DNA of 64,000 nt from an uncultured Muribaculaceae bacterium. Lineage in GTDB: Bacteria; Bacteroidota; Bacteroidia; Bacteroidales; Muribaculaceae. Shown piece after piece: positions 1 through 64,000 of this stretch (position 1 is its first letter; every line of letters starts with the position of its first letter). The stretch lies in contig CALUMJ010000001.1 of the NCBI GenBank assembly GCA_944321715.1, positions 62,001 to 126,000 of the forward strand, in the 5' to 3' direction. The translations under genes were made by a program, and so were the position numbers. The notes beneath the pieces were generated by a model that was not told where the DNA came from, did not search any database, and saw only the letters and a program-made list of their open reading frames with translations.

Positions 1-43
1 TCGCAGCGTAAAGATTTACATGAACCTAAACCAATTTTTTATT

Positions 44-2068
44 ATGAACAAACATTTATCCAAAACTATGCTCGGCATGGGCATTTTGTCACTTGCCGCA
101 GTTTCTGCCAATGCGCAGATAGTTCCGTTGTTTGAAACCGACCCGCAATTCATTGCTCTCTCGGATAGCGAGAATCCTGGGAAGTGGGACACCGATATGT
201 TCCGCGGCAACGCCATTTGGGCCGACGTGAACAACGATGGCTGGATGGACCTATTCCAAGTAGGCAACACTACTGCTGCAGGATGGCACTCACACGTGTA
301 TGGGTGGACCAACAACGCCGGTACTTTCACCGAAATTACAGGTCTGCCTTTCGTGCAACGCAGCGACGGTCCGGGATGTACCACATCAGACCAACGCGGT
401 ACTAACAATAATACACTTGCATGGATTGACTACAACAACGATGGCAACATCGACATAATCCAACGTGGTATTAAAGAAGGGGCTGCCGAAGAAAACTCTA
501 CCGCAGCTGCCGACCTTTTCATCAACCTTTACCGTGGCAACGGCGATGGTACTTTCACTCTTGTTGAAAACACTGGCTTGGAAGTAATAGGCCTCGAACA
601 AGAAACACTCTACAGCGGCATCACTATGGTAGTGGATTTCGACTGCGACGGCTACCAAGACTTGACAATGACCGGCATAACCGACGACACCCGCGAAGTT
701 GCCCTCTACCACAACAATGGCGACGGCACTTTCACTAAACTCGACCCTGCAACCACATTTGTTGACTGGCAAGAAATGCCCTACGACTTGGCTCTCTCTT
801 CGGGTTCGATTGCATGGGGCGACTATAACAACGACGGCTATCCCGACTTTGCAGTAAACGGCTGGTCTGACACCGTCGGTGGTGTGGCTACAATCGTATG
901 CCGCAACAATGGCGACGGCTCATTCTTGTGCCTTGATATGTCACTTACCGACCCATACGCCGATTTCTTGCCCGAAGAACCTGGAACACAAAAGGGTATG
1001 CTCATGTGGGGCGACTTCAACAACGATGGCTGGCTCGACTTGTTTGTATGCGGTGAAACCTACGATGGCACCAACTGGGGCCGCACTGCCGACATCCTTC
1101 TTAACCGTGGCAACGACTACGAAAACCTCGAAGACTATCCCGAATCGCAATTCCAACGCATCCCGGCATCTGAATCGGGCATCAACCTCGGTGCTGCAAA
1201 AGGCAACTCTACCGACGTGATTGACCTCGATGGCAACGGATACTTAGACATTGTCGTAACCGGCGAAGGTGCAGGTGCGATGACCGACTTCATCATGAAC
1301 AACGGCGACCTGACATTCTCCGAAGACAACTCGACAAATGCCAACACCGACTTCCGCAGCGGCACAGCAATGGAATTCTTCGACTATGACGGCGACGGTT
1401 ACATCGACTTCTTCGCAATGGGATACCGTGACAACGGCCGCAAATTCCAATTGTTCAAAAACACTGGCAAGTATGAAGACGAAAACTTTGAAAGCCACGA
1501 TTTGGCAAAAAATAACGCACCTCAAGGCCCATCAAGCGTGGCAATGGCAGCCAACGGCAACGCCACTACCATCACATGGGGCAATGGCAGCGACAATGAA
1601 ACTCCCGACGAAGCATTGCGTTACAACGTAGCAATCGAGAAGACTAACGGCGAAATATTCATGCTCGTTCCTGCCGACCTCGAAACTGGCGACCTGAAAG
1701 TGGCCGGCCTCGCCAACCTCATCCTTGGCAACACCTACACTATCAATATCCCATCGAGCGACATCAAGCAAGCCTACGTACAAACTGTTGACGGAGCAAA
1801 GGCCACAAGCCAATTCGTCGAAGTGGGTGGCTCAAGTGCCGAGCTGGTATCGGCCAACGACGCCATAAAAGTATGGAACAACAGCGACGTGCTCAATGTC
1901 ACTGTCGATGACGCAGCCACAGTTACTATTTACGACATCACTGGCAACAAAGTTGCTGCAGTGAACATCAACGGTTCTACCACAATCGATTGCGCTGGCT
2001 ACAACGGCCTCTATCTCGTTAAGGTAGAAACCGAGAACGCCTGCAAAACTACAAAGGTCATTTTCTAA
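44..2068 (+). CDS. Secreted FG-GAP/VCBS repeat protein with C-terminal type IX sorting domain
   Basis: A surface or secreted protein of unknown ligand. An ATG at 20 is also in frame, but the ATG at 44 gives a clean signal peptide (MNKHLSK, hydrophobic core, cleavage near ANAQ), so it is preferred. Seven calcium-binding-type Asp-rich loops of the form DxNNDGxxDL lie between about residues 61 and 455, as in FG-GAP/VCBS beta-propellers. The last ~75 residues look like a Por/type IX sorting domain (VTIYDITGNKV, then GLYLVKV). It precedes susC but a strong terminator separates them. Binding or adhesion at the cell surface is an inference. Confidence 0.85.
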   Translation: MNKHLSKTMLGMGILSLAAVSANAQIVPLFETDPQFIALSDSENPGKWDTDMFRGNAIWADVNNDGWMDLFQVGNTTAAGWHSHVYGWTNNAGTFTEITGLPFVQRSDGPGCTTSDQRGTNNNTLAWIDYNNDGNIDIIQRGIKEGAAEENSTAAADLFINLYRGNGDGTFTLVENTGLEVIGLEQETLYSGITMVVDFDCDGYQDLTMTGITDDTREVALYHNNGDGTFTKLDPATTFVDWQEMPYDLALSSGSIAWGDYNNDGYPDFAVNGWSDTVGGVATIVCRNNGDGSFLCLDMSLTDPYADFLPEEPGTQKGMLMWGDFNNDGWLDLFVCGETYDGTNWGRTADILLNRGNDYENLEDYPESQFQRIPASESGINLGAAKGNSTDVIDLDGNGYLDIVVTGEGAGAMTDFIMNNGDLTFSEDNSTNANTDFRSGTAMEFFDYDGDGYIDFFAMGYRDNGRKFQLFKNTGKYEDENFESHDLAKNNAPQGPSSVAMAANGNATTITWGNGSDNETPDEALRYNVAIEKTNGEIFMLVPADLETGDLKVAGLANLILGNTYTINIPSSDIKQAYVQTVDGAKATSQFVEVGGSSAELVSANDAIKVWNNSDVLNVTVDDAATVTIYDITGNKVAAVNINGSTTIDCAGYNGLYLVKVETENACKTTKVIF

Positions 2069-2089
2069 TACTTCAACCAAATAAATAAA

Positions 2090-2135
2090 AAGCCGGCACT
2101 TGATGCCTTAACTGCGGTAAAGTGCCGGCTTTCTA
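2090..2135 (+). terminator. Intrinsic terminator after the FG-GAP gene
   Basis: An 11-bp perfect inverted repeat (AGCCGGCACTT / AAGTGCCGGCT) with a 19-nt loop is followed by TTTCT. It ends the first gene and leaves susC to its own promoter; TATCTTGA at about 2138 is a weak -7 candidate. Confidence 0.8.
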
Positions 2136-2163
2136 CTTATCTTGAACTTAAAAACCCATAGAC

Positions 2164-5100
2164 ATGAGAAATCTTTTAAATGGAACTATGCGAACTGTGC
2201 TGATGGCAATAGCATTAGTCATGCTTTCTGCCGCTGCCTACGCACAAGTGAGCGTGAGCGGTGTCGTCACCGACGGCAACACTTCCGAACCTCTTCCTGG
2301 GGTTGCCGTAATGGAACAAGGCACCAGCAACGCAGTGCTGACCGACATCGACGGACGGTACAACATCAAAGTCAAAAGCGGCGCATCCATCGAATTCCAA
2401 TTCTTGGGCTACAAGAAGCACCTTATTAAAGACATCAAAGGTGGCACCTACAATGTAGCACTTGAAACCGACAACATCGTGATTGACGATGTAATCGTAC
2501 TCGGTACGCGCATGGCCAAGAGCGACCTTACAGGTGCTGTCGGAAGCCTGTCGGAAAAGCAATTGAAAGAAATTCCTTCTTCGAGCTTCACTCAGTCGAT
2601 GCAAGGCAAGGTTGCCGGTGTGTATGTTACCAGCGCTGCACGTCCTGGCGACTCGCCGACTATCAAGGTGCGTGGCACCAACTCTATCAACTACGGCCAA
2701 GACCCTATCTACGTTATCGACGGTATCGTGGTTGACGAAGGGCTCAACAACATCAACCCCGACGACATCGCTTCGATTGAGGTGCTGAAAGACGCTTCGT
2801 CGAAAGCAATTTATGGCTACCGTGCCGCCAATGGCGTTATTCTTGTAACCACCAAGAAAGGACGCAAGGGCGAAGGCAAGGTCACATACGACGGCTGGGT
2901 AGGATTCCAGTCATACGACCAGGGCAACATGAAGATGATGGGCTCAAGGGACTTGTACAACTTGCGCTACGACGCTTGGATGAACCAGTTCTTGACCGCC
3001 AACCCCAACGCAACACAAGCCGAAATCGACAGTTACATTCAAAATACCATCCTCGCCACCGGTGGTGAAAACACTGCCTTCTCGGAAGAGGAACTCTACA
3101 ATGGCCAGAACGGTATCACTTCCGACTGGCTCGCCCCAATAACCCGCTCGGCCGTGCAACACAACCACTCGCTGAGCTTCTCGGGCGGTACCGACAAAAC
3201 TACTTACTACTTCGGCGTGTCATACACCAACCAGGAAGGCGTAATCATCAACTCAAACTATGAACGCTTCTCGGGCAAAATCAATGTTGAACAAGAAGTG
3301 AAGCCTTGGTTGAAAGTCGGCACCAACACCACCATATCGCGTGCCATCACCAACCAGGCACTCGACGATATATACACCCGATGCTTGACAGCCAACCCGA
3401 TGCAAACCATCGACGACCGCGACTATATGTACTGGCGCGGCGGACACGACTCGTCGGGCAACCCGTTGAAACTCATGGATTGCCGCCAAGAGCAAATCCA
3501 CGACCGAGTATTGTCGTCAAACTTTATCAACATCAATCCCATCGAAGGGTTGAATATCCGCACGACATTCTCTATCGACTACCTCAACAAGAGCGACTTC
3601 AACTACCGTCCAAGCACATCGAGCGAGGGCGCACGCAACGACAACGGTCAAGCAAGCCAGTGGCGCGGCCGTTCACTCTCTTGGCAATGGGATAACTCGG
3701 TGAGCTACGAAAAAATCTTCAAGAAGAAACACCGCATCTTTGCAATGGCTACTGCCAGCTTGACCAAGGACATGACCGACAACACGAGCATCTCGGTATC
3801 GGGCTTCCCAAGCGACATCCTTGGCTGGAACAACATCGCAGCTGCAGCCAACAAGGACAAGGCAAGCTATTCTTCGAGCTTCATCAACCAAACAGCCGTA
3901 TCGTTTGTGCAACGTATCAACTATACCTACGACAACCGTTACCTGTTCACTTTCAGCTTGCGTGAAGACGGTTCTTCTCGCTTCGCTCCAGGCAACCAGT
4001 GGGGCGTGTTCCCATCGTTCTCTGCTGCATGGAACATGTCGTCAGAATCGTTCCTCAACAACGTTGACTGGCTGTCGATGCTTAAACTGCGCTTGGGCTG
4101 GGGTCTTGTAGGTAACCAAGCAATTCCCGAATATGCCTACCTGTCAATCTACAATCCTTCTTATTCAAATGGCAACGTAACATTCGTTTCGGACGGACGC
4201 CAAGGCAACCCCGATATTACATGGGAAAAACAAAACCAATTCAACGTCGGTGTTGATGTTTCGTTCCTCAACGACCGAGTTTCGTTCAGCGCAGATTACT
4301 TCTACACCATCAACTCCGACTTGCTCATGCAGATGTCGCTCTCTTCGACAACTGGTTTCAACAACCGCATTGCCAACGTAGCAAAACTTGAGAACCAAGG
4401 TGTGGAATTATCGTTCAACACAAAACTTATCCAGACCAAAGACTGGCAATGGAACTTCTCGGCAAACATCTCGCACGACTATAACCGTGTAAAAGAGCTG
4501 TATGACGGCTTGCAAGTAATATGGAGCGGCAACTCTATCACTTCGCGCGAAGGCAACTTGTTCGTTGGCGAACCTGTCAACACCTACCATTCTTTCAAGG
4601 TTGAAAAAATTGCCCAGGAAAGCGACATGGAACGCATTTCGCAAATGGTATTCGAGGGTGGACGCACAGTACACCCGGGCGATATACTGCCAGTTGACGC
4701 AAACGGCGATGGACAAATCACCGATGCCGACGACCGCGTAATCATAGGTCGCAAAGACCCGAAATTCTACGGCGGTTTCTCGACCGACCTCACTTGGAAA
4801 GACCTCACGCTGTCGGCAACATTCTCTTACTCTTATGGCGCACGACGCTACAGCAGCTTGTATGAAAGCTCAATGAACCTTGGAGGCTGGGACTACTGCT
4901 CGCACGTTGACGCACTCGACCGTTGGACTCCCGATAACACCGATACCGACGTGCCTCGTGCATTCCGCGGCGGCGACATCCAACGCTACAACATAGGCGA
5001 CACCGACTGGGTATTGCTCGATGCTTCCTATCTACGCTTGTCGGCCTTGACGCTGAGCTATAACTTGCCTTCAAAATGGATTAACCCTGTATGCCAAAAC

Positions 5101-5226
5101 TTGCGCGTGTACTTCACTTGCAACAACCTGTTCACTTGGACACCTTACAAAGGTTATGACCCCGAAACAGGCGAAGACTACCCATCGTCAAAGATGTTCG
5201 TTGTGGGCGTAAACGCCACTTTCTAA
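2164..5226 (+). CDS. susC: SusC/RagA-type TonB-dependent outer-membrane receptor
   Basis: Imports oligosaccharides across the outer membrane together with its SusD partner, powered by TonB/ExbBD. A signal peptide ends near AYAQ (residue 28). It is followed by a carboxypeptidase-regulatory-like beta-sandwich (about 30-110), a plug domain (about 125-235, with the RGTNSIN and VIDGIVVDEG stretches typical of SusC plugs), and a 22-strand barrel ending in the C-terminal Phe signature (VNATF). At 1020 aa it is of usual SusC length. It is first in an operon with susD 25 bp downstream. The following alpha-galactosidases suggest an alpha-galactoside substrate; this is inference from context. Confidence 0.95.
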   Translation: MRNLLNGTMRTVLMAIALVMLSAAAYAQVSVSGVVTDGNTSEPLPGVAVMEQGTSNAVLTDIDGRYNIKVKSGASIEFQFLGYKKHLIKDIKGGTYNVALETDNIVIDDVIVLGTRMAKSDLTGAVGSLSEKQLKEIPSSSFTQSMQGKVAGVYVTSAARPGDSPTIKVRGTNSINYGQDPIYVIDGIVVDEGLNNINPDDIASIEVLKDASSKAIYGYRAANGVILVTTKKGRKGEGKVTYDGWVGFQSYDQGNMKMMGSRDLYNLRYDAWMNQFLTANPNATQAEIDSYIQNTILATGGENTAFSEEELYNGQNGITSDWLAPITRSAVQHNHSLSFSGGTDKTTYYFGVSYTNQEGVIINSNYERFSGKINVEQEVKPWLKVGTNTTISRAITNQALDDIYTRCLTANPMQTIDDRDYMYWRGGHDSSGNPLKLMDCRQEQIHDRVLSSNFININPIEGLNIRTTFSIDYLNKSDFNYRPSTSSEGARNDNGQASQWRGRSLSWQWDNSVSYEKIFKKKHRIFAMATASLTKDMTDNTSISVSGFPSDILGWNNIAAAANKDKASYSSSFINQTAVSFVQRINYTYDNRYLFTFSLREDGSSRFAPGNQWGVFPSFSAAWNMSSESFLNNVDWLSMLKLRLGWGLVGNQAIPEYAYLSIYNPSYSNGNVTFVSDGRQGNPDITWEKQNQFNVGVDVSFLNDRVSFSADYFYTINSDLLMQMSLSSTTGFNNRIANVAKLENQGVELSFNTKLIQTKDWQWNFSANISHDYNRVKELYDGLQVIWSGNSITSREGNLFVGEPVNTYHSFKVEKIAQESDMERISQMVFEGGRTVHPGDILPVDANGDGQITDADDRVIIGRKDPKFYGGFSTDLTWKDLTLSATFSYSYGARRYSSLYESSMNLGGWDYCSHVDALDRWTPDNTDTDVPRAFRGGDIQRYNIGDTDWVLLDASYLRLSALTLSYNLPSKWINPVCQNLRVYFTCNNLFTWTPYKGYDPETGEDYPSSKMFVVGVNATF

Positions 5227-5251
5227 AAATTAACTAAAAAGGAATATTATT

Positions 5252-6934
5252 ATGAAAATATTGAAATATGGAATTTTAGCCTTCTTGGGGTTGATGCTCA
5301 TGAACTCTTGTGCCGACTTCCTCGACCAGCAACCACAATCGAGCCTGTCGCAAGAGCAATTATTCTCCGACACCAAGAACATGGAGTCGTACATACAAGG
5401 ACTCTACAAGAAATGGCGCGACATGCACAAGGAGAGAATTGACATATACCTCGGAACCGACGAAGCCGCACAAGGCGGAGTGCAGAACCGCGACAACCTT
5501 GACAAACGTCAATTGGACACCTACCAGAACATCCAATCGTCAAACAGCGTTGTGCTGAATGCGTGGACTAAGCGTTACGAAGTGATTGCAGGTGCTGCAA
5601 CCATGCTGCAAGTGACACAGCCGACTGTGGAAACTGCCGACAGCGCAGTGCAAGTGATGGTTGCCGAAGCCTCATTCCTCCGCGCAGTCAACTATTGGGA
5701 ACTTGCCATGATGTTTGGCCCTGTGCCACTCGTTGACTACCTCAATGTCAGCGACGGTGCGCGCCACCCGCTCAACGAGGTGTATGCACTCATCGAAGAA
5801 GACCTGCTGCGCGCAATCGAATACCTGCCCTCGATGTCTGAGCAGGCCGATGTGAGCCGTGCCACCACGCGCCTTGCATACGCCATGCTCGGCAAGCTCT
5901 ACCTCTATGCCGACCCGAATGTCACCCGCGAGGACGGCTCGTCGTGGCGCGACTACCGCAAGGCTGCCGATGCCTTTGCTGCCTGCATCAGCGAGTCGGG
6001 CGTAAGCACGACGCTGCCCGGCACCGTTGATGAAATATTTGGCAACACCAAGGATTTGGAGAATGCCCAGATTCCTGTCGAGGGTTCTACCAACGTAGAA
6101 CGTGAATGGGTATATGCCTTCCGATTCGGACACGCCAACGGCGACGAAAGCAGCGGTGAATGGACCATGGGCAGCCGTGCAGTTTCCATCATGTCAACTA
6201 CTGGCGAGGCAATGTGCTTCTGGGCCGGATTCGATGGAATGCTTCCAAGCGATTATTGCTACAAGTTGAAAGACGACGGTGGCGTATGGGAGAAGAACGA
6301 TGCTCGCCGCTACGTTTCGTTCCGCGGTATAAACCAGAACGACAGCGAAATAAACACCACCGAGTTTAACGACCCGCGCAACGGCTGGATTGCACAGCTC
6401 ATCGGTTATTGCTTCGGCGACGAACTCGACCCGCACACCACCAAGTTTGAAGACCCGCAAATCGAGGAACTCGGCGTAAACACCTACTACAGCGGACGTG
6501 CCACGCCGTTCATCCGTCTGGGCGATATTTTCCTCAACTATGCCGAATGTTTGTATTACTTGGGCGAAAGCAACTGGTTGTCATACTTCAACGCCACAAG
6601 AATACGTGCAATGGGACGCCGCGGTGCCTTGTCGGCCGGCGACATCACTTCGGAAGAAGACTTCATCCAGGAACTCATGGACGAGCGTATGCGTGAACTC
6701 AACTTCGAGGGATGGCGCAAATTCGACCTCCTAAAGTATGCCAACAATGGCACACAGTATCTCTTTGCCACCGACCGTAATGGCCTGCCCATCATGGAAC
6801 GCAACAGACACTTCAGCTATTATGGAATAGGTACAGTCAACAACAACTACAAATACTGGCCTATACCTCTCGACGAAATCAACAAGAACACCGACTTGCA
6901 AAACTCGTCAGACCCCCAAAACCCTGGATACTAA
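5252..6934 (+). CDS. susD: SusD/RagB-type surface glycan-binding lipoprotein
   Basis: The lid protein that binds glycan on top of the SusC barrel. The N-terminus has a lipobox (LMLMNSC), so the mature protein starts at Cys around residue 20 and is lipid-anchored. The family hallmarks DFLDQQPQSSLS near the start, the TPR-like helical core (EASFLRAVNYWELAMMFGPV) and the C-terminal ELNFEGWRKFDLLKY / WPIPLDEINKN blocks are all present, and 560 aa is a normal length. It lies 25 bp after susC and is followed by a strong terminator, so susCD could be transcribed apart from the enzymes. Confidence 0.95.
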   Translation: MKILKYGILAFLGLMLMNSCADFLDQQPQSSLSQEQLFSDTKNMESYIQGLYKKWRDMHKERIDIYLGTDEAAQGGVQNRDNLDKRQLDTYQNIQSSNSVVLNAWTKRYEVIAGAATMLQVTQPTVETADSAVQVMVAEASFLRAVNYWELAMMFGPVPLVDYLNVSDGARHPLNEVYALIEEDLLRAIEYLPSMSEQADVSRATTRLAYAMLGKLYLYADPNVTREDGSSWRDYRKAADAFAACISESGVSTTLPGTVDEIFGNTKDLENAQIPVEGSTNVEREWVYAFRFGHANGDESSGEWTMGSRAVSIMSTTGEAMCFWAGFDGMLPSDYCYKLKDDGGVWEKNDARRYVSFRGINQNDSEINTTEFNDPRNGWIAQLIGYCFGDELDPHTTKFEDPQIEELGVNTYYSGRATPFIRLGDIFLNYAECLYYLGESNWLSYFNATRIRAMGRRGALSAGDITSEEDFIQELMDERMRELNFEGWRKFDLLKYANNGTQYLFATDRNGLPIMERNRHFSYYGIGTVNNNYKYWPIPLDEINKNTDLQNSSDPQNPGY

Positions 6935-6948
6935 ATAATAACCATATA

Positions 6949-6993
6949 ACTTCGCACAGGGTAGGCTTAATGCACAACCTGTGCGAAGTTTTT
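6949..6993 (+). terminator. Intrinsic terminator after susD
   Basis: A 12-bp perfect stem (ACTTCGCACAGG / CCTGTGCGAAGT) with a 17-nt loop runs into TTTTTA. It separates susCD from the hydrolase genes, or attenuates read-through into them. Confidence 0.85.
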
Positions 6994-7032
6994 ATCTAAC
7001 GACATTCACACCAATCAACCTCTTTATCTCTT

Positions 7033-9363
7033 ATGTACAGAAAATTAGCCTTGAACTTTGGATTAGTCTTGTTATCGGGCTCGGCAATGTTTGCCGCCGA
7101 CAGTTTTGAATGCGGCGAGTGGACTGTTGCTTTAGACCCAGACACCAAGACCTTAGACATCACACATGGCAGCACGACGCTGTTCAAACAATCGTTTGCA
7201 CAATACAAGAATGCCGACGGGAACACCATCAACAGCTCCGACGCCACAAGTGCAACCATTTCGGACGGCGAAACGGTAAACGACGAGTTTGGTACTGGCA
7301 CCAAATATACCATCCACTACGACATGGACGGAGATGCCGACATGGTGCAGACTTTCTACTCCTACGCCGACCACCCCGAATACTTCATGGTGAGGCTGAC
7401 TGTGACATCGCCCGCCGAAACCAAGACCAACTACATGGCACCGTTAGTGTCGTCAACAGCGACGGCAATCCTGCCCGACGACAGCGACACCAACCGTATG
7501 CTGGAAGTGCCTTTCAGCAACGACAACTGGACTCGCTATGAAACATCCAACCTGACTGGCAGCGCAAATTCATACGGGGTGACTGCGATATACAATGGCT
7601 CATCGCGCAATGGCTTCGTAGTGGGGTCGGTGGAATTCGACACTTGGAAATTCGTCGTGCGCACAACAGGCACACGCGGCTATGGGCTGCGCAATATCGA
7701 GTGCGTGTGCGGCACTGTGGTTCCCGACGACTTGCGTGCCAACTGGACCATGCAGCACGGCAGCATCGTAGGCACGGAACTCAATTCATCTAAAGTGCTG
7801 GTGGGATATTTCGACGACTGGCGCCGTGGCATGGAAACATACGCCGACGCCGTGGCCACTATCACCCCGCCACGCAAAAGCATAGTGGGCAAGTCGTTCT
7901 TCGGCTGGAACAGTTGGGCTTCGCTCGAAACAGAGGTCAACTATGCCGGCGTACTCGATGTAATCGACTTCTTTAAAGACGATGCCATGCCCACATACTC
8001 CGACAACGAAGGAAAAGTGTACATCGTCCTCGACTCTTATTATGACTGGTACATGACTCCAGCCAACTTGAAAGATATAGCACGCAACTGCGTGCGCAAC
8101 GGCATGGTAGCCGGAATTTACAACACACCGTTCAGCGACTGGAACGGATATGACGGCGCATCGGAAGAGGAAATAGGAAATATCAAGATGAATGGCTCGG
8201 ACTACACCTACGGCGAAGCCATGCTCAAATATAATGGAAAAAAACTGAAACTCGACGGCGGATGGGCCCTCGACCCGACACACCCGGGTACCAAAGCGTT
8301 GATTAAGTACAACATCGACCAATTCCGCTCATGGGGCTACAGGTATGTGAAGCTCGACTTCCTGTGCAACGGTATGCTCGAAGCCGACAGCTGGTATGAC
8401 CCCAACGTCCACACCGGCATGCAAGCCTACAACGAAGGTATGAAATACATAGCCGAGTGCTGCGGCGACGATATGTTCATCGACTATTCAATCGCTCCCA
8501 TGCTCCCAGCACAGTATGCCAATGCCCGCCGCATCAGTTGCGACGCTTGGGGCGACATCAGCTCGTCTGAGATGGTGCTGAATTGCATGGCCTACGGCTG
8601 GTGGCTCGACCGCCTGTACAACTTCAACGATGCCGACCATGCCAAGTTTGAAACTTTCTCGGAAAGCGAGAACCGCGTGCGCATGACATCTGAAGTGATG
8701 AACGGATATGTATTGCTGGGCGACAACTTCAGCCTCAGCGGCAACAAGCCCGGCACACAAGAAATACGCGACCAGGCCAAAAAGGTAATCATGAACGAGG
8801 AAATCAACGACATCGCCCGCACTTGCGGCGGAACATTCTGGCCAGTGTATGGTTACAGTTCGCCTACCGGACAGGGCGAAAACTACATGATGTTCCAAAC
8901 CGACGGTGTGCTATACCTTGCCGCAATCAATTACAGCAGCAACGAAATGACCGGCAGCATACCTGTCACCGACCTCGGCATCGAAGCTGCCGACGCACTG
9001 GCAATAAAGGAGTTGTGGAGCGGTGACACCTATTCGCTCTCGACCAGCGGTACATTAGACTTTACCGTTCCGGCCAAGGATGTACTTGTATTCAAGTTCG
9101 ACACTACGACAGGCATCAACGAAGTGAACGAAAATGCCGCCGACCTGCAAATAAGCAAACGTGGCGACCTCCTTTACATCGCATCGCCCAATGGGCTTCG
9201 CTCGGCCAGCATTTACGCTATCGACGGTTGCATGGTATTGTCGCAACCGGTCAACGGCGACGAAACGGCCGAAATCGACCTTGCCGACCTGTCGCGTGGC
9301 GTGTATGTGGTGCGTGCGGCCGACATGAACGGCAACGTGCGTAGTATCAAATTCATCAAATGA
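7033..9363 (+). CDS. Clan GH-D glycoside hydrolase (probable alpha-galactosidase) with type IX sorting domain
   Basis: Probably removes terminal alpha-linked galactose or N-acetylgalactosamine. After a signal peptide (cleavage near MFAADS) comes an N-terminal beta-sandwich, then a TIM barrel opening with FFGWNSW (as in GH27/GH36). YVKLDF places the probable nucleophile at Asp442, and RRISCDAWG the probable acid/base at Asp504. The last ~75 residues form a type IX sorting domain (SASIYAIDGCMV ... RGVYVVRA). It is a paralogue of the gene at 11581, which lacks that tail. The stop overlaps the next start (ATGA), showing tight coupling with the GH36 gene. The exact CAZy family is uncertain (GH27-like or a GH36 subgroup). 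Confidence 0.8.
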   Translation: MYRKLALNFGLVLLSGSAMFAADSFECGEWTVALDPDTKTLDITHGSTTLFKQSFAQYKNADGNTINSSDATSATISDGETVNDEFGTGTKYTIHYDMDGDADMVQTFYSYADHPEYFMVRLTVTSPAETKTNYMAPLVSSTATAILPDDSDTNRMLEVPFSNDNWTRYETSNLTGSANSYGVTAIYNGSSRNGFVVGSVEFDTWKFVVRTTGTRGYGLRNIECVCGTVVPDDLRANWTMQHGSIVGTELNSSKVLVGYFDDWRRGMETYADAVATITPPRKSIVGKSFFGWNSWASLETEVNYAGVLDVIDFFKDDAMPTYSDNEGKVYIVLDSYYDWYMTPANLKDIARNCVRNGMVAGIYNTPFSDWNGYDGASEEEIGNIKMNGSDYTYGEAMLKYNGKKLKLDGGWALDPTHPGTKALIKYNIDQFRSWGYRYVKLDFLCNGMLEADSWYDPNVHTGMQAYNEGMKYIAECCGDDMFIDYSIAPMLPAQYANARRISCDAWGDISSSEMVLNCMAYGWWLDRLYNFNDADHAKFETFSESENRVRMTSEVMNGYVLLGDNFSLSGNKPGTQEIRDQAKKVIMNEEINDIARTCGGTFWPVYGYSSPTGQGENYMMFQTDGVLYLAAINYSSNEMTGSIPVTDLGIEAADALAIKELWSGDTYSLSTSGTLDFTVPAKDVLVFKFDTTTGINEVNENAADLQISKRGDLLYIASPNGLRSASIYAIDGCMVLSQPVNGDETAEIDLADLSRGVYVVRAADMNGNVRSIKFIK

Positions 9364-11573
9364 CAATCGACATGCTTACACGACGTAAAATACTGGCTGC
9401 GGCTGCCATCGTATGCACATCGGCCGCCATCAATGCTGGGCAAATCAAGGTTGAAACGGCCGACATCAGCCTCATACTCGACGGCGAGCCGGGCGGAAAA
9501 CTCGATTTGTGCTACTTCGGCGAAAAGCTCGACGACACTGCCGAATTTGAATATGCCTGGCACATTACCCAGCCCGACACACCCGAAGAATATGGCACAC
9601 AGCTATATCCGGCCTACGGTGGGCGCTTCTTCCTCAATCCGGCATTGAAAATCACCCATGCCGACGGCGTGATGACAACCGAACTTGTTTACCAGTCGCA
9701 TGGGCAACGCGCTATCGATGCCAACCGCACCGAAACCATCGTCACGCTCCGCGATAAGCTATATGACGCAACGGTTGACCTGCGATTTGTGGCCTACAAC
9801 ACCGAAAATGTTATCACCCAAGAGGTGACTTTCGGCCACAACGAACCAGGCGAAGTGACAATCGAAAACATAGCTTCGTCATACTTGACTCTCAAGGCAT
9901 CCAACTACTATCTGACGCACTTCCATGGCACTTGGGCGCGTGAAATGCAACTCGTGGAAGAATGCCTTACACCGGGCGTGAAAGTAATCGAGTCGAAAAA
10001 GGGAATGCGCACCACGCAGTCCGATAACTCGGCATTCATGGTGTCGCTCAATGCCCCGGCACAGGAATACAGCGGTGAAGTATATGCCGGTGCGCTGGCT
10101 TGGACGGGAAACTACAAAATGTCGTTTGAACTCGACGAAGCCGGGCTGCTCCACATCATCGGCGGCATCAATCCGTTTGCTTCGGAAATCAAGCTCGGTG
10201 CTGGCGAGGACTTCACCACTCCTGCTATGGTTCTCACATATAGCAACCAAGGACGCAGCAGCATCTCGCACAACTTGCACGACTGGACGCGCCGCTACAA
10301 CCTTGCACACGGCAACGAAGAACGCCCCATAGTGCTTAACAGCTGGGAAGGTGCCTATTTCACCTACGACGAAAATGTAATCAAGCGCATGATTGACGAT
10401 GCCGCCGAGTTTGGCGTAGAAATGTTCGTACTCGACGACGGCTGGTTTGGCAACAAGTTCCCACGCAACGGCGACAATGCCGGACTGGGCGACTGGCAAG
10501 TCAACAAGAAGAAGCTGCCTCACGGCATTGGCGCACTTGCCGATTATGCAGTATCTAAGGGGCTGAAATTCGGCATTTGGATTGAGCCCGAAATGGTGAA
10601 CCCCGACAGCGAACTGGCCCATAAGCATCCCGAGTGGATTGTACGCAGCGGCAACCGCGACCTGCTGCCAATGCGCAACCAGCAGTTACTCGACTTGACC
10701 AATCCCGAGGTGCAAGATTTCGTGTTCGGCGTTTTCGACGGCATTATGAGCATGTCGCCCAACATAAGTTATGTGAAATGGGATGCCAACCGCCACGTTG
10801 ACAATGCTGGTTCGACCTACCTTGCCGCCGACCGTCAAAGCCACTTTTGGTATGAATATATCAAAGGATTGTACTCGGTCTATGAACGCATACGCCAAAA
10901 ATATCCCGATGTGGAAATACAACTTTGCTCGGCTGGCGGAGGCCGCATAGACTTCGGCGCACTGAAGTACCACGACGAGTTCTGGACAAGCGACAACACA
11001 AATGCCCTTGACCGCCTGTCGATACAATATAGCACCAATCTGTTCTTCCCGGCGATAGCTACCGCCGCACACGTGTCAACCAGCCCCAACCACCAAACGG
11101 GCATGATGCTGCCGCTAAAGTTCCGCTTCGACGTGGCAATGACAGGCCGTCTGGGCATGGAGCTGCAACCAAGCCAACTCAATGGCGAGGAAAAGGAATT
11201 TGCATCACGGGCAGTGGTGCTTTACAAGCAGTTGCGCCCGGTAATACAGCTTGGCGACTTATACAGGCTCGACTCGCCTTACGACAACGATGGCTGGTGT
11301 GCCAATATGTATGTGACGAAAAACCGTGGTGAAGCCGTAGTGTTTGCATTCAGCACTACCTACCACAACCGCACACAATCATATAGCATTAAGTTGCACG
11401 GACTCGACCCCGACAAACACTACTTGCTGGAAGAGGTTAACACAATATCGGGCAACAGCAACTATGTAGGCAGCGGAAAAGTATATAGCGGCGAATTCTT
11501 GATGAAAGCCGGACTTTTGCTGCCCATAGGCGGAGCCTACACAAGCATGGTTTTACACTTAGTTGAACAATAA
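9360..11573 (+). CDS. GH36 alpha-galactosidase
   Basis: Retaining exo-alpha-galactosidase acting on raffinose-type or other alpha-galactosides, probably periplasmic. A signal peptide (TRRKILAAAAIVCTSAAINA) precedes the GH36 N-terminal beta-supersandwich. The barrel carries LDDGWFG (about 360), KFGIWIEPEMVNP, the nucleophile in KWDANRH (Asp475), CSAGGGR and the acid/base in SDNTNALDR (Asp545). The 737 aa length fits bacterial GH36. The ATG at 9360 overlaps the previous stop; a second ATG at 9372 (MLTRRK) is equally plausible. It pairs with the upstream clan GH-D gene as a two-gene module repeated immediately downstream. Confidence 0.93.
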   Translation: MTIDMLTRRKILAAAAIVCTSAAINAGQIKVETADISLILDGEPGGKLDLCYFGEKLDDTAEFEYAWHITQPDTPEEYGTQLYPAYGGRFFLNPALKITHADGVMTTELVYQSHGQRAIDANRTETIVTLRDKLYDATVDLRFVAYNTENVITQEVTFGHNEPGEVTIENIASSYLTLKASNYYLTHFHGTWAREMQLVEECLTPGVKVIESKKGMRTTQSDNSAFMVSLNAPAQEYSGEVYAGALAWTGNYKMSFELDEAGLLHIIGGINPFASEIKLGAGEDFTTPAMVLTYSNQGRSSISHNLHDWTRRYNLAHGNEERPIVLNSWEGAYFTYDENVIKRMIDDAAEFGVEMFVLDDGWFGNKFPRNGDNAGLGDWQVNKKKLPHGIGALADYAVSKGLKFGIWIEPEMVNPDSELAHKHPEWIVRSGNRDLLPMRNQQLLDLTNPEVQDFVFGVFDGIMSMSPNISYVKWDANRHVDNAGSTYLAADRQSHFWYEYIKGLYSVYERIRQKYPDVEIQLCSAGGGRIDFGALKYHDEFWTSDNTNALDRLSIQYSTNLFFPAIATAAHVSTSPNHQTGMMLPLKFRFDVAMTGRLGMELQPSQLNGEEKEFASRAVVLYKQLRPVIQLGDLYRLDSPYDNDGWCANMYVTKNRGEAVVFAFSTTYHNRTQSYSIKLHGLDPDKHYLLEEVNTISGNSNYVGSGKVYSGEFLMKAGLLLPIGGAYTSMVLHLVEQ

Positions 11574-11580
11574 TAATAAT

Positions 11581-13599
11581 ATGACACACATGAAACTAAA
11601 AATAACTGGGATTGCATTAAGTGCGGCACTGATGATGTGCGCATGTTCTTCCCCTTCGGTTGAAAACACCGCCGGCGTTGCCATCAAGTATGACAATACT
11701 ACCAAAACCGTTACACTATACAACGGAACAGAAAAAGTGATGAGCGGGGTGTATGCCTCCTTTAAGTATTGCGACAAGATGTTAGCCGCTACCGACTATG
11801 CCGATTGCCAAGTGGCCATAAACGACCTGAGCGACAACTTCGGCACTGGCAAGAGCCTCACTCTGTCGTATTCGGCCGATTCGCTGCCCGACTTGGTGCA
11901 GACATATTACGTTTACGACAACTTGCAATATGTGCTGACCGATTTCACCGTCGCTACCAAATATGGAGAAACAGCAACCAACTATATGGCACCTGTCAAC
12001 ACCACATCGATTACGGCACTGCCAGCCGAGGGCGACAACCGCGCGCTGTTCATTCCATTTGACAACGACTGCTTCATACGCTACAAATCCCACGCATTGG
12101 GATTCGACACACTGCGTAGCTACGAGGTGACGGCCGTGTTCAACAACGCAAGCCGCGAAGGCATCGTAATCGGCTCGGTAGAGCATAACGTATGGAAAAC
12201 TGCCATTGACATGCAATCGGCTTCAAGCGACAAATTGAGTTCGTTGGTTTGCTACGGCGGTGTCGCCGACAAGACAACTCGCGACTCCAAGGCTCACGGC
12301 ACTGTGTCGGAACAAGTGGTGAAATCGCCTAAAATCTTTGTAGGCAAATTTGCCGATTGGCGCAACGGACTGGAAACCTACGCCGACGCCAATGCCACCG
12401 TGGCCGCACCGAAGGCTTGGAACAAAAAGATGCCCTTCGGCTGGAACAGTTGGGGTACGCTGCAGTTCAACCTCAATTTCAAGAATGCTACAGAGGTATC
12501 GAACTATTTCGCCAGCGCATTGCAAACCGACAATTTCTTGAATGCCGATTCCACGCTCTACATCGGCCTCGACTCGGGATGGAATGCCATGAGTGAAGAG
12601 CAATTGAAAAAGTTTGTGGAACTGTGCGAAGCCAACGGGCAAGTGGCCGGCATCTACTGGACTCCGTTCACCGACTGGAGTCGCGACCCCGAACGCACCA
12701 TCGACGCTGCACCCGAATACCGCAACAAGGATGTATATCTCTATGCCAACGAAAAGCCGCAAGAGCTTGACGGGGCATACGCCTACGACCCCACGCACCC
12801 TGCCATCGAGGCCATGATGAAGAAGACTTCCGAGCTGTTCCGCCGCTGCGGGTTCAAATATGTGAAAATGGACTTCATGTCGCACGGTATAATGGAAGGC
12901 GACAAGTGGTACAATCCCGAAATACACACCGGTGTGGAAGCATACAACTATGGTATGCAACTGCTCAACAAGTATTTTGGCGACATGTATCTCAACTTGT
13001 CGATTTCGCCCATTTTCCCTTCGCAATACGCACAGTCGCGCCGCATCGCCTGTGATGCCTGGAACAAAATCAAGGATACCGAATACTCGCTTAACGCATT
13101 GTCCTATGGCTGGTGGATTGACCGTGTCTATCAATATAACGATGCCGACCACATCGTGCTGCGTGATGCCGAGGAGAGCGAAAACCGCGCAAGGGTAACG
13201 TCGTCGGTTATCACGGGGCTTTACATCGTCGGCGACGACTTCAGCCGTACTGGCGACCCAAAGGTGAAGGAACGCGCAAAGAAATTCCTCACCAATGCCG
13301 AAGTGAACGCCATTGCCGACGGACGCTCGTTCCGCCCAGTAGAGGGTAACGGCGAAATGTCGGAGTGCCAGTTCATGCGCACCGAGGAGGATGGCTCGGT
13401 ATATTATGCCGCATTCAACTACACCGACCGCGACACCACAATACAACTGCCCCTGCAACGCATCGGCATCAAGGCTGGCAGTGTCGAAGTTAAAGACTTG
13501 TGGGAAGGCACCACAAGCACAATAACAGGCGAAACCGACAACATCAACATACCTGCCAAAGATGCAAAATTGTTCAAGTTTGTCGTAAATCAAAAGTAA
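11581..13599 (+). CDS. Clan GH-D glycoside hydrolase, lipoprotein paralogue (probable alpha-galactosidase)
   Basis: Paralogue of the enzyme at 7033: the same barrel entry (FGWNSWG), nucleophile candidate in YVKMDFM (Asp437, numbered from an in-frame TTG at 11563) and acid/base candidate in RRIACDAW (Asp498). Here the N-terminus is a lipoprotein signal (LMMCACSS) and the protein ends after a beta-sandwich without a sorting domain, so the two copies probably sit in different places. The ATG at 11581 lies 8 bp after the previous stop; a second ATG at 11590 (MKLKITG) is also good. Substrate is inferred from the GH36 neighbours. Confidence 0.8.
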   Translation: MTHMKLKITGIALSAALMMCACSSPSVENTAGVAIKYDNTTKTVTLYNGTEKVMSGVYASFKYCDKMLAATDYADCQVAINDLSDNFGTGKSLTLSYSADSLPDLVQTYYVYDNLQYVLTDFTVATKYGETATNYMAPVNTTSITALPAEGDNRALFIPFDNDCFIRYKSHALGFDTLRSYEVTAVFNNASREGIVIGSVEHNVWKTAIDMQSASSDKLSSLVCYGGVADKTTRDSKAHGTVSEQVVKSPKIFVGKFADWRNGLETYADANATVAAPKAWNKKMPFGWNSWGTLQFNLNFKNATEVSNYFASALQTDNFLNADSTLYIGLDSGWNAMSEEQLKKFVELCEANGQVAGIYWTPFTDWSRDPERTIDAAPEYRNKDVYLYANEKPQELDGAYAYDPTHPAIEAMMKKTSELFRRCGFKYVKMDFMSHGIMEGDKWYNPEIHTGVEAYNYGMQLLNKYFGDMYLNLSISPIFPSQYAQSRRIACDAWNKIKDTEYSLNALSYGWWIDRVYQYNDADHIVLRDAEESENRARVTSSVITGLYIVGDDFSRTGDPKVKERAKKFLTNAEVNAIADGRSFRPVEGNGEMSECQFMRTEEDGSVYYAAFNYTDRDTTIQLPLQRIGIKAGSVEVKDLWEGTTSTITGETDNINIPAKDAKLFKFVVNQK

Positions 13600-13608
13600 C
13601 ACATCATC

Positions 13609-15801
13609 ATGAAACTACGTAATATGATTATGAGTGCCGCTGCGACAGTTTCCATGCCTCTAATGGCATGGAACGGCAGCGTGCTCATTTCCACTCCCAA
13701 CACCTCCATGCTACTTCATGCCGACGAAGGGAGCGACTTGCGTTTTGCCTACTATGGCGAACGCATCGACGAGAGTGAAATCCACCAAATTCACGATGCA
13801 TGGGACGGACTTAACAAGGAAGCCTACCCTGCATTTGGCAAAAAAATATATGAACCATCGGCGTTGCAAGTGGTACATGCCGATGGCAACATGACGCTCG
13901 ACCTCGAAGTGAAAAATGTGGAAACCACCACCGAGAGCGATGCCACCGTCACAGTGGTCACGCTTGCCGACAAGGTGTATCCTTTCACCGTGAAACTCAA
14001 TTACCGTGCCTACAACGACATCGACCTCATCGAAAGTTGGGCCACATACAGCCACAACGAAAAGAAAGATGTGGTGCTGCAACGTTTCGACTCGTTCCAA
14101 ATGCCCATAAGGCAGAACGACGTGTGGATTTCGCACCTGTATGGCTCATGGGCCGCCGAGTGTGCAGTTGCCACCGAACAACTGATGCCAGGGGTGAAAG
14201 TCATTTCCAACATCGACGGTGCGCGCAATGGCCACCTGTCACACCCCGAGGTAATGATTTCGCTCGACGGTAAACCACAGGAAAATAGCGGCCGCGTGTA
14301 TGGTGCCGTACTATGCTGGAGCGGCAACTTCAAGTTGCGTTTCCATACCGACTTCCGCGATGTTCACAAGTTCTTCATCGGTATGAACGACGAAGCTTCG
14401 GCCTACCACTTGGCTCGGGGCGAAGTGTTTGAAACTCCACGCGTGGCTCTCACTTATTCCAACCATGGAATGGGCGAGGTGAGCCGCAACTACCACCGCT
14501 GGGCCCGCGAAAAAGGCAACGTGTACAACGGCGGAAAGCTACACGACGTTCTGCTAAACAGCTGGGAAGGGGTTTACTATGACGTGTACGAACCCAAGAT
14601 GGACGAAATGATGCGCGACTTCGCAAGCATTGGCGGCGAAATGTTTGTAATGGACGATGGATGGTTTGGCGACAAATACCGACGCACCGACGACCGCAAG
14701 GCTCTCGGCGACTGGGTTGTCGATACACAGAAATTGCCCAACGGCATACAAGGCCTCATCAACACCGCTACGAAATATGGCTTGAAATTCGGCATCTGGA
14801 TTGAACCCGAAGCATTGCACATAAAAAGCGAACTTTATGAGAAACACCCCGACTGGGTACTTAATGTGAAAGGCCGCGACCTCAACCTCGGACGTGGCGA
14901 CGGCGAGGTGCTGCTCGACTTGTGCAACCCCGAGGTGCAGGATTTCATCTACAACATGGTTGACACGTTGCTCACCAATTACCCGGGCATCGCCTATATC
15001 AAATGGGATGCAAACGTCGAACTCAAGAATTACGGGTCGTCATACTTGCCAGCCGACAAGCAGTCGCACATCTACATCGACTACCACCGTGGGCTTGCCG
15101 ATGTGCTTAAGCGCATCCGCGCCGCACACCCCGACGTGGTAATGCAGGCTTGCGGCGGTGGCGGCGGCCGTGCAAGCTACGGTGTGATGCCATATTTCGA
15201 CGAATTTTGGGTGAGCGACAACACCGACGCATTGCAACGTATATTCATGCAATGGGGTACATCATATTTCTACCCGTCAAATGCAATGGCACAACACGTG
15301 AGTGCATCGCCCAACCACCAGACCGGGCGCGTGGTTCCGCTCAAGTTCCGCTTCGATGTGGCAATGACTGGCCGCCTCGGCATGGAAATGCAACCGGGCA
15401 CAATGAGCAAGGAAGAACGTGAATATGCCAGCAAGACCATCGCCGAATACAAGCAAATACGCCCGGTGGTTCAACAAGGCAACCTTTACAGGCTCGTTTC
15501 GCCGTTCGACGGCAAGGGGCTTGCTTCGCTCATGTACACCGACGACCGCGCCGACCGCGCAGTGGTGTTTGCCTACCGCATGGCAAATTTCAACAATATG
15601 CTCATTCCGCGGTTGCGCCTTGCCGGCCTCGACCCCGACAAGACCTATGAGTTCCATGAGCTGAGTGTGCCTGTAGGCAGCAAGCCATCGCACATAGATG
15701 GCAAGCGCATCAAGGGTGCCATACTGATGGACACTGGTTTTGAAGTGCCATTCGAGCGTGAATATTCAAGCCGCGTGTATGAGTTGAAAGCTGTGAATTG
15801 A
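13609..15801 (+). CDS. GH36 alpha-galactosidase, second copy
   Basis: A second GH36 enzyme, clearly homologous to that at 9360 but diverged. It has MDDGWFGD, KFGIWIEPEAL, the nucleophile in KWDANVEL (Asp467), CGGGGGR and the acid/base in VSDNTDALQR (Asp537), ending in the usual C-terminal beta-domain. A weak signal peptide (MSAAATVSMPLMAW) suggests periplasmic location. It starts 9 bp after the clan GH-D lipoprotein gene, repeating the gene order just upstream. Divergence between the pairs may mean different linkage or chain-length preference; that is inference. Confidence 0.93.
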   Translation: MKLRNMIMSAAATVSMPLMAWNGSVLISTPNTSMLLHADEGSDLRFAYYGERIDESEIHQIHDAWDGLNKEAYPAFGKKIYEPSALQVVHADGNMTLDLEVKNVETTTESDATVTVVTLADKVYPFTVKLNYRAYNDIDLIESWATYSHNEKKDVVLQRFDSFQMPIRQNDVWISHLYGSWAAECAVATEQLMPGVKVISNIDGARNGHLSHPEVMISLDGKPQENSGRVYGAVLCWSGNFKLRFHTDFRDVHKFFIGMNDEASAYHLARGEVFETPRVALTYSNHGMGEVSRNYHRWAREKGNVYNGGKLHDVLLNSWEGVYYDVYEPKMDEMMRDFASIGGEMFVMDDGWFGDKYRRTDDRKALGDWVVDTQKLPNGIQGLINTATKYGLKFGIWIEPEALHIKSELYEKHPDWVLNVKGRDLNLGRGDGEVLLDLCNPEVQDFIYNMVDTLLTNYPGIAYIKWDANVELKNYGSSYLPADKQSHIYIDYHRGLADVLKRIRAAHPDVVMQACGGGGGRASYGVMPYFDEFWVSDNTDALQRIFMQWGTSYFYPSNAMAQHVSASPNHQTGRVVPLKFRFDVAMTGRLGMEMQPGTMSKEEREYASKTIAEYKQIRPVVQQGNLYRLVSPFDGKGLASLMYTDDRADRAVVFAYRMANFNNMLIPRLRLAGLDPDKTYEFHELSVPVGSKPSHIDGKRIKGAILMDTGFEVPFEREYSSRVYELKAVN

Positions 15802-15832
15802 TTTCATGCTGTTCTGATTTATAATTAGTAAA

Positions 15833-15897
15833 GACCCATTTTCATATAGCCAAATGTGAAACATAAATGTTACGCACCAAGCTGTGGAAAATGGGTC
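15833..15897 (+). terminator. Long-loop inverted repeat after the second GH36 gene
   Basis: GACCCATTTTC and GAAAATGGGTC are perfect complements separated by 43 nt. The following T-run is weak (ATTTCATCTTT), so termination is only possible; it may instead be an mRNA-processing hairpin between the GH36 and GH97 genes. Confidence 0.4.
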
Positions 15898-15937
15898 ATT
15901 TCATCTTTCCCATAAGTACCTTAACACAACAATCATT

Positions 15938-17899
15938 ATGCACATCTACAACAAACTCGTGGCCAGTCTGCTCTGCGCAATAGCGTTTGCTGGAGCCGAT
16001 GCGGCAACACATCAATTGGTTTCTCCTAACGGAGATATTGCAATAACATTCTCGGACGACAGTCTGCAAATAGGTTACGAAGTAGCCTACAAGGGCAAGC
16101 AGTTCATAGAACGTTCAAAACTCGGCCTCGACTTGCAGGGAGCCGGCACACTCGGAGCAAACGTAACAGTGACCAGCGCGACCCCGTCGAACGGCGTTGA
16201 CCGATACACGCTCGTCACAGGGCGTTCGGGCGATGTAGCCACACCCTACAACAGCTTGCAGATTGAACTCGAAGAGAACGGCCCTTCGGCACGGAAGCTC
16301 ATTATCGAGGCTCGTGCGTATGACGATGCCGTGGCTTTCCGCTATGTCGTTCCCAAGCAAACCCACATTACCGATTACGACTTGGTGAAAGAAAACACCG
16401 AGTTCTGCCTTGCCAAGGATGCCACCGCATACGCATTGGTGCTACCCAATTTCAAGTCGGGCTATGAAAGTGAATACCACAAAATGCCCGTGTCGGCACT
16501 TGCCAACCAAGGCGGCGTGGCGAGCCACTATCTCGTGGGTATGCCCATTTTGCTCGACATGCCCGGGGTGGGTTGGGGTGCAATAATCGAAACCGACCTT
16601 GAAGGCAACGCAGCCACATATCTGACCAACCCCACAGGGTCGTGGCTCGGACACAAACTCACCACCATCGTGTCGCCAAGCCGCTCGGCTGCCGAAGTGG
16701 CTGTAGCCAGCACACTGCCTCACCATTCGCCTTGGCGTGTCATCATGCTTGCCGACACCCCCGGACACTTCGGCGAAACCGATGTGGTCACAAGCCTCAA
16801 CCCCGAGTGCCGCATTGCCGACACATCGTGGATTCAAGCTGGCTTGTCGTCGTGGGATTGGTGGAACGGAAGCCGCAACAAGGCAGGTGAAACAGCCTAC
16901 ACCACCGAAACGATGAAGTATTACGTCGATTTTGCCGCCGAAAACGGTTTTGAGTACATGACCATCGATGCAGGTTGGTGTGGCGAAGATATAACCAAGT
17001 GCCGCGACAATGTGAATGTTCCCGAGGTTGTCGAGTATGCCAAGTCAAAGGGCGTTAAAGTTTTCATCTGGCTATATTCGCGATTTGTGTGGAACCAGAT
17101 GGACAAGGCATTCCCGTTATATGAAAAATGGGGAGTTGCCGGATTGAAAATCGACTTTATCGAACGTAACGACCAGGCTGGTATTGACTTCTACTACCGT
17201 GTGGCCGAGAAAGCGGCACAGCACCACTTGATGGTCGATTACCACGGCTGCACCAACCCTTGGGGCTTGCAACGCACCTATCCAAATGTGGTGGGCTATG
17301 AGGCAATTCTCGGCATGGAACAGTCTAAAGCTGGAGGTCGCGATAATCCCGACAACCGCGTGACACTTGCTTTCACACGCATGATTCCGGGATTGATGGA
17401 CTACACTCCCGGCGGATTCAGCAACGTAACACCCGAGGAGTTTGTCGCCAATATGGACCGCCCAATGGTAATGGGCTCGCGTGCACACCATCTCGCAATG
17501 TATGCCGTGTATGACTCGCCTTTCCAGATGGTGTCGGACTGGCCCGAGGTATATAAAAGCGACCGCAGCTTTGATTTCATCAAGAATGTACCGGCACGCT
17601 GGGACGAAACACGTGTGCTTAACGGTACGCCAGACAGCTACATCACCGTGGCTCGCCGTAATGGCGACGACTGGTGGCTCGGTGCAATAACAGGCTGGGC
17701 TCCTGCCAGCTTCGAGCTGCCGCTGTCGTTCCTTGGCGAGGGCAAGTACCGTGCCACCATATACAGCGACGCAAAAGACGCTGGCGACAACCCCAAGCAC
17801 TACGAAGTGAAAGAAATGAACGTGACCTCACGCAGCAGCATCAACGTGGAAATGGTGCGTGGTGGCGGTATAGCTATAAAATTCACACGATTGAAATAA
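15938..17899 (+). CDS. GH97 glycoside hydrolase, probable retaining alpha-galactosidase
   Basis: The family holds SusB-like inverting alpha-glucosidases and retaining alpha-galactosidases. The signal peptide begins at the ATG at 15938 (MHIYNKLVASLL), not at the upstream in-frame ATG at 15884. N-terminal beta-sandwich motifs (LVSPNGDIAITF) lead into the barrel (SSWDWWNG, TIDAGWCGED). GLKIDF gives Asp406, the place of the nucleophile in the retaining type, and GYEAILG gives Glu455, a likely acid/base. Presence of that Asp favours the retaining galactosidase type, in line with the neighbouring GH36 genes. Subtype assignment is inference from motif position. Confidence 0.88.
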   Translation: MHIYNKLVASLLCAIAFAGADAATHQLVSPNGDIAITFSDDSLQIGYEVAYKGKQFIERSKLGLDLQGAGTLGANVTVTSATPSNGVDRYTLVTGRSGDVATPYNSLQIELEENGPSARKLIIEARAYDDAVAFRYVVPKQTHITDYDLVKENTEFCLAKDATAYALVLPNFKSGYESEYHKMPVSALANQGGVASHYLVGMPILLDMPGVGWGAIIETDLEGNAATYLTNPTGSWLGHKLTTIVSPSRSAAEVAVASTLPHHSPWRVIMLADTPGHFGETDVVTSLNPECRIADTSWIQAGLSSWDWWNGSRNKAGETAYTTETMKYYVDFAAENGFEYMTIDAGWCGEDITKCRDNVNVPEVVEYAKSKGVKVFIWLYSRFVWNQMDKAFPLYEKWGVAGLKIDFIERNDQAGIDFYYRVAEKAAQHHLMVDYHGCTNPWGLQRTYPNVVGYEAILGMEQSKAGGRDNPDNRVTLAFTRMIPGLMDYTPGGFSNVTPEEFVANMDRPMVMGSRAHHLAMYAVYDSPFQMVSDWPEVYKSDRSFDFIKNVPARWDETRVLNGTPDSYITVARRNGDDWWLGAITGWAPASFELPLSFLGEGKYRATIYSDAKDAGDNPKHYEVKEMNVTSRSSINVEMVRGGGIAIKFTRLK

Positions 17900-17934
17900 T
17901 CCTTTGGAAATGGATTAAGTGGTAATTCGTGGAG

Positions 17935-18112
17935 GAGGGTGTATCAAAATGCAAATTTGCGCAATTTTGTAGGGACGCACGGCCCGTGCGTCCGCTGCGC
18001 AATTAGGTGCATATTCTGTTAATTTACAAATGGTTAACAGAACCTTGCGACATGCGGACGCACGAGCCGTGCGTCCCTACGAGGTGGGTACTGCCAATTT
18101 TGATACACCCTC
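17935..18112. mobile_element. 178-bp MITE/REPIN-like inverted-repeat element, GC-rich core type
   Basis: Perfect 16-bp terminal inverted repeats (GAGGGTGTATCAAAAT at 17935, its complement ending at 18112). Inside, 17969-17980 (GTAGGGACGCAC) pairs with 18069-18080. Each arm is itself a palindrome (17973-17993 and 18056-18076, built on GGACGCAC...GTGCGTCC). No ORF, so any movement would need an enzyme encoded elsewhere. An element with the same ends and length but a different core lies at 55824-56001. Confidence 0.75.
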
Positions 18113-18345
18113 TTTTTTCATGGGCCGAAATAGTGATGTTCCCAATAAAATGCTTCCAATAAGGACGCACAGCTGGTGGCCTGCTGCAATGTGGATTACG
18201 ACCTATTTCGGCATACTCTCGAAAACACCCGCTTATCTTCGTTGTTGTTTTCAGGACGCATACGATATGCCTCTAAATGGGATATTTATCGAAATACATT
18301 TACTTTTTTATATTTTTTCTTGTTAACCTTTTTCTTAATATTTAT
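18113..18345. other. Intergenic stretch before the structured RNA candidate
   Basis: No credible gene. It holds a 10-bp perfect inverted repeat (GCCGAAATAG at 18124-18133, complement at 18203-18212, loop 69 nt), possibly the remains of another inserted element, and an AT-rich run leading to the promoter at 18346. Confidence 0.4.
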
Positions 18346-18353
18346 TACTTTTG
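18319..18353 (+). promoter_or_regulatory. Bacteroidetes-type promoter of the structured RNA
   Basis: TACTTTTG at 18346-18353 matches the -7 consensus TAnnTTTG exactly. A CTTG at 18319-18322 could serve as the -33 element, with a rather long 23-nt spacer. Start of transcription would be near 18358. Confidence 0.55.
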
Positions 18354-18357
18354 TATG

Positions 18358-18753
18358 TGATTCTTACAGTCATGCTTGGCAGTTTTTCGCTGGGAATCTG
18401 TGCAGAGAGCAAGGCATGGCAGCCCACGCCGAGCCTTACGAAAGGCGGGTACTGGGCGGGTAATAGAATCAATACATGACATAAAAAGGCGTTTACTTAA
18501 CGCTTCATCTTTACGTTCCGAACTTCGAACACTTGGAATCCTTGTAACAGATGGCGCAACAGTAGATGTCCTCGGGATGTGTTTATACGCATCCCCTTGG
18601 TTGCATATAGCCAATTAGTAGGCACCTGCACCTTGGGGAAAGTTATATTCATATCGGCGTGGGCTTCGAAGTTGCTTATCTTTACAAGGTGGCAAGTTCG
18701 AAGGCCAGGAACGTGAGATAAGTAACTAAGTACGAATCTCACGCTATTTTTTT
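18358..18753 (+). ncRNA. Candidate ~0.4 kb structured non-coding RNA, family not recognised
   Basis: No good ORF, but strong folding in two domains. Domain 1 (18359-18470) is closed by GATTCT/AGAATC and holds the helices 18371-18378 with 18410-18418 and GCCTT-ACGA-AAGGC (18433-18446). Domain 2 (18493-18725) is a ladder of long-range helices: TTACTTA/TAAGTAA, ACGTTCC/GGAACGT, CTTCGAAC/GTTCGAAG, CCTTGTAA/TTACAAGG and GCAAC/GTTGC, with an apical hairpin GGATG...CATCC. The 3' end is an 8-bp hairpin (18712-18743) and a T-run. RNase P, tmRNA and SRP signature motifs were looked for and not seen; a divergent 6S RNA or a clade-specific RNA remains possible. Confidence 0.6.
18712..18753 (+). terminator. 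Terminator of the structured RNA candidate
   Basis: CGTGAGAT (18712-18719) pairs perfectly with ATCTCACG (18736-18743) and is followed by CTATTTTTTT. This end is what makes the upstream unit look like a discrete transcript. From 18754 to the next gene only a small CCGGC/GCCGG hairpin (18865-18879) is seen. Confidence 0.65.
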
Positions 18754-18883
18754 GTACACGTATCCATTGCATACCGACTTCAAAAGTATTTTACAGGATA
18801 TTACAAGAGCATATCGATGATTGCATGGGAGAACGAATTGCCAGATGCTGTGTAAGGAATGCAACCGGCGCAAAGCCGGGAAA

Positions 18884-18913
18884 TAAAAAGGTCGCCACAG
18901 TGCGGTGGCGACC
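18884..18913 (-). terminator. Terminator of the GH2-esterase operon
   Basis: A 9-bp perfect stem (GGTCGCCAC / GTGGCGACC, 18890-18913) with a 6-nt loop is followed on the minus strand by TTTTTATTT. Confidence 0.85.
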
Positions 18914-18939
18914 TCCATTTTATTCATTTATTAGCGCAA

Positions 18940-20922
18940 TCACCAGGTGTCGGTGCGGAAGGGGGCGACGGTGAAGCCCGAAGGGGTGCTCAACGTGCAT
19001 TCGGGGTTGTCGGCCCAAGCATAGCGCACAGCTGCCGGCATCGGCACTTCGTCGGAATACACAACCACAGTGCCATTCTCGACGTATGCCTTTGCTACAT
19101 GGAACATTTGGTCACTCCCTGCAATGATAAAGCCTTTAACATCGCTTGAAGCAATGAACGGCTCGCCGTCGGCAGGAATATCGAAAGTGATGCGCACCTT
19201 GTTGCCCTCGATTGTGTAGTCCTTGTAAACAGGCGCACTTGCCACCACATCGAGGCCGTAGGTGCGCGAGAGGGCGAGAGCCGACAGGCGACGACCTACT
19301 TCCTGCTTGTTCTTTGGGTGGATGTCACCAGCCTCGCCGAGGTCGATGTTCACCATCATGCCAGTGCCGCTGATATGCAACGCCTTGGCCTGTGCCTCAC
19401 GCAGCGCAGCCCATTGCGAGTCGGGTTGCACGTCGGCACGTTGCAGGTAGTTGGCAAGCTGCACGAAGTAGAATGGCATATCGGCATTGCCGAATTGCTT
19501 GCGCCAATCATGAATCATGGCTTGGAAGAGCGTTTCGTACTCACGTGAGCGACCTACGTTGGCTTCGCCTTGATACCAAATTGCACCTTTAAACGTATAT
19601 TTGAGCCACGGGTTGACCATAGCGTTGAACAGCACGGTAGGGTAGCTTGAACTGCCAGGCGACATAGGCACAGCAGGCATATCGACGAGCGAACAACCCA
19701 CACGGTATTTCCACGCACCAGCAAGCGATATTTTCTCGCTGCCACCACGATGCAATGCCATTGCATCGGCAGGGCCAGTAAGCCCACCTTCGCCACCAGT
19801 GTCGAAATCCCTCACCGCGATTACATTGCGGCCAGCCTTGACATAGGCGGCTGGCACAGTGTAGTGGCGAGGGGTGTTGTAACCAGCGCCTTCGGCAATC
19901 TTGATACCGTTCCAGTAAACAATATCCTCGTCGTCGATTGCACCCAAGTCGAGTTTCAATTCCTTGCCGGCCCACTGCTGCGGAATATCAACATCGTGGC
20001 GGAACCACACGACGCCATCGAAACCGGGCAATCCAGCCTGTTCCACATAATTCGGCACAGCCATATCTTTCCAGTCAGAGTCGTCAAAATCCTCGGCGAC
20101 CCACAATTCCTTGCCGTCGGAATTATAGCCCGTGTCAATCTTGTAAACACGCTCTTTCCATTCACCAAGCTGCTTTTGGTAAAGGGCAAATATTTTATCG
20201 CTGTCGAAATCAAGGGCTTTCAATGCCGCCATCTGCTCGCCGTAGCCATACACGCCGCTGAGCGTTTCAGCACTTGTCCAAGCCTCGGCCGGCGTGCCTC
20301 CCCACGTGCTTGCCACTACGCCTACAGGCACATGCAACTCTTGCCACAAGCGACGGGCAAAGAAATAGGCGAGCGACGAAAATTCGGGAACCGTAGATGG
20401 CGAACACTCTTGCCAGCCGCCGAGCGTTGACTCGACAGCGTCGGTAGGCTCGACCGACGTGGCTTGTTTCACAAGGTAAAGACGAATGTCGGGATAATCG
20501 GCATTGGCAATTTCTTGCTCGTAATCCTTGACTTTTCCCCACCCGGCAATCGGCATTTCCATGTTTGACTGCCCCGAGCAGAACCACACCTCGCCAAGCA
20601 TCACATTGCTTAATTTCAACTCCTTTCCATCAGAAATGGAAATCGTGTAGGGACCGCCAGCATCGGCAGTAGCCACTCGCACACTCCATGCGCCATCGGC
20701 ATCAGAACGTGTGACGACGGCACCGGCCGACCAACCCACTTTTACCGTCACGCGGCTATTTTTGTCGGCCGAGCCATAAATCGTCACTGTATCGTTGCGT
20801 TGCAGCACCATGTTGTCGGTGAAAATCCCGGGCAACGTCACTCGTGCATCAAGGGTTGCCGGGCTTGCGACAGCCGCAAGCCCCAGCACTCCTGTAATAA
20901 TTTTCTTAAAGCGATTATTCAT
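18940..20922 (-). CDS. Sialate O-acetylesterase (SGNH hydrolase family)
   Basis: Probably removes O-acetyl groups from sialic acids or other glycans so that exo-glycosidases can proceed. A signal peptide (IITGVLGLAAVASPATLDA) is followed by the conserved TLPGIFTDNMVLQR start. CSGQSNMEMP carries the nucleophile Ser119, and GDIHPKNKQEVG carries the Asp533-x-His535 pair of the triad. A galactose-binding-like beta-sandwich insertion lies near residues 240-370. The 660 aa length is typical. It starts 2 bp after the GH2 stop, so the two are co-transcribed under the HTCS locus. The exact ester substrate is not shown by sequence. Confidence 0.9.
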   Translation of the reverse strand: MNNRFKKIITGVLGLAAVASPATLDARVTLPGIFTDNMVLQRNDTVTIYGSADKNSRVTVKVGWSAGAVVTRSDADGAWSVRVATADAGGPYTISISDGKELKLSNVMLGEVWFCSGQSNMEMPIAGWGKVKDYEQEIANADYPDIRLYLVKQATSVEPTDAVESTLGGWQECSPSTVPEFSSLAYFFARRLWQELHVPVGVVASTWGGTPAEAWTSAETLSGVYGYGEQMAALKALDFDSDKIFALYQKQLGEWKERVYKIDTGYNSDGKELWVAEDFDDSDWKDMAVPNYVEQAGLPGFDGVVWFRHDVDIPQQWAGKELKLDLGAIDDEDIVYWNGIKIAEGAGYNTPRHYTVPAAYVKAGRNVIAVRDFDTGGEGGLTGPADAMALHRGGSEKISLAGAWKYRVGCSLVDMPAVPMSPGSSSYPTVLFNAMVNPWLKYTFKGAIWYQGEANVGRSREYETLFQAMIHDWRKQFGNADMPFYFVQLANYLQRADVQPDSQWAALREAQAKALHISGTGMMVNIDLGEAGDIHPKNKQEVGRRLSALALSRTYGLDVVASAPVYKDYTIEGNKVRITFDIPADGEPFIASSDVKGFIIAGSDQMFHVAKAYVENGTVVVYSDEVPMPAAVRYAWADNPECTLSTPSGFTVAPFRTDTW

Positions 20923-20924
20923 GA

Positions 20925-23867
20925 TTATTTGTTGTTATAAGGTATTGCCTGAATGGTGTAATCGTTATCATCGAGCAATTCATCGTCAAGCTCGATGCTC
21001 ACGACCTTCTTTTCGCCAGGCATGAGTGTGAAATAGTTATCATTCATGATTGCCGGCAACAAGCGTTCACCGTCGCTACGGCGCAAAGCCTGCACATGCA
21101 CGGCGAATGCCGGACTTTTGGCCGAAGAGGGCAGGGCAATGGTGGCATTGATTGTTGCCTTGCCGCCACTGCGCGACACCTTCGACGACACTTTAAGGTC
21201 AACCGCCTGCAAATCGTTAAGCGCAGTGAAGTCGCAACGGTCGTTGCCACGCCAGTAGTTGTTTTCCGACACCATGTTACCCTCGCTGTCTTTCAACGTG
21301 AGGCGAATGAAATGCACGTCGCTCAATTCCTGCGACGGCTTCACACCACCAAGCACGTCCATGCTATACAACGAGTAACCAAACCACCAGCCGAGTTTCA
21401 AGCCGAGCAAACGCACATAGCGAGCCTCGACATCGGGGAAGATGATTTCGCGCACGCCGGGTTCACCGTCGGTGACATGGAACTTCTCGGTCCAACGCTT
21501 GCCATCGGTCGAAACCTCGATTTTGTATTCCTTGCCGTATGCGGCTTCCCAGTCAAGGCGCACACCACCCACGGGCATCACTTCGCCAAGGTCAACATAT
21601 ATCCACTCATTGTCGGCTTTCTCGGCAGCCCATCGAGTATTTTTGTCGCAGTCAATCACCATTGACGCATCGCCGACCGATGTAGATGAAGCCACCGCAG
21701 TCTTGCCACGTGAGATTATATCACGCCCTTTCTCGAAATCTATGACAAAGCATGTGGCCGCAGTGTTTGAGGGGCTGTTGATTGTCGCACTCTTTGAATA
21801 CCTTTCGACAACCTTGCCATCCATGTTATAGACAGCCACTTCGGCAGTCAATCCCTCGTAATCACGTTTAGTGGTGTTGGCCACTTTCACCTCGTCGGTG
21901 ACAGGATTCCAGAATATGTGCAACGGTTCGCAACCTTGCTTGCAGCCAAAATAAGCACCAGTGAGGTCGTAATAGTAATCGTAGGTCTGCCACACCATCG
22001 ACGGATAGGCCGACTGCCCCATCCAGTTCATCACACCCGAAGCATCGTCCCACATACGGTCGAGCCAACCTTCATACAGAGCCTTGTTCGACTCAAGGTT
22101 GATAAGCTGCGCCTTGCGGCAAAAGTCCTCTACACCCTCGGCCTTGCCATACTTGTTGTCGATGTCGGCGGCATACTGCTCGGGAAGTCCGTTTCCGGCA
22201 TTAGAGCCGAAGTAGTGCAAGTTCCACATATCATTAATAGGCCACAAATCTTTCTCGGGAATGAATTTTCGCAGGCTTTCAACATTAGGCACAACAGCCG
22301 TGCCAATCTCGGTGCGGAAACCCCAGCCACATTGCATTTCGCTGTCAAGTCCATATACTGGATATGGAAGGAAATACCACCGTTGGTCTTTTGCTCCCCA
22401 TGGGCCGCTGCCACTCAACCCTCCGGCATTGGAACGAGGCTGGAAATAACGGTCACCGCCATCGAAAGTCTTTATATTCTCGGCCATCCAACCGGTGAGC
22501 GGCGGTTCGGGAGTTCCCTCGTTGTCGCCACACCACACAGCCACACACGGGTGATTGCGCACACGCTTGATTTTCTCAATCATGTTGTTGTTGAACGCAT
22601 TCAAGTCGTATGGTAAGTTAGGGTTGGAGTTAATCCAAAAGTCATCCCACACCATTATTCCATATTTGTCGCAATACTTGTAAAATTCCTCATCGGTAAC
22701 CGAGCCAAGCCAGTTGCGTATCATGTTGAAGTTCATCTCATTGTGCAGACGAATTTTGGTTTCATATTCTTCGCCGCGACAACGCAGCATATACTCCGAC
22801 ATACCCCAGTCGGCACCCTTCACAAACACTGGCACACCATTGATATACAGGTGGAACACACCGCCATCCTTGTCGTAGGCATACTCCTTGATGCCGAAAT
22901 CTATTGTCTTTGTGTCAGACACAACTCCATCAACGGTCACTTCTATTGCGCAAGAGTAAAGGTCGGGATTGCCGTAACCGTTTGGCCACCACAGGCGCGG
23001 ATTATTGACGACCATTTGCGGATAATACCGCTTGTCGAATTTTACAGTCTTGGTTTCGCCCGGTGCGAGTTTCACCTCTTGCGAAAATTCTATGTTGCCC
23101 GGGGTGATAACACCTTTCACAACGGCTGTCGCATCTGCGTTGCCATTGTTCGACACCTCGGTCGATAGCGACAATTCGCCCCTTGCCCTCGTAGGCACTG
23201 CCGTGCGCATCCAAGGGTCTTTCAGGGTGACTGCACCCGACTCCGACAGATACACCTTGTCGGTGATACCGCTGTTCAACCCTGGCACGTATGGCATCCA
23301 ATCCCAACCACCGCTCGACAAGTAGCACGGACTGCCACAATTGGCAAGCGGAGTGTCGGGTATATGAACAAGCACTGCCAGTATGTTCTCGGCATTGCGT
23401 TTCACGAGCGATGACACATCAAACCTCCCACGGTGCATGAACCCGTCGAGTGCTCCTATAAATCGTCCGTTCAAGTAGATTTCACCCTTGCGGTTTATGC
23501 CATCGAAATTAAGCCAAATGAAATCATCATCGATGTCGGAAGGCAGAGAAAATGATGCCCTGTACCAGAAACTGCGGTCATACTTAGCCCTGTCAACATT
23601 ATGAATGTTGTCGCCAAAGTTAGGGTCGAGTTCCTTGCCAGCCTCAACGTATGATGTGAACACAGTGCCAGGCACTACGGCATCTACTTCTTGAGGGTTG
23701 GCATATCCCGGCATGAACAATTGCTGCACGTCACCGACAGCGTCTTCGGGCATTACTGTCCATTTCACACTCTCCGACGGGCCATGCAGGTAATAGTTAC
23801 CCGCCACCCCGGCAACGGATGAAAGCATCACAAAAAGTGACGCAAATAATTGCTTCCTAAGATTCAT
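20925..23867 (-). CDS. GH2 exo-glycosidase (beta-mannosidase / exo-beta-glucosaminidase type) with CBM32-like domain
   Basis: Secreted GH2 enzyme of the branch with beta-mannosidases, exo-beta-glucosaminidases and mannosylglycoprotein endo-beta-mannosidases. Signal peptide, jelly-roll (VPGTVFTSYV, SFWYRASFSLP), Ig-like domain and barrel are in order. CGDNEG gives the likely acid/base Glu450 and FRTEIG the nucleophile Glu520. A discoidin/F5-8C (CBM32-like) domain is inserted at about 715-850 (DKNTRWAAEKADNEWIYVDLG). Within an HTCS locus with fucosidase and mannosidase, removal of core beta-mannose or hexosamine from host glycans is plausible but not proven. A TAATTTTG -7 element lies upstream. 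Confidence 0.88.
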   Translation of the reverse strand: MNLRKQLFASLFVMLSSVAGVAGNYYLHGPSESVKWTVMPEDAVGDVQQLFMPGYANPQEVDAVVPGTVFTSYVEAGKELDPNFGDNIHNVDRAKYDRSFWYRASFSLPSDIDDDFIWLNFDGINRKGEIYLNGRFIGALDGFMHRGRFDVSSLVKRNAENILAVLVHIPDTPLANCGSPCYLSSGGWDWMPYVPGLNSGITDKVYLSESGAVTLKDPWMRTAVPTRARGELSLSTEVSNNGNADATAVVKGVITPGNIEFSQEVKLAPGETKTVKFDKRYYPQMVVNNPRLWWPNGYGNPDLYSCAIEVTVDGVVSDTKTIDFGIKEYAYDKDGGVFHLYINGVPVFVKGADWGMSEYMLRCRGEEYETKIRLHNEMNFNMIRNWLGSVTDEEFYKYCDKYGIMVWDDFWINSNPNLPYDLNAFNNNMIEKIKRVRNHPCVAVWCGDNEGTPEPPLTGWMAENIKTFDGGDRYFQPRSNAGGLSGSGPWGAKDQRWYFLPYPVYGLDSEMQCGWGFRTEIGTAVVPNVESLRKFIPEKDLWPINDMWNLHYFGSNAGNGLPEQYAADIDNKYGKAEGVEDFCRKAQLINLESNKALYEGWLDRMWDDASGVMNWMGQSAYPSMVWQTYDYYYDLTGAYFGCKQGCEPLHIFWNPVTDEVKVANTTKRDYEGLTAEVAVYNMDGKVVERYSKSATINSPSNTAATCFVIDFEKGRDIISRGKTAVASSTSVGDASMVIDCDKNTRWAAEKADNEWIYVDLGEVMPVGGVRLDWEAAYGKEYKIEVSTDGKRWTEKFHVTDGEPGVREIIFPDVEARYVRLLGLKLGWWFGYSLYSMDVLGGVKPSQELSDVHFIRLTLKDSEGNMVSENNYWRGNDRCDFTALNDLQAVDLKVSSKVSRSGGKATINATIALPSSAKSPAFAVHVQALRRSDGERLLPAIMNDNYFTLMPGEKKVVSIELDDELLDDNDYTIQAIPYNNK

Positions 23868-23915
23868 CAGTAAGTTTATGTTTATGTTAAAGTAATAGGC
23901 GTTTACAAGCCATTA

Positions 23916-23923
23916 CAAAATTA
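23916..23923 (-). promoter_or_regulatory. -7 element for the GH2-esterase operon
   Basis: TAATTTTG on the minus strand fits TAnnTTTG; no clear -33 TTTG at the usual spacing. It lies in the 131-bp gap between the HTCS stop and the GH2 start. Confidence 0.4.
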
Positions 23924-23998
23924 CCCAACACGAACTTACTTGCTTAGAAGCCCTACACCATAAAATAGCAAATTTGCGCCAATTGAGGCAGCCGTGCA

Positions 23999-26900
23999 TC
24001 ATTCTTGCACTTCATCGGTCGATTTCTGCTTGCCGCGTGACTTCTCGCGCTGCATTTGCACCTGTTTCTCGAAGTCTTTTGGCGACATACCGAATTGCTT
24101 GCTGAACAATTTGCTGAAATAGGAATGCGAGCTGAATCCCACCATGTAGCAGATTTCGCCCATCTTGTACTTGCCTTCCTGTATTAGTTCGGCCGCTTTT
24201 TTCAATTTTATCAAGCGAATGAAATCGAGTGGCGGAAGGTTGAAAATATTCTTGATTTTACGCAGTAGGCTCGAACGGCTCATGCACAATTCCTCGGCAA
24301 GGCGTTCCACATTGAATGTTTCATCGGTGATGTTGTCATTGATAACCTTGAGCAACTTGTCCATAAACACCTCGTCTTCCTTGCTCATCTGCATGTTCTT
24401 GACTGGGAAGAATGGACGTTTTGAAAATGCCTCGCGCTCTTTCTGCCGGTTGCTAAGCAACGATGTGATTTGCATCTTCAGGTAGCCAAACGAGAAGGGC
24501 TTCTCGATGTATGCCTCGGCACCAGTCCTCAACCCGGCAATCTTGCTATTTATGTCGTTCTTTGCCGTCAAGAAAATTACTGGTATATGGCACAGATTCA
24601 AGTCGTTCTTCACCGCCTTGCACAATTCTATGCCGTTCATCACAGGCATCATCACGTCGCTGACAATGAGGTCAACATTTACCTGCTTCATCACCTCTAT
24701 GGCTTCTTGCCCATTGGTGGCACGTTCCACATAAAACGACTCTGACAGGCGCGAACAAATAAAATCGAGCAAATCGGGTTCATCTTCCACTATCAAGATG
24801 CAGTATTCCGAAAAATCCTCGTTTTTGTCGGCATCTTCTTCGATTGAATCGAGTGAGTCGAGCATGTCGTTGGTCGCAACTTCGCTCATTGCCTGGGCCA
24901 CCACCTCCTCGCCTTGCTCCATGTTAAGCGGAATGGTGAGTACAAAAGTATTTTCTTGCGATGCCGACGAAGCAATGTCGAGCAACAACGTTCCCTTGTG
25001 TGCCATTGCCAGCGACCTTGCCAACGACAAGCCTATACCCACGCCACGTTTCTCCTTGGTGCGCTCGTCGAGCTGGTAGAAAGGTTCAAAAATCTGCTCG
25101 GCTCGGTTGGCTGGAATTTTGTCACCGTCGCTCGAAACCTTCACTTCAAATGAGCCATCATTACAAGCCAGTTCCACCTTGGCCCAATTGTTGCTGTATT
25201 TCAATGCATTGTTAAGCAGGTTGCTTAAGATTTTTGTTATAGCCTCCTTGTCAACACAAGCCACAAGGCCAACGTCGCAACGAGTCACCGACAGCGTTTT
25301 GCCATTGTGCAAGAATGTAGGTTCAAACCTGCTGACAGTTTCCTCCAACAGGCGCGAAATATCCACTTTCTCGTATTTGAGTTTCAACTTGTTGGCACCA
25401 ATCTTCTGGAAATCGAGCAATTGAGTAGCGAGGTCAAGCAACCGCTTGGTGTTCTGCTCTATGACATTCAGGTTTTTAGCTAATTTGGCATCTTTCACCT
25501 CACCTTGTTCCTTTATTATTTCCAACGGGCCATTAATCAGCGTCAACGGCGTGCGTATTTCATGTGCTACCTCGGTGAAAAACTCCACTTTGCTCTCATA
25601 CAACTCCTTCTCCTTCTCTATCTCAAACAACTTCTGCCGCTCCACAAGTTGCTTGTTCTTGTGCCTGCGATACCATATAAACCATGCAGTGAACATGCAC
25701 ACAGCAAGCACCACATAGCATACAATGGCAGCGGCCGACCACCACCAAGGCGGCGAAACCTTTATAGCAAGCGACCTCGACGGAGTGGGCTTAACCAAGC
25801 CATCTTCACCTGCCACGCTCAAGTGCAACACATATTTGCCCGGCGCAAGGTTGGCATATTGTATGCCACCCTGATTTGACCTTACCCATTGTTTATCGAC
25901 AGGTTCAAGCATATAGTAATATTCATTGGAAGGAGAAGCCGAGTATGACAGCAATGCCACATTCAGGCTTATATTAGCCTTGTCGTATGGCAAGTTTATC
26001 TCGCTCGTTTCTAATATGTTTTCTTTTAATGGCGAATCGGGCGAATGCACGGTGACTTCCTCATTTGAAATCAGCAACTTGGTGAAATATATCGGCGCAT
26101 CGCGTTCTTCATCTACATTATCCAACGGATTGAATGATATGATACCGTCGATTGTACCGAAATAGAACAATCCATTCTTACTCTTTTCGGCCGACTTGTA
26201 ATTAAACTGGTTGCTGCACAAACCTTCTTTGGTCGTAAATACCCTCACATTGCCATTTTCGGGGTCGAATTTCACCAATCCGTGATTGGTGCCAAACCAC
26301 AAGTACCCATTATCATCTTCAAGTATCTTGTATGCCACATCGTCGGGCAACCCATCTTCTACCGAGAAACATGTAAAATTATCTTCTGTGGCATTATAAC
26401 GGCATATTCCTCCACGGTCGGTCGAGAACCACAGGTTGCCCTTGGAGTCTTGCGTAATTGAACTCACCGAGTTGGAGCGGATAGAGTTGGGGTTGTTCAA
26501 GTCGTTGCGGTAGCACACCACTTGCCCCGACGATGGGTCATACTTGACCGCCCCGTCACCCATCGTGGCCAGCCAAATGTTGCCGTCGGGCGTTTCATAT
26601 ATGTCGAAAATCCACATCCCCGACAGTTCCTCTACCTCTTTGAATGCCAGTTTGCTTGCCGATTGTGAACAATACAGCCCGTCGTCGCTGCCTATCCACA
26701 GTCGCCCCCGGCTATCGACAAGCAGCGAGTATATGCTATTGTTTATGCCTAATTGCGCATTGGTATATATGGTCGATTTGCCATAACTGTCAATCACTTG
26801 CATTCCACCCTTGAAATAGCAGCAATATGTGTAACCGCCATGCGAATACAATGCGACTGTCATCATGCTGCCCATCGACGCCGGCGCTGCAACTCTCGTC

Positions 26901-28138
26901 ACATCTTGGGTTTCGGTATTTATGATATTGAAACCTGCATCTTCGGTACCTACCCACAATAATTTATTGCCGTCGTATGACATCTCCCTTGTGCGACCGC
27001 TCGACAGTGAATTTTTGCCATTCTGCGGCAGAAACTTCATAAAGTCGAAAGCACGCTTTGGATGATAGTTTACTCCACCAAACATTGTTCCGAGCCACAT
27101 ACCGCCATCCCTGTCGCGATAGAGCGAATAGACTATGTTATCAGTCAGGCTTGTAGGCTCAAAAATATTGGACGCTGCATGAATAACCTCGCCTGTTGCT
27201 TCGTTCAACACATACAAGCCGTCGTGCGTTCCTGCCCATATTTCATTGTCATGAGCAATGGCGCACCGCACAAAAGTGTGGCTGAGGTCAACAATATCAA
27301 TGTCGGTGAGTATATTTGTTTTGTAGTTATATTTCATCAATTTTCCACTCTGCACAGCCATGATAATCCAATCTCCGTTGCAACTGATGGTGTTTGTTTC
27401 AATTCCGAGCAACGAACGCCCTTTGCTATCTTTGGCTACTTGCACAAACTTGTCGCTCATAGCATCATATCGCAGCAATCCTATATTCCAGCCGCATACC
27501 CACACACCGCCATCGTCGGTTATGCACAGATAGCATATCTGCTCCTTAAATGCCGACGATGGGTAATGAAACAAACGATTACCACTCCAGCGGAAAATGC
27601 CCTTGTCGGGAACGACAATCCAAATGTTGCCTTCATGGTCTTTCTCGATACAAGCCACCCAATTGGTCATCATCTCCCCGTCGGGAGCTACGTCGTCGAT
27701 AAATTCAAAAGTGTCGCGTCTTATGTCATATATGTACACACCCTCATCGGTACCCACCCATAATCGCCGGTCGTCGTCCTCAAACAAAGCCGAAATATTG
27801 TGGTTGCTACGTCCTTTGCTCTCATCATCGCAATTAAAAAGTTCAATGTGCCTGCCATCATAACGATTCAAGCCATTTTTAGTTCCGAACCACATAAATC
27901 CATAGCTGTCTTGAATTATGGCTTTGACATTGCTTTGCGACAATCCATCTTCGCTGCCTATGTGCACGAATGAATAATTCGACACCGACTGCGACCATGC
28001 TGGCACAAAACCGAACAGGACGAAAGCCGCACTTATTACTGCCAAAATATTTGTACTACGACCTACTATACTTTCAACAAATCGCTTAAAGCAATTTTCT
28101 AATGCAGCTTTTGTTGTATAATGCTTATTTTCCCCCAT
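23999..28138 (-). CDS. Hybrid two-component system regulator (HTCS)
   Basis: Single-protein sensor, kinase and transcription factor that switches on glycan-use genes when its periplasmic part binds an oligosaccharide. Order: N-terminal membrane or signal segment (about 28-48), two seven-bladed propellers of Reg_prop repeats (GFMWFGTKNGLNRYDG, RRLWVGTDEGVYIYD and others, about 50-725), Y_Y_Y domain (about 735-795), transmembrane helix (about 798-822), HisKA with His859 in HEIRTPL, HATPase (NLLNNALKYS, GVGIGLSLARS), receiver with Asp1161 in SDVMMP, and an AraC-type HTH (about 1270-1370). All catalytic residues are intact. Two tandem promoter cassettes precede it. Likely targets are the flanking GH2/esterase and GH95/GH92 operons. 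Confidence 0.95.
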   Translation of the reverse strand: MGENKHYTTKAALENCFKRFVESIVGRSTNILAVISAAFVLFGFVPAWSQSVSNYSFVHIGSEDGLSQSNVKAIIQDSYGFMWFGTKNGLNRYDGRHIELFNCDDESKGRSNHNISALFEDDDRRLWVGTDEGVYIYDIRRDTFEFIDDVAPDGEMMTNWVACIEKDHEGNIWIVVPDKGIFRWSGNRLFHYPSSAFKEQICYLCITDDGGVWVCGWNIGLLRYDAMSDKFVQVAKDSKGRSLLGIETNTISCNGDWIIMAVQSGKLMKYNYKTNILTDIDIVDLSHTFVRCAIAHDNEIWAGTHDGLYVLNEATGEVIHAASNIFEPTSLTDNIVYSLYRDRDGGMWLGTMFGGVNYHPKRAFDFMKFLPQNGKNSLSSGRTREMSYDGNKLLWVGTEDAGFNIINTETQDVTRVAAPASMGSMMTVALYSHGGYTYCCYFKGGMQVIDSYGKSTIYTNAQLGINNSIYSLLVDSRGRLWIGSDDGLYCSQSASKLAFKEVEELSGMWIFDIYETPDGNIWLATMGDGAVKYDPSSGQVVCYRNDLNNPNSIRSNSVSSITQDSKGNLWFSTDRGGICRYNATEDNFTCFSVEDGLPDDVAYKILEDDNGYLWFGTNHGLVKFDPENGNVRVFTTKEGLCSNQFNYKSAEKSKNGLFYFGTIDGIISFNPLDNVDEERDAPIYFTKLLISNEEVTVHSPDSPLKENILETSEINLPYDKANISLNVALLSYSASPSNEYYYMLEPVDKQWVRSNQGGIQYANLAPGKYVLHLSVAGEDGLVKPTPSRSLAIKVSPPWWWSAAAIVCYVVLAVCMFTAWFIWYRRHKNKQLVERQKLFEIEKEKELYESKVEFFTEVAHEIRTPLTLINGPLEIIKEQGEVKDAKLAKNLNVIEQNTKRLLDLATQLLDFQKIGANKLKLKYEKVDISRLLEETVSRFEPTFLHNGKTLSVTRCDVGLVACVDKEAITKILSNLLNNALKYSNNWAKVELACNDGSFEVKVSSDGDKIPANRAEQIFEPFYQLDERTKEKRGVGIGLSLARSLAMAHKGTLLLDIASSASQENTFVLTIPLNMEQGEEVVAQAMSEVATNDMLDSLDSIEEDADKNEDFSEYCILIVEDEPDLLDFICSRLSESFYVERATNGQEAIEVMKQVNVDLIVSDVMMPVMNGIELCKAVKNDLNLCHIPVIFLTAKNDINSKIAGLRTGAEAYIEKPFSFGYLKMQITSLLSNRQKEREAFSKRPFFPVKNMQMSKEDEVFMDKLLKVINDNITDETFNVERLAEELCMSRSSLLRKIKNIFNLPPLDFIRLIKLKKAAELIQEGKYKMGEICYMVGFSSHSYFSKLFSKQFGMSPKDFEKQVQMQREKSRGKQKSTDEVQE

Positions 28139-28207
28139 TATTAATATTCGTTAATTTCATTTGGTCTGTTATGAATTCTTTAGTTTTTGGGTTTATGTAA
28201 TGTATGG

Positions 28208-28239
28208 CAAATATAGTGAAAGTAGAGTGCAATACAAAA
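28208..28239 (-). promoter_or_regulatory. Proximal promoter cassette of the HTCS gene
   Basis: On the minus strand: TTTG (28235-28238), a 19-nt spacer, then TATATTTG (28208-28215), a full match to the Bacteroidetes consensus. Transcription would start near 28201, giving a ~60-nt leader. The 32-bp block is repeated with one mismatch at 28290-28321. Confidence 0.7.
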
Positions 28240-28289
28240 AAACAGCTTGCTGATTTTTTTCGTATTGCCGAGGCGCATCCTATATTATA

Positions 28290-28321
28290 CAAATATAGTG
28301 AAAGTCGAGTGCAATACAAAA
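28290..28321 (-). promoter_or_regulatory. Distal promoter cassette of the HTCS gene (near-identical repeat)
   Basis: Same 32-bp block as at 28208, one mismatch, 82 bp upstream, with identical -33/-7 spacing (TTTG, 19 nt, TATATTTG). The remaining 28322-28478 part of the divergent gap is AT-rich with no other clear signal. Confidence 0.65.
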
Positions 28322-28478
28322 TGCTCTGGCATTATTTCACCAAATGTGGAGCAACACCTCCACCAGTTTTTTTGAATAAATGCTCCAAATAATGCTACAA
28401 ATTCGCCAAGCTATGTTAATTGATTTAATCTTGGTATTTTAAGAATAAATGTTTTTAAAAAATAGCCGATGCCAAAAC

Positions 28479-28486
28479 TAATTTTG
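28479..28486 (+). promoter_or_regulatory. -7 element of the GH95-GH92 operon
   Basis: TAATTTTG fits TAnnTTTG and sits 26 bp before the GH95 start. The -33 region is T/A-rich without an obvious TTTG, as expected for a regulator-dependent promoter. Confidence 0.45.
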
Positions 28487-28512
28487 TAACCAAACTAATA
28501 CGCTAAATAACT

Positions 28513-30903
28513 ATGAAAATAAAGAATCTAATTATCAGTTGTTGCATCATTGCCGCTTCGTGCTGCATGGCGGTATCGGCCAACGACGTGACAATGTGGT
28601 ATCAGCAACCGGCCGATGAATGGATGGAAGCATTGCCCATAGGCAACGGAAGGCTCGGCGCAATGATATATGGAGGAGTGGAAGAAGAAACTCTGGCACT
28701 GAACGAGTCAAGTATGTGGTCGGGAGGATACAACCCCACACAAGACCGCATATTCGGCGGGAAACGAATGCGAGAGCTGCAACAAATGTTCCTCGACGGG
28801 AAACTGGCCGAAGGCAACCAGATTGCAATCGACAACCTCACAGGCCGCACCAACACATTTGGCACTCACTTGCCTATCGGCGACTTGAAAATACAATTCA
28901 ACTATCCCAATGGTGAAATCAGCGACTACCGCCGCCAGCTCGACTTGGCAACAGCCGTGAGCGCTGTTTCATTTAAAATAGGCGACACCGAATACACACG
29001 CGAATACATTGCTTCAAACCCCAAAGACGTGCTTGCAATGAATTTCACCGCAAGCCGCAAAAACGCAATTTCGCTCACATTAAAACTTGACCTGAAGAGA
29101 AAATCTGAAATACGCACCGAGGGCAACCAACTCATATTCGAAGGACGTGCATTCCTGCACGACGAAACCGAGCAGGGCGTGTGCTTCATCGGACGCATTG
29201 CAATCGATGCCATGGGTGGAAACATCAGCACCACCGACAGCACCGTCACTGTTGCCAATGCCGATGCTGTTAAAATCATCGCCGATGTGCGTACAAACTA
29301 CAAAAACGAACGTTACAAAACTCTTTGCATCGAAGAAACAAGCGAAGCTCTCGCCAACTCTTTCAATGATTTGAAGCAAGAGCATATAGCCGACTATGCA
29401 CCGCTTTTCTCGCGCGTGTCGCTCACACTCGGCGACGACAACAGCTCGATGCCGACCGACGCTCGCCGTCTGGCTGTAGAAAATGGAGCTACCGACACTG
29501 GATTGCACGAACTGTTTTTCCAATATGGCCGCTACCTTACCATAGCATCGTCGCGCGAAAATTCGCCGCTGCCGATAGCTCTGCAAGGATTCTTCAACGA
29601 CAACTTGGCGTGCAACATGGGGTGGACCAACGATTACCACTTGGACATGAACACGCAGCAAAACTACTGGATAAGCAACGTTGGCAACCTTGCCGAGTGC
29701 AACATTCCTCTGTTCAATTACACCAGCGACCTTGCATATTATGGAGCCGAAACTGCCGCCAAGGTGTATGGCTGCCGTGGCTGGACCGCCCACACCACTG
29801 CCAACATCTGGGGCTACTCGGCACTTTCGGGCGCAGTGTGGTGGGGATTGTTCCCAACTGCCGGCAGCTGGCTTGCCGCACACTTGTGGACACAATATGA
29901 ATACACTCAGGACAACGATTTCCTTGCCAACACAGCCTATCCGCTGCTGAAAGGCAATGCCCAGTTCTTGCTCGACTACATGGTCGAAGACCCCGCAACA
30001 GGTTACCTGCTTACAGGACCGAGCATATCGCCCGAGAACTCATTCGGCTGGAACGGCCACGACCTGCCAGCATCAATGATGCCTACGTGCGACCGCGTGT
30101 TTGCCTACGAGATTTTCAACGCTTGCATACGCTCGTCAGAGATTCTGGGTATCGACAAGGCATTTGCCGACTCGTTGCGCACAGCATTGGCCAAATTGCC
30201 TCCAATCAGGATTAGCAAAAAATATGGTGGCGTGATGGAATGGTATGAGGATTACGATGAAACTCACCCCAACCACCGCCACACGATGCACCTGCTGTCG
30301 CTTTACCCCTACTCTCAAATATCGCTCGACAAGACACCCGAGCTGGCCAAAGCCGCAGAAGTGTCAATCGACCGTCGCCTGAATGCCGAAGGCTGGGAAG
30401 ACGTGGAATGGAGTCGTGCCAACATGATTTGCTTCTATGCCCGCTTGAAAGAGAAAGAAAAGGCTGTGGAAAGCGTTGACATATTGCTTGGCAAGCTGAG
30501 CCGTGAAAACCTCTTCACCATATCGCCCGAAGGCATAGCAGGAGCACCCTACGACATTTTTGCCATCGACGGTAACTGCGGCGGTGCAGCCGGCATAGCC
30601 GAGATGCTCATGCAGAGCCACGAAGGATATGTGGAACTGTTGCCATGCTTGCCCAAGGAATGGAGCAATGGCAGCTTCGACGGTCTGTGTGCCAAGGGTG
30701 GGGCAGAAATCGCCGCTACATGGAAAAAAGGTAAAGTGACCGAGGCTTCGCTTACAGCCACAGCAAGCAACGACTTTAAACTAAAAGTTCCGAAAGGCAA
30801 ATACACAATATATGTCAACGGCGTGGAGCAGTACTTGAAAATGGACGACAACCGTTGCATAACCGCACACTTGGAAAAGGGCGATAAACTCGAAATAAAA
30901 TAA
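28513..30903 (+). CDS. GH95 alpha-L-fucosidase (or alpha-L-galactosidase)
   Basis: Inverting exo-enzyme that removes alpha-1,2-linked L-fucose (some members L-galactose). Signal peptide ends near VSAND. The GH95 start WYQQPADEWMEALPIGNGRLGAMIYGG (read as WYQQPA...GNGRLG) and LNESSMWSGG are present, then the (alpha/alpha)6 barrel. ISPENSFGW gives the general acid Glu508 and AIDGNCGG gives Asp686, which activates the base. The Asn-x-Asn base pair of characterised members reads DMN here (Asp378, Asn380), so one Asn is Asp. Length 796 aa is normal. GH92 follows after 12 bp in the same operon, divergent from the HTCS. Confidence 0.93.
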   Translation: MKIKNLIISCCIIAASCCMAVSANDVTMWYQQPADEWMEALPIGNGRLGAMIYGGVEEETLALNESSMWSGGYNPTQDRIFGGKRMRELQQMFLDGKLAEGNQIAIDNLTGRTNTFGTHLPIGDLKIQFNYPNGEISDYRRQLDLATAVSAVSFKIGDTEYTREYIASNPKDVLAMNFTASRKNAISLTLKLDLKRKSEIRTEGNQLIFEGRAFLHDETEQGVCFIGRIAIDAMGGNISTTDSTVTVANADAVKIIADVRTNYKNERYKTLCIEETSEALANSFNDLKQEHIADYAPLFSRVSLTLGDDNSSMPTDARRLAVENGATDTGLHELFFQYGRYLTIASSRENSPLPIALQGFFNDNLACNMGWTNDYHLDMNTQQNYWISNVGNLAECNIPLFNYTSDLAYYGAETAAKVYGCRGWTAHTTANIWGYSALSGAVWWGLFPTAGSWLAAHLWTQYEYTQDNDFLANTAYPLLKGNAQFLLDYMVEDPATGYLLTGPSISPENSFGWNGHDLPASMMPTCDRVFAYEIFNACIRSSEILGIDKAFADSLRTALAKLPPIRISKKYGGVMEWYEDYDETHPNHRHTMHLLSLYPYSQISLDKTPELAKAAEVSIDRRLNAEGWEDVEWSRANMICFYARLKEKEKAVESVDILLGKLSRENLFTISPEGIAGAPYDIFAIDGNCGGAAGIAEMLMQSHEGYVELLPCLPKEWSNGSFDGLCAKGGAEIAATWKKGKVTEASLTATASNDFKLKVPKGKYTIYVNGVEQYLKMDDNRCITAHLEKGDKLEIK

Positions 30904-30915
30904 GCTCATCGTGGA

Positions 30916-33126
30916 ATGGTAAATAAAACATCCTTAATACTTGTATTGACACTGTTAGGCTGCGCTATATGCTCCTTTGCCGCCGACTGGGCGACATACG
31001 TCAACCCATTCATCGGCACTGGGGCTGTGGCAAACAGCTTGAGCGGAAACAACTATCCGGGGGCAACCATGCCATTCGGAATGGTACAACTGTCGCCCGA
31101 CACCCGGCGGGCCCCCGACTGGGATTGCGCCGCAGGATATGACTACAACGACACCATCATATACGGCTTTTCGCACACACGGCTTAGCGGCACAGGCGCA
31201 TCCGACTTTATCGACATACTGTTGCTGCCCATAAAAGATGCCGGCACCAACTGCTCGCATTTCTCGCACACCAACGAAAGCGCATCGCCGGGATATTACC
31301 AAGTATTTCTCGAAGACGACAGCATAAATGTGGAACTCACCGCCACACGCCGCACTGGCATACACCGCTACACCTACGGCAGCGGAAATGCGGCTCTGCT
31401 GCTCGACCTTGACCACTCGGCCGACAAAGGGAGCTGGAACCGCCGCATCATCAATTCACAAATACGCGTGGTGGAACCAAGCGTAATCGAAGGTTACCGC
31501 ATCATCACCGGCTGGGCAAAATTGCGGAAAATATATTTCCGCATCGAGTTTTCGGAGCCATCATACGACTGGACGATTGAAAACGACGGCGTTAAATATG
31601 ATAACTTGGTCGTCGCCAACGGCACAAACTTGAAAGCCGTCTTCAACTTCGGCAACAAGAATGAGGTGGAATGCCGCGTAGGCATCTCGGCCGTGTCGAT
31701 TGAAAACGCCCGGCTCAACATGCAAGAAGAAACATCGGGCAAAGACTTCGACACTCTGCGAGCCGAAGCCCGCAAGGCATGGAACGACGAGCTTGGCAAG
31801 ATTGAAATCTCGGCTACAGAGCATGAGAAAGAAATATTCTACACTGCCCTGTACCACGCAATGATACAGCCCAACCTGTTCAGCGATGTCAACGGCCAAT
31901 ACATGGCCGCCGATTACACCACGCAGCAGCTCAATGAGGGCGAGGAAAACTATTCCACATTCTCGCTGTGGGACACCTACCGAGCCGCACACCCGCTATA
32001 CATCATCATCGAGCAACGGCTGACGGCACAATTCGTCGGCAGCATGCTGCGCCACTATATGGCCTACGGCTACCTGCCCGTGTGGGAGCTGTGGGGGCAG
32101 GACAACTATTGCATGATTGGCAACCATGCCGTGCCTGTCATTGCCGATGCCGTGCTGAAAGAGATTCCCGGAATTGACAAAGATTGGGCTTACAAGGCGG
32201 TGGTGGGCAGCCTCACCACGTCGCACCTCAACTCGCCATTTGAAGTGTGGGACAAATATGGCTACATGCCCGAGGACTTGCAATCGCAATCGGTGTCAAT
32301 CTCGCTTGAATTCAGTTTCGACGACTGGTGTGCCGCACAGCTTATCAAATACTTGGATTGGGAAGGCGACAAAGAGCCTGATTACAATTATTTCATGGCC
32401 CGCTCGCAATACTACCGCAACCTCTTCGACCCTGCGACAGGATTTTTCCGCTCGCGCGACAGCAAGGGCAATTGGATAGAACCGTTTGATCCCTACAAAT
32501 ATGGAGCCAACGGCGGCTACCCTTTCACCGAAGGGAACGCTTGGCAATACTACTGGTATGTGCCGCACGACGTTGACGGGCTTATCACCCTGACAGGTGG
32601 AGAGAAAGCATTTTGCGACAAATTGGACGAATTTTTCACTTCCACGCATACAAGCGGAGAGAAAAACGACAACGCATCGGGATTTGTCGGATTGTATGCC
32701 CACGGCAACGAACCAAGCCACCATGTGGCCTACTTGTATGCCCTTGCAGGGCAACCCGAAAAGACACAACAGCTTGTTGACCACATAAAACGCACACTCT
32801 ACAACACATCATCGTCGGGCTATGCCGGCAACGACGACTGTGGAGAAATGTCGGCATGGTACATATTCAGTGCACTTGGCTTCTATCCAGTCAATCCTGT
32901 CGCCGGCACATACGTCATAGGCAGCCCGTCGGTTGACCATGCTACTATAAACATGGAAAATGGCAACAAGTTTGAAATCAAGGTGAACAAAACAGGCCAA
33001 GACGCCATATATATCAAAAAAGTATTGCTTAATGGAAAGGAAATCACCGACTACAACCTACCACACAGGGCAATCATAGATGGCGGCAGACTTGAATTCT
33101 GGCTCACTTCAACTCAAAACGAATAA
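30916..33126 (+). CDS. GH92 exo-alpha-mannosidase, lipoprotein
   Basis: Calcium-dependent inverting alpha-mannosidase acting on N-glycan mannose. The N-terminus has a lipobox (LTLLGC), suggesting membrane anchoring. NPFIGTG, YPGATMPFGMVQLSPDTR, GFSHTRLSGTG, FSLWDTYRAAHPL and HGNEPSHH (Glu599, the place of the family acid) are intact, as is GNDDCGEMSAWY (about 638-649), which holds the base Asp residues. HGNEPSHH resembles the form seen in alpha-1,2-mannosidases, but linkage cannot be fixed from this. It follows GH95 by 12 bp and ends at a strong terminator. Together with GH2 and the esterase it suggests host glycoprotein use. Confidence 0.94.
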   Translation: MVNKTSLILVLTLLGCAICSFAADWATYVNPFIGTGAVANSLSGNNYPGATMPFGMVQLSPDTRRAPDWDCAAGYDYNDTIIYGFSHTRLSGTGASDFIDILLLPIKDAGTNCSHFSHTNESASPGYYQVFLEDDSINVELTATRRTGIHRYTYGSGNAALLLDLDHSADKGSWNRRIINSQIRVVEPSVIEGYRIITGWAKLRKIYFRIEFSEPSYDWTIENDGVKYDNLVVANGTNLKAVFNFGNKNEVECRVGISAVSIENARLNMQEETSGKDFDTLRAEARKAWNDELGKIEISATEHEKEIFYTALYHAMIQPNLFSDVNGQYMAADYTTQQLNEGEENYSTFSLWDTYRAAHPLYIIIEQRLTAQFVGSMLRHYMAYGYLPVWELWGQDNYCMIGNHAVPVIADAVLKEIPGIDKDWAYKAVVGSLTTSHLNSPFEVWDKYGYMPEDLQSQSVSISLEFSFDDWCAAQLIKYLDWEGDKEPDYNYFMARSQYYRNLFDPATGFFRSRDSKGNWIEPFDPYKYGANGGYPFTEGNAWQYYWYVPHDVDGLITLTGGEKAFCDKLDEFFTSTHTSGEKNDNASGFVGLYAHGNEPSHHVAYLYALAGQPEKTQQLVDHIKRTLYNTSSSGYAGNDDCGEMSAWYIFSALGFYPVNPVAGTYVIGSPSVDHATINMENGNKFEIKVNKTGQDAIYIKKVLLNGKEITDYNLPHRAIIDGGRLEFWLTSTQNE

Positions 33127-33175
33127 CAAAGGATAATTTTAAGGTTTGTTTTTTAGGTTTTAGCATAGGTTTGTT

Positions 33176-33209
33176 CCTCGAAAGTTGTGGTAACTTTCGA
33201 GGATTTTTT
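33176..33209 (+). terminator. Terminator of the GH95-GH92 operon
   Basis: An 11-bp perfect stem (CCTCGAAAGTT / AACTTTCGAGG), 5-nt loop, then ATTTTTTC. Confidence 0.9.
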
Positions 33210-33223
33210 CATATATTTGTGAT

Positions 33224-33634
33224 ATGGCAAATTCTAAAAAAATAAAGAACAACAGGCAATGGCTCGTATTCGCCAACGCTAATAGATGCAATCATTATGC
33301 ATCTTTAAAAGAAGTCGGTTTCATTAGTTGGAAAAAAGAAAGAAACAACTTCTCAATCGGAGATATTGTTTATATCTTTAGTTCCGTAGAACGTAAAATA
33401 ATTTTCAAAACAGAAGTAGTATGTGAAGAAATGCGCGCTGACCAAAAATATTGGTTAGAATCGCCACCAATGCAAATGACTTGGAGGTTAAAGGCTATAC
33501 AAGAATATGTAGGAAATGAGCTAAATGAACAAACCTTAAAAATATATGGATTCAAAGGTGGCAGAAGTTTGCAGCGTCCAATGTGTAACAATCCTAAACT
33601 ATTTAATTATATTGAGTCAAAATTTAGCATCTGA
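33224..33634 (+). CDS. EVE/PUA-like domain protein, small, AT-rich
   Basis: A 136-aa protein with the look of an EVE domain, a PUA-like fold that reads modified bases in DNA or RNA: it opens with WLVFANANRCNHYASLKEVGFISWKK, followed by the FSIGDIVYIFSS strand and KIIFKTEVV, the usual spacing of this fold. No signal peptide, so cytoplasmic. The gene is clearly more AT-rich than its neighbours and stands alone between a terminator and a convergent gene, which fits acquisition by transfer. No restriction gene is adjacent. The assignment rests on pattern only; a generic hypothetical protein is the alternative. Confidence 0.6.
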   Translation: MANSKKIKNNRQWLVFANANRCNHYASLKEVGFISWKKERNNFSIGDIVYIFSSVERKIIFKTEVVCEEMRADQKYWLESPPMQMTWRLKAIQEYVGNELNEQTLKIYGFKGGRSLQRPMCNNPKLFNYIESKFSI

Positions 33635-33638
33635 TATG

Positions 33639-34280
33639 TTAAACTAGTGAAATATTTATAAGGCTGGTGGCATTGCTGGCAACGGCGGCGGCCAGTGCAG
33701 CCACATCGTCGCCACGGTTCAAGGCAACGAGTGCGCATATCTCCTCGATGGGCAATGGCGATTCGTCGGTTTCAACAAGTAGGCGGTCAATGGGTGTTAT
33801 CCTTACGGCCTCGGGATTGAAATATTGCCCGTATGACAGGTAAAACCCGGCATCAAGCAATTGCCGCGCCACACGGGCATTTCCCCTGAAACCATGCACG
33901 ACCCACGGCTGCACAGGTTTTAACGTCCGTCGCAGCTGGCACAATTCGTTGCTGGCCCGCACGCAGTGTAACAACAGGGGTTTACACACGGCTTCGGACA
34001 ACATCGCGTGGCGTTTTACCATTTCCACTTGTCCTTGCAAATAGCCGCCGCGCAACTTGTCTATTCCACACTCGCCTATGATAGCCACATCGTGGTGGCG
34101 AGCCAGTTGTTCGAGCCTATCAAAATCGGCAGCAGTGGCACTATTGGCATTCCATGGATGAATGCCCACCGAACACAAGCAACCCGTCCTTGCTACATAT
34201 TCCCAAGGATTGAAACTGACTATGGCACTGGCATCAGCATCATGGCGATGCGTGTGAATGTCGATAACGAGAGCATTCAT
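33639..34280 (-). CDS. tatD: TatD-family metal-dependent DNase
   Basis: Cytoplasmic TIM-barrel hydrolase of the TatD/YcfH family. The metal-binding set is complete: DIHTH at the start, GIHPWN, the Glu in GECGID, His in LLLHCVRA, His in VVHGFRG and Asp in [11 protein letters not shown]. The start is taken at the ATG at 34280 ([13 protein letters not shown]), because the longer frame reaches into yidD and adds residues not seen in the family. At about 213 aa it is a little short but normal for Bacteroidetes versions. It overlaps the 3' end of yidD by 4 bp, so it is translationally coupled in a rnpA-yidD-tatD operon. Confidence 0.88.
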
Positions 34281-34516
34281 GGCACTGGGTCGTAACCGCT
34301 GCCACCCCACGGGTGGCAACGCGATATGCGTTTAATAGCAAGCCACAAGCCTTTCAACGGGCCGTGCTTGCGCAATGCTTCGATGGCATATTGGCTGCAC
34401 GTAGGGGTAAAACGGCAAGCAGGAGGAAACAGCGGCGATATGCAGCACTGGTAAAACCGTATAGGCGCAACAAGCAGTGCCACTAATATTTTCTTAATTA
34501 TCGACATCTTCCGCAA
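34277..34516 (-). CDS. yidD: Membrane protein insertion efficiency factor YidD
   Basis: Small amphipathic membrane-associated protein that helps YidC-dependent insertion. PIRFYQ, then the hallmark [19 protein letters not shown] and a [24 protein letters not shown] tail are all present in 79 aa, the normal length. Its start lies inside the 3' end of rnpA (overlap 23 bp), the conserved rnpA-yidD order of bacteria. Confidence 0.95.
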
Positions 34517-34928
34517 CCTCCTTTTCGGCTCGTATCACAGCCTGTGTGGCAATCTTGCCGAGCAATTTTTTCATGCAAGCGTCTATGGTGGCATAATCGG
34601 CTATCTCCTTGTCCATGTAGATGAATGCAATTTCTACTTCACACGCTGCCGAAGCAAGTTGAGGCAAGATTATTTGGCGGTTAAGGCGGTAGGCCTCGCG
34701 TATGCGCCTCCGCAGCAACACACGCCCCACGGCCTTGCGTATTTTCTTCTTTGGCACAGTTATCATGAAACGCGCACGGTTGTCGGTCACGCTGTCGCTG
34801 CTTCTCAACACCACTACAGCGCGCAACGGATATGCCACCATGCTGCGTCCGTTGCCGAAAAGCGCATTTATGGCAGTGCGGCTGCACAATTTCTCAAACT
34901 TGTATAGTCTGTTGCCTTTCATCTTCAA
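34494..34928 (-). CDS. rnpA: Ribonuclease P protein component
   Basis: Protein subunit that helps the RNase P RNA bind pre-tRNA leaders. The family pattern is visible: basic N-terminus ([19 protein letters not shown]), the central strand [19 protein letters not shown] and the RNR-like motif [14 protein letters not shown]. Length 144 aa is slightly above average. It overlaps yidD. The RNA subunit is not in this window. ATGs at codons 1 and 3 are both possible starts. Confidence 0.93.
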
Positions 34929-34931
34929 TTA

Positions 34932-34974
34932 AAAGAAAAAGGCAGCCATTCATAATAATGGAGCTGCCTTTTTT
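34932..34974 (-). terminator. Terminator between hemD and rnpA (reads both ways)
   Basis: GGCAGC (34941-34946) pairs with GCTGCC (34963-34968), extended by A/T pairs. T-runs on either side make it usable on both strands; on the minus strand it ends the LOG-DUF4271-hemD operon. Confidence 0.75.
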
Positions 34975-35007
34975 ATATTCTTGCCTTGTCGGTGTGATTG
35001 TCCGTTC

Positions 35008-35763
35008 TTAATTGCGCCCCTTTACTTTTTTCAAATACATGTCAAGGGCAGCAGTCATCGAGGTGGCCTCGGCATTAGGGGCACTCAAGTCGAGCCTTAA
35101 ACCGTCGGCTTCGACTGCCTTAGCCGTGGTTTCGCCGAAACAACCGATTTTTATATCGCCCTGATGGAAATCGGGGAAATTCTTCAATAACGACTTTATT
35201 CCAGCCGGACTGAAAAATATGAGCATATCATAATCGAACGGCTCGTCTTTGCCGAAATCGTTGCTTACCGTGCGATACATGATAGCCTTTGTATAAGGAA
35301 TTTTATTGGCATCAAGCACACTCAAGTTGTCGCGATGTACATCCGAGATAGGGAACAAAAATTTCTCCTTGTTGTGCTTTACGAGGTCTTTCAGCAACTT
35401 TTCATCGTCGAGCTTGCCCGAAACGCCATAGAAAATCTTGCGCTTGCGATAGGTTATATACTTTTGCAGATAATGCGCAATGGTTTCGCTTGTACAGAAG
35501 TATTTCATCGTATCGGGAATAGCAATGCGCATTTCCTCGCACAAGCGAAAATAATGGTCGATTGCGGTCTTTGCCGTGAAAATTACTGCCGTATAGTCGG
35601 AAATCGAAATTTTCGACTGCCTGAACTCCTTAGAAGTTAATCCCTCAACTTTTATGAATGGCCTGAAAACAACTTCCACGCCATATTTTTCTGCAATGTC
35701 GTAATAGGGGGACTTGTCAGATTCCGGTTTAGGTTGCGAAATCAAAATTTTCTTAATTTCCAC
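35008..35763 (-). CDS. hemD: Uroporphyrinogen-III synthase
   Basis: Closes hydroxymethylbilane to uroporphyrinogen III in haem/corrin synthesis. Two Rossmann-like lobes are seen: KILISQPKPESDKSPYYDIAEKYG then the second lobe with FPISDVHRDNL and MLIFFSPAGIKSLLKNFPD, GCFGETTAKAVEADGL. Sequence is of the Bacteroidetes HemD type. A GTG at 35763 is chosen as start: the open frame runs on to 35844, but the N-terminal 27 extra residues overlap the DUF4271 coding end, while GTG leaves a 13-bp gap to that stop. Haem genes of other steps are not in the window. Confidence 0.85.
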   Translation of the reverse strand: MEIKKILISQPKPESDKSPYYDIAEKYGVEVVFRPFIKVEGLTSKEFRQSKISISDYTAVIFTAKTAIDHYFRLCEEMRIAIPDTMKYFCTSETIAHYLQKYITYRKRKIFYGVSGKLDDEKLLKDLVKHNKEKFLFPISDVHRDNLSVLDANKIPYTKAIMYRTVSNDFGKDEPFDYDMLIFFSPAGIKSLLKNFPDFHQGDIKIGCFGETTAKAVEADGLRLDLSAPNAEATSMTAALDMYLKKVKGRN

Positions 35764-35776
35764 TTTAGCTGTGTTT

Positions 35777-36592
35777 TTATGACTGTAAAACTCTACATAA
35801 AAATATCGCCCCGGTGAAAGAGAGAATAACGGGTACAATTTCAACGCTGCAAAGGTACAAAATAAAATAAAGCAACGATGCCAAATTGTTGAAAAAAATT
35901 CTAAAACCTTTACAAATAAACACTATCCTGGCTAATATGTAAAAAATCGCCGCTATATAAAGCATAGGTACTAAAGTGGCTGGTAACAACAACATAGTGA
36001 ACGCAACCGGACACAAGCACAGCCCAAGCATGGCTTGTGACGAATTGAAACCGTCGAGCAACAACTTAGTCGATTCCTTGTCGGGCAAGAATGTGTAACC
36101 CATAATGCGGTATAGCATCATCTGTAACAAATAAAAGAGCAACACATAGCCCGACAACGACCAAATGTAACGCGACAAATATTCACTGTCGAACAGCGAT
36201 TGGTCGTAATACCCTACTGCGAGGAACATTATTATTCCACCCATGACACACGTGTTGGCTATGAGTGATGCCATCAAGTTGGTTTCACTTACGGTGTGGT
36301 CGTCAAACACATTTTGGCGACGCCGCATCGAAAAGAGGTATGTGCCAAGATGCAAAAAATATTTGTAGCCCTTCTTGAAGTTCAATGCTATCATCAAGAA
36401 TACTATGAGAATGAGGGCAATCGTGCCTGTATCGTGCAATGGCGACACAGGGCGTTCGTCTTGATTAGGTGTCGCAACAGGCACACCGATGTGCTGTGCC
36501 ACGTCGCGGCTGGCAAATGCTGTGTCGTAGCCGTAATATCCCGGCAACGAGTCGAAAAAATTACATTGTATGCTGTCGCCTGTTTGTTCCAT
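35777..36592 (-). CDS. DUF4271 multi-pass membrane protein
   Basis: Integral membrane protein of unknown function found next to hemD in many Bacteroidetes. After a ~50-residue soluble start there are about six to seven hydrophobic helices (TGTIALILIVFLMIAL, LMASLIANTCVMGGIIMFLAV, YIWSLSGYVLLFYLLQMMLY, MLGLCLCPVAFTMLLLP, LVPMLYIAAIFYILARIV and the C-terminal pair). The ATG at 36592 (MEQTGDS) is preferred to a TTG at 36607 that overlaps the upstream LOG stop. The conserved link to hemD is a family observation; a role in haem or envelope biology is only a guess. Confidence 0.8.
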   Translation of the reverse strand: MEQTGDSIQCNFFDSLPGYYGYDTAFASRDVAQHIGVPVATPNQDERPVSPLHDTGTIALILIVFLMIALNFKKGYKYFLHLGTYLFSMRRRQNVFDDHTVSETNLMASLIANTCVMGGIIMFLAVGYYDQSLFDSEYLSRYIWSLSGYVLLFYLLQMMLYRIMGYTFLPDKESTKLLLDGFNSSQAMLGLCLCPVAFTMLLLPATLVPMLYIAAIFYILARIVFICKGFRIFFNNLASLLYFILYLCSVEIVPVILSFTGAIFLCRVLQS

Positions 36593-36603
36593 AGCCCTGT
36601 GTT

Positions 36604-37188
36604 TCAATATTTCGATTCCACCATGTCGTCGGCAGCCAAGTCGATTGACGATAATATTGACATCGCCTCATCGGCATCGGCAGCCACATGCCACAAATTT
36701 CCATGCGAGCATTTCATGAACCGCTCGTCGATGCAATGCTTGAGCATGGCGAGCAAATGGTCGTAAAAACCGCAAATGTTCAATATTATGATGGGCTTAT
36801 GAAACAATCCGAGCTGTTTCCACGTGATTATTTCGAGCAACTCTTCGAGAGTTCCGCAACCACCCGGCAATGCCATCACGGCATCGGCGCGCTGTGCCAT
36901 TGTCTGCTTGCGTGTGTGCATGTCGGGGGTGACGACAATCTCGCTAAGACTGTCGTATTGCCAACAATTATCGACCATGAACCGCGGTATTATTCCCACG
37001 GCTCGCCCTCCGCCATCGAGCACACCATCGCTCACAGCACGCATCAGCCCATCGCGGCCGCCACCATTGATGCAAGCTATGCCCGCTGCCGCAAAGTCTG
37101 CTCCAAGCCGGTAAGCCGCATCGATGTATTGATTATCAATCTTGCCACTCGAAGCAGCAAAGACACAGATTTCTTTCACATTTTCCAT
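36604..37188 (-). CDS. LOG-family phosphoribohydrolase (TIGR00730)
   Basis: Cytoplasmic Rossmann-fold enzyme of the Lonely-Guy family, which cleaves nucleoside 5'-monophosphates to base and ribose 5-phosphate. It has the N-terminal ICVFAASS, the GGRDGLMRAVSDG loop and the signature PGGCGTLEELLEIITWKQLG. Length 194 aa is typical. It is the first gene of a run LOG-DUF4271-hemD, and TAACTTTG immediately upstream is a possible promoter. In bacteria without plant contact the role is probably nucleotide clearance. Confidence 0.9.
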   Translation of the reverse strand: MENVKEICVFAASSGKIDNQYIDAAYRLGADFAAAGIACINGGGRDGLMRAVSDGVLDGGGRAVGIIPRFMVDNCWQYDSLSEIVVTPDMHTRKQTMAQRADAVMALPGGCGTLEELLEIITWKQLGLFHKPIIILNICGFYDHLLAMLKHCIDERFMKCSHGNLWHVAADADEAMSILSSIDLAADDMVESKY

Positions 37189-37196
37189 TGCTACTG

Positions 37197-37204
37197 CAAA
37201 GTTA
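37197..37204 (-). promoter_or_regulatory. -7 element for the LOG-DUF4271-hemD operon
   Basis: TAACTTTG on the minus strand fits TAnnTTTG. It lies only 8 bp before the start codon, so the leader would be a few bases at most. Confidence 0.35.
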
Positions 37205-37210
37205 ATACAT

Positions 37211-38305
37211 TCATTGCTTTAGCAAGTCGAAATAGTGGCTCAAAACTTCGTGGGCGGCAACAAACGAACTTTGACGATTACCGAGTACAAGTTGCCGTTT
37301 TGCAGCAAGCATTTCCTCGATTGCAGGATTGTGGTAGAAACTGTCGCGCAGTTTCTCATCGATGGTTTCATACATCCAGTAAAGTTCTTGCTGGCGGCGT
37401 TTCTCGGCAAAGTAGCCGTTCTTCTTCACAAAGTCGAAATAGTCATAAATCATATTCCACACCTGTTCGATGCCTATTTCGTAGTATCCCGAGTAGGTCA
37501 TCACTCGTGGTGCCCAACCGCTCGGAGGCAACGGGAACAAGTGCAGCGCATTGCGGAACTGTGTGGCGGCAAGGTTGGCACGGTCCACGTTGTCGCCATC
37601 GGCCTTGTTGATTACTATACCGTCGGCCATTTCCATGATGCCTCGCTTGATGCCTTGCAATTCATCGCCCGTTCCTGCAAGCTGTATCAGCAAGAAAAAA
37701 TCTACCATCGAGTGCACGGCGGTTTCGCTTTGCCCCACACCCACTGTTTCCACGAAAATCTTGTCATAACCGGCAGCTTCGCACAGCACTATGGTTTCGC
37801 GCGTCTTGCGCGCCACACCGCCCAATGAGCCTGCCGACGGGCTGGGGCGTATAAAAGCATCGGGATGCACCGATAGCTTTTCCATGCGAGTCTTGTCGCC
37901 AAGTATGCTACCTTTAGAGCGTTCGCTACTCGGGTCGATTGCAAGCACGGCAAGTTTACCACCTTGTTTCAACACATGGAGGCCGAAAACGTCGATACTT
38001 GTGCTTTTCCCGGCACCCGGCACACCAGTAATGCCTATGCGGATAGACCGGCCCGAGTACGGAAGGCACTTTTCGATTACTTCTTGCGCTATTGCCTCAT
38101 GGTCGGGATTTTGGCTTTCCACCAATGTCACAGCCTGACTCAAGATTGTAACATCGCCACGCAATATGCCATCTACATATTCCGATGCCGACAACAATCG
38201 GCGGCGACGGCGCACTTTCATGTACGGGTTGACCGATGGGGGTTGTTGAATGCCTTTGTTCACGGCAAGTCCTGCATATTGTTGGTCGTTTTCGGGGTGT
38301 TCCAT
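37211..38305 (-). CDS. meaB: Methylmalonyl-CoA mutase-associated GTPase MeaB
   Basis: G3E GTPase that guards and reloads B12 cofactor in methylmalonyl-CoA mutase, used by Bacteroidales for propionate formation. Walker A is GVPGAGKST, followed by AIDPSSERSKGSILGDKTRM, SPSAGSLGGVARKT, ETVGVGQSE and the base-recognition NKADGDN. C-terminal helices (dimer arm) are complete. The ATG at 38305 (MEHPEND) is chosen; an in-frame ATG at 38341 would add 12 residues. The mutase genes are not in this window. Confidence 0.93.
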   Translation of the reverse strand: MEHPENDQQYAGLAVNKGIQQPPSVNPYMKVRRRRRLLSASEYVDGILRGDVTILSQAVTLVESQNPDHEAIAQEVIEKCLPYSGRSIRIGITGVPGAGKSTSIDVFGLHVLKQGGKLAVLAIDPSSERSKGSILGDKTRMEKLSVHPDAFIRPSPSAGSLGGVARKTRETIVLCEAAGYDKIFVETVGVGQSETAVHSMVDFFLLIQLAGTGDELQGIKRGIMEMADGIVINKADGDNVDRANLAATQFRNALHLFPLPPSGWAPRVMTYSGYYEIGIEQVWNMIYDYFDFVKKNGYFAEKRRQQELYWMYETIDEKLRDSFYHNPAIEEMLAAKRQLVLGNRQSSFVAAHEVLSHYFDLLKQ

Positions 38306-38353
38306 AATTCTATATTTTGATATTGGCTTATTATACTGCAAATCATGACTAAC

Positions 38354-38421
38354 GTTGTAGGGACGCTGCTATAATTAGTGCCTTGCGGCACACGGACGCA
38401 CGGTTCGTGCGTCCCTACAAC
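38354..38421. repeat. Palindromic repeat related to the core of the 17.9 kb element
   Basis: GTTGTAGGGACG (38354-38365) pairs perfectly with CGTCCCTACAAC (38410-38421). The right arm holds the same GGACGCAC...GTGCGTCC palindrome (38394-38414) as the 17973 and 18056 arms. The left arm lacks the inner palindrome and the GAGGGTGTATCAAAAT ends are absent, so it is a partial or independent copy. Confidence 0.65.
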
Positions 38422-38540
38422 ATAGCTGCCCTCCTTGGTTAGTGTGAAGTTAGACGGCTTTGCCACCCACTTACAACAAAAAAGAAGAGCTATGACAAAG
38501 TTATTGATTATTGCCAATATTGGAAAACTTTTCAAGCCAT

Positions 38541-39632
38541 TTATAATTTTAAGTTTCCTACAATGCGCACCATGCGGCTTGAACTGTATGGGTCGTTGCA
38601 ATATATTATTATACTGGTATTAAGTATGTTATCTTTGACCTTATCGGGATATACAGTAATTTCTATGTCGGAAGTATCGCCCTTTGCGATTGATTTTTTT
38701 AAAATTTTCACTTCTATACATTCTTCGGCCGGACGCACTCCATATATTTTCAATTCGTCGTTTCCACGATTGGTTATTGTCAACTTTTTTGTCACCGGAA
38801 AATCCGAAACCATGTCGGCAAACACCATGCGGTCGGCAGCCACTTGCATAGCTGGAGCATTTTTCATTTCATCGGCACTCCATGCTGCAAAATCGTCTTG
38901 CACCACGGCCATTACATCGATTTTCTTAATGCCAGCCAATGCTCCTGTAGTGTGCTTCACAGGCTCGGCAAGCAGGCTGAATGCACCTTCTACATATCCG
39001 CGCTCACCACACTTGCCGGTGTTCATTTCCACTTGTATTATCTGCACGCTGTGAGGTTTCACGGTAGCTTTGCCGGGGCTTATCTTCACCCATCGCGGAG
39101 CGTTCTTTACATAGTATTTGACAGGTACATCACTATCGTTGTATGCCTCGATGGTTGCCCTCGCTTTACTACCTTCCACCACGCTGCCAAAAGGTATGGA
39201 ACCAGCATTGAGCTTTAACGACCCTGCGGCAACAGGATATTGCTCGTTAACTGTCATTTCCATGCCTTTCACTTTGCCAGTGATTTTCAACTCGGTGCGA
39301 TGCGGCGAGGCATCGGTAGTGACAGTGATAAAATTTACAAATTCACCTATACGCCCAGTAGGGTTAAAAATGGCATTCACCACGGCAGTGTCGCCCGGGT
39401 TGATTGCTGCACGTGGGTACTCCGACACCAAACAACCGCATGACGGCCGGGCGCGCAAGATGACGACAGGGCTGTCACCCACATTAACGGCCTTAAACAT
39501 GCAAGCTACCTTGCCATCGCTTTCAAGTATTTCGCCCAAGTCGCACAATGTACTGTTCCACGACAGCCGCCCTTCGGCCACTGCCGTCAACAACGTTATT
39601 ATTGCCAACAAGAATGCCGATAACCGCATCAT
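38541..39632 (-). CDS. DUF1573 repeat protein, exported
   Basis: Envelope protein with Ig-like folds and no known activity. Signal peptide (RLSAFLLAIITLLTAVAEG), then a DUF1573 unit with the family marks SPVVILRARPSCGCLVSEYPR and PGDTAVVNAIFNPTGRIGEF, and two further related beta-sandwich units with KKLTITNRGNDELKIYGV near the end. It follows the shorter DUF1573 gene by 9 bp on the same strand, so the pair is co-transcribed. A cell-surface or periplasmic scaffold role is the usual guess; sequence gives no more. Confidence 0.85.
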   Translation of the reverse strand: MMRLSAFLLAIITLLTAVAEGRLSWNSTLCDLGEILESDGKVACMFKAVNVGDSPVVILRARPSCGCLVSEYPRAAINPGDTAVVNAIFNPTGRIGEFVNFITVTTDASPHRTELKITGKVKGMEMTVNEQYPVAAGSLKLNAGSIPFGSVVEGSKARATIEAYNDSDVPVKYYVKNAPRWVKISPGKATVKPHSVQIIQVEMNTGKCGERGYVEGAFSLLAEPVKHTTGALAGIKKIDVMAVVQDDFAAWSADEMKNAPAMQVAADRMVFADMVSDFPVTKKLTITNRGNDELKIYGVRPAEECIEVKILKKSIAKGDTSDIEITVYPDKVKDNILNTSIIIYCNDPYSSSRMVRIVGNLKL

Positions 39633-39641
39633 TCACACTGT

Positions 39642-40034
39642 TTACTTGGGAATTACCGACCCTTCGAGCGACAGGGTTGTGCTTTTTTCACGCCCGTTAG
39701 TCCTCACTTTCACAGTTTTCAAGAATCCACCTTCATATCCGGCAGGGTTGAAACTTATTTTTATGATGCCCCGCTCGTCGGGCTTGATGGGTTTCTTGGG
39801 AAAATCGGGTACGGTGCAACCACATGTAGGGTCGGCCGAATATATTACCAATGGTTCAGTACCAGTGTTGATAAACTCAAATTCACACGTCACTACTCCG
39901 TCCTTGGCTTTTATATAGCCGAAATCATAGGTTTTCTTTGGAAATGTGGCTTGCGCATACTTGTTGTTACCGGCAAGCAGTGATGGAACGAAAATAAAAA
40001 AAAATGAAATTATAGTCAATACCAACCGTTTCAT
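39642..40034 (-). CDS. DUF1573 single-domain exported protein
   Basis: A 130-aa exported protein made of one DUF1573 unit. Signal peptide (LVLTIISFFFIFVPSLLAG), then KKTYDFGYIKAKDGVVTCEFEFINTGTEPL, the Cys pair in DPTCGCTVPDFPKKPI and FNPAGYEGGFLKTV. All features match the family, in which this domain often comes as a stand-alone version. It is the first gene of a two-gene DUF1573 operon with the longer one downstream. Confidence 0.88.
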   Translation of the reverse strand: MKRLVLTIISFFFIFVPSLLAGNNKYAQATFPKKTYDFGYIKAKDGVVTCEFEFINTGTEPLVIYSADPTCGCTVPDFPKKPIKPDERGIIKISFNPAGYEGGFLKTVKVRTNGREKSTTLSLEGSVIPK

Positions 40035-40082
40035 AACATGATTCTTTTTCTACTTGCCACAAAGGTACTTAGATAAAACAAA

Positions 40083-40128
40083 CTCCGCAACCCCGGCATA
40101 TTTAAATTATATTTACCCGGGTTGCGGA
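40083..40128 (-). terminator. Terminator-like hairpin after the outer-membrane barrel gene
   Basis: A stem of about 12 bp (CTCCGCAACCCCGG against CCGGGTTGCGGA) lies just after the stop at 40150 on the minus strand. The T-run is weak. Confidence 0.5.
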
Positions 40129-40149
40129 ACTTGCCTCAACCGTTAATCT

Positions 40150-41244
40150 TTACAACCTCACACCTATGCGAGCCGACAACGACCATGCTTTTTCATCATC
40201 AAAGTCGCTGTTTTTCACAGCCCTACTAACAGTATTGCCAGTTGCATACGATAAACCTATGCCAAAGTTAAACCTTCCAAATTTCACACCCACTTGAGGT
40301 TCAAACAGCATACAACTTTCCATTGAAGTACCAAATTGATAGCCCAAATCAACAGCTACGTATGGCCTAAAATTTACATTTTCGTTCAAGAATGTATATT
40401 TTCCACGCACATATAAAGGTACGCATGGGATAGCTTCAATACCATCATCTATTTGCTTGGCTGTGAAACGATTGGTTTCATAGTCATAATCATACTGCTT
40501 ATTATTAAAACATTTGTCAAATTTGTTCATGTACAAGCGAACACCTGTTCCTATACCGACCATCCAATGCTCGTCGATGTCATAACCCCAAATAACATTG
40601 GCAAACACATTGCTACCGACGCGGTGATTATGGTCATCTTCATTGTCGCCTTCGGCAAAATCACGACCTAATTCCAACGGAGAATATGTACTAAAGCCGT
40701 ATGCGGCACCGAGTTCTATATCCACATGGGTCCTCTTTATGAAACGCTTTAAACCGTCGCCCGAACCGTCACCAAACATATAACCTACCTTAAGGTTTAT
40801 GTTGTTACCAGTTTTTAATCCACTCTTGGTAGGTATAGCCGCATAATAACCCACACCTATGTAAAAGTTGCTATACCTTACACCCACAGTAGGGTTTACC
40901 ACAACAGAACCGTATTCAAAATCTTCGGTATTAAGGCTATACCCCATATCAAGTGAAATGAAAGGTGAAATACCCGAAAAATTATGCTCGGCCTGCGCAC
41001 GCAGCAGAATAGGGATACTGGGATTTACATCGAAATCAAACGACTCGGCAACACCCACCGAACCACCTATCAAGAAGTTGTCGTTGATATGCTTCAATGC
41101 ACCCACTTGCAAGTTTAGCGCATGGCTTGCACCATCGGCAGTGGAAAAAATCGGTTGCAACTCAATGAACACATTCCACTTGCGGTTAGCATCTTGAGCA
41201 TTTGCAAAACTTGATAGCAACAAAGCACTTAATGCCACTACCAT
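40150..41244 (-). CDS. Outer-membrane beta-barrel protein; start probably broken by one base
   Basis: About 340 residues of alternating amphipathic strands (FIELQPIF, LLRAQAEHNFSG, YIGVGYYAAIP, WGYDIDEHWMVGIGTGVRLY) ending in LSARIGVRL, typical of Bacteroidales porin-like barrels of unknown cargo. As read, the protein starts at MVVALSALLLSS, a signal peptide without the usual basic residues. Upstream at 41266 an ATG begins MKILKG in another frame; removing one G from the AAAAGGG at 41252-41258 joins them as MKILKGQMVVALSALLL, a perfect signal peptide. The gene has a ~300-nt structured leader. Confidence 0.75.
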   Translation of the reverse strand: MVVALSALLLSSFANAQDANRKWNVFIELQPIFSTADGASHALNLQVGALKHINDNFLIGGSVGVAESFDFDVNPSIPILLRAQAEHNFSGISPFISLDMGYSLNTEDFEYGSVVVNPTVGVRYSNFYIGVGYYAAIPTKSGLKTGNNINLKVGYMFGDGSGDGLKRFIKRTHVDIELGAAYGFSTYSPLELGRDFAEGDNEDDHNHRVGSNVFANVIWGYDIDEHWMVGIGTGVRLYMNKFDKCFNNKQYDYDYETNRFTAKQIDDGIEAIPCVPLYVRGKYTFLNENVNFRPYVAVDLGYQFGTSMESCMLFEPQVGVKFGRFNFGIGLSYATGNTVSRAVKNSDFDDEKAWSLSARIGVRL

Positions 41245-41287
41245 TTGTCCCTTTTAAAATTTTCATAATATAGTCACAGATGACACC

Positions 41288-41508
41288 GAGACCCATAGTG
41301 CCAATTTTAAATGTTTTACTTTCAAACTCATACAATGAAAACGTGGGTCTCGCCTTTATTGTCATTTCCAAGGCTCTGCAAAGCCCTACTCCGCCAATAA
41401 AGTCAAGCCCACGTCTGTGTACATCATAGCAGACATGGGCGTTAAACTTTACATTCTTGCGGAGTTGAATTTTGCAGATTCTGGAAATGCAAGAAATAAA
41501 GCTAACGC
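41288..41508 (-). ncRNA. Structured leader or small RNA upstream of the barrel gene
   Basis: Three strong nested-free helices in the 422-bp gap: GCGTTAGCTTTATTTCTTGC (41489-41508) with its near-complement at 41439-41460; GCCCA-GTCTG arms at 41407-41417 and 41430-41440; and GAGACCCA/TGGGTCTC at 41288-41295 and 41344-41351, plus a small GGCT/AGCC hairpin at 41372-41385. A minus-strand promoter lies at 41569. No ORF is convincing. It may be a cis-regulatory leader or an independent RNA. Confidence 0.5.
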
Positions 41509-41568
41509 TCCTTTGTACTATTTTTTATTTTCTTCTTACTTTCTTACTTAATTTTATAATTATTGTTA

Positions 41569-41600
41569 CAAAGATAATGCAAGGCGAGCGAAGAAAAAAC
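41569..41600 (-). promoter_or_regulatory. Promoter of the structured leader and barrel gene
   Basis: TATCTTTG (41569-41576, minus strand) is an exact -7 match. The spacer holds CGCTCGCCTTGC, very close to the CGCTCACCTTGC in the pdxJ cassettes at 63.0 kb; the -33 position reads TTTT. Confidence 0.55.
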
Positions 41601-41666
41601 AAATGAATTTGTTTTTTATCCCGAATTGCAACATATCTTATCAAAAAAGATAAAATTTAAACTATA

Positions 41667-44438
41667 TTACAACACAATGTTGACAATCTTGCCAGGCACA
41701 ACTATGATTTTTTTAGGTGTCTTGCCAGCTACCCACTTTTCGGCACCAGGAGCCGAAAGTGCGGCTTTTTCAACATCTTCTTTTGATGTGTCGGCTGGCA
41801 GTTCGATGCTGTAACGCACCTTGCCGTTGAACGACACAGCATACTTGACCGTGTTTTCAACGAGATATTTCTCGTCATATTCAGGCCAACGGGCATCGCA
41901 CACCGTGCCTTCGTTGCCAAGCACATGCCACAATTCTTCGCTGATGTGCGGGGCAAACGGCGCAAGAAGCACCACAAAATCTTGATAAATCGACTTGGAG
42001 TTGCATTTCATTGCATTCAACTCGTTGACGCATATCATGAATGCGCTCACCGACGTGTTGTAAGAGAAATGCTCTATGTCGTAAGTAATTTTCTTTATGA
42101 GCTTGTGGAGCGACTTCAACGCCTCGGCAGTAGGCTCGCTGTCGGTCAGTTGCAACTCATCACCTTTGAAGAAAAGCGACCACAGGCGTTTCAAGAAACG
42201 ATGCACACCGTCGATGCCGTTGGTATCCCACGGCTTGCTTTGCTCGATGGGACCGAGGAACATCTCGTAGAGTCGCAATGTGTCGGCACCATAACGTTCC
42301 ACCATGTCGTCGGGGTTAACGACGTTGAACATCGACTTCGACATCTTTTCGGTGGCATAACCACACACATAGCGGCCATTTTCGAGCAGGAACTCGGCAT
42401 TGGCATACTCGGGTCGCCATGCTTTGAATTTTTCCACGTCGAGTATATCGTTTTCAACAATGTTTACATCAACATGGATGGGTGTCACATCATAGTCTTT
42501 CTTGAGGTTAAACGACACGAATGTATTGGTGTCCTTGATGCGATACACAAAGTTTGAACGCCCCTGTATCATACCTTGGTTGATGAGTTTCTTGAACGGC
42601 TCGGGTTCACACACATATCCAAGGTCATAAAGGAACTTGTTCCAAAAGCGGCTATAAATTAAGTGCCCAGTGGCATGTTCGGTTCCGCCAACATACAAGT
42701 CAACATTGCGCCAATACTCATCGGCCTCGTGCGAAACAAGGGCATTGTCGTTGTGCGGGTCCATATACCGCAAATAATAGGCCGACGAGCCAGCAAACCC
42801 TGGCATCGTGCACAATTCAAGCGGACGCCCATTCCGTGCCACCCAGTTTTTTGCACGGCCGAGCGGAGGCTCGCCAGTTTCGGTAGGCAAGAATTTGTCA
42901 ACCTCGGGCAATTCGAGCGGAAGCTCGCTCTCGTCAAGCACGTGCGGCATGTTTTCCTCGTCGTAATAAACAGGGAAAGGCTCGCCCCAATAACGCTGAC
43001 GGCTGAAAATGGCATCGCGCAAGCGATAATTCACCTTCACGTTGCCTATTCCGGCTTGTTTCACATATTCCTTGGTCTTGGCAATGGCCTGCTTCACATC
43101 AAGCCCATTGAGTTGCAGGTTCTCGTTCGACGAGTTAATCATTATACCTTCCTTGGCATCGAAACTCTCCTCGCTCACATCAGCACCCTCGATGAGCGGA
43201 ATGATGGGCAAGTTGAAGTGGCGCGCAAACGCATAGTCGCGGCTGTCGTGGGCAGGTACGGCCATGATGGCACCTGTTCCGTAGCCAGCCAACACGTAAT
43301 CGCTTATATATATAGGTATTTCCTTGCCCGTTACAGGGTTGATGGCATAACTGCCGCTGAACACGCCCGACACTTGCTTGTCGATGAGGCGTTCGCGCTC
43401 GGTCTTGTGCTTCACCTCGTCGATATATTTTTCGACGGCTTCACGTTGGTCATCGGTCACAAGCATGTTTACATACTCGCTTTCGGGAGCAAGCACCATG
43501 AAAGTAACGCCAAAAATGGTATCGGCACGAGTGGTGAATATTTCTATTTCCAAGTCGCTGCCGGCAATTTTAAACTTCATCTCGGCACCTTCCGAGCGGC
43601 CTATCCAGTTGCGCTGCGTTTCCTTGAGCGAGTCGGTCCAGTCGATGGTATCTAACCCGTCGAGCAAGCGTTGCGCGTATGCCGACACACGCAAGCACCA
43701 CTGGCGCATCATTTTTTGTTCCACAGGGTAGCCGCCACGAATCGACACACCTTCGCTCACCTCGTCGTTGGCAAGCACGGTGCCGAGTTTCGGACACCAG
43801 TTCACCATGGTGTTGCCAAGGTAGGCAATGCGGTAGTTCATCAGCACCACTTCCTTGTCATGCTCGTTCTTGCTGTTCCACTCGTCGGCAGTGAAGCACA
43901 ATTGCTCGCTGCAAGCAGCATTCACACCTTGTGTGCCGCTTGTCGAGAATTTTTCAACAAGGTTGTCAATAGGGCAAGCCCGTTGCAAATCGTTATCATA
44001 ATAACTCTTGAACATCTTAATGAAAGCCCATTGCGTCCACTTGTAATACTTGGGGTCGCAAGTGCGCACTTCGCGGTCCCAGTCATAGCAGAAACCTATT
44101 TTGTCGAGCTGTTCACGATAATGATTGATGTTGTTGACAGTTGTTATTTCGGGGTGTTGCCCTGTCTGTATGGCATATTGCTCGGCTGGCAAACCGTATG
44201 CATCATAGCCCATCGGGTGCAGCACGTTGAATCCCTGCAAACGCTTGTAGCGCGAAAAAATATCAGAAGCTATATATCCCAATGGATGCCCCACATGAAG
44301 CCCGGCTCCCGATGGGTAGGGGAACATGTCGAGCACATAATATTTCGGCCGAGAAGAATCGATTTCGACCTTGTAGGTATTATGTTCTTTCCAAAACTGT
44401 TGCCAGCGTTGTTCTATTTCTTTAAAGTTATATTCCAT
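41667..44438 (-). CDS. leuS: Leucyl-tRNA synthetase
   Basis: Class I synthetase that charges tRNA-Leu. HIGH motif as HVGHPLG, the CP1 editing domain in the middle ([36 protein letters not shown]), KMSKS motif as [10 protein letters not shown] and an anticodon-binding helical domain near the C-terminus ([16 protein letters not shown]). About 923 aa from the ATG at 44438 ([12 protein letters not shown]); the frame is open 36 bp further but that would overlap nadA. It follows nadA by 19 bp on the same strand. Confidence 0.97.
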
Positions 44439-44457
44439 TTGTATTATTATGATTGTT

Positions 44458-45426
44458 TTATTTCGACATTTCAAGCATCCTTTTGATTGGCTTAACAGCT
44501 TCGCGAGCTATATCGGCATCGACATGCACAAGCGGCATTTCATATTTGAGAGAATTATATAGCTTTTCGAGCGTGACTAATTTCATGTAGGCACATTCGT
44601 TGCAGCTGCAACTGCCATCTTCGGGCGGTGCCGGTATGAAAGTCTTCTCGGGGCATTTTTTTACCATCTCGTGCAATATGCCATGCTCGGTGGCTACGAT
44701 AAATGTGTCGCAATCGCTGCCGACGGCATAGTCGAGCAAGGCCTTTGTAGAACCCACCTTGTCGGCAATCATTTGCACTGCTTGCCGACACTCGGGATGC
44801 ACAAGCACCTTCGCACCAGGATGCATTTCTTTGAGTTTTATTATTTTCTCGATTGAGAATTGTTCATGCACATGGCAGGCACCATTCCATAGCAACATAT
44901 TGCGCCCGGTCTGCATGTTAATGTAGTTACCTAAGTTCTTGTCGGGACCGAAAATTATTTTCTCATCGGCTGGCAACTGGTCAACAATCTGCCTGGCATT
45001 GCTGCTGGTCACAACAATGTCGGTGCAAGCCTTCACGGCAGCCGTGGTGTTGACATAGCTTATGACCGTGTAGCCTGGATGTGCGTCCACAAATTTTTTA
45101 AATTCATCGGCAGGGCAACTGTCGGCGAGGCTGCATCCGGCACTCATGTCGGGAACAATTACTTTCTTGTCCATGCATAGCACCTTGGCAGTTTCACCCA
45201 TGAATTGCACGCCACACATCACGATTATGTCGGCCGAGCTACGGGCGGCAATCTGTGCCAAAGCCAAGCTGTCGCCAATGAAGTCGGCTATATCCTGTAT
45301 TTCGGGACGCTGATAGTAGTGAGCAAGGATTACTGCATTTTTTTCCTGCTTCATTCGCAAGATTTCTTTTTTAATGTCTGTTCCTTCCTCAATGGGAACA
45401 TCGACATAACCGTTGTCAACATTCAT
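44458..45426 (-). CDS. nadA: Quinolinate synthase NadA
   Basis: 4Fe-4S enzyme that condenses iminoaspartate with dihydroxyacetone phosphate to quinolinate in NAD synthesis. [67 protein letters not shown] and the C-terminal [18 protein letters not shown] are family hallmarks; three Cys ligands for the cluster are present. Length 322 aa is normal. nadB and nadC are not next to it. leuS lies directly downstream. Confidence 0.96.
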
Positions 45427-45619
45427 AATAAGATATATTTTCTTTTTTTCTTTTTAAAAACTTCTTTTTTTTGCTTATGCTTATTGGGCGTTAATAGCGT
45501 CAGTTATTTTATGTGATTTTCCTTGCTTTATAAGTTATTAAAGCATTGCCAGCAGTAATCACTATTTTATAAACAACTTTGAAAGCTACGCATCAACTAT
45601 TTACGCACCTTATAAACAC

Positions 45620-45651
45620 TTTGTTAGTATCGTGCAAAGTTAATAATTTTG
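45620..45651 (+). promoter_or_regulatory. Promoter of trmH, back to back with a nadA -7 element
   Basis: TTTG (45620-45623), 20 nt, TAATTTTG (45644-45651) fits the full consensus on the + strand and gives trmH a leader of about 195 nt. On the other strand TAACTTTG (45635-45642) could start nadA. The rest of the 426-bp gap is AT-rich without further signal. Confidence 0.5.
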
Positions 45652-45852
45652 TGAGTAAAATATATTAATAAACTACCAAAATGAGTGATGAAAACCGATA
45701 GAAAACAATTGAATAATTATTTTGCAGGTGTGGCTCATCGTGCGGCTTATAAAAATTCCTGTAATGGGGAAATAAAATTATTATTTTTTGTATAATATGT
45801 TTTTATAGGTTTCTAACAGGTTATTGTCACATTTAAAACAAACGGTTAAGCT

Positions 45853-46395
45853 ATGAAGAAAAAGACAATGATGGAATTGCATCGCATATCATGCGAGGAG
45901 TTTAAGCGCGCAAGCAAGATACCCCTTGTGGTGGTTCTTGACGATGTGCGCAGCCTTAATAATATAGGGTCGGTGTTCCGCACGTGCGATGCTTTTGTGG
46001 TAGAGCGCATTGTGCTTTGCGGCATTACGGCAACACCGCCTAACCCCGATATACACAAAACTGCGCTTGGTGCCGAGTTCTCGGTCGAATGGGTTTACCA
46101 TAAGGATATAACCGAAGCTATCGGGCAATTGCGCAACGAAGGCTACGTGGTGTGTGCAATAGAGCAGGTCAACGGCAGTGTTTCGCTCGATGATTTTGCA
46201 ATAGAGCAGGGCAAGCGTTATGCTGTCATACTTGGCAATGAGGTGAAAGGAGTATGTCAACAAGCTGTCGATATGTGCGATTATTGCATAGAAATACCTC
46301 AATATGGCACCAAACATTCATTAAATGTGTCAATAAGTGGCGGAATAGTGGTGTGGCACTTCTTCAATAAAATGAGATTATTTACAAGATTATAA
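45853..46395 (+). CDS. SpoU/TrmH-family RNA 2'-O-methyltransferase
   Basis: SAM-dependent 2'-O-ribose methyltransferase with the SPOUT knot fold, acting on tRNA or rRNA. Three family motifs are visible: LDDVRSLNNIGSVFRTCDAF (motif 1), YAVILGNEVKGV (motif 2) and IPQYGTKHSLNVSISGGIVVWHFF (motif 3, with the Ser-Leu-Asn-Val of the knot). At 180 aa it is the short form without an extra RNA-binding domain. The target nucleotide cannot be told from sequence. It stands alone, divergent from nadA. Confidence 0.9.
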   Translation: MKKKTMMELHRISCEEFKRASKIPLVVVLDDVRSLNNIGSVFRTCDAFVVERIVLCGITATPPNPDIHKTALGAEFSVEWVYHKDITEAIGQLRNEGYVVCAIEQVNGSVSLDDFAIEQGKRYAVILGNEVKGVCQQAVDMCDYCIEIPQYGTKHSLNVSISGGIVVWHFFNKMRLFTRL

Positions 46396-46698
46396 GCAAT
46401 TAAGATTGTGTATATCAATTAAATAGTATATATTTCAACATATATGAATAATGTGTTAATAATGTAGTTATAAACATGCTGTTGATAGATGTCAATAATG
46501 TAAACTTGATGACAGTGAATATGTTAAAATACGTCATAGCAAGTAATCAACATTGTTATCAACATATTAATAACATATAAACAACTTGTTAATTTGCTAT
46601 AAATAAGATATTTAAATTAAAATAATTATATTAATTCACAATCATCAACAAGTGTTAGTTATATGTTATTGTCATTAATTGACAGTGTGCATTTTAAG
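46396..46698. other. AT-rich intergenic region with repeated TTATCAACA-like 9-mers (origin candidate)
   Basis: No gene. Between 46454 and 46650 there are five sites within one base of TTATCAACA on either strand (46454-46462, 46480-46488, 46544-46552, 46556-46564 exact, 46642-46650), around a run of almost pure A/T (46600-46636). TTATCAACA differs by one base from the DnaA box TTATCCACA. The layout resembles a bacterial origin with an unwinding element but is not proof. Confidence 0.35.
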
Positions 46699-46732
46699 CA
46701 AAAAAATATAGATGCCAATGTTGGCATCTATA
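46699..46732 (-). terminator. Terminator of the DUF4254-GT9 operon
   Basis: A 12-bp perfect stem (TATAGATGCCAA / TTGGCATCTATA, 2-nt loop) is followed on the minus strand by TTTTTTT. Confidence 0.85.
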
Positions 46733-46779
46733 CGTATGTAATTGAGAAATAAATATTTATAGTTTTAAAAACATACTGT

Positions 46780-47868
46780 TTATAATATGTTGAATCCTTT
46801 TTCAACAAGAACTTGACGTATATGGTCAATAATCATTTGGGGCTTGATTCCTGTTAGGCAAAAATAGTCGTTGCGGAGGCATGGTTTGTTACCAAAAACC
46901 GAGCATGGGCGGCAAGGAAGATTGATTTGCACGGCGTTGCGTTCTTCTTGATGCCATCCCAAGAAACCGCAATAAGGGTGTGTAGCACCCCAAATCGACA
47001 CGACTGTAAGCCGCACCAACGAAGCAAGGTGCATATTGGCAGAGTCCATCGATACCATTACGTCGCAATTGCTGAGCAATGCCAATTCGCATGGGAAACC
47101 GTTGCGTTGCCGTGCAAGGTTCTTAACATTATCGTGGTTGGCTGCCATTTTCTCCAAAATCTCGTTTTCATATTCTCCTGCGCCCATCAGGAAGATGGTG
47201 GTGCCATGCCATTGCGATATTTTATCCACAACTTTTTGCATCATATTCAACGGGTATATTTTACCCTTATGCTTGGCAAAAGGAGCTATGGCAATCCACA
47301 ATTCTCCTGGCTGTTTTGGCGTGCTGACGGCAGCATATTGCTCGGGTTTGGCTTTCTCGTTGCCGAAAATCGACATGAACATATCTTCGGTCGAAAAACC
47401 GGCGCGGTAGAAGACTTCGCGGTATCTTGCTCGCGATGAAATGAGCGGCAGCATGTGCTTGTTGTGCTTGCGTGTGAGTTCATACTTGCCTTGCCGGCCT
47501 TTCTTGAAACGCAGCACTTTGATGCCACTTAACAGGAAAGCCGCACCCATAATCCATGAGCGCAACACGTCGTGCAAGTCTATGAAAAGGTCAATATCAT
47601 ATTTTCGTGTCAATTCTTTTTGGAGTCTTATTATTCCTTTTACTCCATGATATTGAACCTTGGTATCGACACCTATGGCAATGAGGTTTTCGGGTGTGTT
47701 GATAAATAGCGTTGATGCCACCTTCTGTGTGACCATGATGAAACGTGTGCGTGGGTTGTTTTTGCACACCGAGTACATCACTGGTATGGTCATTGCCACG
47801 TCGCCTAATGCCGAGAAGCGGGCGACAAGCACGTTGCGGTATTTGTCGCTACCTCTATTTTTTTGCAT
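46780..47868 (-). CDS. Glycosyltransferase family 9 (heptosyltransferase-like)
   Basis: GT-B enzyme related to ADP-heptose:LPS heptosyltransferases, probably adding a sugar to lipooligosaccharide or another surface glycan. N-terminal ARFSALGDVAMTIPVM and the IPVM...NPRTRFIMVT region match family starts, the C-terminal domain has IAIAPFAKHKGKIYPL, MGAGEYENEI, VSMDSANMHLASL and SIWGATHPYCGFLGW, the donor-binding part. Cys pairs near the end (CRPCSVFGNKPCLRNDYFC) are common in Bacteroidetes members. It overlaps the upstream DUF4254 gene by 14 bp. Confidence 0.9.
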   Translation of the reverse strand: MQKNRGSDKYRNVLVARFSALGDVAMTIPVMYSVCKNNPRTRFIMVTQKVASTLFINTPENLIAIGVDTKVQYHGVKGIIRLQKELTRKYDIDLFIDLHDVLRSWIMGAAFLLSGIKVLRFKKGRQGKYELTRKHNKHMLPLISSRARYREVFYRAGFSTEDMFMSIFGNEKAKPEQYAAVSTPKQPGELWIAIAPFAKHKGKIYPLNMMQKVVDKISQWHGTTIFLMGAGEYENEILEKMAANHDNVKNLARQRNGFPCELALLSNCDVMVSMDSANMHLASLVRLTVVSIWGATHPYCGFLGWHQEERNAVQINLPCRPCSVFGNKPCLRNDYFCLTGIKPQMIIDHIRQVLVEKGFNIL

Positions 47869-48460
47869 ACAAAACCGGATTGGTTGCCGGGTCGTTATAC
47901 ATTTTCATTTGGCAATATACTTTCATGTATTTGCGTCCGGCGGCAATGTCGTCGAGCAATTGGTCGATGGCTGTGGTGAGGTCTTTGCGTTGTTCGAGCA
48001 GCACTTCAAGTTTGGCTGCGCACTTGCTGCGGTGCTGTTCATCGGCATCGGTGCGTTCCACCTCAAGCCGCATGTGGTAGATTTTCAGTGCCAATATCGA
48101 CAATCGGTCTATTGCCCAAGCAGGGCTTTCGGTGTTGATGGTAGCTGTGGGCAACGGCTTCACGTCGCTATATTTTTTGCGGAAATATGCGTCGATTCGC
48201 TCCACCAAGTCGGTGCGTTCCTGATTGGAACGGTCGATGCGGCGTTTTAGTTTCAGTGCTTCCACGGGGTCGATGTCGGGGTCACGTATGATGTCCTCCA
48301 TGTGCCATTGTACGGCATCAATCCAGTTTTTCACAAACAGGTCATACTCTATGGTGCCGTCGCTGTAAGGATTTTCGGCTTTGGCATCTATATTATCGTG
48401 GCGGTGGTATTCAACCGTCGCACTGTCAAAGATGGTGTTACATTTTTCTGCAAATGTCAT
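47855..48460 (-). CDS. DUF4254 protein
   Basis: Soluble, helix-rich protein (about 201 aa) of unknown activity that is regularly encoded next to GT9 genes in Bacteroidetes. Typical features are the opening TFAEKCNTIFDSATVEYHRHD, the WHMEDIIRDP stretch and the DRLSILALKIYHM helix. The ATG at 48460 is preferred because a TATGTTTG promoter element lies at 48483-48490 and the 15 extra upstream residues (from 48505) are not family-like. Overlap with GT9 suggests a shared role in surface glycan assembly; that is inference. Confidence 0.85.
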   Translation of the reverse strand: MTFAEKCNTIFDSATVEYHRHDNIDAKAENPYSDGTIEYDLFVKNWIDAVQWHMEDIIRDPDIDPVEALKLKRRIDRSNQERTDLVERIDAYFRKKYSDVKPLPTATINTESPAWAIDRLSILALKIYHMRLEVERTDADEQHRSKCAAKLEVLLEQRKDLTTAIDQLLDDIAAGRKYMKVYCQMKMYNDPATNPVLYAKK

Positions 48461-48482
48461 AATTACATATTTATTGTAAACG

Positions 48483-48490
48483 CAAACATA
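48483..48490 (-). promoter_or_regulatory. -7 element of the DUF4254-GT9 operon
   Basis: TATGTTTG on the minus strand fits TAnnTTTG; start of transcription near 48477, leader about 17 nt to the ATG at 48460. Confidence 0.5.
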
Positions 48491-48590
48491 ATAATGTTTT
48501 ACCAATTATGCAAAAAAACTCTCAAACATTGCTTTACGTCTATACCACTTTTCGATATAAAGCAATATCCTTGGTCTAAATAGAAAAGAT

Positions 48591-49443
48591 ATGAAGCAGC
48601 AATTTCCTCAACATAGGGCATCCATGCTTTCAGATATGGGAATACATCTTCGCAGGGTGGTTTTTGGAACACGATAAAAATGTACCTGTGGCATACACTC
48701 ACCAAGACGATTATTATATATTCGGGTTGATAGAAAAGGGGGTAGGTCGTGGAATGGTCGATTTTAAAGAAGTCACTTTTACCGAGGGTGATGTTTTTAT
48801 CATTCACCCGCGACAGGTTCATAGGTTTATAAGTTCAACGAATGTGAAGGGTTGGATGCTTTTTGCCGATAGCAGTTTTGTGGGTAATGAGGAGAAATAT
48901 TTTTTTGATAAATTCCAATTATTTGGTTTAACGGTCAAAATAGAATGGCAGTGTGTTAACGAGTTGAACCAGATAGCTTGCATACTTGCAAGCAGGATAA
49001 ATAATGTGGCTGGAAAATTGGAAAAAGCGACAGTGAGGCGTTTGGCCGAAACTTTTATAGGAATTGTTGCCGAAATGGTGCATAAAATAAGATTGCAACA
49101 AGTAAAACACAGCCGCAGAAATATCGAAATAGTGATGCAGTTTATAAATTTGCTTGCCGAGCATATCGCTGAAAACCGTTCACCATCTCATTATGCGCAA
49201 CAGCTGAATATCTCGCCAGTTTATTTGAATGAAGTAGTGAAAAAAGTGACAGGCATGAATGTAACCTCATATATAAAGAATGAATTGGTGTTACAAGCCA
49301 AAAGGCTGCTTGTGCATACCGACCTTACCGTGAAGGAAATATCAAACAGTTTGGGTATAGATGATTATGCCTATTTTACACGGATATTTACACGTATGGT
49401 GGGTATGAGTCCAAATGCATTTCGACAATGTAACCTCAAATAA
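48591..49443 (+). CDS. AraC-family regulator, reading frame interrupted by one base near the N-terminus
   Basis: Cupin-type sensor plus AraC DNA-binding domain. The C-terminal HTH pair is complete (HYAQQLNISPVYLNEVVKKVTG, then KEISNSLGIDDYAYFTRIFTRMVGMSPNAFR). The N-terminal cupin part (YTHQDDYYIFGLIEKG, FTEGDVFIIHPRQVHRF) is open only from about 48664, without ATG. An ATG at 48591 starts MKQQFPQHRASMLSDMGIHL and the two parts join if one T is removed from TTTTT at 48661-48665. It is therefore reported as one gene with an apparent +1 shift. The ferredoxin-DUF4405 gene follows and may be its target. Confidence 0.75.
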
Positions 49444-49516
49444 TGCAAGTATAACCTCGTTGCGTCCATTTTCTTTCAGTAAAGCAGTTTTTAATTTTGC
49501 GAGCAAAAAAGTGAAA

Positions 49517-50147
49517 ATGGATAGAACATCAACTAAGTATGTCACAATTGACACTCATCGGTGCGTAGCTTGTTGGAAATGCGTGGAAGAGTGTCCGAAG
49601 AAAGTTATCGGTACATCCTGTTTTTTTGTGGCACAGGCACGTGGTGTTTAATGATGCCAGTGCTTGCATAGGCTGTGGCAAGTGCGTCAAGGCGTGCCCT
49701 AACGGGGTGTTTAGTAGGTTTGATGCATTTGACAATACTCGTCGGGCAGTAAAAATATCATTACTGTTTGAAAAGTTGTTGCCGTTAGCATTCGTTTCAT
49801 CGGCAATAACCGGTATATGCTTGCATATCGCAGGGCATGGTAGCAGCCATGAAGTGTGGCATAGTTGGGCAGTAGCACATATTGTGGCAACTCTCATTTG
49901 GGTAATATCGGTATGTTTCCACGTTTGGCGTAACAGGCATTGGTATAAAACTTTTGTTTCAAAAGGTTTTACCAAAAAGCATTTTGTGAATCTTGTCTTG
50001 TTGTCGCTTTTTGTCATTGCGACGTTTACAGGTATAATATTGTTGGTTTATGTTGAAGGTGCCAATTCTTCAACAGGACTATGGCATTATAAACTTGGGA
50101 TTTTGTTGCTGTTGTTTTCGCTGGTTCATTCGATATTTAGGAAATGA
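49517..50147 (+). CDS. 2x[4Fe-4S] ferredoxin fused to DUF4405 membrane domain, frame interrupted at T7
   Basis: A membrane electron-transfer protein split in two frames. Part 1 from the ATG at 49517 has the first cluster motif CVACWKCVEECP; part 2 (open from about 49626) has the second, CIGCGKCVKACP, then four hydrophobic helices with paired His (GICLHIAGHG, WAVAHIVATLIW, SVCFHVW, GLWHYKLGILLLLFSLVHS) as in DUF4405 haem-binding domains. Deleting one T from the T7 run at 49621-49627 restores a single 209-residue protein. Passing electrons between a soluble donor and a haem or quinone is the likely role. It follows the AraC gene on the same strand. Confidence 0.75.
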
Positions 50148-50153
50148 TGCCGT

Positions 50154-50933
50154 TCAATTACCTTGTTTTCGAGGCGATATTTTATCAAGCAATTGTGCAA
50201 CGTATGGGGTAGGGTGCAGGTTGTAAGCTTCATACAAGTAGGTTTGAGCCAGTGCAGTGAGGTCTTCTTTGCACAATGTGATTTGCTTACAGTCTGCAAA
50301 TAGTTGCATGGCATAGTAATTGCCGATGGCAAGCAATGCCTCATAGTTGTAGCTGTCAATGTCAAGTATTGAATAATAGCATTTTATGGCTTTATCGATA
50401 TTTCCGTTTGAAGTATATGCTTCGGCCAATATTTCCAAGTATTCAACGTTGTCGGGCGTTTGGGCAAGTAATTCTACGGCAATTTCTATGGTGTGTGTTG
50501 GGTCGTTGCGGAAGCTATAATAGTCGAGCAGGTATATGTTGATGCCACGGTTGAGCCACGGTTGGTGCGACTTGACGAGCATAAGGAAATTGACGTATGC
50601 CTGGGCTTCGCCGATTGAAAATGATACCGACTTCACACCGCTAAACAGTTCGTTGAGCGCAATTCCGCATTGCTGGGTGCGTTCGAGCATATCGATTTGT
50701 GTGATGGTGTCGCCAATCATCACTCCTGCCACTATCGACTTGTAGTAAGGTTCGACTTCGCTGGGGCGTTCGTCTATCATGAGTTGGTACATGGCGAGTG
50801 CGCTGCTCCATTCTTTGTAAGAAAAATATCTTTCGGCACGTGTGCTACGTGCTTCATAGCTGTCGGCCTTTACATCGGCCAATGTTGCCAATGTAAAAAG
50901 CGCGGTTAATATGTAGGAAAATAAGCGTTTCAT
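50154..50933 (-). CDS. Exported tetratricopeptide-repeat protein
   Basis: About 259 aa, of unknown partner. Signal peptide (MKRLFSYILTALFTLATLADVKA) from the ATG at 50933; the frame is open to 51011 but that overlaps the GT11 gene. The rest is a run of helix pairs typical of TPR (AERYFSYKEWSSALAMYQLMIDERP, DNVEYLEILAEAYTSNGNIDKAIKCYYSIL, YNYEALLAIGNYYAMQLF). It lies 8 bp after the GT11-like gene and is likely co-transcribed. TPR proteins of this kind are scaffolds in the periplasm; no specific function is visible. Confidence 0.82.
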   Translation of the reverse strand: MKRLFSYILTALFTLATLADVKADSYEARSTRAERYFSYKEWSSALAMYQLMIDERPSEVEPYYKSIVAGVMIGDTITQIDMLERTQQCGIALNELFSGVKSVSFSIGEAQAYVNFLMLVKSHQPWLNRGINIYLLDYYSFRNDPTHTIEIAVELLAQTPDNVEYLEILAEAYTSNGNIDKAIKCYYSILDIDSYNYEALLAIGNYYAMQLFADCKQITLCKEDLTALAQTYLYEAYNLHPTPYVAQLLDKISPRKQGN

Positions 50934-50941
50934 ATTGTATG

Positions 50942-51745
50942 TTAGGTTAATGGTATGGCAGTCCAGTGTATCGGGATTAGGTCGGTAGGCATAGTTCCTT
51001 CCACGTTCCATTTTTGAGGAACTACCACAATCTTGTCGGGATTGGCGTTAAGATATGCAGCCCACCAGTCGTTGAGTGTTGCCGATGCCACCACGTGGCT
51101 TGCCATGCTCATTGCTTGCATCAGCGTTGCTTCGGTCATATTCTTTGTGCCGACAAAAGTGCAGCTGTCGGGCAATCCCATCAAGTTTTTTTGCGACCAT
51201 TTTACGTCGTCGGTGAAAATGAAGTATCGCGGTTGTGGTACAAATGTATTGATATTGGCAACTGCCCAGTTGTAGTAGTCGCGTGTACCCACGTTTTTGC
51301 CACTTTGCGGTTTCACGACGTGCATTGCCACAGTTTCATCGTTTTTTGTGACTGGTGCAATATGAGATAATTCGTTGATAATAGGCGATATAAATGTGAA
51401 TTGGCGCAATATTTCATCTTCGACATTTGAAAAATAGCGATAACTCGTCCAACCACCTTCAAAAATTACATTGTCGGCAGCTTCGCTTACCAGACTGGGC
51501 GTGTATGCGAGGTTTTCAGGTTCTCTCACTGTGGCATAACCTTTGTATGGATTTTGCCACGGTAACTTGAAAGTTGGTTCAGGCTGGAATTTGTCGCCGT
51601 ATGTGAGCTTAAACGTTTGGCATGGCAAAAGTTGCTTGCCAGCCATTTGTATATTATTGCCGTTATTGGCTTCGTTGAGTGCAATGAAAAAAGCATATTG
51701 GAACATCTGCCGGCCTAATTGCCCGTTTATTTTTACTATTTTCAT
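50942..51745 (-). CDS. GT11-like (alpha-1,2-fucosyltransferase family) protein with altered donor motif
   Basis: The N-terminus (KINGQLGRQMFQYAFFIAL) and C-terminal part (RYFIFTDDVKWSQKNL, MASHVVASATLNDWWAAYLN) match GT11 fucosyltransferases that move fucose from GDP-fucose to galactose. The family motif HxRRGD, needed for GDP-fucose binding, is replaced: the same place reads MHVVKPQSGKNVGTRDYY. Also the usual N-x-S-F-S-W-W-G is NDWWAAY without the Ser block. So the fold is kept but activity or donor may differ. Length 267 aa is slightly short. It sits upstream of the TPR gene. Confidence 0.75.
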   Translation of the reverse strand: MKIVKINGQLGRQMFQYAFFIALNEANNGNNIQMAGKQLLPCQTFKLTYGDKFQPEPTFKLPWQNPYKGYATVREPENLAYTPSLVSEAADNVIFEGGWTSYRYFSNVEDEILRQFTFISPIINELSHIAPVTKNDETVAMHVVKPQSGKNVGTRDYYNWAVANINTFVPQPRYFIFTDDVKWSQKNLMGLPDSCTFVGTKNMTEATLMQAMSMASHVVASATLNDWWAAYLNANPDKIVVVPQKWNVEGTMPTDLIPIHWTAIPLT

Positions 51746-51854
51746 GTCTTGGAAAATTATGTATGAGCAAAGTTACTTTATTTCCGTAAAAGATGCCAAA
51801 AATGTCAGTAATAACAGAAAATATGTTGTATAATATAATTTTATGGCATAAAAA

Positions 51855-51886
51855 TTTGGTTGAATAAAATTTTTGCATGATATTTG
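51855..51886 (+). promoter_or_regulatory. Promoter of the small-protein unit
   Basis: TTTG (51855-51858), 20 nt, GATATTTG (51879-51886): a near-consensus promoter (one mismatch in TAnnTTTG). Start of transcription about 51893. Confidence 0.5.
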
Positions 51887-51968
51887 CACCGTCAAAAGTA
51901 AAAAATAGACTAAAAATATTTGAGAACATACGCTTAAACGCTTAATTAAAAGTAAGGAGAAAATGATT

Positions 51969-52034
51969 ATGAAAAAATTCTTTGTACGGGCGTTTGTGTG
52001 GTATTTCTACACTGCCGCCGAGGCTTACAAGTAA
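51969..52034 (+). CDS. Small protein of 21 residues, own promoter, RBS and terminator
   Basis: An ORF too short for normal gene calling. AAGGAG at 51954-51959 lies 9 nt before the ATG at 51969, a spacing and strength unusual in this organism (an ATG at 51963 is too close). The peptide starts MKKFFVRAFVWYFYT and ends in AEAYK: basic start, aromatic-rich amphipathic middle. A promoter lies 80 bp upstream and a terminator 60 bp downstream, so it forms a ~230-nt transcription unit with nothing else in it. No function is known to me; a membrane-active or signalling peptide is conceivable. Alternatively the unit is an sRNA with a chance ORF. Confidence 0.5.
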   Translation: MKKFFVRAFVWYFYTAAEAYK

Positions 52035-52093
52035 GCCGAACGTCATTTTAATAAAAATTAAAATTGAACAAACACAAGTTGCACTTAATAATT

Positions 52094-52123
52094 GGATTGC
52101 TCCGCAAGGCGCAATCCTTTTTT
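52094..52123 (+). terminator. Terminator of the small-protein unit
   Basis: GGATTGC (52094-52100) and GCAATCC (52111-52117) form a 7-bp stem followed by TTTTTT. The rest of the 523-bp gap (52124-52219) is AT-rich with no signal. Confidence 0.8.
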
Positions 52124-52219
52124 ATATATCAAATAATGTCTTATAAGCATACTTAATTGATATAGAAAAAGAGTGATTATTGTTATTACAATATTTTGAA
52201 TATTAATAAATTATGCTAA

Positions 52220-52267
52220 TTCGCTCTTAAATTCGCTCTTAAATTCGCTCTTAAATTCGCTCTTAAA
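52220..52267. repeat. Four tandem copies of a 12-bp unit at the 3' end of the AlbA/Schlafen-type gene
   Basis: TTCGCTCTTAAA is repeated four times without mismatch. Read on the minus strand, each unit (TTTAAGAGCG) can pair with CGCTCTTAAA at the end of the coding region (about 52275-52286), so the array offers four alternative terminator hairpins for the same gene. Confidence 0.8.
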
Positions 52268-52268
52268 T

Positions 52269-53933
52269 TTATTTTTTTAAGAGCGTCCATTCTGATTTAT
52301 TTCCTATAGTATTGTTTATTATGATTCCTTTTTTTCTCAGTCGTGTCAATAAATTACCTATCTTCACTTTTTTCTGATTTTCTGTTAGTTGGTCCGATAA
52401 GGCATTCCATAGCAAAGTGTCTATTTCCTGCCTTGTCAATACATTATGGTCAGTTAAAGAATCTATTAGTAACCTTTCGCAAGATTTTTCTTTTAACCCT
52501 TTATGTTTAGAATATTCTACTTTTTTATTAGTGTTTTGCGCTACAGTCTTGGCTATATACACATTGGGTCTGCGTCCTTCAATTAAATGTTTTTTGCGTA
52601 ACATATCGATAGCTTCATTGCTAATATGTTTGCCTTTTTGTAGATTATCAAGCAAAATAGTTTCGGTAAGATTAACCTCATTGTTTGACATTAACAATAG
52701 ACTGTAATTTGCATCTATTATAATACCTGGCAAATGTAGCACCACATTTGTTTCTGTGCTTCCATCATAGTCTGGCATTGGTAAAAAACGTTCTTTTTGG
52801 CGTAAAAACATATTGTGTATGCCATAACCTTGGGAATCAATCATTTTTACATTTACCATGGCTTTCATCAAGGCTGGATTACGATAGCGTTTAGGTGTTT
52901 TTTCGCCTAAGACATATTGGTTGTATTCGCCATCAAAAAAGTTACCGGCATTTTCAAATGTAAGTTTGTCTTTATCTTCTGTTACTGTTATTCGTTCATC
53001 AAATGTGTAATCTTGGTGTGCAATACAGTTATGCATTGCTTCGAGTATGCTGCGAGCATCATATTTCCAAATTTCGGCTGGTATTAATGAATTAATAGGG
53101 TATATTTTGAAGCGATAATTACGTATGCGATTTAAAATATCACTGGTAGATTTGATAAATGGGATGGTGAATGTATCACCAAAAGTTTCTCCATCTTGAA
53201 AACACTTCCAGACTATTTCTGCAATATGAGGAATTTTGTATGCTTTTTCGCGCTTACCTACTAACAGCATTGTAGCTCTTGTTATTTGCCCGTCAAGAGT
53301 TAAACACGCTTTGTCAAGAAATATATCATTGCCCCATGTAGATAGTTGGTCGGCATATTGCGGATACCTCTCTTTGTAGCCATTTCGTGCTATTTCTATA
53401 GCTTCGGGGTCAAGGTCATCGATATTAGCATCGTCCACAGCTTGTGCTGTCCAATCATGCCTTGAAGAATATATTTCACGCATCCATTCAACATATCGAG
53501 ATAATTCTGTCACATGGCTATCTACTCGAATATAAGGTTTATTATAAAATGTGGTGGGTTCTCCAATTGCCGCAGGTATTTTAAGACGCACTATGCGAAT
53601 ATTTCCATTATAGTAAAATTCCTCAAATAAAAATGTAATACGAGGAAATACTAATTGACGAAGATACATTTCAAGGGCTTGGTTACCCTTGGCTTTTACA
53701 GATGAAACATCAAATGTTGTACCTTTTATTTCAAGTGTGTTATCTTCTATGCCAAAATATAGGTATGCATAATCTTCATGGTCAAGACATGCGCCATTTG
53801 AAAGAGCCGAAATATATTGCCCAAGTTTCTCGGCTTCTTGATAATTTGACTTGAATTCCAAAAAACGATTCTCTTTTTTGGCTTCTCTTATCTGTTTATC
53901 AAGTAGTTCTGTATATTTAATGTTTTTATTCAT
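52269..53933 (-). CDS. AlbA/Schlafen-type (AAA_4) putative DNA-binding and ATP-binding protein
   Basis: Cytoplasmic protein of 554 aa. Residues about 15-130 form an AlbA_2 (Schlafen, divergent AAA) domain: FLEFKSNYQEAEKLGQYISALSN, YLYFGIEDN, IRIVRLKIPA. A GHKL-like ATPase half-domain follows near 300-350 (ILEAMHNCIAHQDYTFDERITV, LTFENAGNFFDG) and winged-helix parts near the C-terminus (TRQEIDTLLWNALSDQLTENQKK, GNLLTRLRKKGI). Such proteins are thought to be regulators and are common on genomic islands. The gene is notably AT-rich compared with neighbours, and sits alone beside a tRNA, which fits horizontal gain. Function unproven. Confidence 0.85.
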   Translation of the reverse strand: MNKNIKYTELLDKQIREAKKENRFLEFKSNYQEAEKLGQYISALSNGACLDHEDYAYLYFGIEDNTLEIKGTTFDVSSVKAKGNQALEMYLRQLVFPRITFLFEEFYYNGNIRIVRLKIPAAIGEPTTFYNKPYIRVDSHVTELSRYVEWMREIYSSRHDWTAQAVDDANIDDLDPEAIEIARNGYKERYPQYADQLSTWGNDIFLDKACLTLDGQITRATMLLVGKREKAYKIPHIAEIVWKCFQDGETFGDTFTIPFIKSTSDILNRIRNYRFKIYPINSLIPAEIWKYDARSILEAMHNCIAHQDYTFDERITVTEDKDKLTFENAGNFFDGEYNQYVLGEKTPKRYRNPALMKAMVNVKMIDSQGYGIHNMFLRQKERFLPMPDYDGSTETNVVLHLPGIIIDANYSLLLMSNNEVNLTETILLDNLQKGKHISNEAIDMLRKKHLIEGRRPNVYIAKTVAQNTNKKVEYSKHKGLKEKSCERLLIDSLTDHNVLTRQEIDTLLWNALSDQLTENQKKVKIGNLLTRLRKKGIIINNTIGNKSEWTLLKK

Positions 53934-53969
53934 AATAATTAGTGAGTTTGTTGGGCATTGCTAATATTA

Positions 53970-53977
53970 CAAAATTA
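53970..53977 (-). promoter_or_regulatory. -7 element of the AlbA/Schlafen-type gene
   Basis: TAATTTTG on the minus strand, 37 bp before the start; no clear -33. Confidence 0.4.
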
Positions 53978-54010
53978 GTAAATTCTGGCACTTTTCCTTT
54001 GGTTAAGCAC

Positions 54011-54045
54011 AAAAAAAGCAGCTAAGCACTGGTGGCTTAGCTGCT
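54011..54045 (-). terminator. Terminator of the tRNA gene
   Basis: A 10-bp perfect stem (AGCAGCTAAG / CTTAGCTGCT) is followed on the minus strand by TTTTTTT. Confidence 0.85.
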
Positions 54046-54052
54046 TGGTGGG

Positions 54053-54126
54053 TGGTCCCACTTGGGCTTGAACCAAGGACCCCCTGATTATGAGTCAGAT
54101 GCTCTAACCAACTGAGCTATGGGACC
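54053..54126 (-). tRNA. tRNA with CAT anticodon (elongator Met or Ile2)
   Basis: A complete cloverleaf: acceptor GGTCCCA/TGGGACC, D-arm AGCTCAGTTGGTTAGAGC, anticodon loop CTCATAA (anticodon CAT) closed by TCTGA/TCAGG, T-arm with GGTTCAAGC. CCA is not encoded at the 3' end. Elongator tRNA-Met and lysidine-modified tRNA-Ile2 both use CAT and cannot be separated safely by eye. A -7 element and a terminator frame it. Confidence 0.92.
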
Positions 54127-54153
54127 TGCTATTGATTGGCTCAAAAGCGATTG

Positions 54154-54184
54154 CAAAGTTAGTCGGTTTTATTGTGTTTTGCAA
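54154..54184 (-). promoter_or_regulatory. Promoter of the tRNA gene
   Basis: On the minus strand TAACTTTG (54154-54161), with TTGC at 19 nt spacing as the -33 part; start about 54148, 22 nt before the tRNA. Confidence 0.5.
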
Positions 54185-54237
54185 CAATGCGAGTACGTTT
54201 TTTGTTTTTTTTACATTTTTCGGGGCAATCTGTCAGA

Positions 54238-55182
54238 TTAGTCATGATTTTGTGGTGCAATATTACCTGTCATGGCGGCAGTGTTGCGTTGCAGGCCTTC
54301 GAGGCGGGTGCGACGCACGGCACTGTGGGCAAAAAGATGGCGGAATTGCGATGGAGTCATATTGGCAATATCGTGGCGGGTGAGTGCGAGAAACTCGTCG
54401 GACGGAGCAAATTCGGGCAAGTCGGTGGCTCTTGCGCCAAGGTTATGCGGACACACGAGCTGGCAAGTGTCGCAGCCATATACACGATTGCCGATTGCCG
54501 ATGTCACCCATTCGGGAAGCTCGCCACGCCGTTCGATTAGCTGGCACGACAGGCACAGGCGCGCATCGACGGCTTTACTGCCTTGCAAGGCATGGCCGGG
54601 GCATGACCGTTCGCAACGTCCACACCCGTTGCACGATAGCTGGCATGGCTCGTCGGGCATGATTTCGAGTGTAGTGACAAGTTCTCCGAGGAAGAAAAAT
54701 GACCCTTGCCCAGGTATGATAAGCATATTGTTGCGCCCTATGAACCCAATTCCGGCTTGCTGCGCCCAATAGCGTTCGCGTATTGGAGCCGTGTCGGTAC
54801 ATGGCCGCGACTTGCAGCCAGTGGTTTGCTCGATGTATGCGGCAAGCCGCCATAGCCGTTCTTTGACTACTTCGTGGTAGTCGCGCCCGTAGGCATACAG
54901 GGCAAATTGTGGAGCTTCGGGTGCTTGCCTTGCCACGGGCAGGTAATTGAGCGCAACACTGATAATGGTTTTGGCTCCATCGATTAGCAGGCGCGGGTCG
55001 TTGCGCACGTCGCGGTAACGGGCGGCATATTGCATACAGTCGTTGCGGCTGTTGGCTATCCATTGGTCATATTGTTGCACTGCCCATTGCTGCACTGGCA
55101 TGGCACGTGCGAAGCCGCAAGCGTCGAATCCCATTTCCATGGCGACACGGCGCAAAGTTTCGCGTTGCGACAATGGTGTCAT
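54238..55182 (-). CDS. queG: Epoxyqueuosine reductase
   Basis: B12- and 2x[4Fe-4S]-dependent enzyme making queuosine from epoxyqueuosine in tRNA wobble position 34. Family stretches include MGFDACGFARA, DGAKTIISVALNYLPV, YGRDYHEVVKERLWRLAAYIE, CTDTAPIRERYWAQQAGIGFIGRNNMLI and two cluster motifs: CNGCGRCERSCP and CLSCQL / CDTCQLVCPHN. Start at the ATG at 55182 (MTPLSQRE), which overlaps the stop of the deacetylase gene as ATGA; the longer frame to 55227 lies inside that gene. Length about 314 aa is normal. Confidence 0.95.
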   Translation of the reverse strand: MTPLSQRETLRRVAMEMGFDACGFARAMPVQQWAVQQYDQWIANSRNDCMQYAARYRDVRNDPRLLIDGAKTIISVALNYLPVARQAPEAPQFALYAYGRDYHEVVKERLWRLAAYIEQTTGCKSRPCTDTAPIRERYWAQQAGIGFIGRNNMLIIPGQGSFFFLGELVTTLEIMPDEPCQLSCNGCGRCERSCPGHALQGSKAVDARLCLSCQLIERRGELPEWVTSAIGNRVYGCDTCQLVCPHNLGARATDLPEFAPSDEFLALTRHDIANMTPSQFRHLFAHSAVRRTRLEGLQRNTAAMTGNIAPQNHD

Positions 55183-55796
55183 GGTTCTATGAGAGGGGCA
55201 AATCCATATCCCTGCCCGATGAGCCACTCGATTGACCGCGGAAGGGCATACTTCATGTTGGCTTCGGCTTTAAGCGAATCGTGGAAAACGATAATCGACC
55301 CGTTGCGGGCATATCGCTTGACGTTGTGAAAAACTTGTTCGCCGGTTAGCTTGCGGTTATAGTCGCGTGTTACAAGGTCATACATCACTATGTTGTAATG
55401 CTTTTTCAGCAGCCGGGCCGTTCCCCAGCGCATTATGCCATGTGGCGGGCGAAAAAGTGTGGAGCCGATGAGTTCTTCGGCCTCCTTGACATTGCGCAGG
55501 TATGTGCGTGTTGTCACCAACGAGCTTTGCACATGGCTCATGGTGTGGTTGCCCACGCTGTGGCCACGGCGGCGCAACTCGGCAAACAGGTCGGGATTCC
55601 GCAACACGTTTTCGCCGACGCAAAAAAAAGTGGCTTTGATGCCATAATGGTCGAGGGTATCGAGTACCCAAGGTGTGACTTCGGGTATAGGCCCATCGTC
55701 AAAAGTGAGGTAAACCACTTTCTGTCGTCGGCTGAGCCTCCATAATGCTTCGGGGAAAAGCATTCTGTACAGCAGTGGCGGCTGTTCAATCAACAT
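55179..55796 (-). CDS. Polysaccharide deacetylase family (NodB/CE4) protein
   Basis: NodB-fold hydrolase that removes acetyl groups from peptidoglycan or other polysaccharide. VVYLTFDDGPIPEVTPWVLDTL carries the catalytic Asp and metal Asp, GHSVGNHTMSH the metal His pair, FRPPHGIMRWG motif 3 and IIVFHDSLKAEANM the closing His. At 205 aa it is a minimal single-domain form without a clear signal peptide, so it may be cytoplasmic or anchored by its N-terminal helix. It overlaps queG by 4 bp, an odd pairing that suggests shared transcription only. Confidence 0.9.
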   Translation of the reverse strand: MLIEQPPLLYRMLFPEALWRLSRRQKVVYLTFDDGPIPEVTPWVLDTLDHYGIKATFFCVGENVLRNPDLFAELRRRGHSVGNHTMSHVQSSLVTTRTYLRNVKEAEELIGSTLFRPPHGIMRWGTARLLKKHYNIVMYDLVTRDYNRKLTGEQVFHNVKRYARNGSIIVFHDSLKAEANMKYALPRSIEWLIGQGYGFAPLIEP

Positions 55797-55823
55797 ATAT
55801 ATACACGTAATGGTTAAAAGTAA

Positions 55824-56001
55824 GTGGGAGTATCAAAATAGTAATACAATCAGCAATCACTGGTAGCCACTGTGTAGAGCCGTCATATCATGGCGGCTCG
55901 TTACTGCATAGGTTACAACATATTTCGACCGCTATCAGGCTGTCATCGAGCCGCCATGATATGACGGCTCTACAACGTAATTACTATTTTGATACACCCT
56001 C
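55824..56001. mobile_element. 178-bp MITE/REPIN-like element, second core type
   Basis: Ends of 22 bp (55824-55845 and 55980-56001) are inverted repeats with two mismatches and share GTATCAAAAT / ATTTTGATACACCCTC with the element at 17935. The core is a perfect 28-bp inverted repeat (55873-55900 against 55947-55974), and each arm is itself a palindrome around GAGCCG...CGGCTC. Total length equals that of the 17.9 kb element though the cores are unrelated. Confidence 0.75.
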
Positions 56002-56021
56002 TCGATATAAGAAAAAGTTGT

Positions 56022-59000
56022 TTATTTTTCTCGGAACTGCAATTGACGCTCAAAGTTTACGCCGCGGTTTTGCAGTTGAGCCATTTTTTCTTCCACCTGC
56101 TTGTCTTCACAGATGTATCCATACAAGTCGAGCAGCGACATCAAATAGTGTTGGTCAACATATTGCTCATTGTATGACAACCGGCGATAATCGTTCAAGC
56201 CTAACGACTGGCAGAAGATTACATATTGTGCGTATGTGTCGATTTCCTCGTTGAGCAATTTTACAGCCTTGTCGGTGTCTTCCTTGCTGTTGTCTTCCTC
56301 GCCAATGATGGCATATACCTGTGCTATGCGCAACCCGATTTGGATGGAATAGGGGCATGAAGCCGCTGGCAATTTCTCTTCCATCAGGTTGATGACAGTG
56401 CGGGCTTTTTCATATTCACCCTCATCGATAAGAGCCATTGCAAGGTCGATGATTGTGGAGCGTGTGGTTGTCACCATGCGCCGTACAGTTTCATCAAGGT
56501 ACAAGTGCCCGTCCTGGTCGTTTTCAAGCCCGCCCCAACGGAATTTCGTTGTGACGTTTTCATACATCTTGTCGGTGTTGACAGCTATGATTTCATCGGC
56601 ATTGTTCTCGTGGTTGAGTACTGGCGTGACTTGATAGGCCATGCCGGTGCATTGCAAGTAGGGGAACAAGCCAAGGTAATAGCTCGATGGTACGGTCATT
56701 GCAAAGTATGTCGGGCGTTTCCAGCCTTCTTCGATGCTTGAGTTGATAATATCCAAGCACATCACCTTGCTCGACGACATTGCACCCTCGTTGATGGTGT
56801 ATTTGTCGGCAAGCATATTGCAATCGATGTATTCTTCGATTGCGGCAGCATATTCAGGCTTCACCACTCCTGCATTAACCGCATCTTGTGGATTTACAGG
56901 TATGTACATTACTGGATACTTAATCTCGGGCAGCCCATACTCGTTACTGCTGCTGCTGTCGGAGTAATACTCTTTCAACGATGTGCTGACTGGAACCCGC
57001 ATCGTGTCGGGATATATGAAGTAGCCGAATTGACGGTTATTGTAGGCGTATGTCGAGCCGTCGGCCATCATTGGCAATGGAGCCGACTCGTATGCCGGAC
57101 GCTGCATTTGGTTGATATACCAGTCGGTGCTGAGGTAGCTGAGGTTTACCACGCGCACGTCGGTGCGGTATCCTTCCACTTCCTGGCAATACCACAGTGG
57201 GAATGTGTCGTTGTCGCCGTTGGTGAATATGATGCCGTTCTCGTCGATGCTCGACAAGTAGTTCATGCCGAAGTCGCGAGCGGCATATCGGCCCGAGCGG
57301 TCGTGGTCGTCCCACGTCTGGCTCACCATTTGCAACGGTATAGCAAGTCCTACCACGCAGGCTACGGCTGCCACAGCAAGACTTTTATGCGAAGTGAAAT
57401 CTTCATCGTTTTCTTCGCTCTCTTTTGCAGCTTTGCGCTTTTTGGAAATCAAGAACATGACGGTTTTCCACAGTCCAGCAACGCCCATTCCCACCCAAAT
57501 GGCAAAAGCGTAGAACGAGCCGGCAAAGGCGTAGTCGCGCTCACGTGGCTGGTTGGGAGTCTGGTTGAGGTATATGACAATGGCGATACCTGTCATGAAG
57601 AACAAGAAAAATATTACCCAGAATTGTTCTATGCCGCGCTTGTCGGTGAAGGCTTGCCACAGCAGCCCTATGATACCAAGCAACAGCGGCAGACAGTAGA
57701 ACACGTTGTGGCCCTTGTTGCCGGTGGTGAGGTCGGTGGGCAGCAGCGATTGGTCGCCGAGCCGTGGGTTGTCGATGGCAGGTATTCCACTCACCCAGTT
57801 GCCGTGGGTGATTTCACCTTGCCCTTGGATGTCGTTTTGCCGTCCGACGAAGTTCCACATGAAATACCTCCAATACATGTAGTTGAGTTGGTAATCTATG
57901 AAGAACTGAAGGTTTTCGAGCATTGTCGGTTTGACTTTGCTCTCGGTCTTAATCGGTGCGCCGTCACGGCTGATTTGTGTGGTGGCATCCACTGTGCGCC
58001 CCTTCAAGCCCACCCAGTTGCGGTATTGTGCGGCATGCGCCCCGCTATATATGCGCGGGAATAGCATATTCATTTCGGGGGCGTATTCATAGTTTTCTAC
58101 ATGTCCGATTACTTTATAGCGGTCGGCTTGTTCGGGCGATGTCTTTATTTCTTTGGCATACAGTGTTTTGCCTTTGTCCGACACAGGTTTTAGCGTACCG
58201 TTTGCCTGTTCTTGGTAAACGATGGGCGAGTTTAGTGTCTGCCCGTAGAATAGGGGTCGGTCGCCATATTGCTCACGGTTGAGGTAGCTTGCAAGCGCAA
58301 ACACGTTGTCGGGCGAGTTTTGGTCCATTGGAGTTTGTGCCGACGAGCGAATCAATATAAGTGCGTATGACGAGTAACCTATGAAAATAACCAATATGCT
58401 GATTACCGTGTTGGAAAAAATGCGCATCGGAACTCGTTTGCACAACTTGAACAGGTAGAATAGCAGTGCGGCAATAAGCACGATGGGCAGGAACCAGCCG
58501 TCGCCGATGAACAGCATTCCCGACAAGAATATGCTCAGGAAGAACGAAACCTTTATGCGGCGTTCACTTTTTTGCGTGTACAGCTCATAGATTGACCACA
58601 TAAAGACTGCAACTACTGCGATGGCATAGATGAGCACGCCCGAGTTGAACGGCAATCCCAATGTGTTGACGCAGAACAGCTCGATATATTGTGCCGTTTC
58701 GATGAAGCCCGGAACAAGCCCGTAAAGTATAAGCACGATTATGCCAAACGACATGAGCAGTGCCAGCAATGACCCCTTGACCGAAGTGTCTTTGAACTTC
58801 TTATAATAAAAGACAAGTACGATGGCAGGGATGCAGAGCAAGTTGAGCAAGTGCACGGCAATAGAAACGCCTATCACATAGGCTATGAGTACAAGGTATC
58901 GGTCGCTATGAGGCTCATCGGCGCGGTTTTCCCACTTGAGAATGAGCCAAAAGACGAGAGCCGTGCATAACGATGAAAAAGCATATACTTCTCCCTCGAC

Positions 59001-59426
59001 AGCCGAGAACCAGAATGTGTCGCTCCATGTGTAAACGAGTGAACCGGCGATTCCGCTGCCGAAGATTAACAGCATCTGTACCAGCGACATTTCGGTAGCA
59101 TTGTCTTTTACCACAAGCCTCCTCACGAGATGCGTTATTGTCCAGAACAGCAGCAGGATGGTGGCAGCACTGAGCAGTGCCGACATAGAGTTGACACATA
59201 TTGCCACAGTCGAAGGGTCGCTACTGAAATTGATGGCAAAGCGGGCAGCAAGCATGAAAATGGGGTTGCCCGGCGGGTGTCCTACTTCTAATTTGTATCC
59301 TTGTGAAATAAATTCGCCGCAATCCCAGAAACTTGCGGTAGGTTCGATTGTCATCAGGTAGGTGACAGCAGCCACGACAAACATGAGCCAACCGAGCGCA
59401 TTGTTGATGATATTGTACTTTTTCAT
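56022..59426 (-). CDS. DUF2723 multi-pass membrane protein (GT-C glycosyltransferase type)
   Basis: Large inner-membrane protein (1134 aa) of a family found throughout Bacteroidetes and thought to be GT-C fold protein O-glycosyltransferases. The N-terminal signature YLMTIEPTASFWDCGEFISQGYKLEVGHPPGNP carries the Asp/Glu of GT-C enzymes (DCGE). At least 12 hydrophobic helices follow up to about residue 720, then a long soluble part (TPR-like helices near 930-1100, EGEYEKARTVINLMEEKLPA). It stands alone; a TATATTTG -7 element lies 36 bp upstream. The 178-bp element lies just after its stop. Confidence 0.9.
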   Translation of the reverse strand: MKKYNIINNALGWLMFVVAAVTYLMTIEPTASFWDCGEFISQGYKLEVGHPPGNPIFMLAARFAINFSSDPSTVAICVNSMSALLSAATILLLFWTITHLVRRLVVKDNATEMSLVQMLLIFGSGIAGSLVYTWSDTFWFSAVEGEVYAFSSLCTALVFWLILKWENRADEPHSDRYLVLIAYVIGVSIAVHLLNLLCIPAIVLVFYYKKFKDTSVKGSLLALLMSFGIIVLILYGLVPGFIETAQYIELFCVNTLGLPFNSGVLIYAIAVVAVFMWSIYELYTQKSERRIKVSFFLSIFLSGMLFIGDGWFLPIVLIAALLFYLFKLCKRVPMRIFSNTVISILVIFIGYSSYALILIRSSAQTPMDQNSPDNVFALASYLNREQYGDRPLFYGQTLNSPIVYQEQANGTLKPVSDKGKTLYAKEIKTSPEQADRYKVIGHVENYEYAPEMNMLFPRIYSGAHAAQYRNWVGLKGRTVDATTQISRDGAPIKTESKVKPTMLENLQFFIDYQLNYMYWRYFMWNFVGRQNDIQGQGEITHGNWVSGIPAIDNPRLGDQSLLPTDLTTGNKGHNVFYCLPLLLGIIGLLWQAFTDKRGIEQFWVIFFLFFMTGIAIVIYLNQTPNQPRERDYAFAGSFYAFAIWVGMGVAGLWKTVMFLISKKRKAAKESEENDEDFTSHKSLAVAAVACVVGLAIPLQMVSQTWDDHDRSGRYAARDFGMNYLSSIDENGIIFTNGDNDTFPLWYCQEVEGYRTDVRVVNLSYLSTDWYINQMQRPAYESAPLPMMADGSTYAYNNRQFGYFIYPDTMRVPVSTSLKEYYSDSSSSNEYGLPEIKYPVMYIPVNPQDAVNAGVVKPEYAAAIEEYIDCNMLADKYTINEGAMSSSKVMCLDIINSSIEEGWKRPTYFAMTVPSSYYLGLFPYLQCTGMAYQVTPVLNHENNADEIIAVNTDKMYENVTTKFRWGGLENDQDGHLYLDETVRRMVTTTRSTIIDLAMALIDEGEYEKARTVINLMEEKLPAASCPYSIQIGLRIAQVYAIIGEEDNSKEDTDKAVKLLNEEIDTYAQYVIFCQSLGLNDYRRLSYNEQYVDQHYLMSLLDLYGYICEDKQVEEKMAQLQNRGVNFERQLQFREK

Positions 59427-59461
59427 TCGCTATGAGTGCACGTATGATTTTTTTCAGTTTG

Positions 59462-59469
59462 CAAATATA
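59462..59469 (-). promoter_or_regulatory. -7 element of the DUF2723 gene
   Basis: TATATTTG on the minus strand, 36 bp before the ATG; -33 region not consensus. Confidence 0.45.
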
Positions 59470-59565
59470 GTGTATAAATCTCGCAATGCGAGCAACTTCG
59501 TTCAATATTTAGTTTTTTTCATAGAACGGCACACACTATCGCGATGCACCACACAATGCCGGTGA

Positions 59566-59655
59566 CACGGCTCTTTCATTTAACCCAAACCGGTGAATGT
59601 GGCGGCAGAGAGAGGCAAAACCGTTCTCAAGCGCTTTTTTACTGCAAGAGCCGTG
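59566..59655. repeat. Palindromic intergenic repeat, family B copy 1
   Basis: CACGGCTCTT (59566) pairs with AAGAGCCGTG (59646-59655). The left arm CACGGCTCTTTCATTTAA is shared base for base with the copy at 61257. No ORF. Confidence 0.65.
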
Positions 59656-59707
59656 CGCCAGTGATGCCTAATTTTTACAAAACAGTGTGAAATTATATAA
59701 TTATATG

Positions 59708-59715
59708 TACTTTTG
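59708..59715 (+). promoter_or_regulatory. -7 element of ansA
   Basis: TACTTTTG matches TAnnTTTG; the start would be about 25 bp before the ATG at 59747. Confidence 0.5.
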
Positions 59716-59746
59716 CACAAATTCTAATATATGACGGCATAAACAG

Positions 59747-60784
59747 ATGGACGGACGAAGACCTAAAATATTGATAATCTACACTGGAGGCACCATCGGC
59801 ATGATAGAGAACCCTCACAGCCGCGTGTTGCAGCCGTTTGACTTCACGCATCTCATCGACAATGTTCCGAAAGTGAGGAAGCTGGACTATGATATTTCAA
59901 ACATTCAGTTCGACCCCCCCATCGACAGTGCTAATATGTCGCCATCGCACTGGAGCGATATAGCTTCGGACATAGAAGCGCATTATGACGATTTCGACGG
60001 GTTTGTGGTGTTGCATGGTACCGATACCATGGCGTTTACAGCATCGGCATTGAGTTTCATGCTTGAGAATCTGCACAAACCTGTAATTATAACTGGTTCG
60101 CAGCTACCTATCGGGGAGGTGCGTACCGATGGCGAGGAAAACCTCATCACGGCGTTGCAAGTGGCTGCCGCATGCGACAAGGATGGCGGGCCGATGGTCA
60201 GAGAGGTGGCTATTTTGTTTGAAAATTATCTGTGGCGGGGAAACCGCAGCACCAAGATGAGTGCCGACAACTTTAATGCTTTCAAAAGCAATAATTACCC
60301 GGCATTGGCAAAAATCGGACTTGGAATAAATTTTAACAACGATGCCCTTTACCGGGTGCTTTCGCGCCGTCCGTTGAAGGTGAGGTACACGATGGATACC
60401 AATGTGATGTTTATCGACCTGTATCCCGGTATGCAAGAAAGTACGTTGCGCTACCTGCTCGGCACGCCAGGCATAAAGGGCATTGTGCTGAGGACGTTTG
60501 GTGCCGGGAACGGACCAGATTATGCTTGGTTCATAAATGCCATTTCCGAAGCCGTGGAGCGCGGCATAGTAATACTGAATGTCACACAGTGCGTCAATGG
60601 CGGAGTACATACAACCCTCTATAACACAGGCAACAGGCTGGCGCAGGCAGGTGTGATTAGCGGGCACGACATAACCAGTGAGGCCGCCATTACCAAGATG
60701 ATGTATCTTTTCGGCATGGGGCTGCCACCCGAGAATGTGAAGAAGTACCTCAATTACTCGCTTTGCGGCGAGGTTACATTGTAA
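59747..60784 (+). CDS. ansA: Type I (cytoplasmic) L-asparaginase
   Basis: Hydrolyses asparagine to aspartate and ammonia. Both active-site Thr blocks are present: ILIIYTGGTIGM near the start and VVLHGTDTMAFTASALSFMLE near residue 90, plus VITGSQLPIGEVRTDGEEN and VLRTFGAGNGP further on. No signal peptide, so the cytoplasmic type I rather than the exported type II. Length 345 aa is normal. Free-standing on the + strand with its own promoter and convergent with the following lipoprotein gene. Confidence 0.95.
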   Translation: MDGRRPKILIIYTGGTIGMIENPHSRVLQPFDFTHLIDNVPKVRKLDYDISNIQFDPPIDSANMSPSHWSDIASDIEAHYDDFDGFVVLHGTDTMAFTASALSFMLENLHKPVIITGSQLPIGEVRTDGEENLITALQVAAACDKDGGPMVREVAILFENYLWRGNRSTKMSADNFNAFKSNNYPALAKIGLGINFNNDALYRVLSRRPLKVRYTMDTNVMFIDLYPGMQESTLRYLLGTPGIKGIVLRTFGAGNGPDYAWFINAISEAVERGIVILNVTQCVNGGVHTTLYNTGNRLAQAGVISGHDITSEAAITKMMYLFGMGLPPENVKKYLNYSLCGEVTL

Positions 60785-60792
60785 TGCGTGGG

Positions 60793-61182
60793 TCAATAAT
60801 ACGGCCAGTATTCGCGGTAGCGGTAGGGGTTATATCCATCCCATAGCACAAGGTTGCCGTTGCGGAAGTAGAAACAGTAGTATTCCGAACTGCCGTTGTA
60901 ATAGTAGATGTCTAAGTATTCACCACGTGCCGACCATGTGAAGTCGTCAACATAGTGCCGGCCCCAATCGTCCACCCAGTCCAAATATCCGGTGCCATTC
61001 GGGCGGAAATTATAAATTTCGGCATAATACGGGTCGATTGCACCCACTTCGTCGTATGCGAGTATCCATTCGCCCCACAACGGGTCGCTGTAGTCATGCT
61101 CGTATGTGCAAGAAGTGCCGACAAGAGCCATCACAGCCATGATGGTTGCAAGGGCATATATTTTGAAATTTTTAGAATCCAT
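60793..61182 (-). CDS. Small lipoprotein of unknown function
   Basis: Lipobox LVGTSC after a hydrophobic signal places Cys at about residue 25; the mature part (about 105 aa) is rich in Tyr, Trp and Asp (DPLWGEWILAYDEVGAIDPYY, YLDIYYYNGSSEYYCFYF) and looks like a small beta-barrel or lipocalin-like sheet, often annotated as lipocalin-like in Bacteroidales. No named family recognised. It is convergent with ansA (8 bp between stops). Confidence 0.75.
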   Translation of the reverse strand: MDSKNFKIYALATIMAVMALVGTSCTYEHDYSDPLWGEWILAYDEVGAIDPYYAEIYNFRPNGTGYLDWVDDWGRHYVDDFTWSARGEYLDIYYYNGSSEYYCFYFRNGNLVLWDGYNPYRYREYWPYY

Positions 61183-61256
61183 GAATATGCAGAGTTTTAT
61201 AATGCAAACGTACTAAAAAACTTCGATAATGTCTTTATGTTAGGTCTATAAATTCA

Positions 61257-61338
61257 CACGGCTCTTTCATTTAAAGCAGCACTGAGGGCGGCGAAGCCCT
61301 CCAATGGGCTATCGCATGGGTTAAATGTAAGAGCCGTG
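61257..61338. repeat. Palindromic intergenic repeat, family B copy 2
   Basis: CACGGCTCTTTCATTTAA (61257-61274) pairs with 61321-61338 with one mismatch over 18 bp; inside, AGGGC...AGCCCT adds a second hairpin. Same left arm as at 59566. Confidence 0.65.
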
Positions 61339-61344
61339 ATAAAT

Positions 61345-62070
61345 TCACAGTTTTATGGGCCACGTGTAATGTTTCAGTTCGTTGATGAGGTTTTTTTCAT
61401 TGCCGTTACAGTATGAGTTGAGCAGTGCATGAAATTTTTGGCTGTGGTTGAAGTGGGTCAGGTGGGCTATTTCGTGCAGGATTATAAACCGCGCAAGGTG
61501 GTCGGGCAGGAATACAAGGTTGTAGGATAGTTGTATCTCGTGTGCGTGAGTGCAGTGTCCCAGTTTGCGTAATCCGCTGCCAATGACGAAGTTCACTGGC
61601 TGCTTGCCCACCTCGGCCGCAATTTCTTGTGCATATTTCAGCACCACTTGCGGTGCCATGCGCTTGGCGATGGCTTTGAGGCATCTTGAGATGAGTGTAA
61701 CCACATTTTCGTCGTTAAAGTCCATGTCGCTTGCCACATTGACATATAAATTGCCGGCATTGTCTTTCCCAAAGGTGGCGTTGCCGGGGAACTTGTCTTG
61801 GATGCCTATGGTTACAGTGTTGCCTCCAAGGCACTTGATGGCTTGGCCTGCATGGTAGGTGAGGCGTTTTTTGGCATTCTGGGCGAGCATCTGCTTTAAT
61901 TTGCCTCGATTGTCTTCAATGATTTTTTGCAGCTCGCGGTAGCTTATCGACTGTGGAACATGTAGCTGGATTAGTCCATTTTTCACACACGACCTCACGC
62001 ATTTCATCCCCATACGTGTTGATATGACGATGCTGCCGAGTTCGTCGTCGTCGATGCGGTAAATTCCCAT
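61345..62070 (-). CDS. YgjP-like metallopeptidase (DUF45/M48 type)
   Basis: Zinc-dependent protease-like protein with the motif HEIAHLTHFNHSQKFHALL (HExxH plus a downstream His) close to the C-terminus, as in YgjP/UPF0141 (DUF45). The N-terminal part (SCVKNGLIQLHVPQSISYRELQKIIEDNRG) and RKLGHCTHAHEIQLSYNLVFLPDHLARFIILHEIAHL match family spacing. No signal peptide; cytoplasmic. Length 241 aa is normal. It lies 13 bp after nadK on the same strand. Substrate is unknown for the family. Confidence 0.88.
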   Translation of the reverse strand: MGIYRIDDDELGSIVISTRMGMKCVRSCVKNGLIQLHVPQSISYRELQKIIEDNRGKLKQMLAQNAKKRLTYHAGQAIKCLGGNTVTIGIQDKFPGNATFGKDNAGNLYVNVASDMDFNDENVVTLISRCLKAIAKRMAPQVVLKYAQEIAAEVGKQPVNFVIGSGLRKLGHCTHAHEIQLSYNLVFLPDHLARFIILHEIAHLTHFNHSQKFHALLNSYCNGNEKNLINELKHYTWPIKL

Positions 62071-62083
62071 ACTGTTCTCGTTT

Positions 62084-62944
62084 TTATTGTCCCCACATTA
62101 ACTTTCGGCGCAGGGTGTCGGCAAAGTTGTGGTTGATGGTTTCTACTACTTTAACGAATATGTCGGCTTTCCGCACCGTTATTGCCGAACCTGTAGGGAA
62201 CGAATGTACTTCGCCGTCGAGGCTCACGAGGTATTGGGGTGTGCGCGAGATGGTTTCAATCTCTATTTCCGAGTCGTCGCGCAGCACCAGCGGACGCATG
62301 GTGAGTGAGTGCGCCGAAATGGGCGATAGCACCATGACGTGTGCCGTAGGTTCAATCAGTGGCCCACCTACACTTAGGTTGTAGGCTGTTGACCCCGTTG
62401 GGGTTGAAACAACCAACCCGTCGCCCCGATAGGTTGTCAGGTCTATGCCGTTGACCCACGTGCGCATTCCGAGCATCGAACAGGTATCTTGCCGCAAGAT
62501 AGCTACCTCGTTAAGGACCAGCGTATTGCTAATTGCGATGCCGCAATTGTTGTCCATTTCGAGCATGGCTCTGCGTCCTATTTTGTACCGCCCCTCATAC
62601 AGTTCGTCCACCACACGTTCTATTTCGGCGACGTTAGCCTCGGCCAAGTATCCCAGATGGCCAGTGTTTATGCCCATGATAGGCACGTTTTTCCTTGCCA
62701 TGGCTCTTGCCGTGCGCAGGAAAGTGCCGTCGCCGCCGATGCTCAGTGCAATGTCACCTTCCATTTGGCAACCATTGCAGCATTCGAGTTTGTTGGTGCC
62801 TATTTGCAGAACTGTGCGCAAATATTTGTGGAATTCTTTTTCGACGGCGATGCAGGCACCGCGTCGTTGCAAGACATCGACAAGGTGTCGCAATTCCGAT
62901 GCATAGCGTTGCTGGTATTCGTTTCCGAAAAGCAGTATTTTCAT
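62084..62944 (-). CDS. nadK: NAD kinase
   Basis: Phosphorylates NAD to NADP. GGDGTFLRTARAM (the GGDGT motif), GINTGHLGYLAEA, the NE of LNEVAI, and GDGLVVSTPTGSTAYNLSVGGP are complete, as is the C-terminal sheet (PISAHSLTMRPLVLRDDSEIEIE). Length 286 aa is normal. Upstream, divergent from pdxJ, the 222-bp gap holds the two tandem promoter cassettes pointing at pdxJ. Confidence 0.96.
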   Translation of the reverse strand: MKILLFGNEYQQRYASELRHLVDVLQRRGACIAVEKEFHKYLRTVLQIGTNKLECCNGCQMEGDIALSIGGDGTFLRTARAMARKNVPIMGINTGHLGYLAEANVAEIERVVDELYEGRYKIGRRAMLEMDNNCGIAISNTLVLNEVAILRQDTCSMLGMRTWVNGIDLTTYRGDGLVVSTPTGSTAYNLSVGGPLIEPTAHVMVLSPISAHSLTMRPLVLRDDSEIEIETISRTPQYLVSLDGEVHSFPTGSAITVRKADIFVKVVETINHNFADTLRRKLMWGQ

Positions 62945-63004
62945 CTTTATCTTATTTCCTTTTCTGCGTGTGTCAATGTTCCTGTTTGTCGTGCAAAAAA
63001 TTTT

Positions 63005-63036
63005 ATTGCATTGCGCTCACCTTGCGCTATCTTTTG
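63005..63036 (+). promoter_or_regulatory. Distal promoter cassette before pdxJ
   Basis: ATTG (63005-63008), 19 nt, TATCTTTTG (63028-63036). The -7 part has one extra T, so it may be inactive. The spacer is identical to that of the next cassette 83 bp downstream. Confidence 0.55.
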
Positions 63037-63087
63037 ATAAGAAAGGCTTCGGTTCGGCAAAGCAAAAAAAATTAGCGAGCTATTTTT

Positions 63088-63118
63088 TTTGCATTGCGCT
63101 CACCTTGCGCTATCTTTG
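63088..63118 (+). promoter_or_regulatory. Proximal promoter cassette of pdxJ
   Basis: TTTG (63088-63091), exactly 19 nt, TATCTTTG (63111-63118): a full consensus match. Leader to the ATG at 63206 is about 80 nt. Confidence 0.75.
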
Positions 63119-63205
63119 CAACAAAAAAATTAATACACTCACAAATATACGATATTTTTATAATTCTTGTGGGTGCTTTTTTATAATTTAGGAGAGATTG
63201 GGAGA

Positions 63206-63919
63206 ATGACAAATTTAAGCGTGAATATTAACAAAGTAGCCACCTTGCGCAACTCGCGCGGAGGCAATGTACCCGATGTTGAGAAAGTTGCCATCGACTG
63301 TGAACGTTTCGGCGCTGATGGCATCACGGTGCATCCGCGTCCCGACGAGCGGCACATACGTCGTTCCGACGTGTATGCGTTGCGTCCGCTCGTCCGCACC
63401 GAATTCAATATCGAGGGGTATCCGTCGGAAGAGCTTGTTGATTTGCTGCTTAAAGTTAAGCCTACGCAAGCAACACTTGTTCCCGATGCACCCGATGCGC
63501 TGACCTCGACTGCCGGCTGGAATGTCGGGGAGCATCTTGATTTCCTGACATCGGTTGTTGACCGCCTGAAGGAAGCTGGAATCAGGACAAGCATATTTGT
63601 TGGTACCGACATAGAAAATATAAAATTGGCGGCAAAGACTGGAGCCGACCGCATAGAGCTTTATACCGAGCCATACGCTGTGGCTTTCCCCAAGAATCCC
63701 GCCGAGGCCGTAGCTCCGTTTGTGGCCGCTTCCGAAGCCGCCCACAAGGTGGGGCTTGGCGTGAATGCCGGGCATGACTTGAGCCTTGAGAACTTGCGGT
63801 ATTTCTATGAAAACCTGCCTCACCTCAACGAGGTGTCGATAGGCCATGCTCTTATTGCCGATGCCTTGTACATGGGCTTGGAGAAGACTATCGCTGCTTA
63901 TAAAAATTGTTTAAGATAA
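63206..63919 (+). CDS. pdxJ: Pyridoxine 5'-phosphate synthase
   Basis: Condenses 1-deoxy-D-xylulose 5-phosphate with 3-amino-2-oxopropyl phosphate in the DXP-dependent vitamin B6 route. TIM barrel with [80 protein letters not shown] and [12 protein letters not shown] are all present. The ATG at 63206 ([10 protein letters not shown]) is the family start; the frame opens 39 bp earlier. Length 237 aa is normal. Confidence 0.96.
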
Positions 63920-63954
63920 TATTAAAACATTCATATACACAACTTTACTGTAAC

Positions 63955-64000
63955 ATGGCTATCCTTAACTCCATCATGGCTGCGCTGCAATCCGAGGCAG
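63955..64000 (+). CDS. First codons of a gene cut by the window end (possibly ExbB/MotA-type)
   Basis: An ATG at 63955 opens a frame (MAILNSIMAALQSEA) that runs to the edge, 36 bp after pdxJ. In other Bacteroidales an ExbB/TolQ-type proton-channel gene often follows pdxJ, which is the only reason for the suggestion; 15 residues are too few to identify it. Confidence 0.4.
   Translation, partial: MAILNSIMAALQSEA

Follow-up and report, generated by a model that had tools for sequence, protein, structure and literature searches.

The RNA encoded at 18346-18753 (+), hereafter copy 1, lies in a 64-kb window (the whole stretch of DNA analysed) and is best explained, at a probability that we put at roughly 0.7, as a member of a Bacteroidales RNA family whose large, pseudoknotted 5′ leaders would act in cis, switch between mutually exclusive folds and control readthrough and probably translation. 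Comparison of the copies shows the helices and that these compete for shared letters; it also shows the position as a leader and that the RNA's last arm covaries with a site just before the start codon. The sequence-only reading had proposed an RNA gene at this place; the large structured RNA, its own promoter and a terminator-like end were all recovered, but the RNA is not a free-standing single gene, being one copy of a dispersed family most of whose members are leaders.

The features of copy 1 and of a second, compact copy in the window are collected in Table 1. As had been proposed from the letters, copy 1 carries an exact TAnnTTTG element, consists of two separate folding domains (a 5′ domain and a long-range domain) and ends in an 8-bp hairpin with a T-run. 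The MFE of 18359-18756 was −147.3 kcal/mol, versus −110.0 ± 5.7 kcal/mol in 100 dinucleotide shuffles (z −6.55; 0/100 shuffles as low), and the three overlapping ORFs (80–91 aa) within copy 1 matched no Pfam family, in agreement with the earlier remark that there was no convincing protein. By eye, the CACGCCGA..GG.GGG-like pattern of the 5′ domain recurs at variable length in many homologues, and the apical region of the core differs in both sequence and length between copies. Separately, the window contains two ~175-bp palindromic repeats (~17936-18113 and 55826-55999) with GGGTGTATCAAAAT-type inverted ends (4 matches versus 0.02 expected by chance) and different interiors, one of which lies just upstream of copy 1.

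Table 1. Positions of RNA features and of the associated gene in the window
Feature	Sequence or content	Position	Strand	Basis
Copy 1, Bacteroidota-type promoter element TAnnTTTG	TACTTTTG	18346-18353	+	sequence
Copy 1, 5′ domain	GATTC/GAATC closing; CATGCTTGGC hairpin; GCCCACGCCGAGCC-TTACGAAA-GGCGGG	18359-18470 (approximate)	+	MFE fold
Copy 1, conserved core (long-range domain)	R1 match, 82.1 bits	18485-18748	+	cmsearch, E 3.7e-18; copy 1 is among the 28 sequences that built R1
5′ hairpin, P1 and P2 (imperfect in copy 1)	P1 GGCGTTTACT/AGTAGATGTC; P2 GCTTCATCTTTAC/GTAACAGATGGCGC	18488-18570	+	A1 alignment: 93.5% and 84.4% of cells paired
Long-range helix H2	ACGTTCC/GGAACGT	18513-18519 with 18708-18714	+	105 matches: both sides change in 9/9 pairs, 96.4% of cells paired
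Long-range helix H3	CTTCGAAC/GTTCGAAG	18523-18530 with 18696-18703	+	both sides change in 6/7 pairs, 99.1% of cells paired
Long-range helix H4	CCTTGTAA/TTACAAGG	18540-18547 with 18682-18689	+	copy-specific complementarity
Variable apical region, start	GGGATGTG/CGCATCCC	18574-18595	+	sequence
Closing helix Pc	GGCGTGGG/CTCACGCT	18656-18663 with 18738-18745	+	A1: 97.8% of cells paired
Helix Pd	GTTGCTTATC/GATAAGTAAC	18671-18680 with 18717-18726	+	A1: 96.4% of cells paired, both sides change in 5/10 pairs
Terminator-like hairpin and T-run	CGTGAGAT/ATCTCACG (18712-18719/18736-18743), then CTATTTTTTT	18712-18753	+	letters common to H2, Pc and Pd
Compact copy 2	R1 match 41337-41514, 28.3 bits	41341-41508	−	E 8.7e-5 (low score); helices by eye
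Copy 2 helices	H2 CATTTCCA/TGGAAATG; H3 TCTGCAAA/TTTGCAGA; H4 CTCCGC/GCGGAG; Pc ACGTGGG/CCCACGT		−	by eye
Copy 2 promoter element	TATCTTTG	41569-41576	−	sequence
Copy 2 pre-start hairpin	GGCAC-TATGGGTCTCG-GTGTC	41282-41302	−	sequence, by eye
Gene behind copy 2	364 aa, hydrophobic N-terminus	40150-41244	−	ORF list

Helices of the core and their competition

The 5′ half of the core forms the hairpin P1+P2 and the 3′ half the hairpin Pc+Pd, with the loops of the two halves complementary to each other via H2, H3 and H4. In the MAFFT alignment A1 (57 pairs in seven helices), 92.9% of cells were paired, compared with 84.1% after shuffling and 40–47% after sliding; both sides change in 28/57 pairs, and 0/500 shuffles reach any of five measures, letter and partner shuffles leaving the relatedness of the copies in place. 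Covariation thus supports the long-range helices and, as judged from these alignments, the core is a conserved structured element of the kind found in riboswitches and attenuators. Among the helices that had been singled out beforehand as the best, CCTTGTAA/TTACAAGG and ACGTTCC/GGAACGT are real and covary, while TTACTTA/TAAGTAA (18493-18499 with 18719-18725) is present in copy 1 but absent among the helices conserved in the alignments, TAAGTAA belonging instead to the conserved Pd.

Since R1 had neither H2 nor H3 as pairs, the matches aligned by this model test the two helices without leaning to them. The paired fraction for H2 and H3 was 97.6% in 105 matches (72.1% shuffled) and 95.4% in 59 matches from another locus set (74.4% shuffled), the columns having been picked on the very alignments tested, even if the helices are those already seen in A1; in the 59-match test, further pair types were reached by 48/500 shuffles. 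Alignment A4 holds most of R1's own sequences, and A6 has a few contigs in common with A4. The internal loop between H2 and H3 contains an invariant AA and GCC. For H4, 26 different sequences occur among 28 copies with pairing retained, and the mean score was 7.86 with own partners versus 4.33 with the partners of other copies (28 sequences). Pc reached a score of ≥6 in 164/166 long and 9/9 short matches, a count made without a chance control and with two matches of intermediate length omitted.

The 3′ end of the RNA is where the helices compete. A T-run (at least six T within the last 10 nt) is present in 174/177 copies, and Pc and the terminator hairpin draw on the same 3′ arm. For the terminator hairpin, 86.3% of cells were paired and both sides change in 4/6 pairs (19/500 shuffles reach that), with further pair types reached by 396/500 shuffles, so that support for the hairpin by itself is confined to some of the measures. 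In A1, column 180 takes part both in H2 (A-U 18, G-C 6) and in the terminator hairpin (U-A 18, C-G 5, U-G 1); the same letter therefore covaries with two partners, which is the trace that alternative folds would leave. This end is a candidate expression platform: the competing helices covary on shared letters, and Pc is near-universal. No strong local terminator hairpin was found in 68/166 long and 8/9 short matches, and therefore only the long-range Pc could serve there.

The compact form found outside the family Muribaculaceae (~160–175 nt) keeps H2, H3, H4 and Pc, with the local terminator hairpin missing in 8/8. The ninth short match, L035 from the own genome of copy 1, is of the long type despite its 150 nt and retains H2, H3, Pd and Pc together with the terminator hairpin; because it lacks the strands that would complete P1, P2 and H4, these three helices are not needed everywhere.

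Distribution of the family and comparison with known RNAs

A blastn search with copy 1 revealed a second copy in its own genome (83% identical across most of the RNA) and matches in 46/297 genomes of the family, and the aligned relatives share TAnnTTTG, a conserved core and a terminal T-run, with a 5′ part that varies. The covariance model R1, built from 28 sequences with the apical loop omitted, matched at least 275/297 genomes of the family Muribaculaceae at E 0.001 and at least 75/295 genomes of the order Bacteroidales at E 1e-5 (four of these 75 being Muribaculaceae); eight candidates per genome were scored in these two scans, which makes the copy numbers, and possibly the genome counts too, minimum values. 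Across the phylum, 1/296 sampled genomes matched at E 1e-6, namely the own genome, in which 10 R1 matches correspond to nine loci (two matches fall in one copy, and two loci score below 29 bits). Prevotella, Bacteroides, Paraprevotella, Hallella and Xylanibacter were, with others, among the matches listed in a core-pattern scan, and copies occur in the records of the named isolates Paraprevotella clara, Hallella mizrahii, Xylanibacter rodentium and Phocaeicola oris. The loci studied came mainly from the best-scoring matches, and the counts of promoters, T-runs and gene positions given here draw on as many as 177 loci (174 distinct RNA sequences), among which close relatives remain. At one locus (L099), two RNA copies lie back to back, at 349-573 (−) and 901-1150 (+), facing apart.

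Many dispersed copies per genome, in a window with other palindromic repeats, might also suggest a mobile or palindromic MITE-like repeat that happens to fold. We consider this very improbable: pairing is kept even though many copies are just 60–67% identical to copy 1, and the copies have a promoter on one side and a start codon on the other. The RNA of copy 1 had no match in the plasmid and phage collections and the core pattern occurred in only one viral contig, on which grounds a phage or plasmid origin was rejected as well.

Comparison with Rfam pointed to no known family. At gathering thresholds, the single match in the whole window was one tRNA, and below threshold the region 18200-18900 gave three matches (E 1 to 7.7). 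When 4,227 Rfam 15 models were run on the window and on 35 loci of relatives, none overlapped the RNA at the thresholds used except for two chance-like matches on the opposite strand (E 1.4 and 7.7). No family covers copy 1; the RNase P, tmRNA and SRP signatures that had been sought by eye in vain have no Rfam match either, and these families were rejected together with T-box and the other Rfam families. As to the earlier alternative of a 6S homologue or something new, the RNA is new, in that it is absent from Rfam 15, and it is not 6S: Bacteroidales-1 (RF01693), which we take to be the order's 6S candidate, has no match in 18346-18756 and matches another locus of the same genome (G000:C58:7930-8116, 122.5 bits). 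Bacteroidales-1 RNA comes from the same order and has the same promoter type and a terminator; it differs in sequence and locus. A long hairpin-like MFE fold is what a 6S or other housekeeping RNA would also present, but with nine distinct loci in one genome, a leader position, no Rfam match and Bacteroidales-1 residing elsewhere, the chance that copy 1 is such an RNA is close to nil.

Among the known systems close to the family are riboswitches and attenuators: in both, a 5′ leader that is large, structured and conserved has a terminator-like end and a gene directly behind, and the helices of the present family are putatively mutually exclusive, as theirs are. The c-di-GMP and cobalamin riboswitches likewise have many copies per genome. 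The differences lie in a gene set without a common pathway, an extra contact between the last arm and the pre-start site, and the lack of a match to any Rfam class.

DUF805 (RF03081) and DUF805b (RF02914) are also multi-copy in the same order and are listed as cis-regulatory in Rfam, whereas their sequence and size (68 and 35 positions) differ from those of the leader. At E 0.001, RF03081 was found in 50/119 and RF02914 in 57/80 Bacteroidales genomes, with up to 17 matches per genome. RF03081 has no match within the RNA (where present, it lies behind it) and none in the own genome, where two DUF805b matches lie ~1.2 and 1.7 kb behind the best leader copy (G000:C3). R1 matched directly upstream of 4/55 DUF805/DUF805b loci (L302, L305, L316 and L335), on the same strand and 22–146 nt away; one of the four matches was strong (59.4 bits) and three were weak (22–26 bits). 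Specifically, these were 2/30 DUF805 loci, the strong one being the place of L147 (a compact copy followed in tandem by a DUF805 RNA), and 2/25 DUF805b loci, both weak. With no R1 match at the other 51/55 loci, though R1 may miss compact forms, we rejected these RNAs as a regular part of the leader, while all four matches being upstream on the same strand is a counterpoint. DUF805-type RNAs and the leader are thus separate elements that can stand in tandem.

Among RNAs described in the literature, FopS is a multi-copy family of the same order with 14 members in B. thetaiotaomicron, whose RNAs of ~65–70 nt act in trans on susC start regions (PMC11697453). By this size and description, FopS/GibS of Bacteroides are set apart from the present RNA, which is mostly a leader and has a core of ~160–270 nt, and identity with FopS was rejected on size. 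Several Bacteroidetes candidates that Fremin and Bhatt reported in 2021 from HMP2 lie near radical SAM, TPR or TonB genes (PMC8040213); those with a stated length measure 40–132 bp, a comparison by description that leaves room for overlap. Among the papers listed in the literature searches, no description of the leader RNA appeared. The family is therefore uncatalogued in the sense of being absent from Rfam 15, and parts of it may figure among the candidates of the large screen (PMC8040213). It belongs to the structured regulatory leaders, and its novelty lies in its breadth, its loop–loop core and the contact between arm and pre-start site.

Leader position, downstream genes and the pre-start contact

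TAnnTTTG occurred within 165 nt upstream of the core in 163/174 copies, versus 9.5% of letter-shuffled sequences and 10/172 downstream control stretches inside the gene region. In 126/170 copies, an ATG ORF of at least 100 aa opens on the same strand 25–135 nt beyond the RNA, compared with 7/84 in the mirrored upstream (divergent) control; with distinct RNA sequences only, the numbers were 123/167 versus 8/89, and an earlier, laxer ORF count gave 91/95 versus 57/86. In the laxer and the 170-copy counts, copy 1 is entered as having an ORF, a 96-aa one on the (+) strand that overlaps the opposite-strand gene and is held to be spurious. A convergent gene ended in the 25–135 nt zone in 7/170 copies, and 27/170 lacked an ATG ORF of ≥70 aa on the same strand at the expected place. 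The copies are mostly mRNA leaders, in the position of riboswitches and attenuators, though copy 1 itself is not.

The genes behind the RNA are diverse and accessory and include those for BACON and Ig-like proteins, glycosyltransferases, radical SAM enzymes, kinases, AbiH and DUF2971. BspA-type leucine-rich repeat proteins (LRR_5) formed the commonest family (13/82 and 5/66 proteins, pooled into dummy alignments solely for joint scanning); related repeats aside, no other family exceeded 3/82 or 3/66 among the best 25 of 55 and of 63 families. By a simple pattern, 48/168 downstream proteins have lipoprotein-like N-termini, and hydrophobic N-termini were found for 81/126 downstream genes versus 151/384 further long ORFs from these loci, spurious ORFs being part of that control. 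Screening of 66/148 downstream proteins with a defence library yielded scattered matches (PDC-S31 models in at most four proteins, PD-T4-6 in two). No common pathway was seen among the downstream genes, which hence give no hint of a ligand.

Such a gene set raises the possibility, which is a sub-reading of our main interpretation and overlaps it, that the leader is an antitermination or autoregulatory element that dispenses with a small-molecule ligand and binds a protein, a NusG paralogue or another RNA-binding protein, at the AA/GCC loop. The invariance of that loop between the freely varying H2 and H3 would fit, as would the heterogeneous, surface-rich regulons known for processive antiterminators, which the downstream genes resemble. 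On the other side, no constant neighbour protein was seen among the downstream and the upstream neighbours, the latter being ordinary and mixed; we regard protein binding of this kind as possible, if somewhat doubtful.

Several loci deserve separate mention. At L053 and L110 the RNA precedes short ORFs starting RR(D/E)FFKKAAK, of which that of L110 is Cys/Gly/Ser-rich and looks like a modified-peptide precursor, and at L035 and L108 it precedes radical SAM-like proteins. Small proteins of 71–90 aa that are alike by eye (GERIRE...WLARKL.C.R.NVYRIF) follow the RNA at L049, L058, L022, L162 and L166 and are probably DNA-binding.

By eye, the stretch from the T-run to the start codon contains, in many copies, a small hairpin whose loop is of the GGGARYY type. 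A loose version of this loop pattern was found in 106/142 pre-start segments, with minimum-energy folds of the segments not showing the hairpin in all. The segment complements the RNA's last arm in a copy-specific manner, with a mean score of 16.62 for own partners versus 14.15 ± 0.21 for those of other copies (142 copies). Non-redundant copies with a score of ≥6 numbered 74/123 (49/123 lay below), compared with a mean of 37 and a maximum of 48 for the partners of other copies (200 rounds) and with 23 for letter-shuffled segments; the 123 were drawn from 145 copies with an ORF found and a gap of 30–150 nt between RNA and start, out of 168 ORFs. The site lies a median of 25 nt before the start codon, and four other segments of the RNA gave no pairing signal with the pre-start segment. 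Being located downstream of the T-run, the contact cannot itself prevent termination.

These properties could also be imagined for a family of trans-acting small RNAs, in which the terminated transcript would be the product, its GACUCCC-like arm would pair with the pre-start sites of its own or other messages, and the neighbouring gene would be one target among several. The promoter (163/174) and T-run (174/177), the nearness of the contact site to the start codon, the similar GGGAGYC sites common to many copies (by eye) and the lack of an own gene at copy 1 would all agree with this. Own partners nevertheless beat those of other copies, which favours action in cis, and 126/170 copies lie directly before a gene; we therefore consider a trans-acting family unlikely, and the copy specificity of the contact inclines us to a switch that acts in cis.

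Copy 1 has no gene behind it, the next gene lying on the opposite strand and ending at 18940, and no fitting pre-start site, the best complement within the next 174 nt scoring 5.5 and falling outside the expected part of the arm. Because promoter and core are kept while gene and site are lacking, copy 1 is an orphan, either a relic or a leader now acting solely as free RNA. Unlike this orphan, compact copy 2 is a complete unit of leader and gene, whose pre-start loop TGGGTCTCG is a perfect 9-nt complement of CGAGACCCA (41344-41352) in its 3′ arm. Read by eye, the product of the gene appears to be an outer-membrane beta-barrel protein. The ATG at 41266 (−) starts a reading frame (MKILKGTN...) other than that of the 364-aa ORF beginning at 41244; the N-terminus of this ORF may be frameshifted, or the earlier ATG may not be used.

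Proposed mechanism and its meaning

In the mechanism that we prefer, the cis-acting switch, a typical copy would be transcribed from its own TAnnTTTG promoter, upon which the 5′ domain and the long-range core would fold, and the RNA would end in a GC-rich arm and T-run, usually 25–135 nt ahead of an accessory gene's start codon. We infer a folding switch that would govern termination, readthrough and probably translation. In one fold, Pc or the local hairpin would be closed beside the T-run and transcription would stop, which for copy 1 would give a discrete RNA of ~395 nt; in the other, transcription would read through the T-run. On the readthrough message, the freed arm (e.g., GACUCCC) would pair with the pre-start site (GGGAGUC) and so set access to the start codon. 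A signal, be it a small molecule, a protein or an RNA, would choose between the folds.

More tentatively, and at somewhat less than even odds, the family may be an order-wide class of RNA switch through which one signal sets many unrelated accessory genes per genome in two layers, attenuation at the T-run and translation control by the contact between arm and pre-start site (~25 nt before the start codon). The genes so set would comprise those for surface proteins, lipoproteins, kinases and peptide-modifying enzymes as well as defence-like genes. If the proposed mechanism is true, many of the variable surface and accessory genes in gut Bacteroidales are under the control of a single uncatalogued RNA element, which would provide a testable handle on how genes without a shared pathway are co-ordinated and possibly a new class of signal-sensing RNA.
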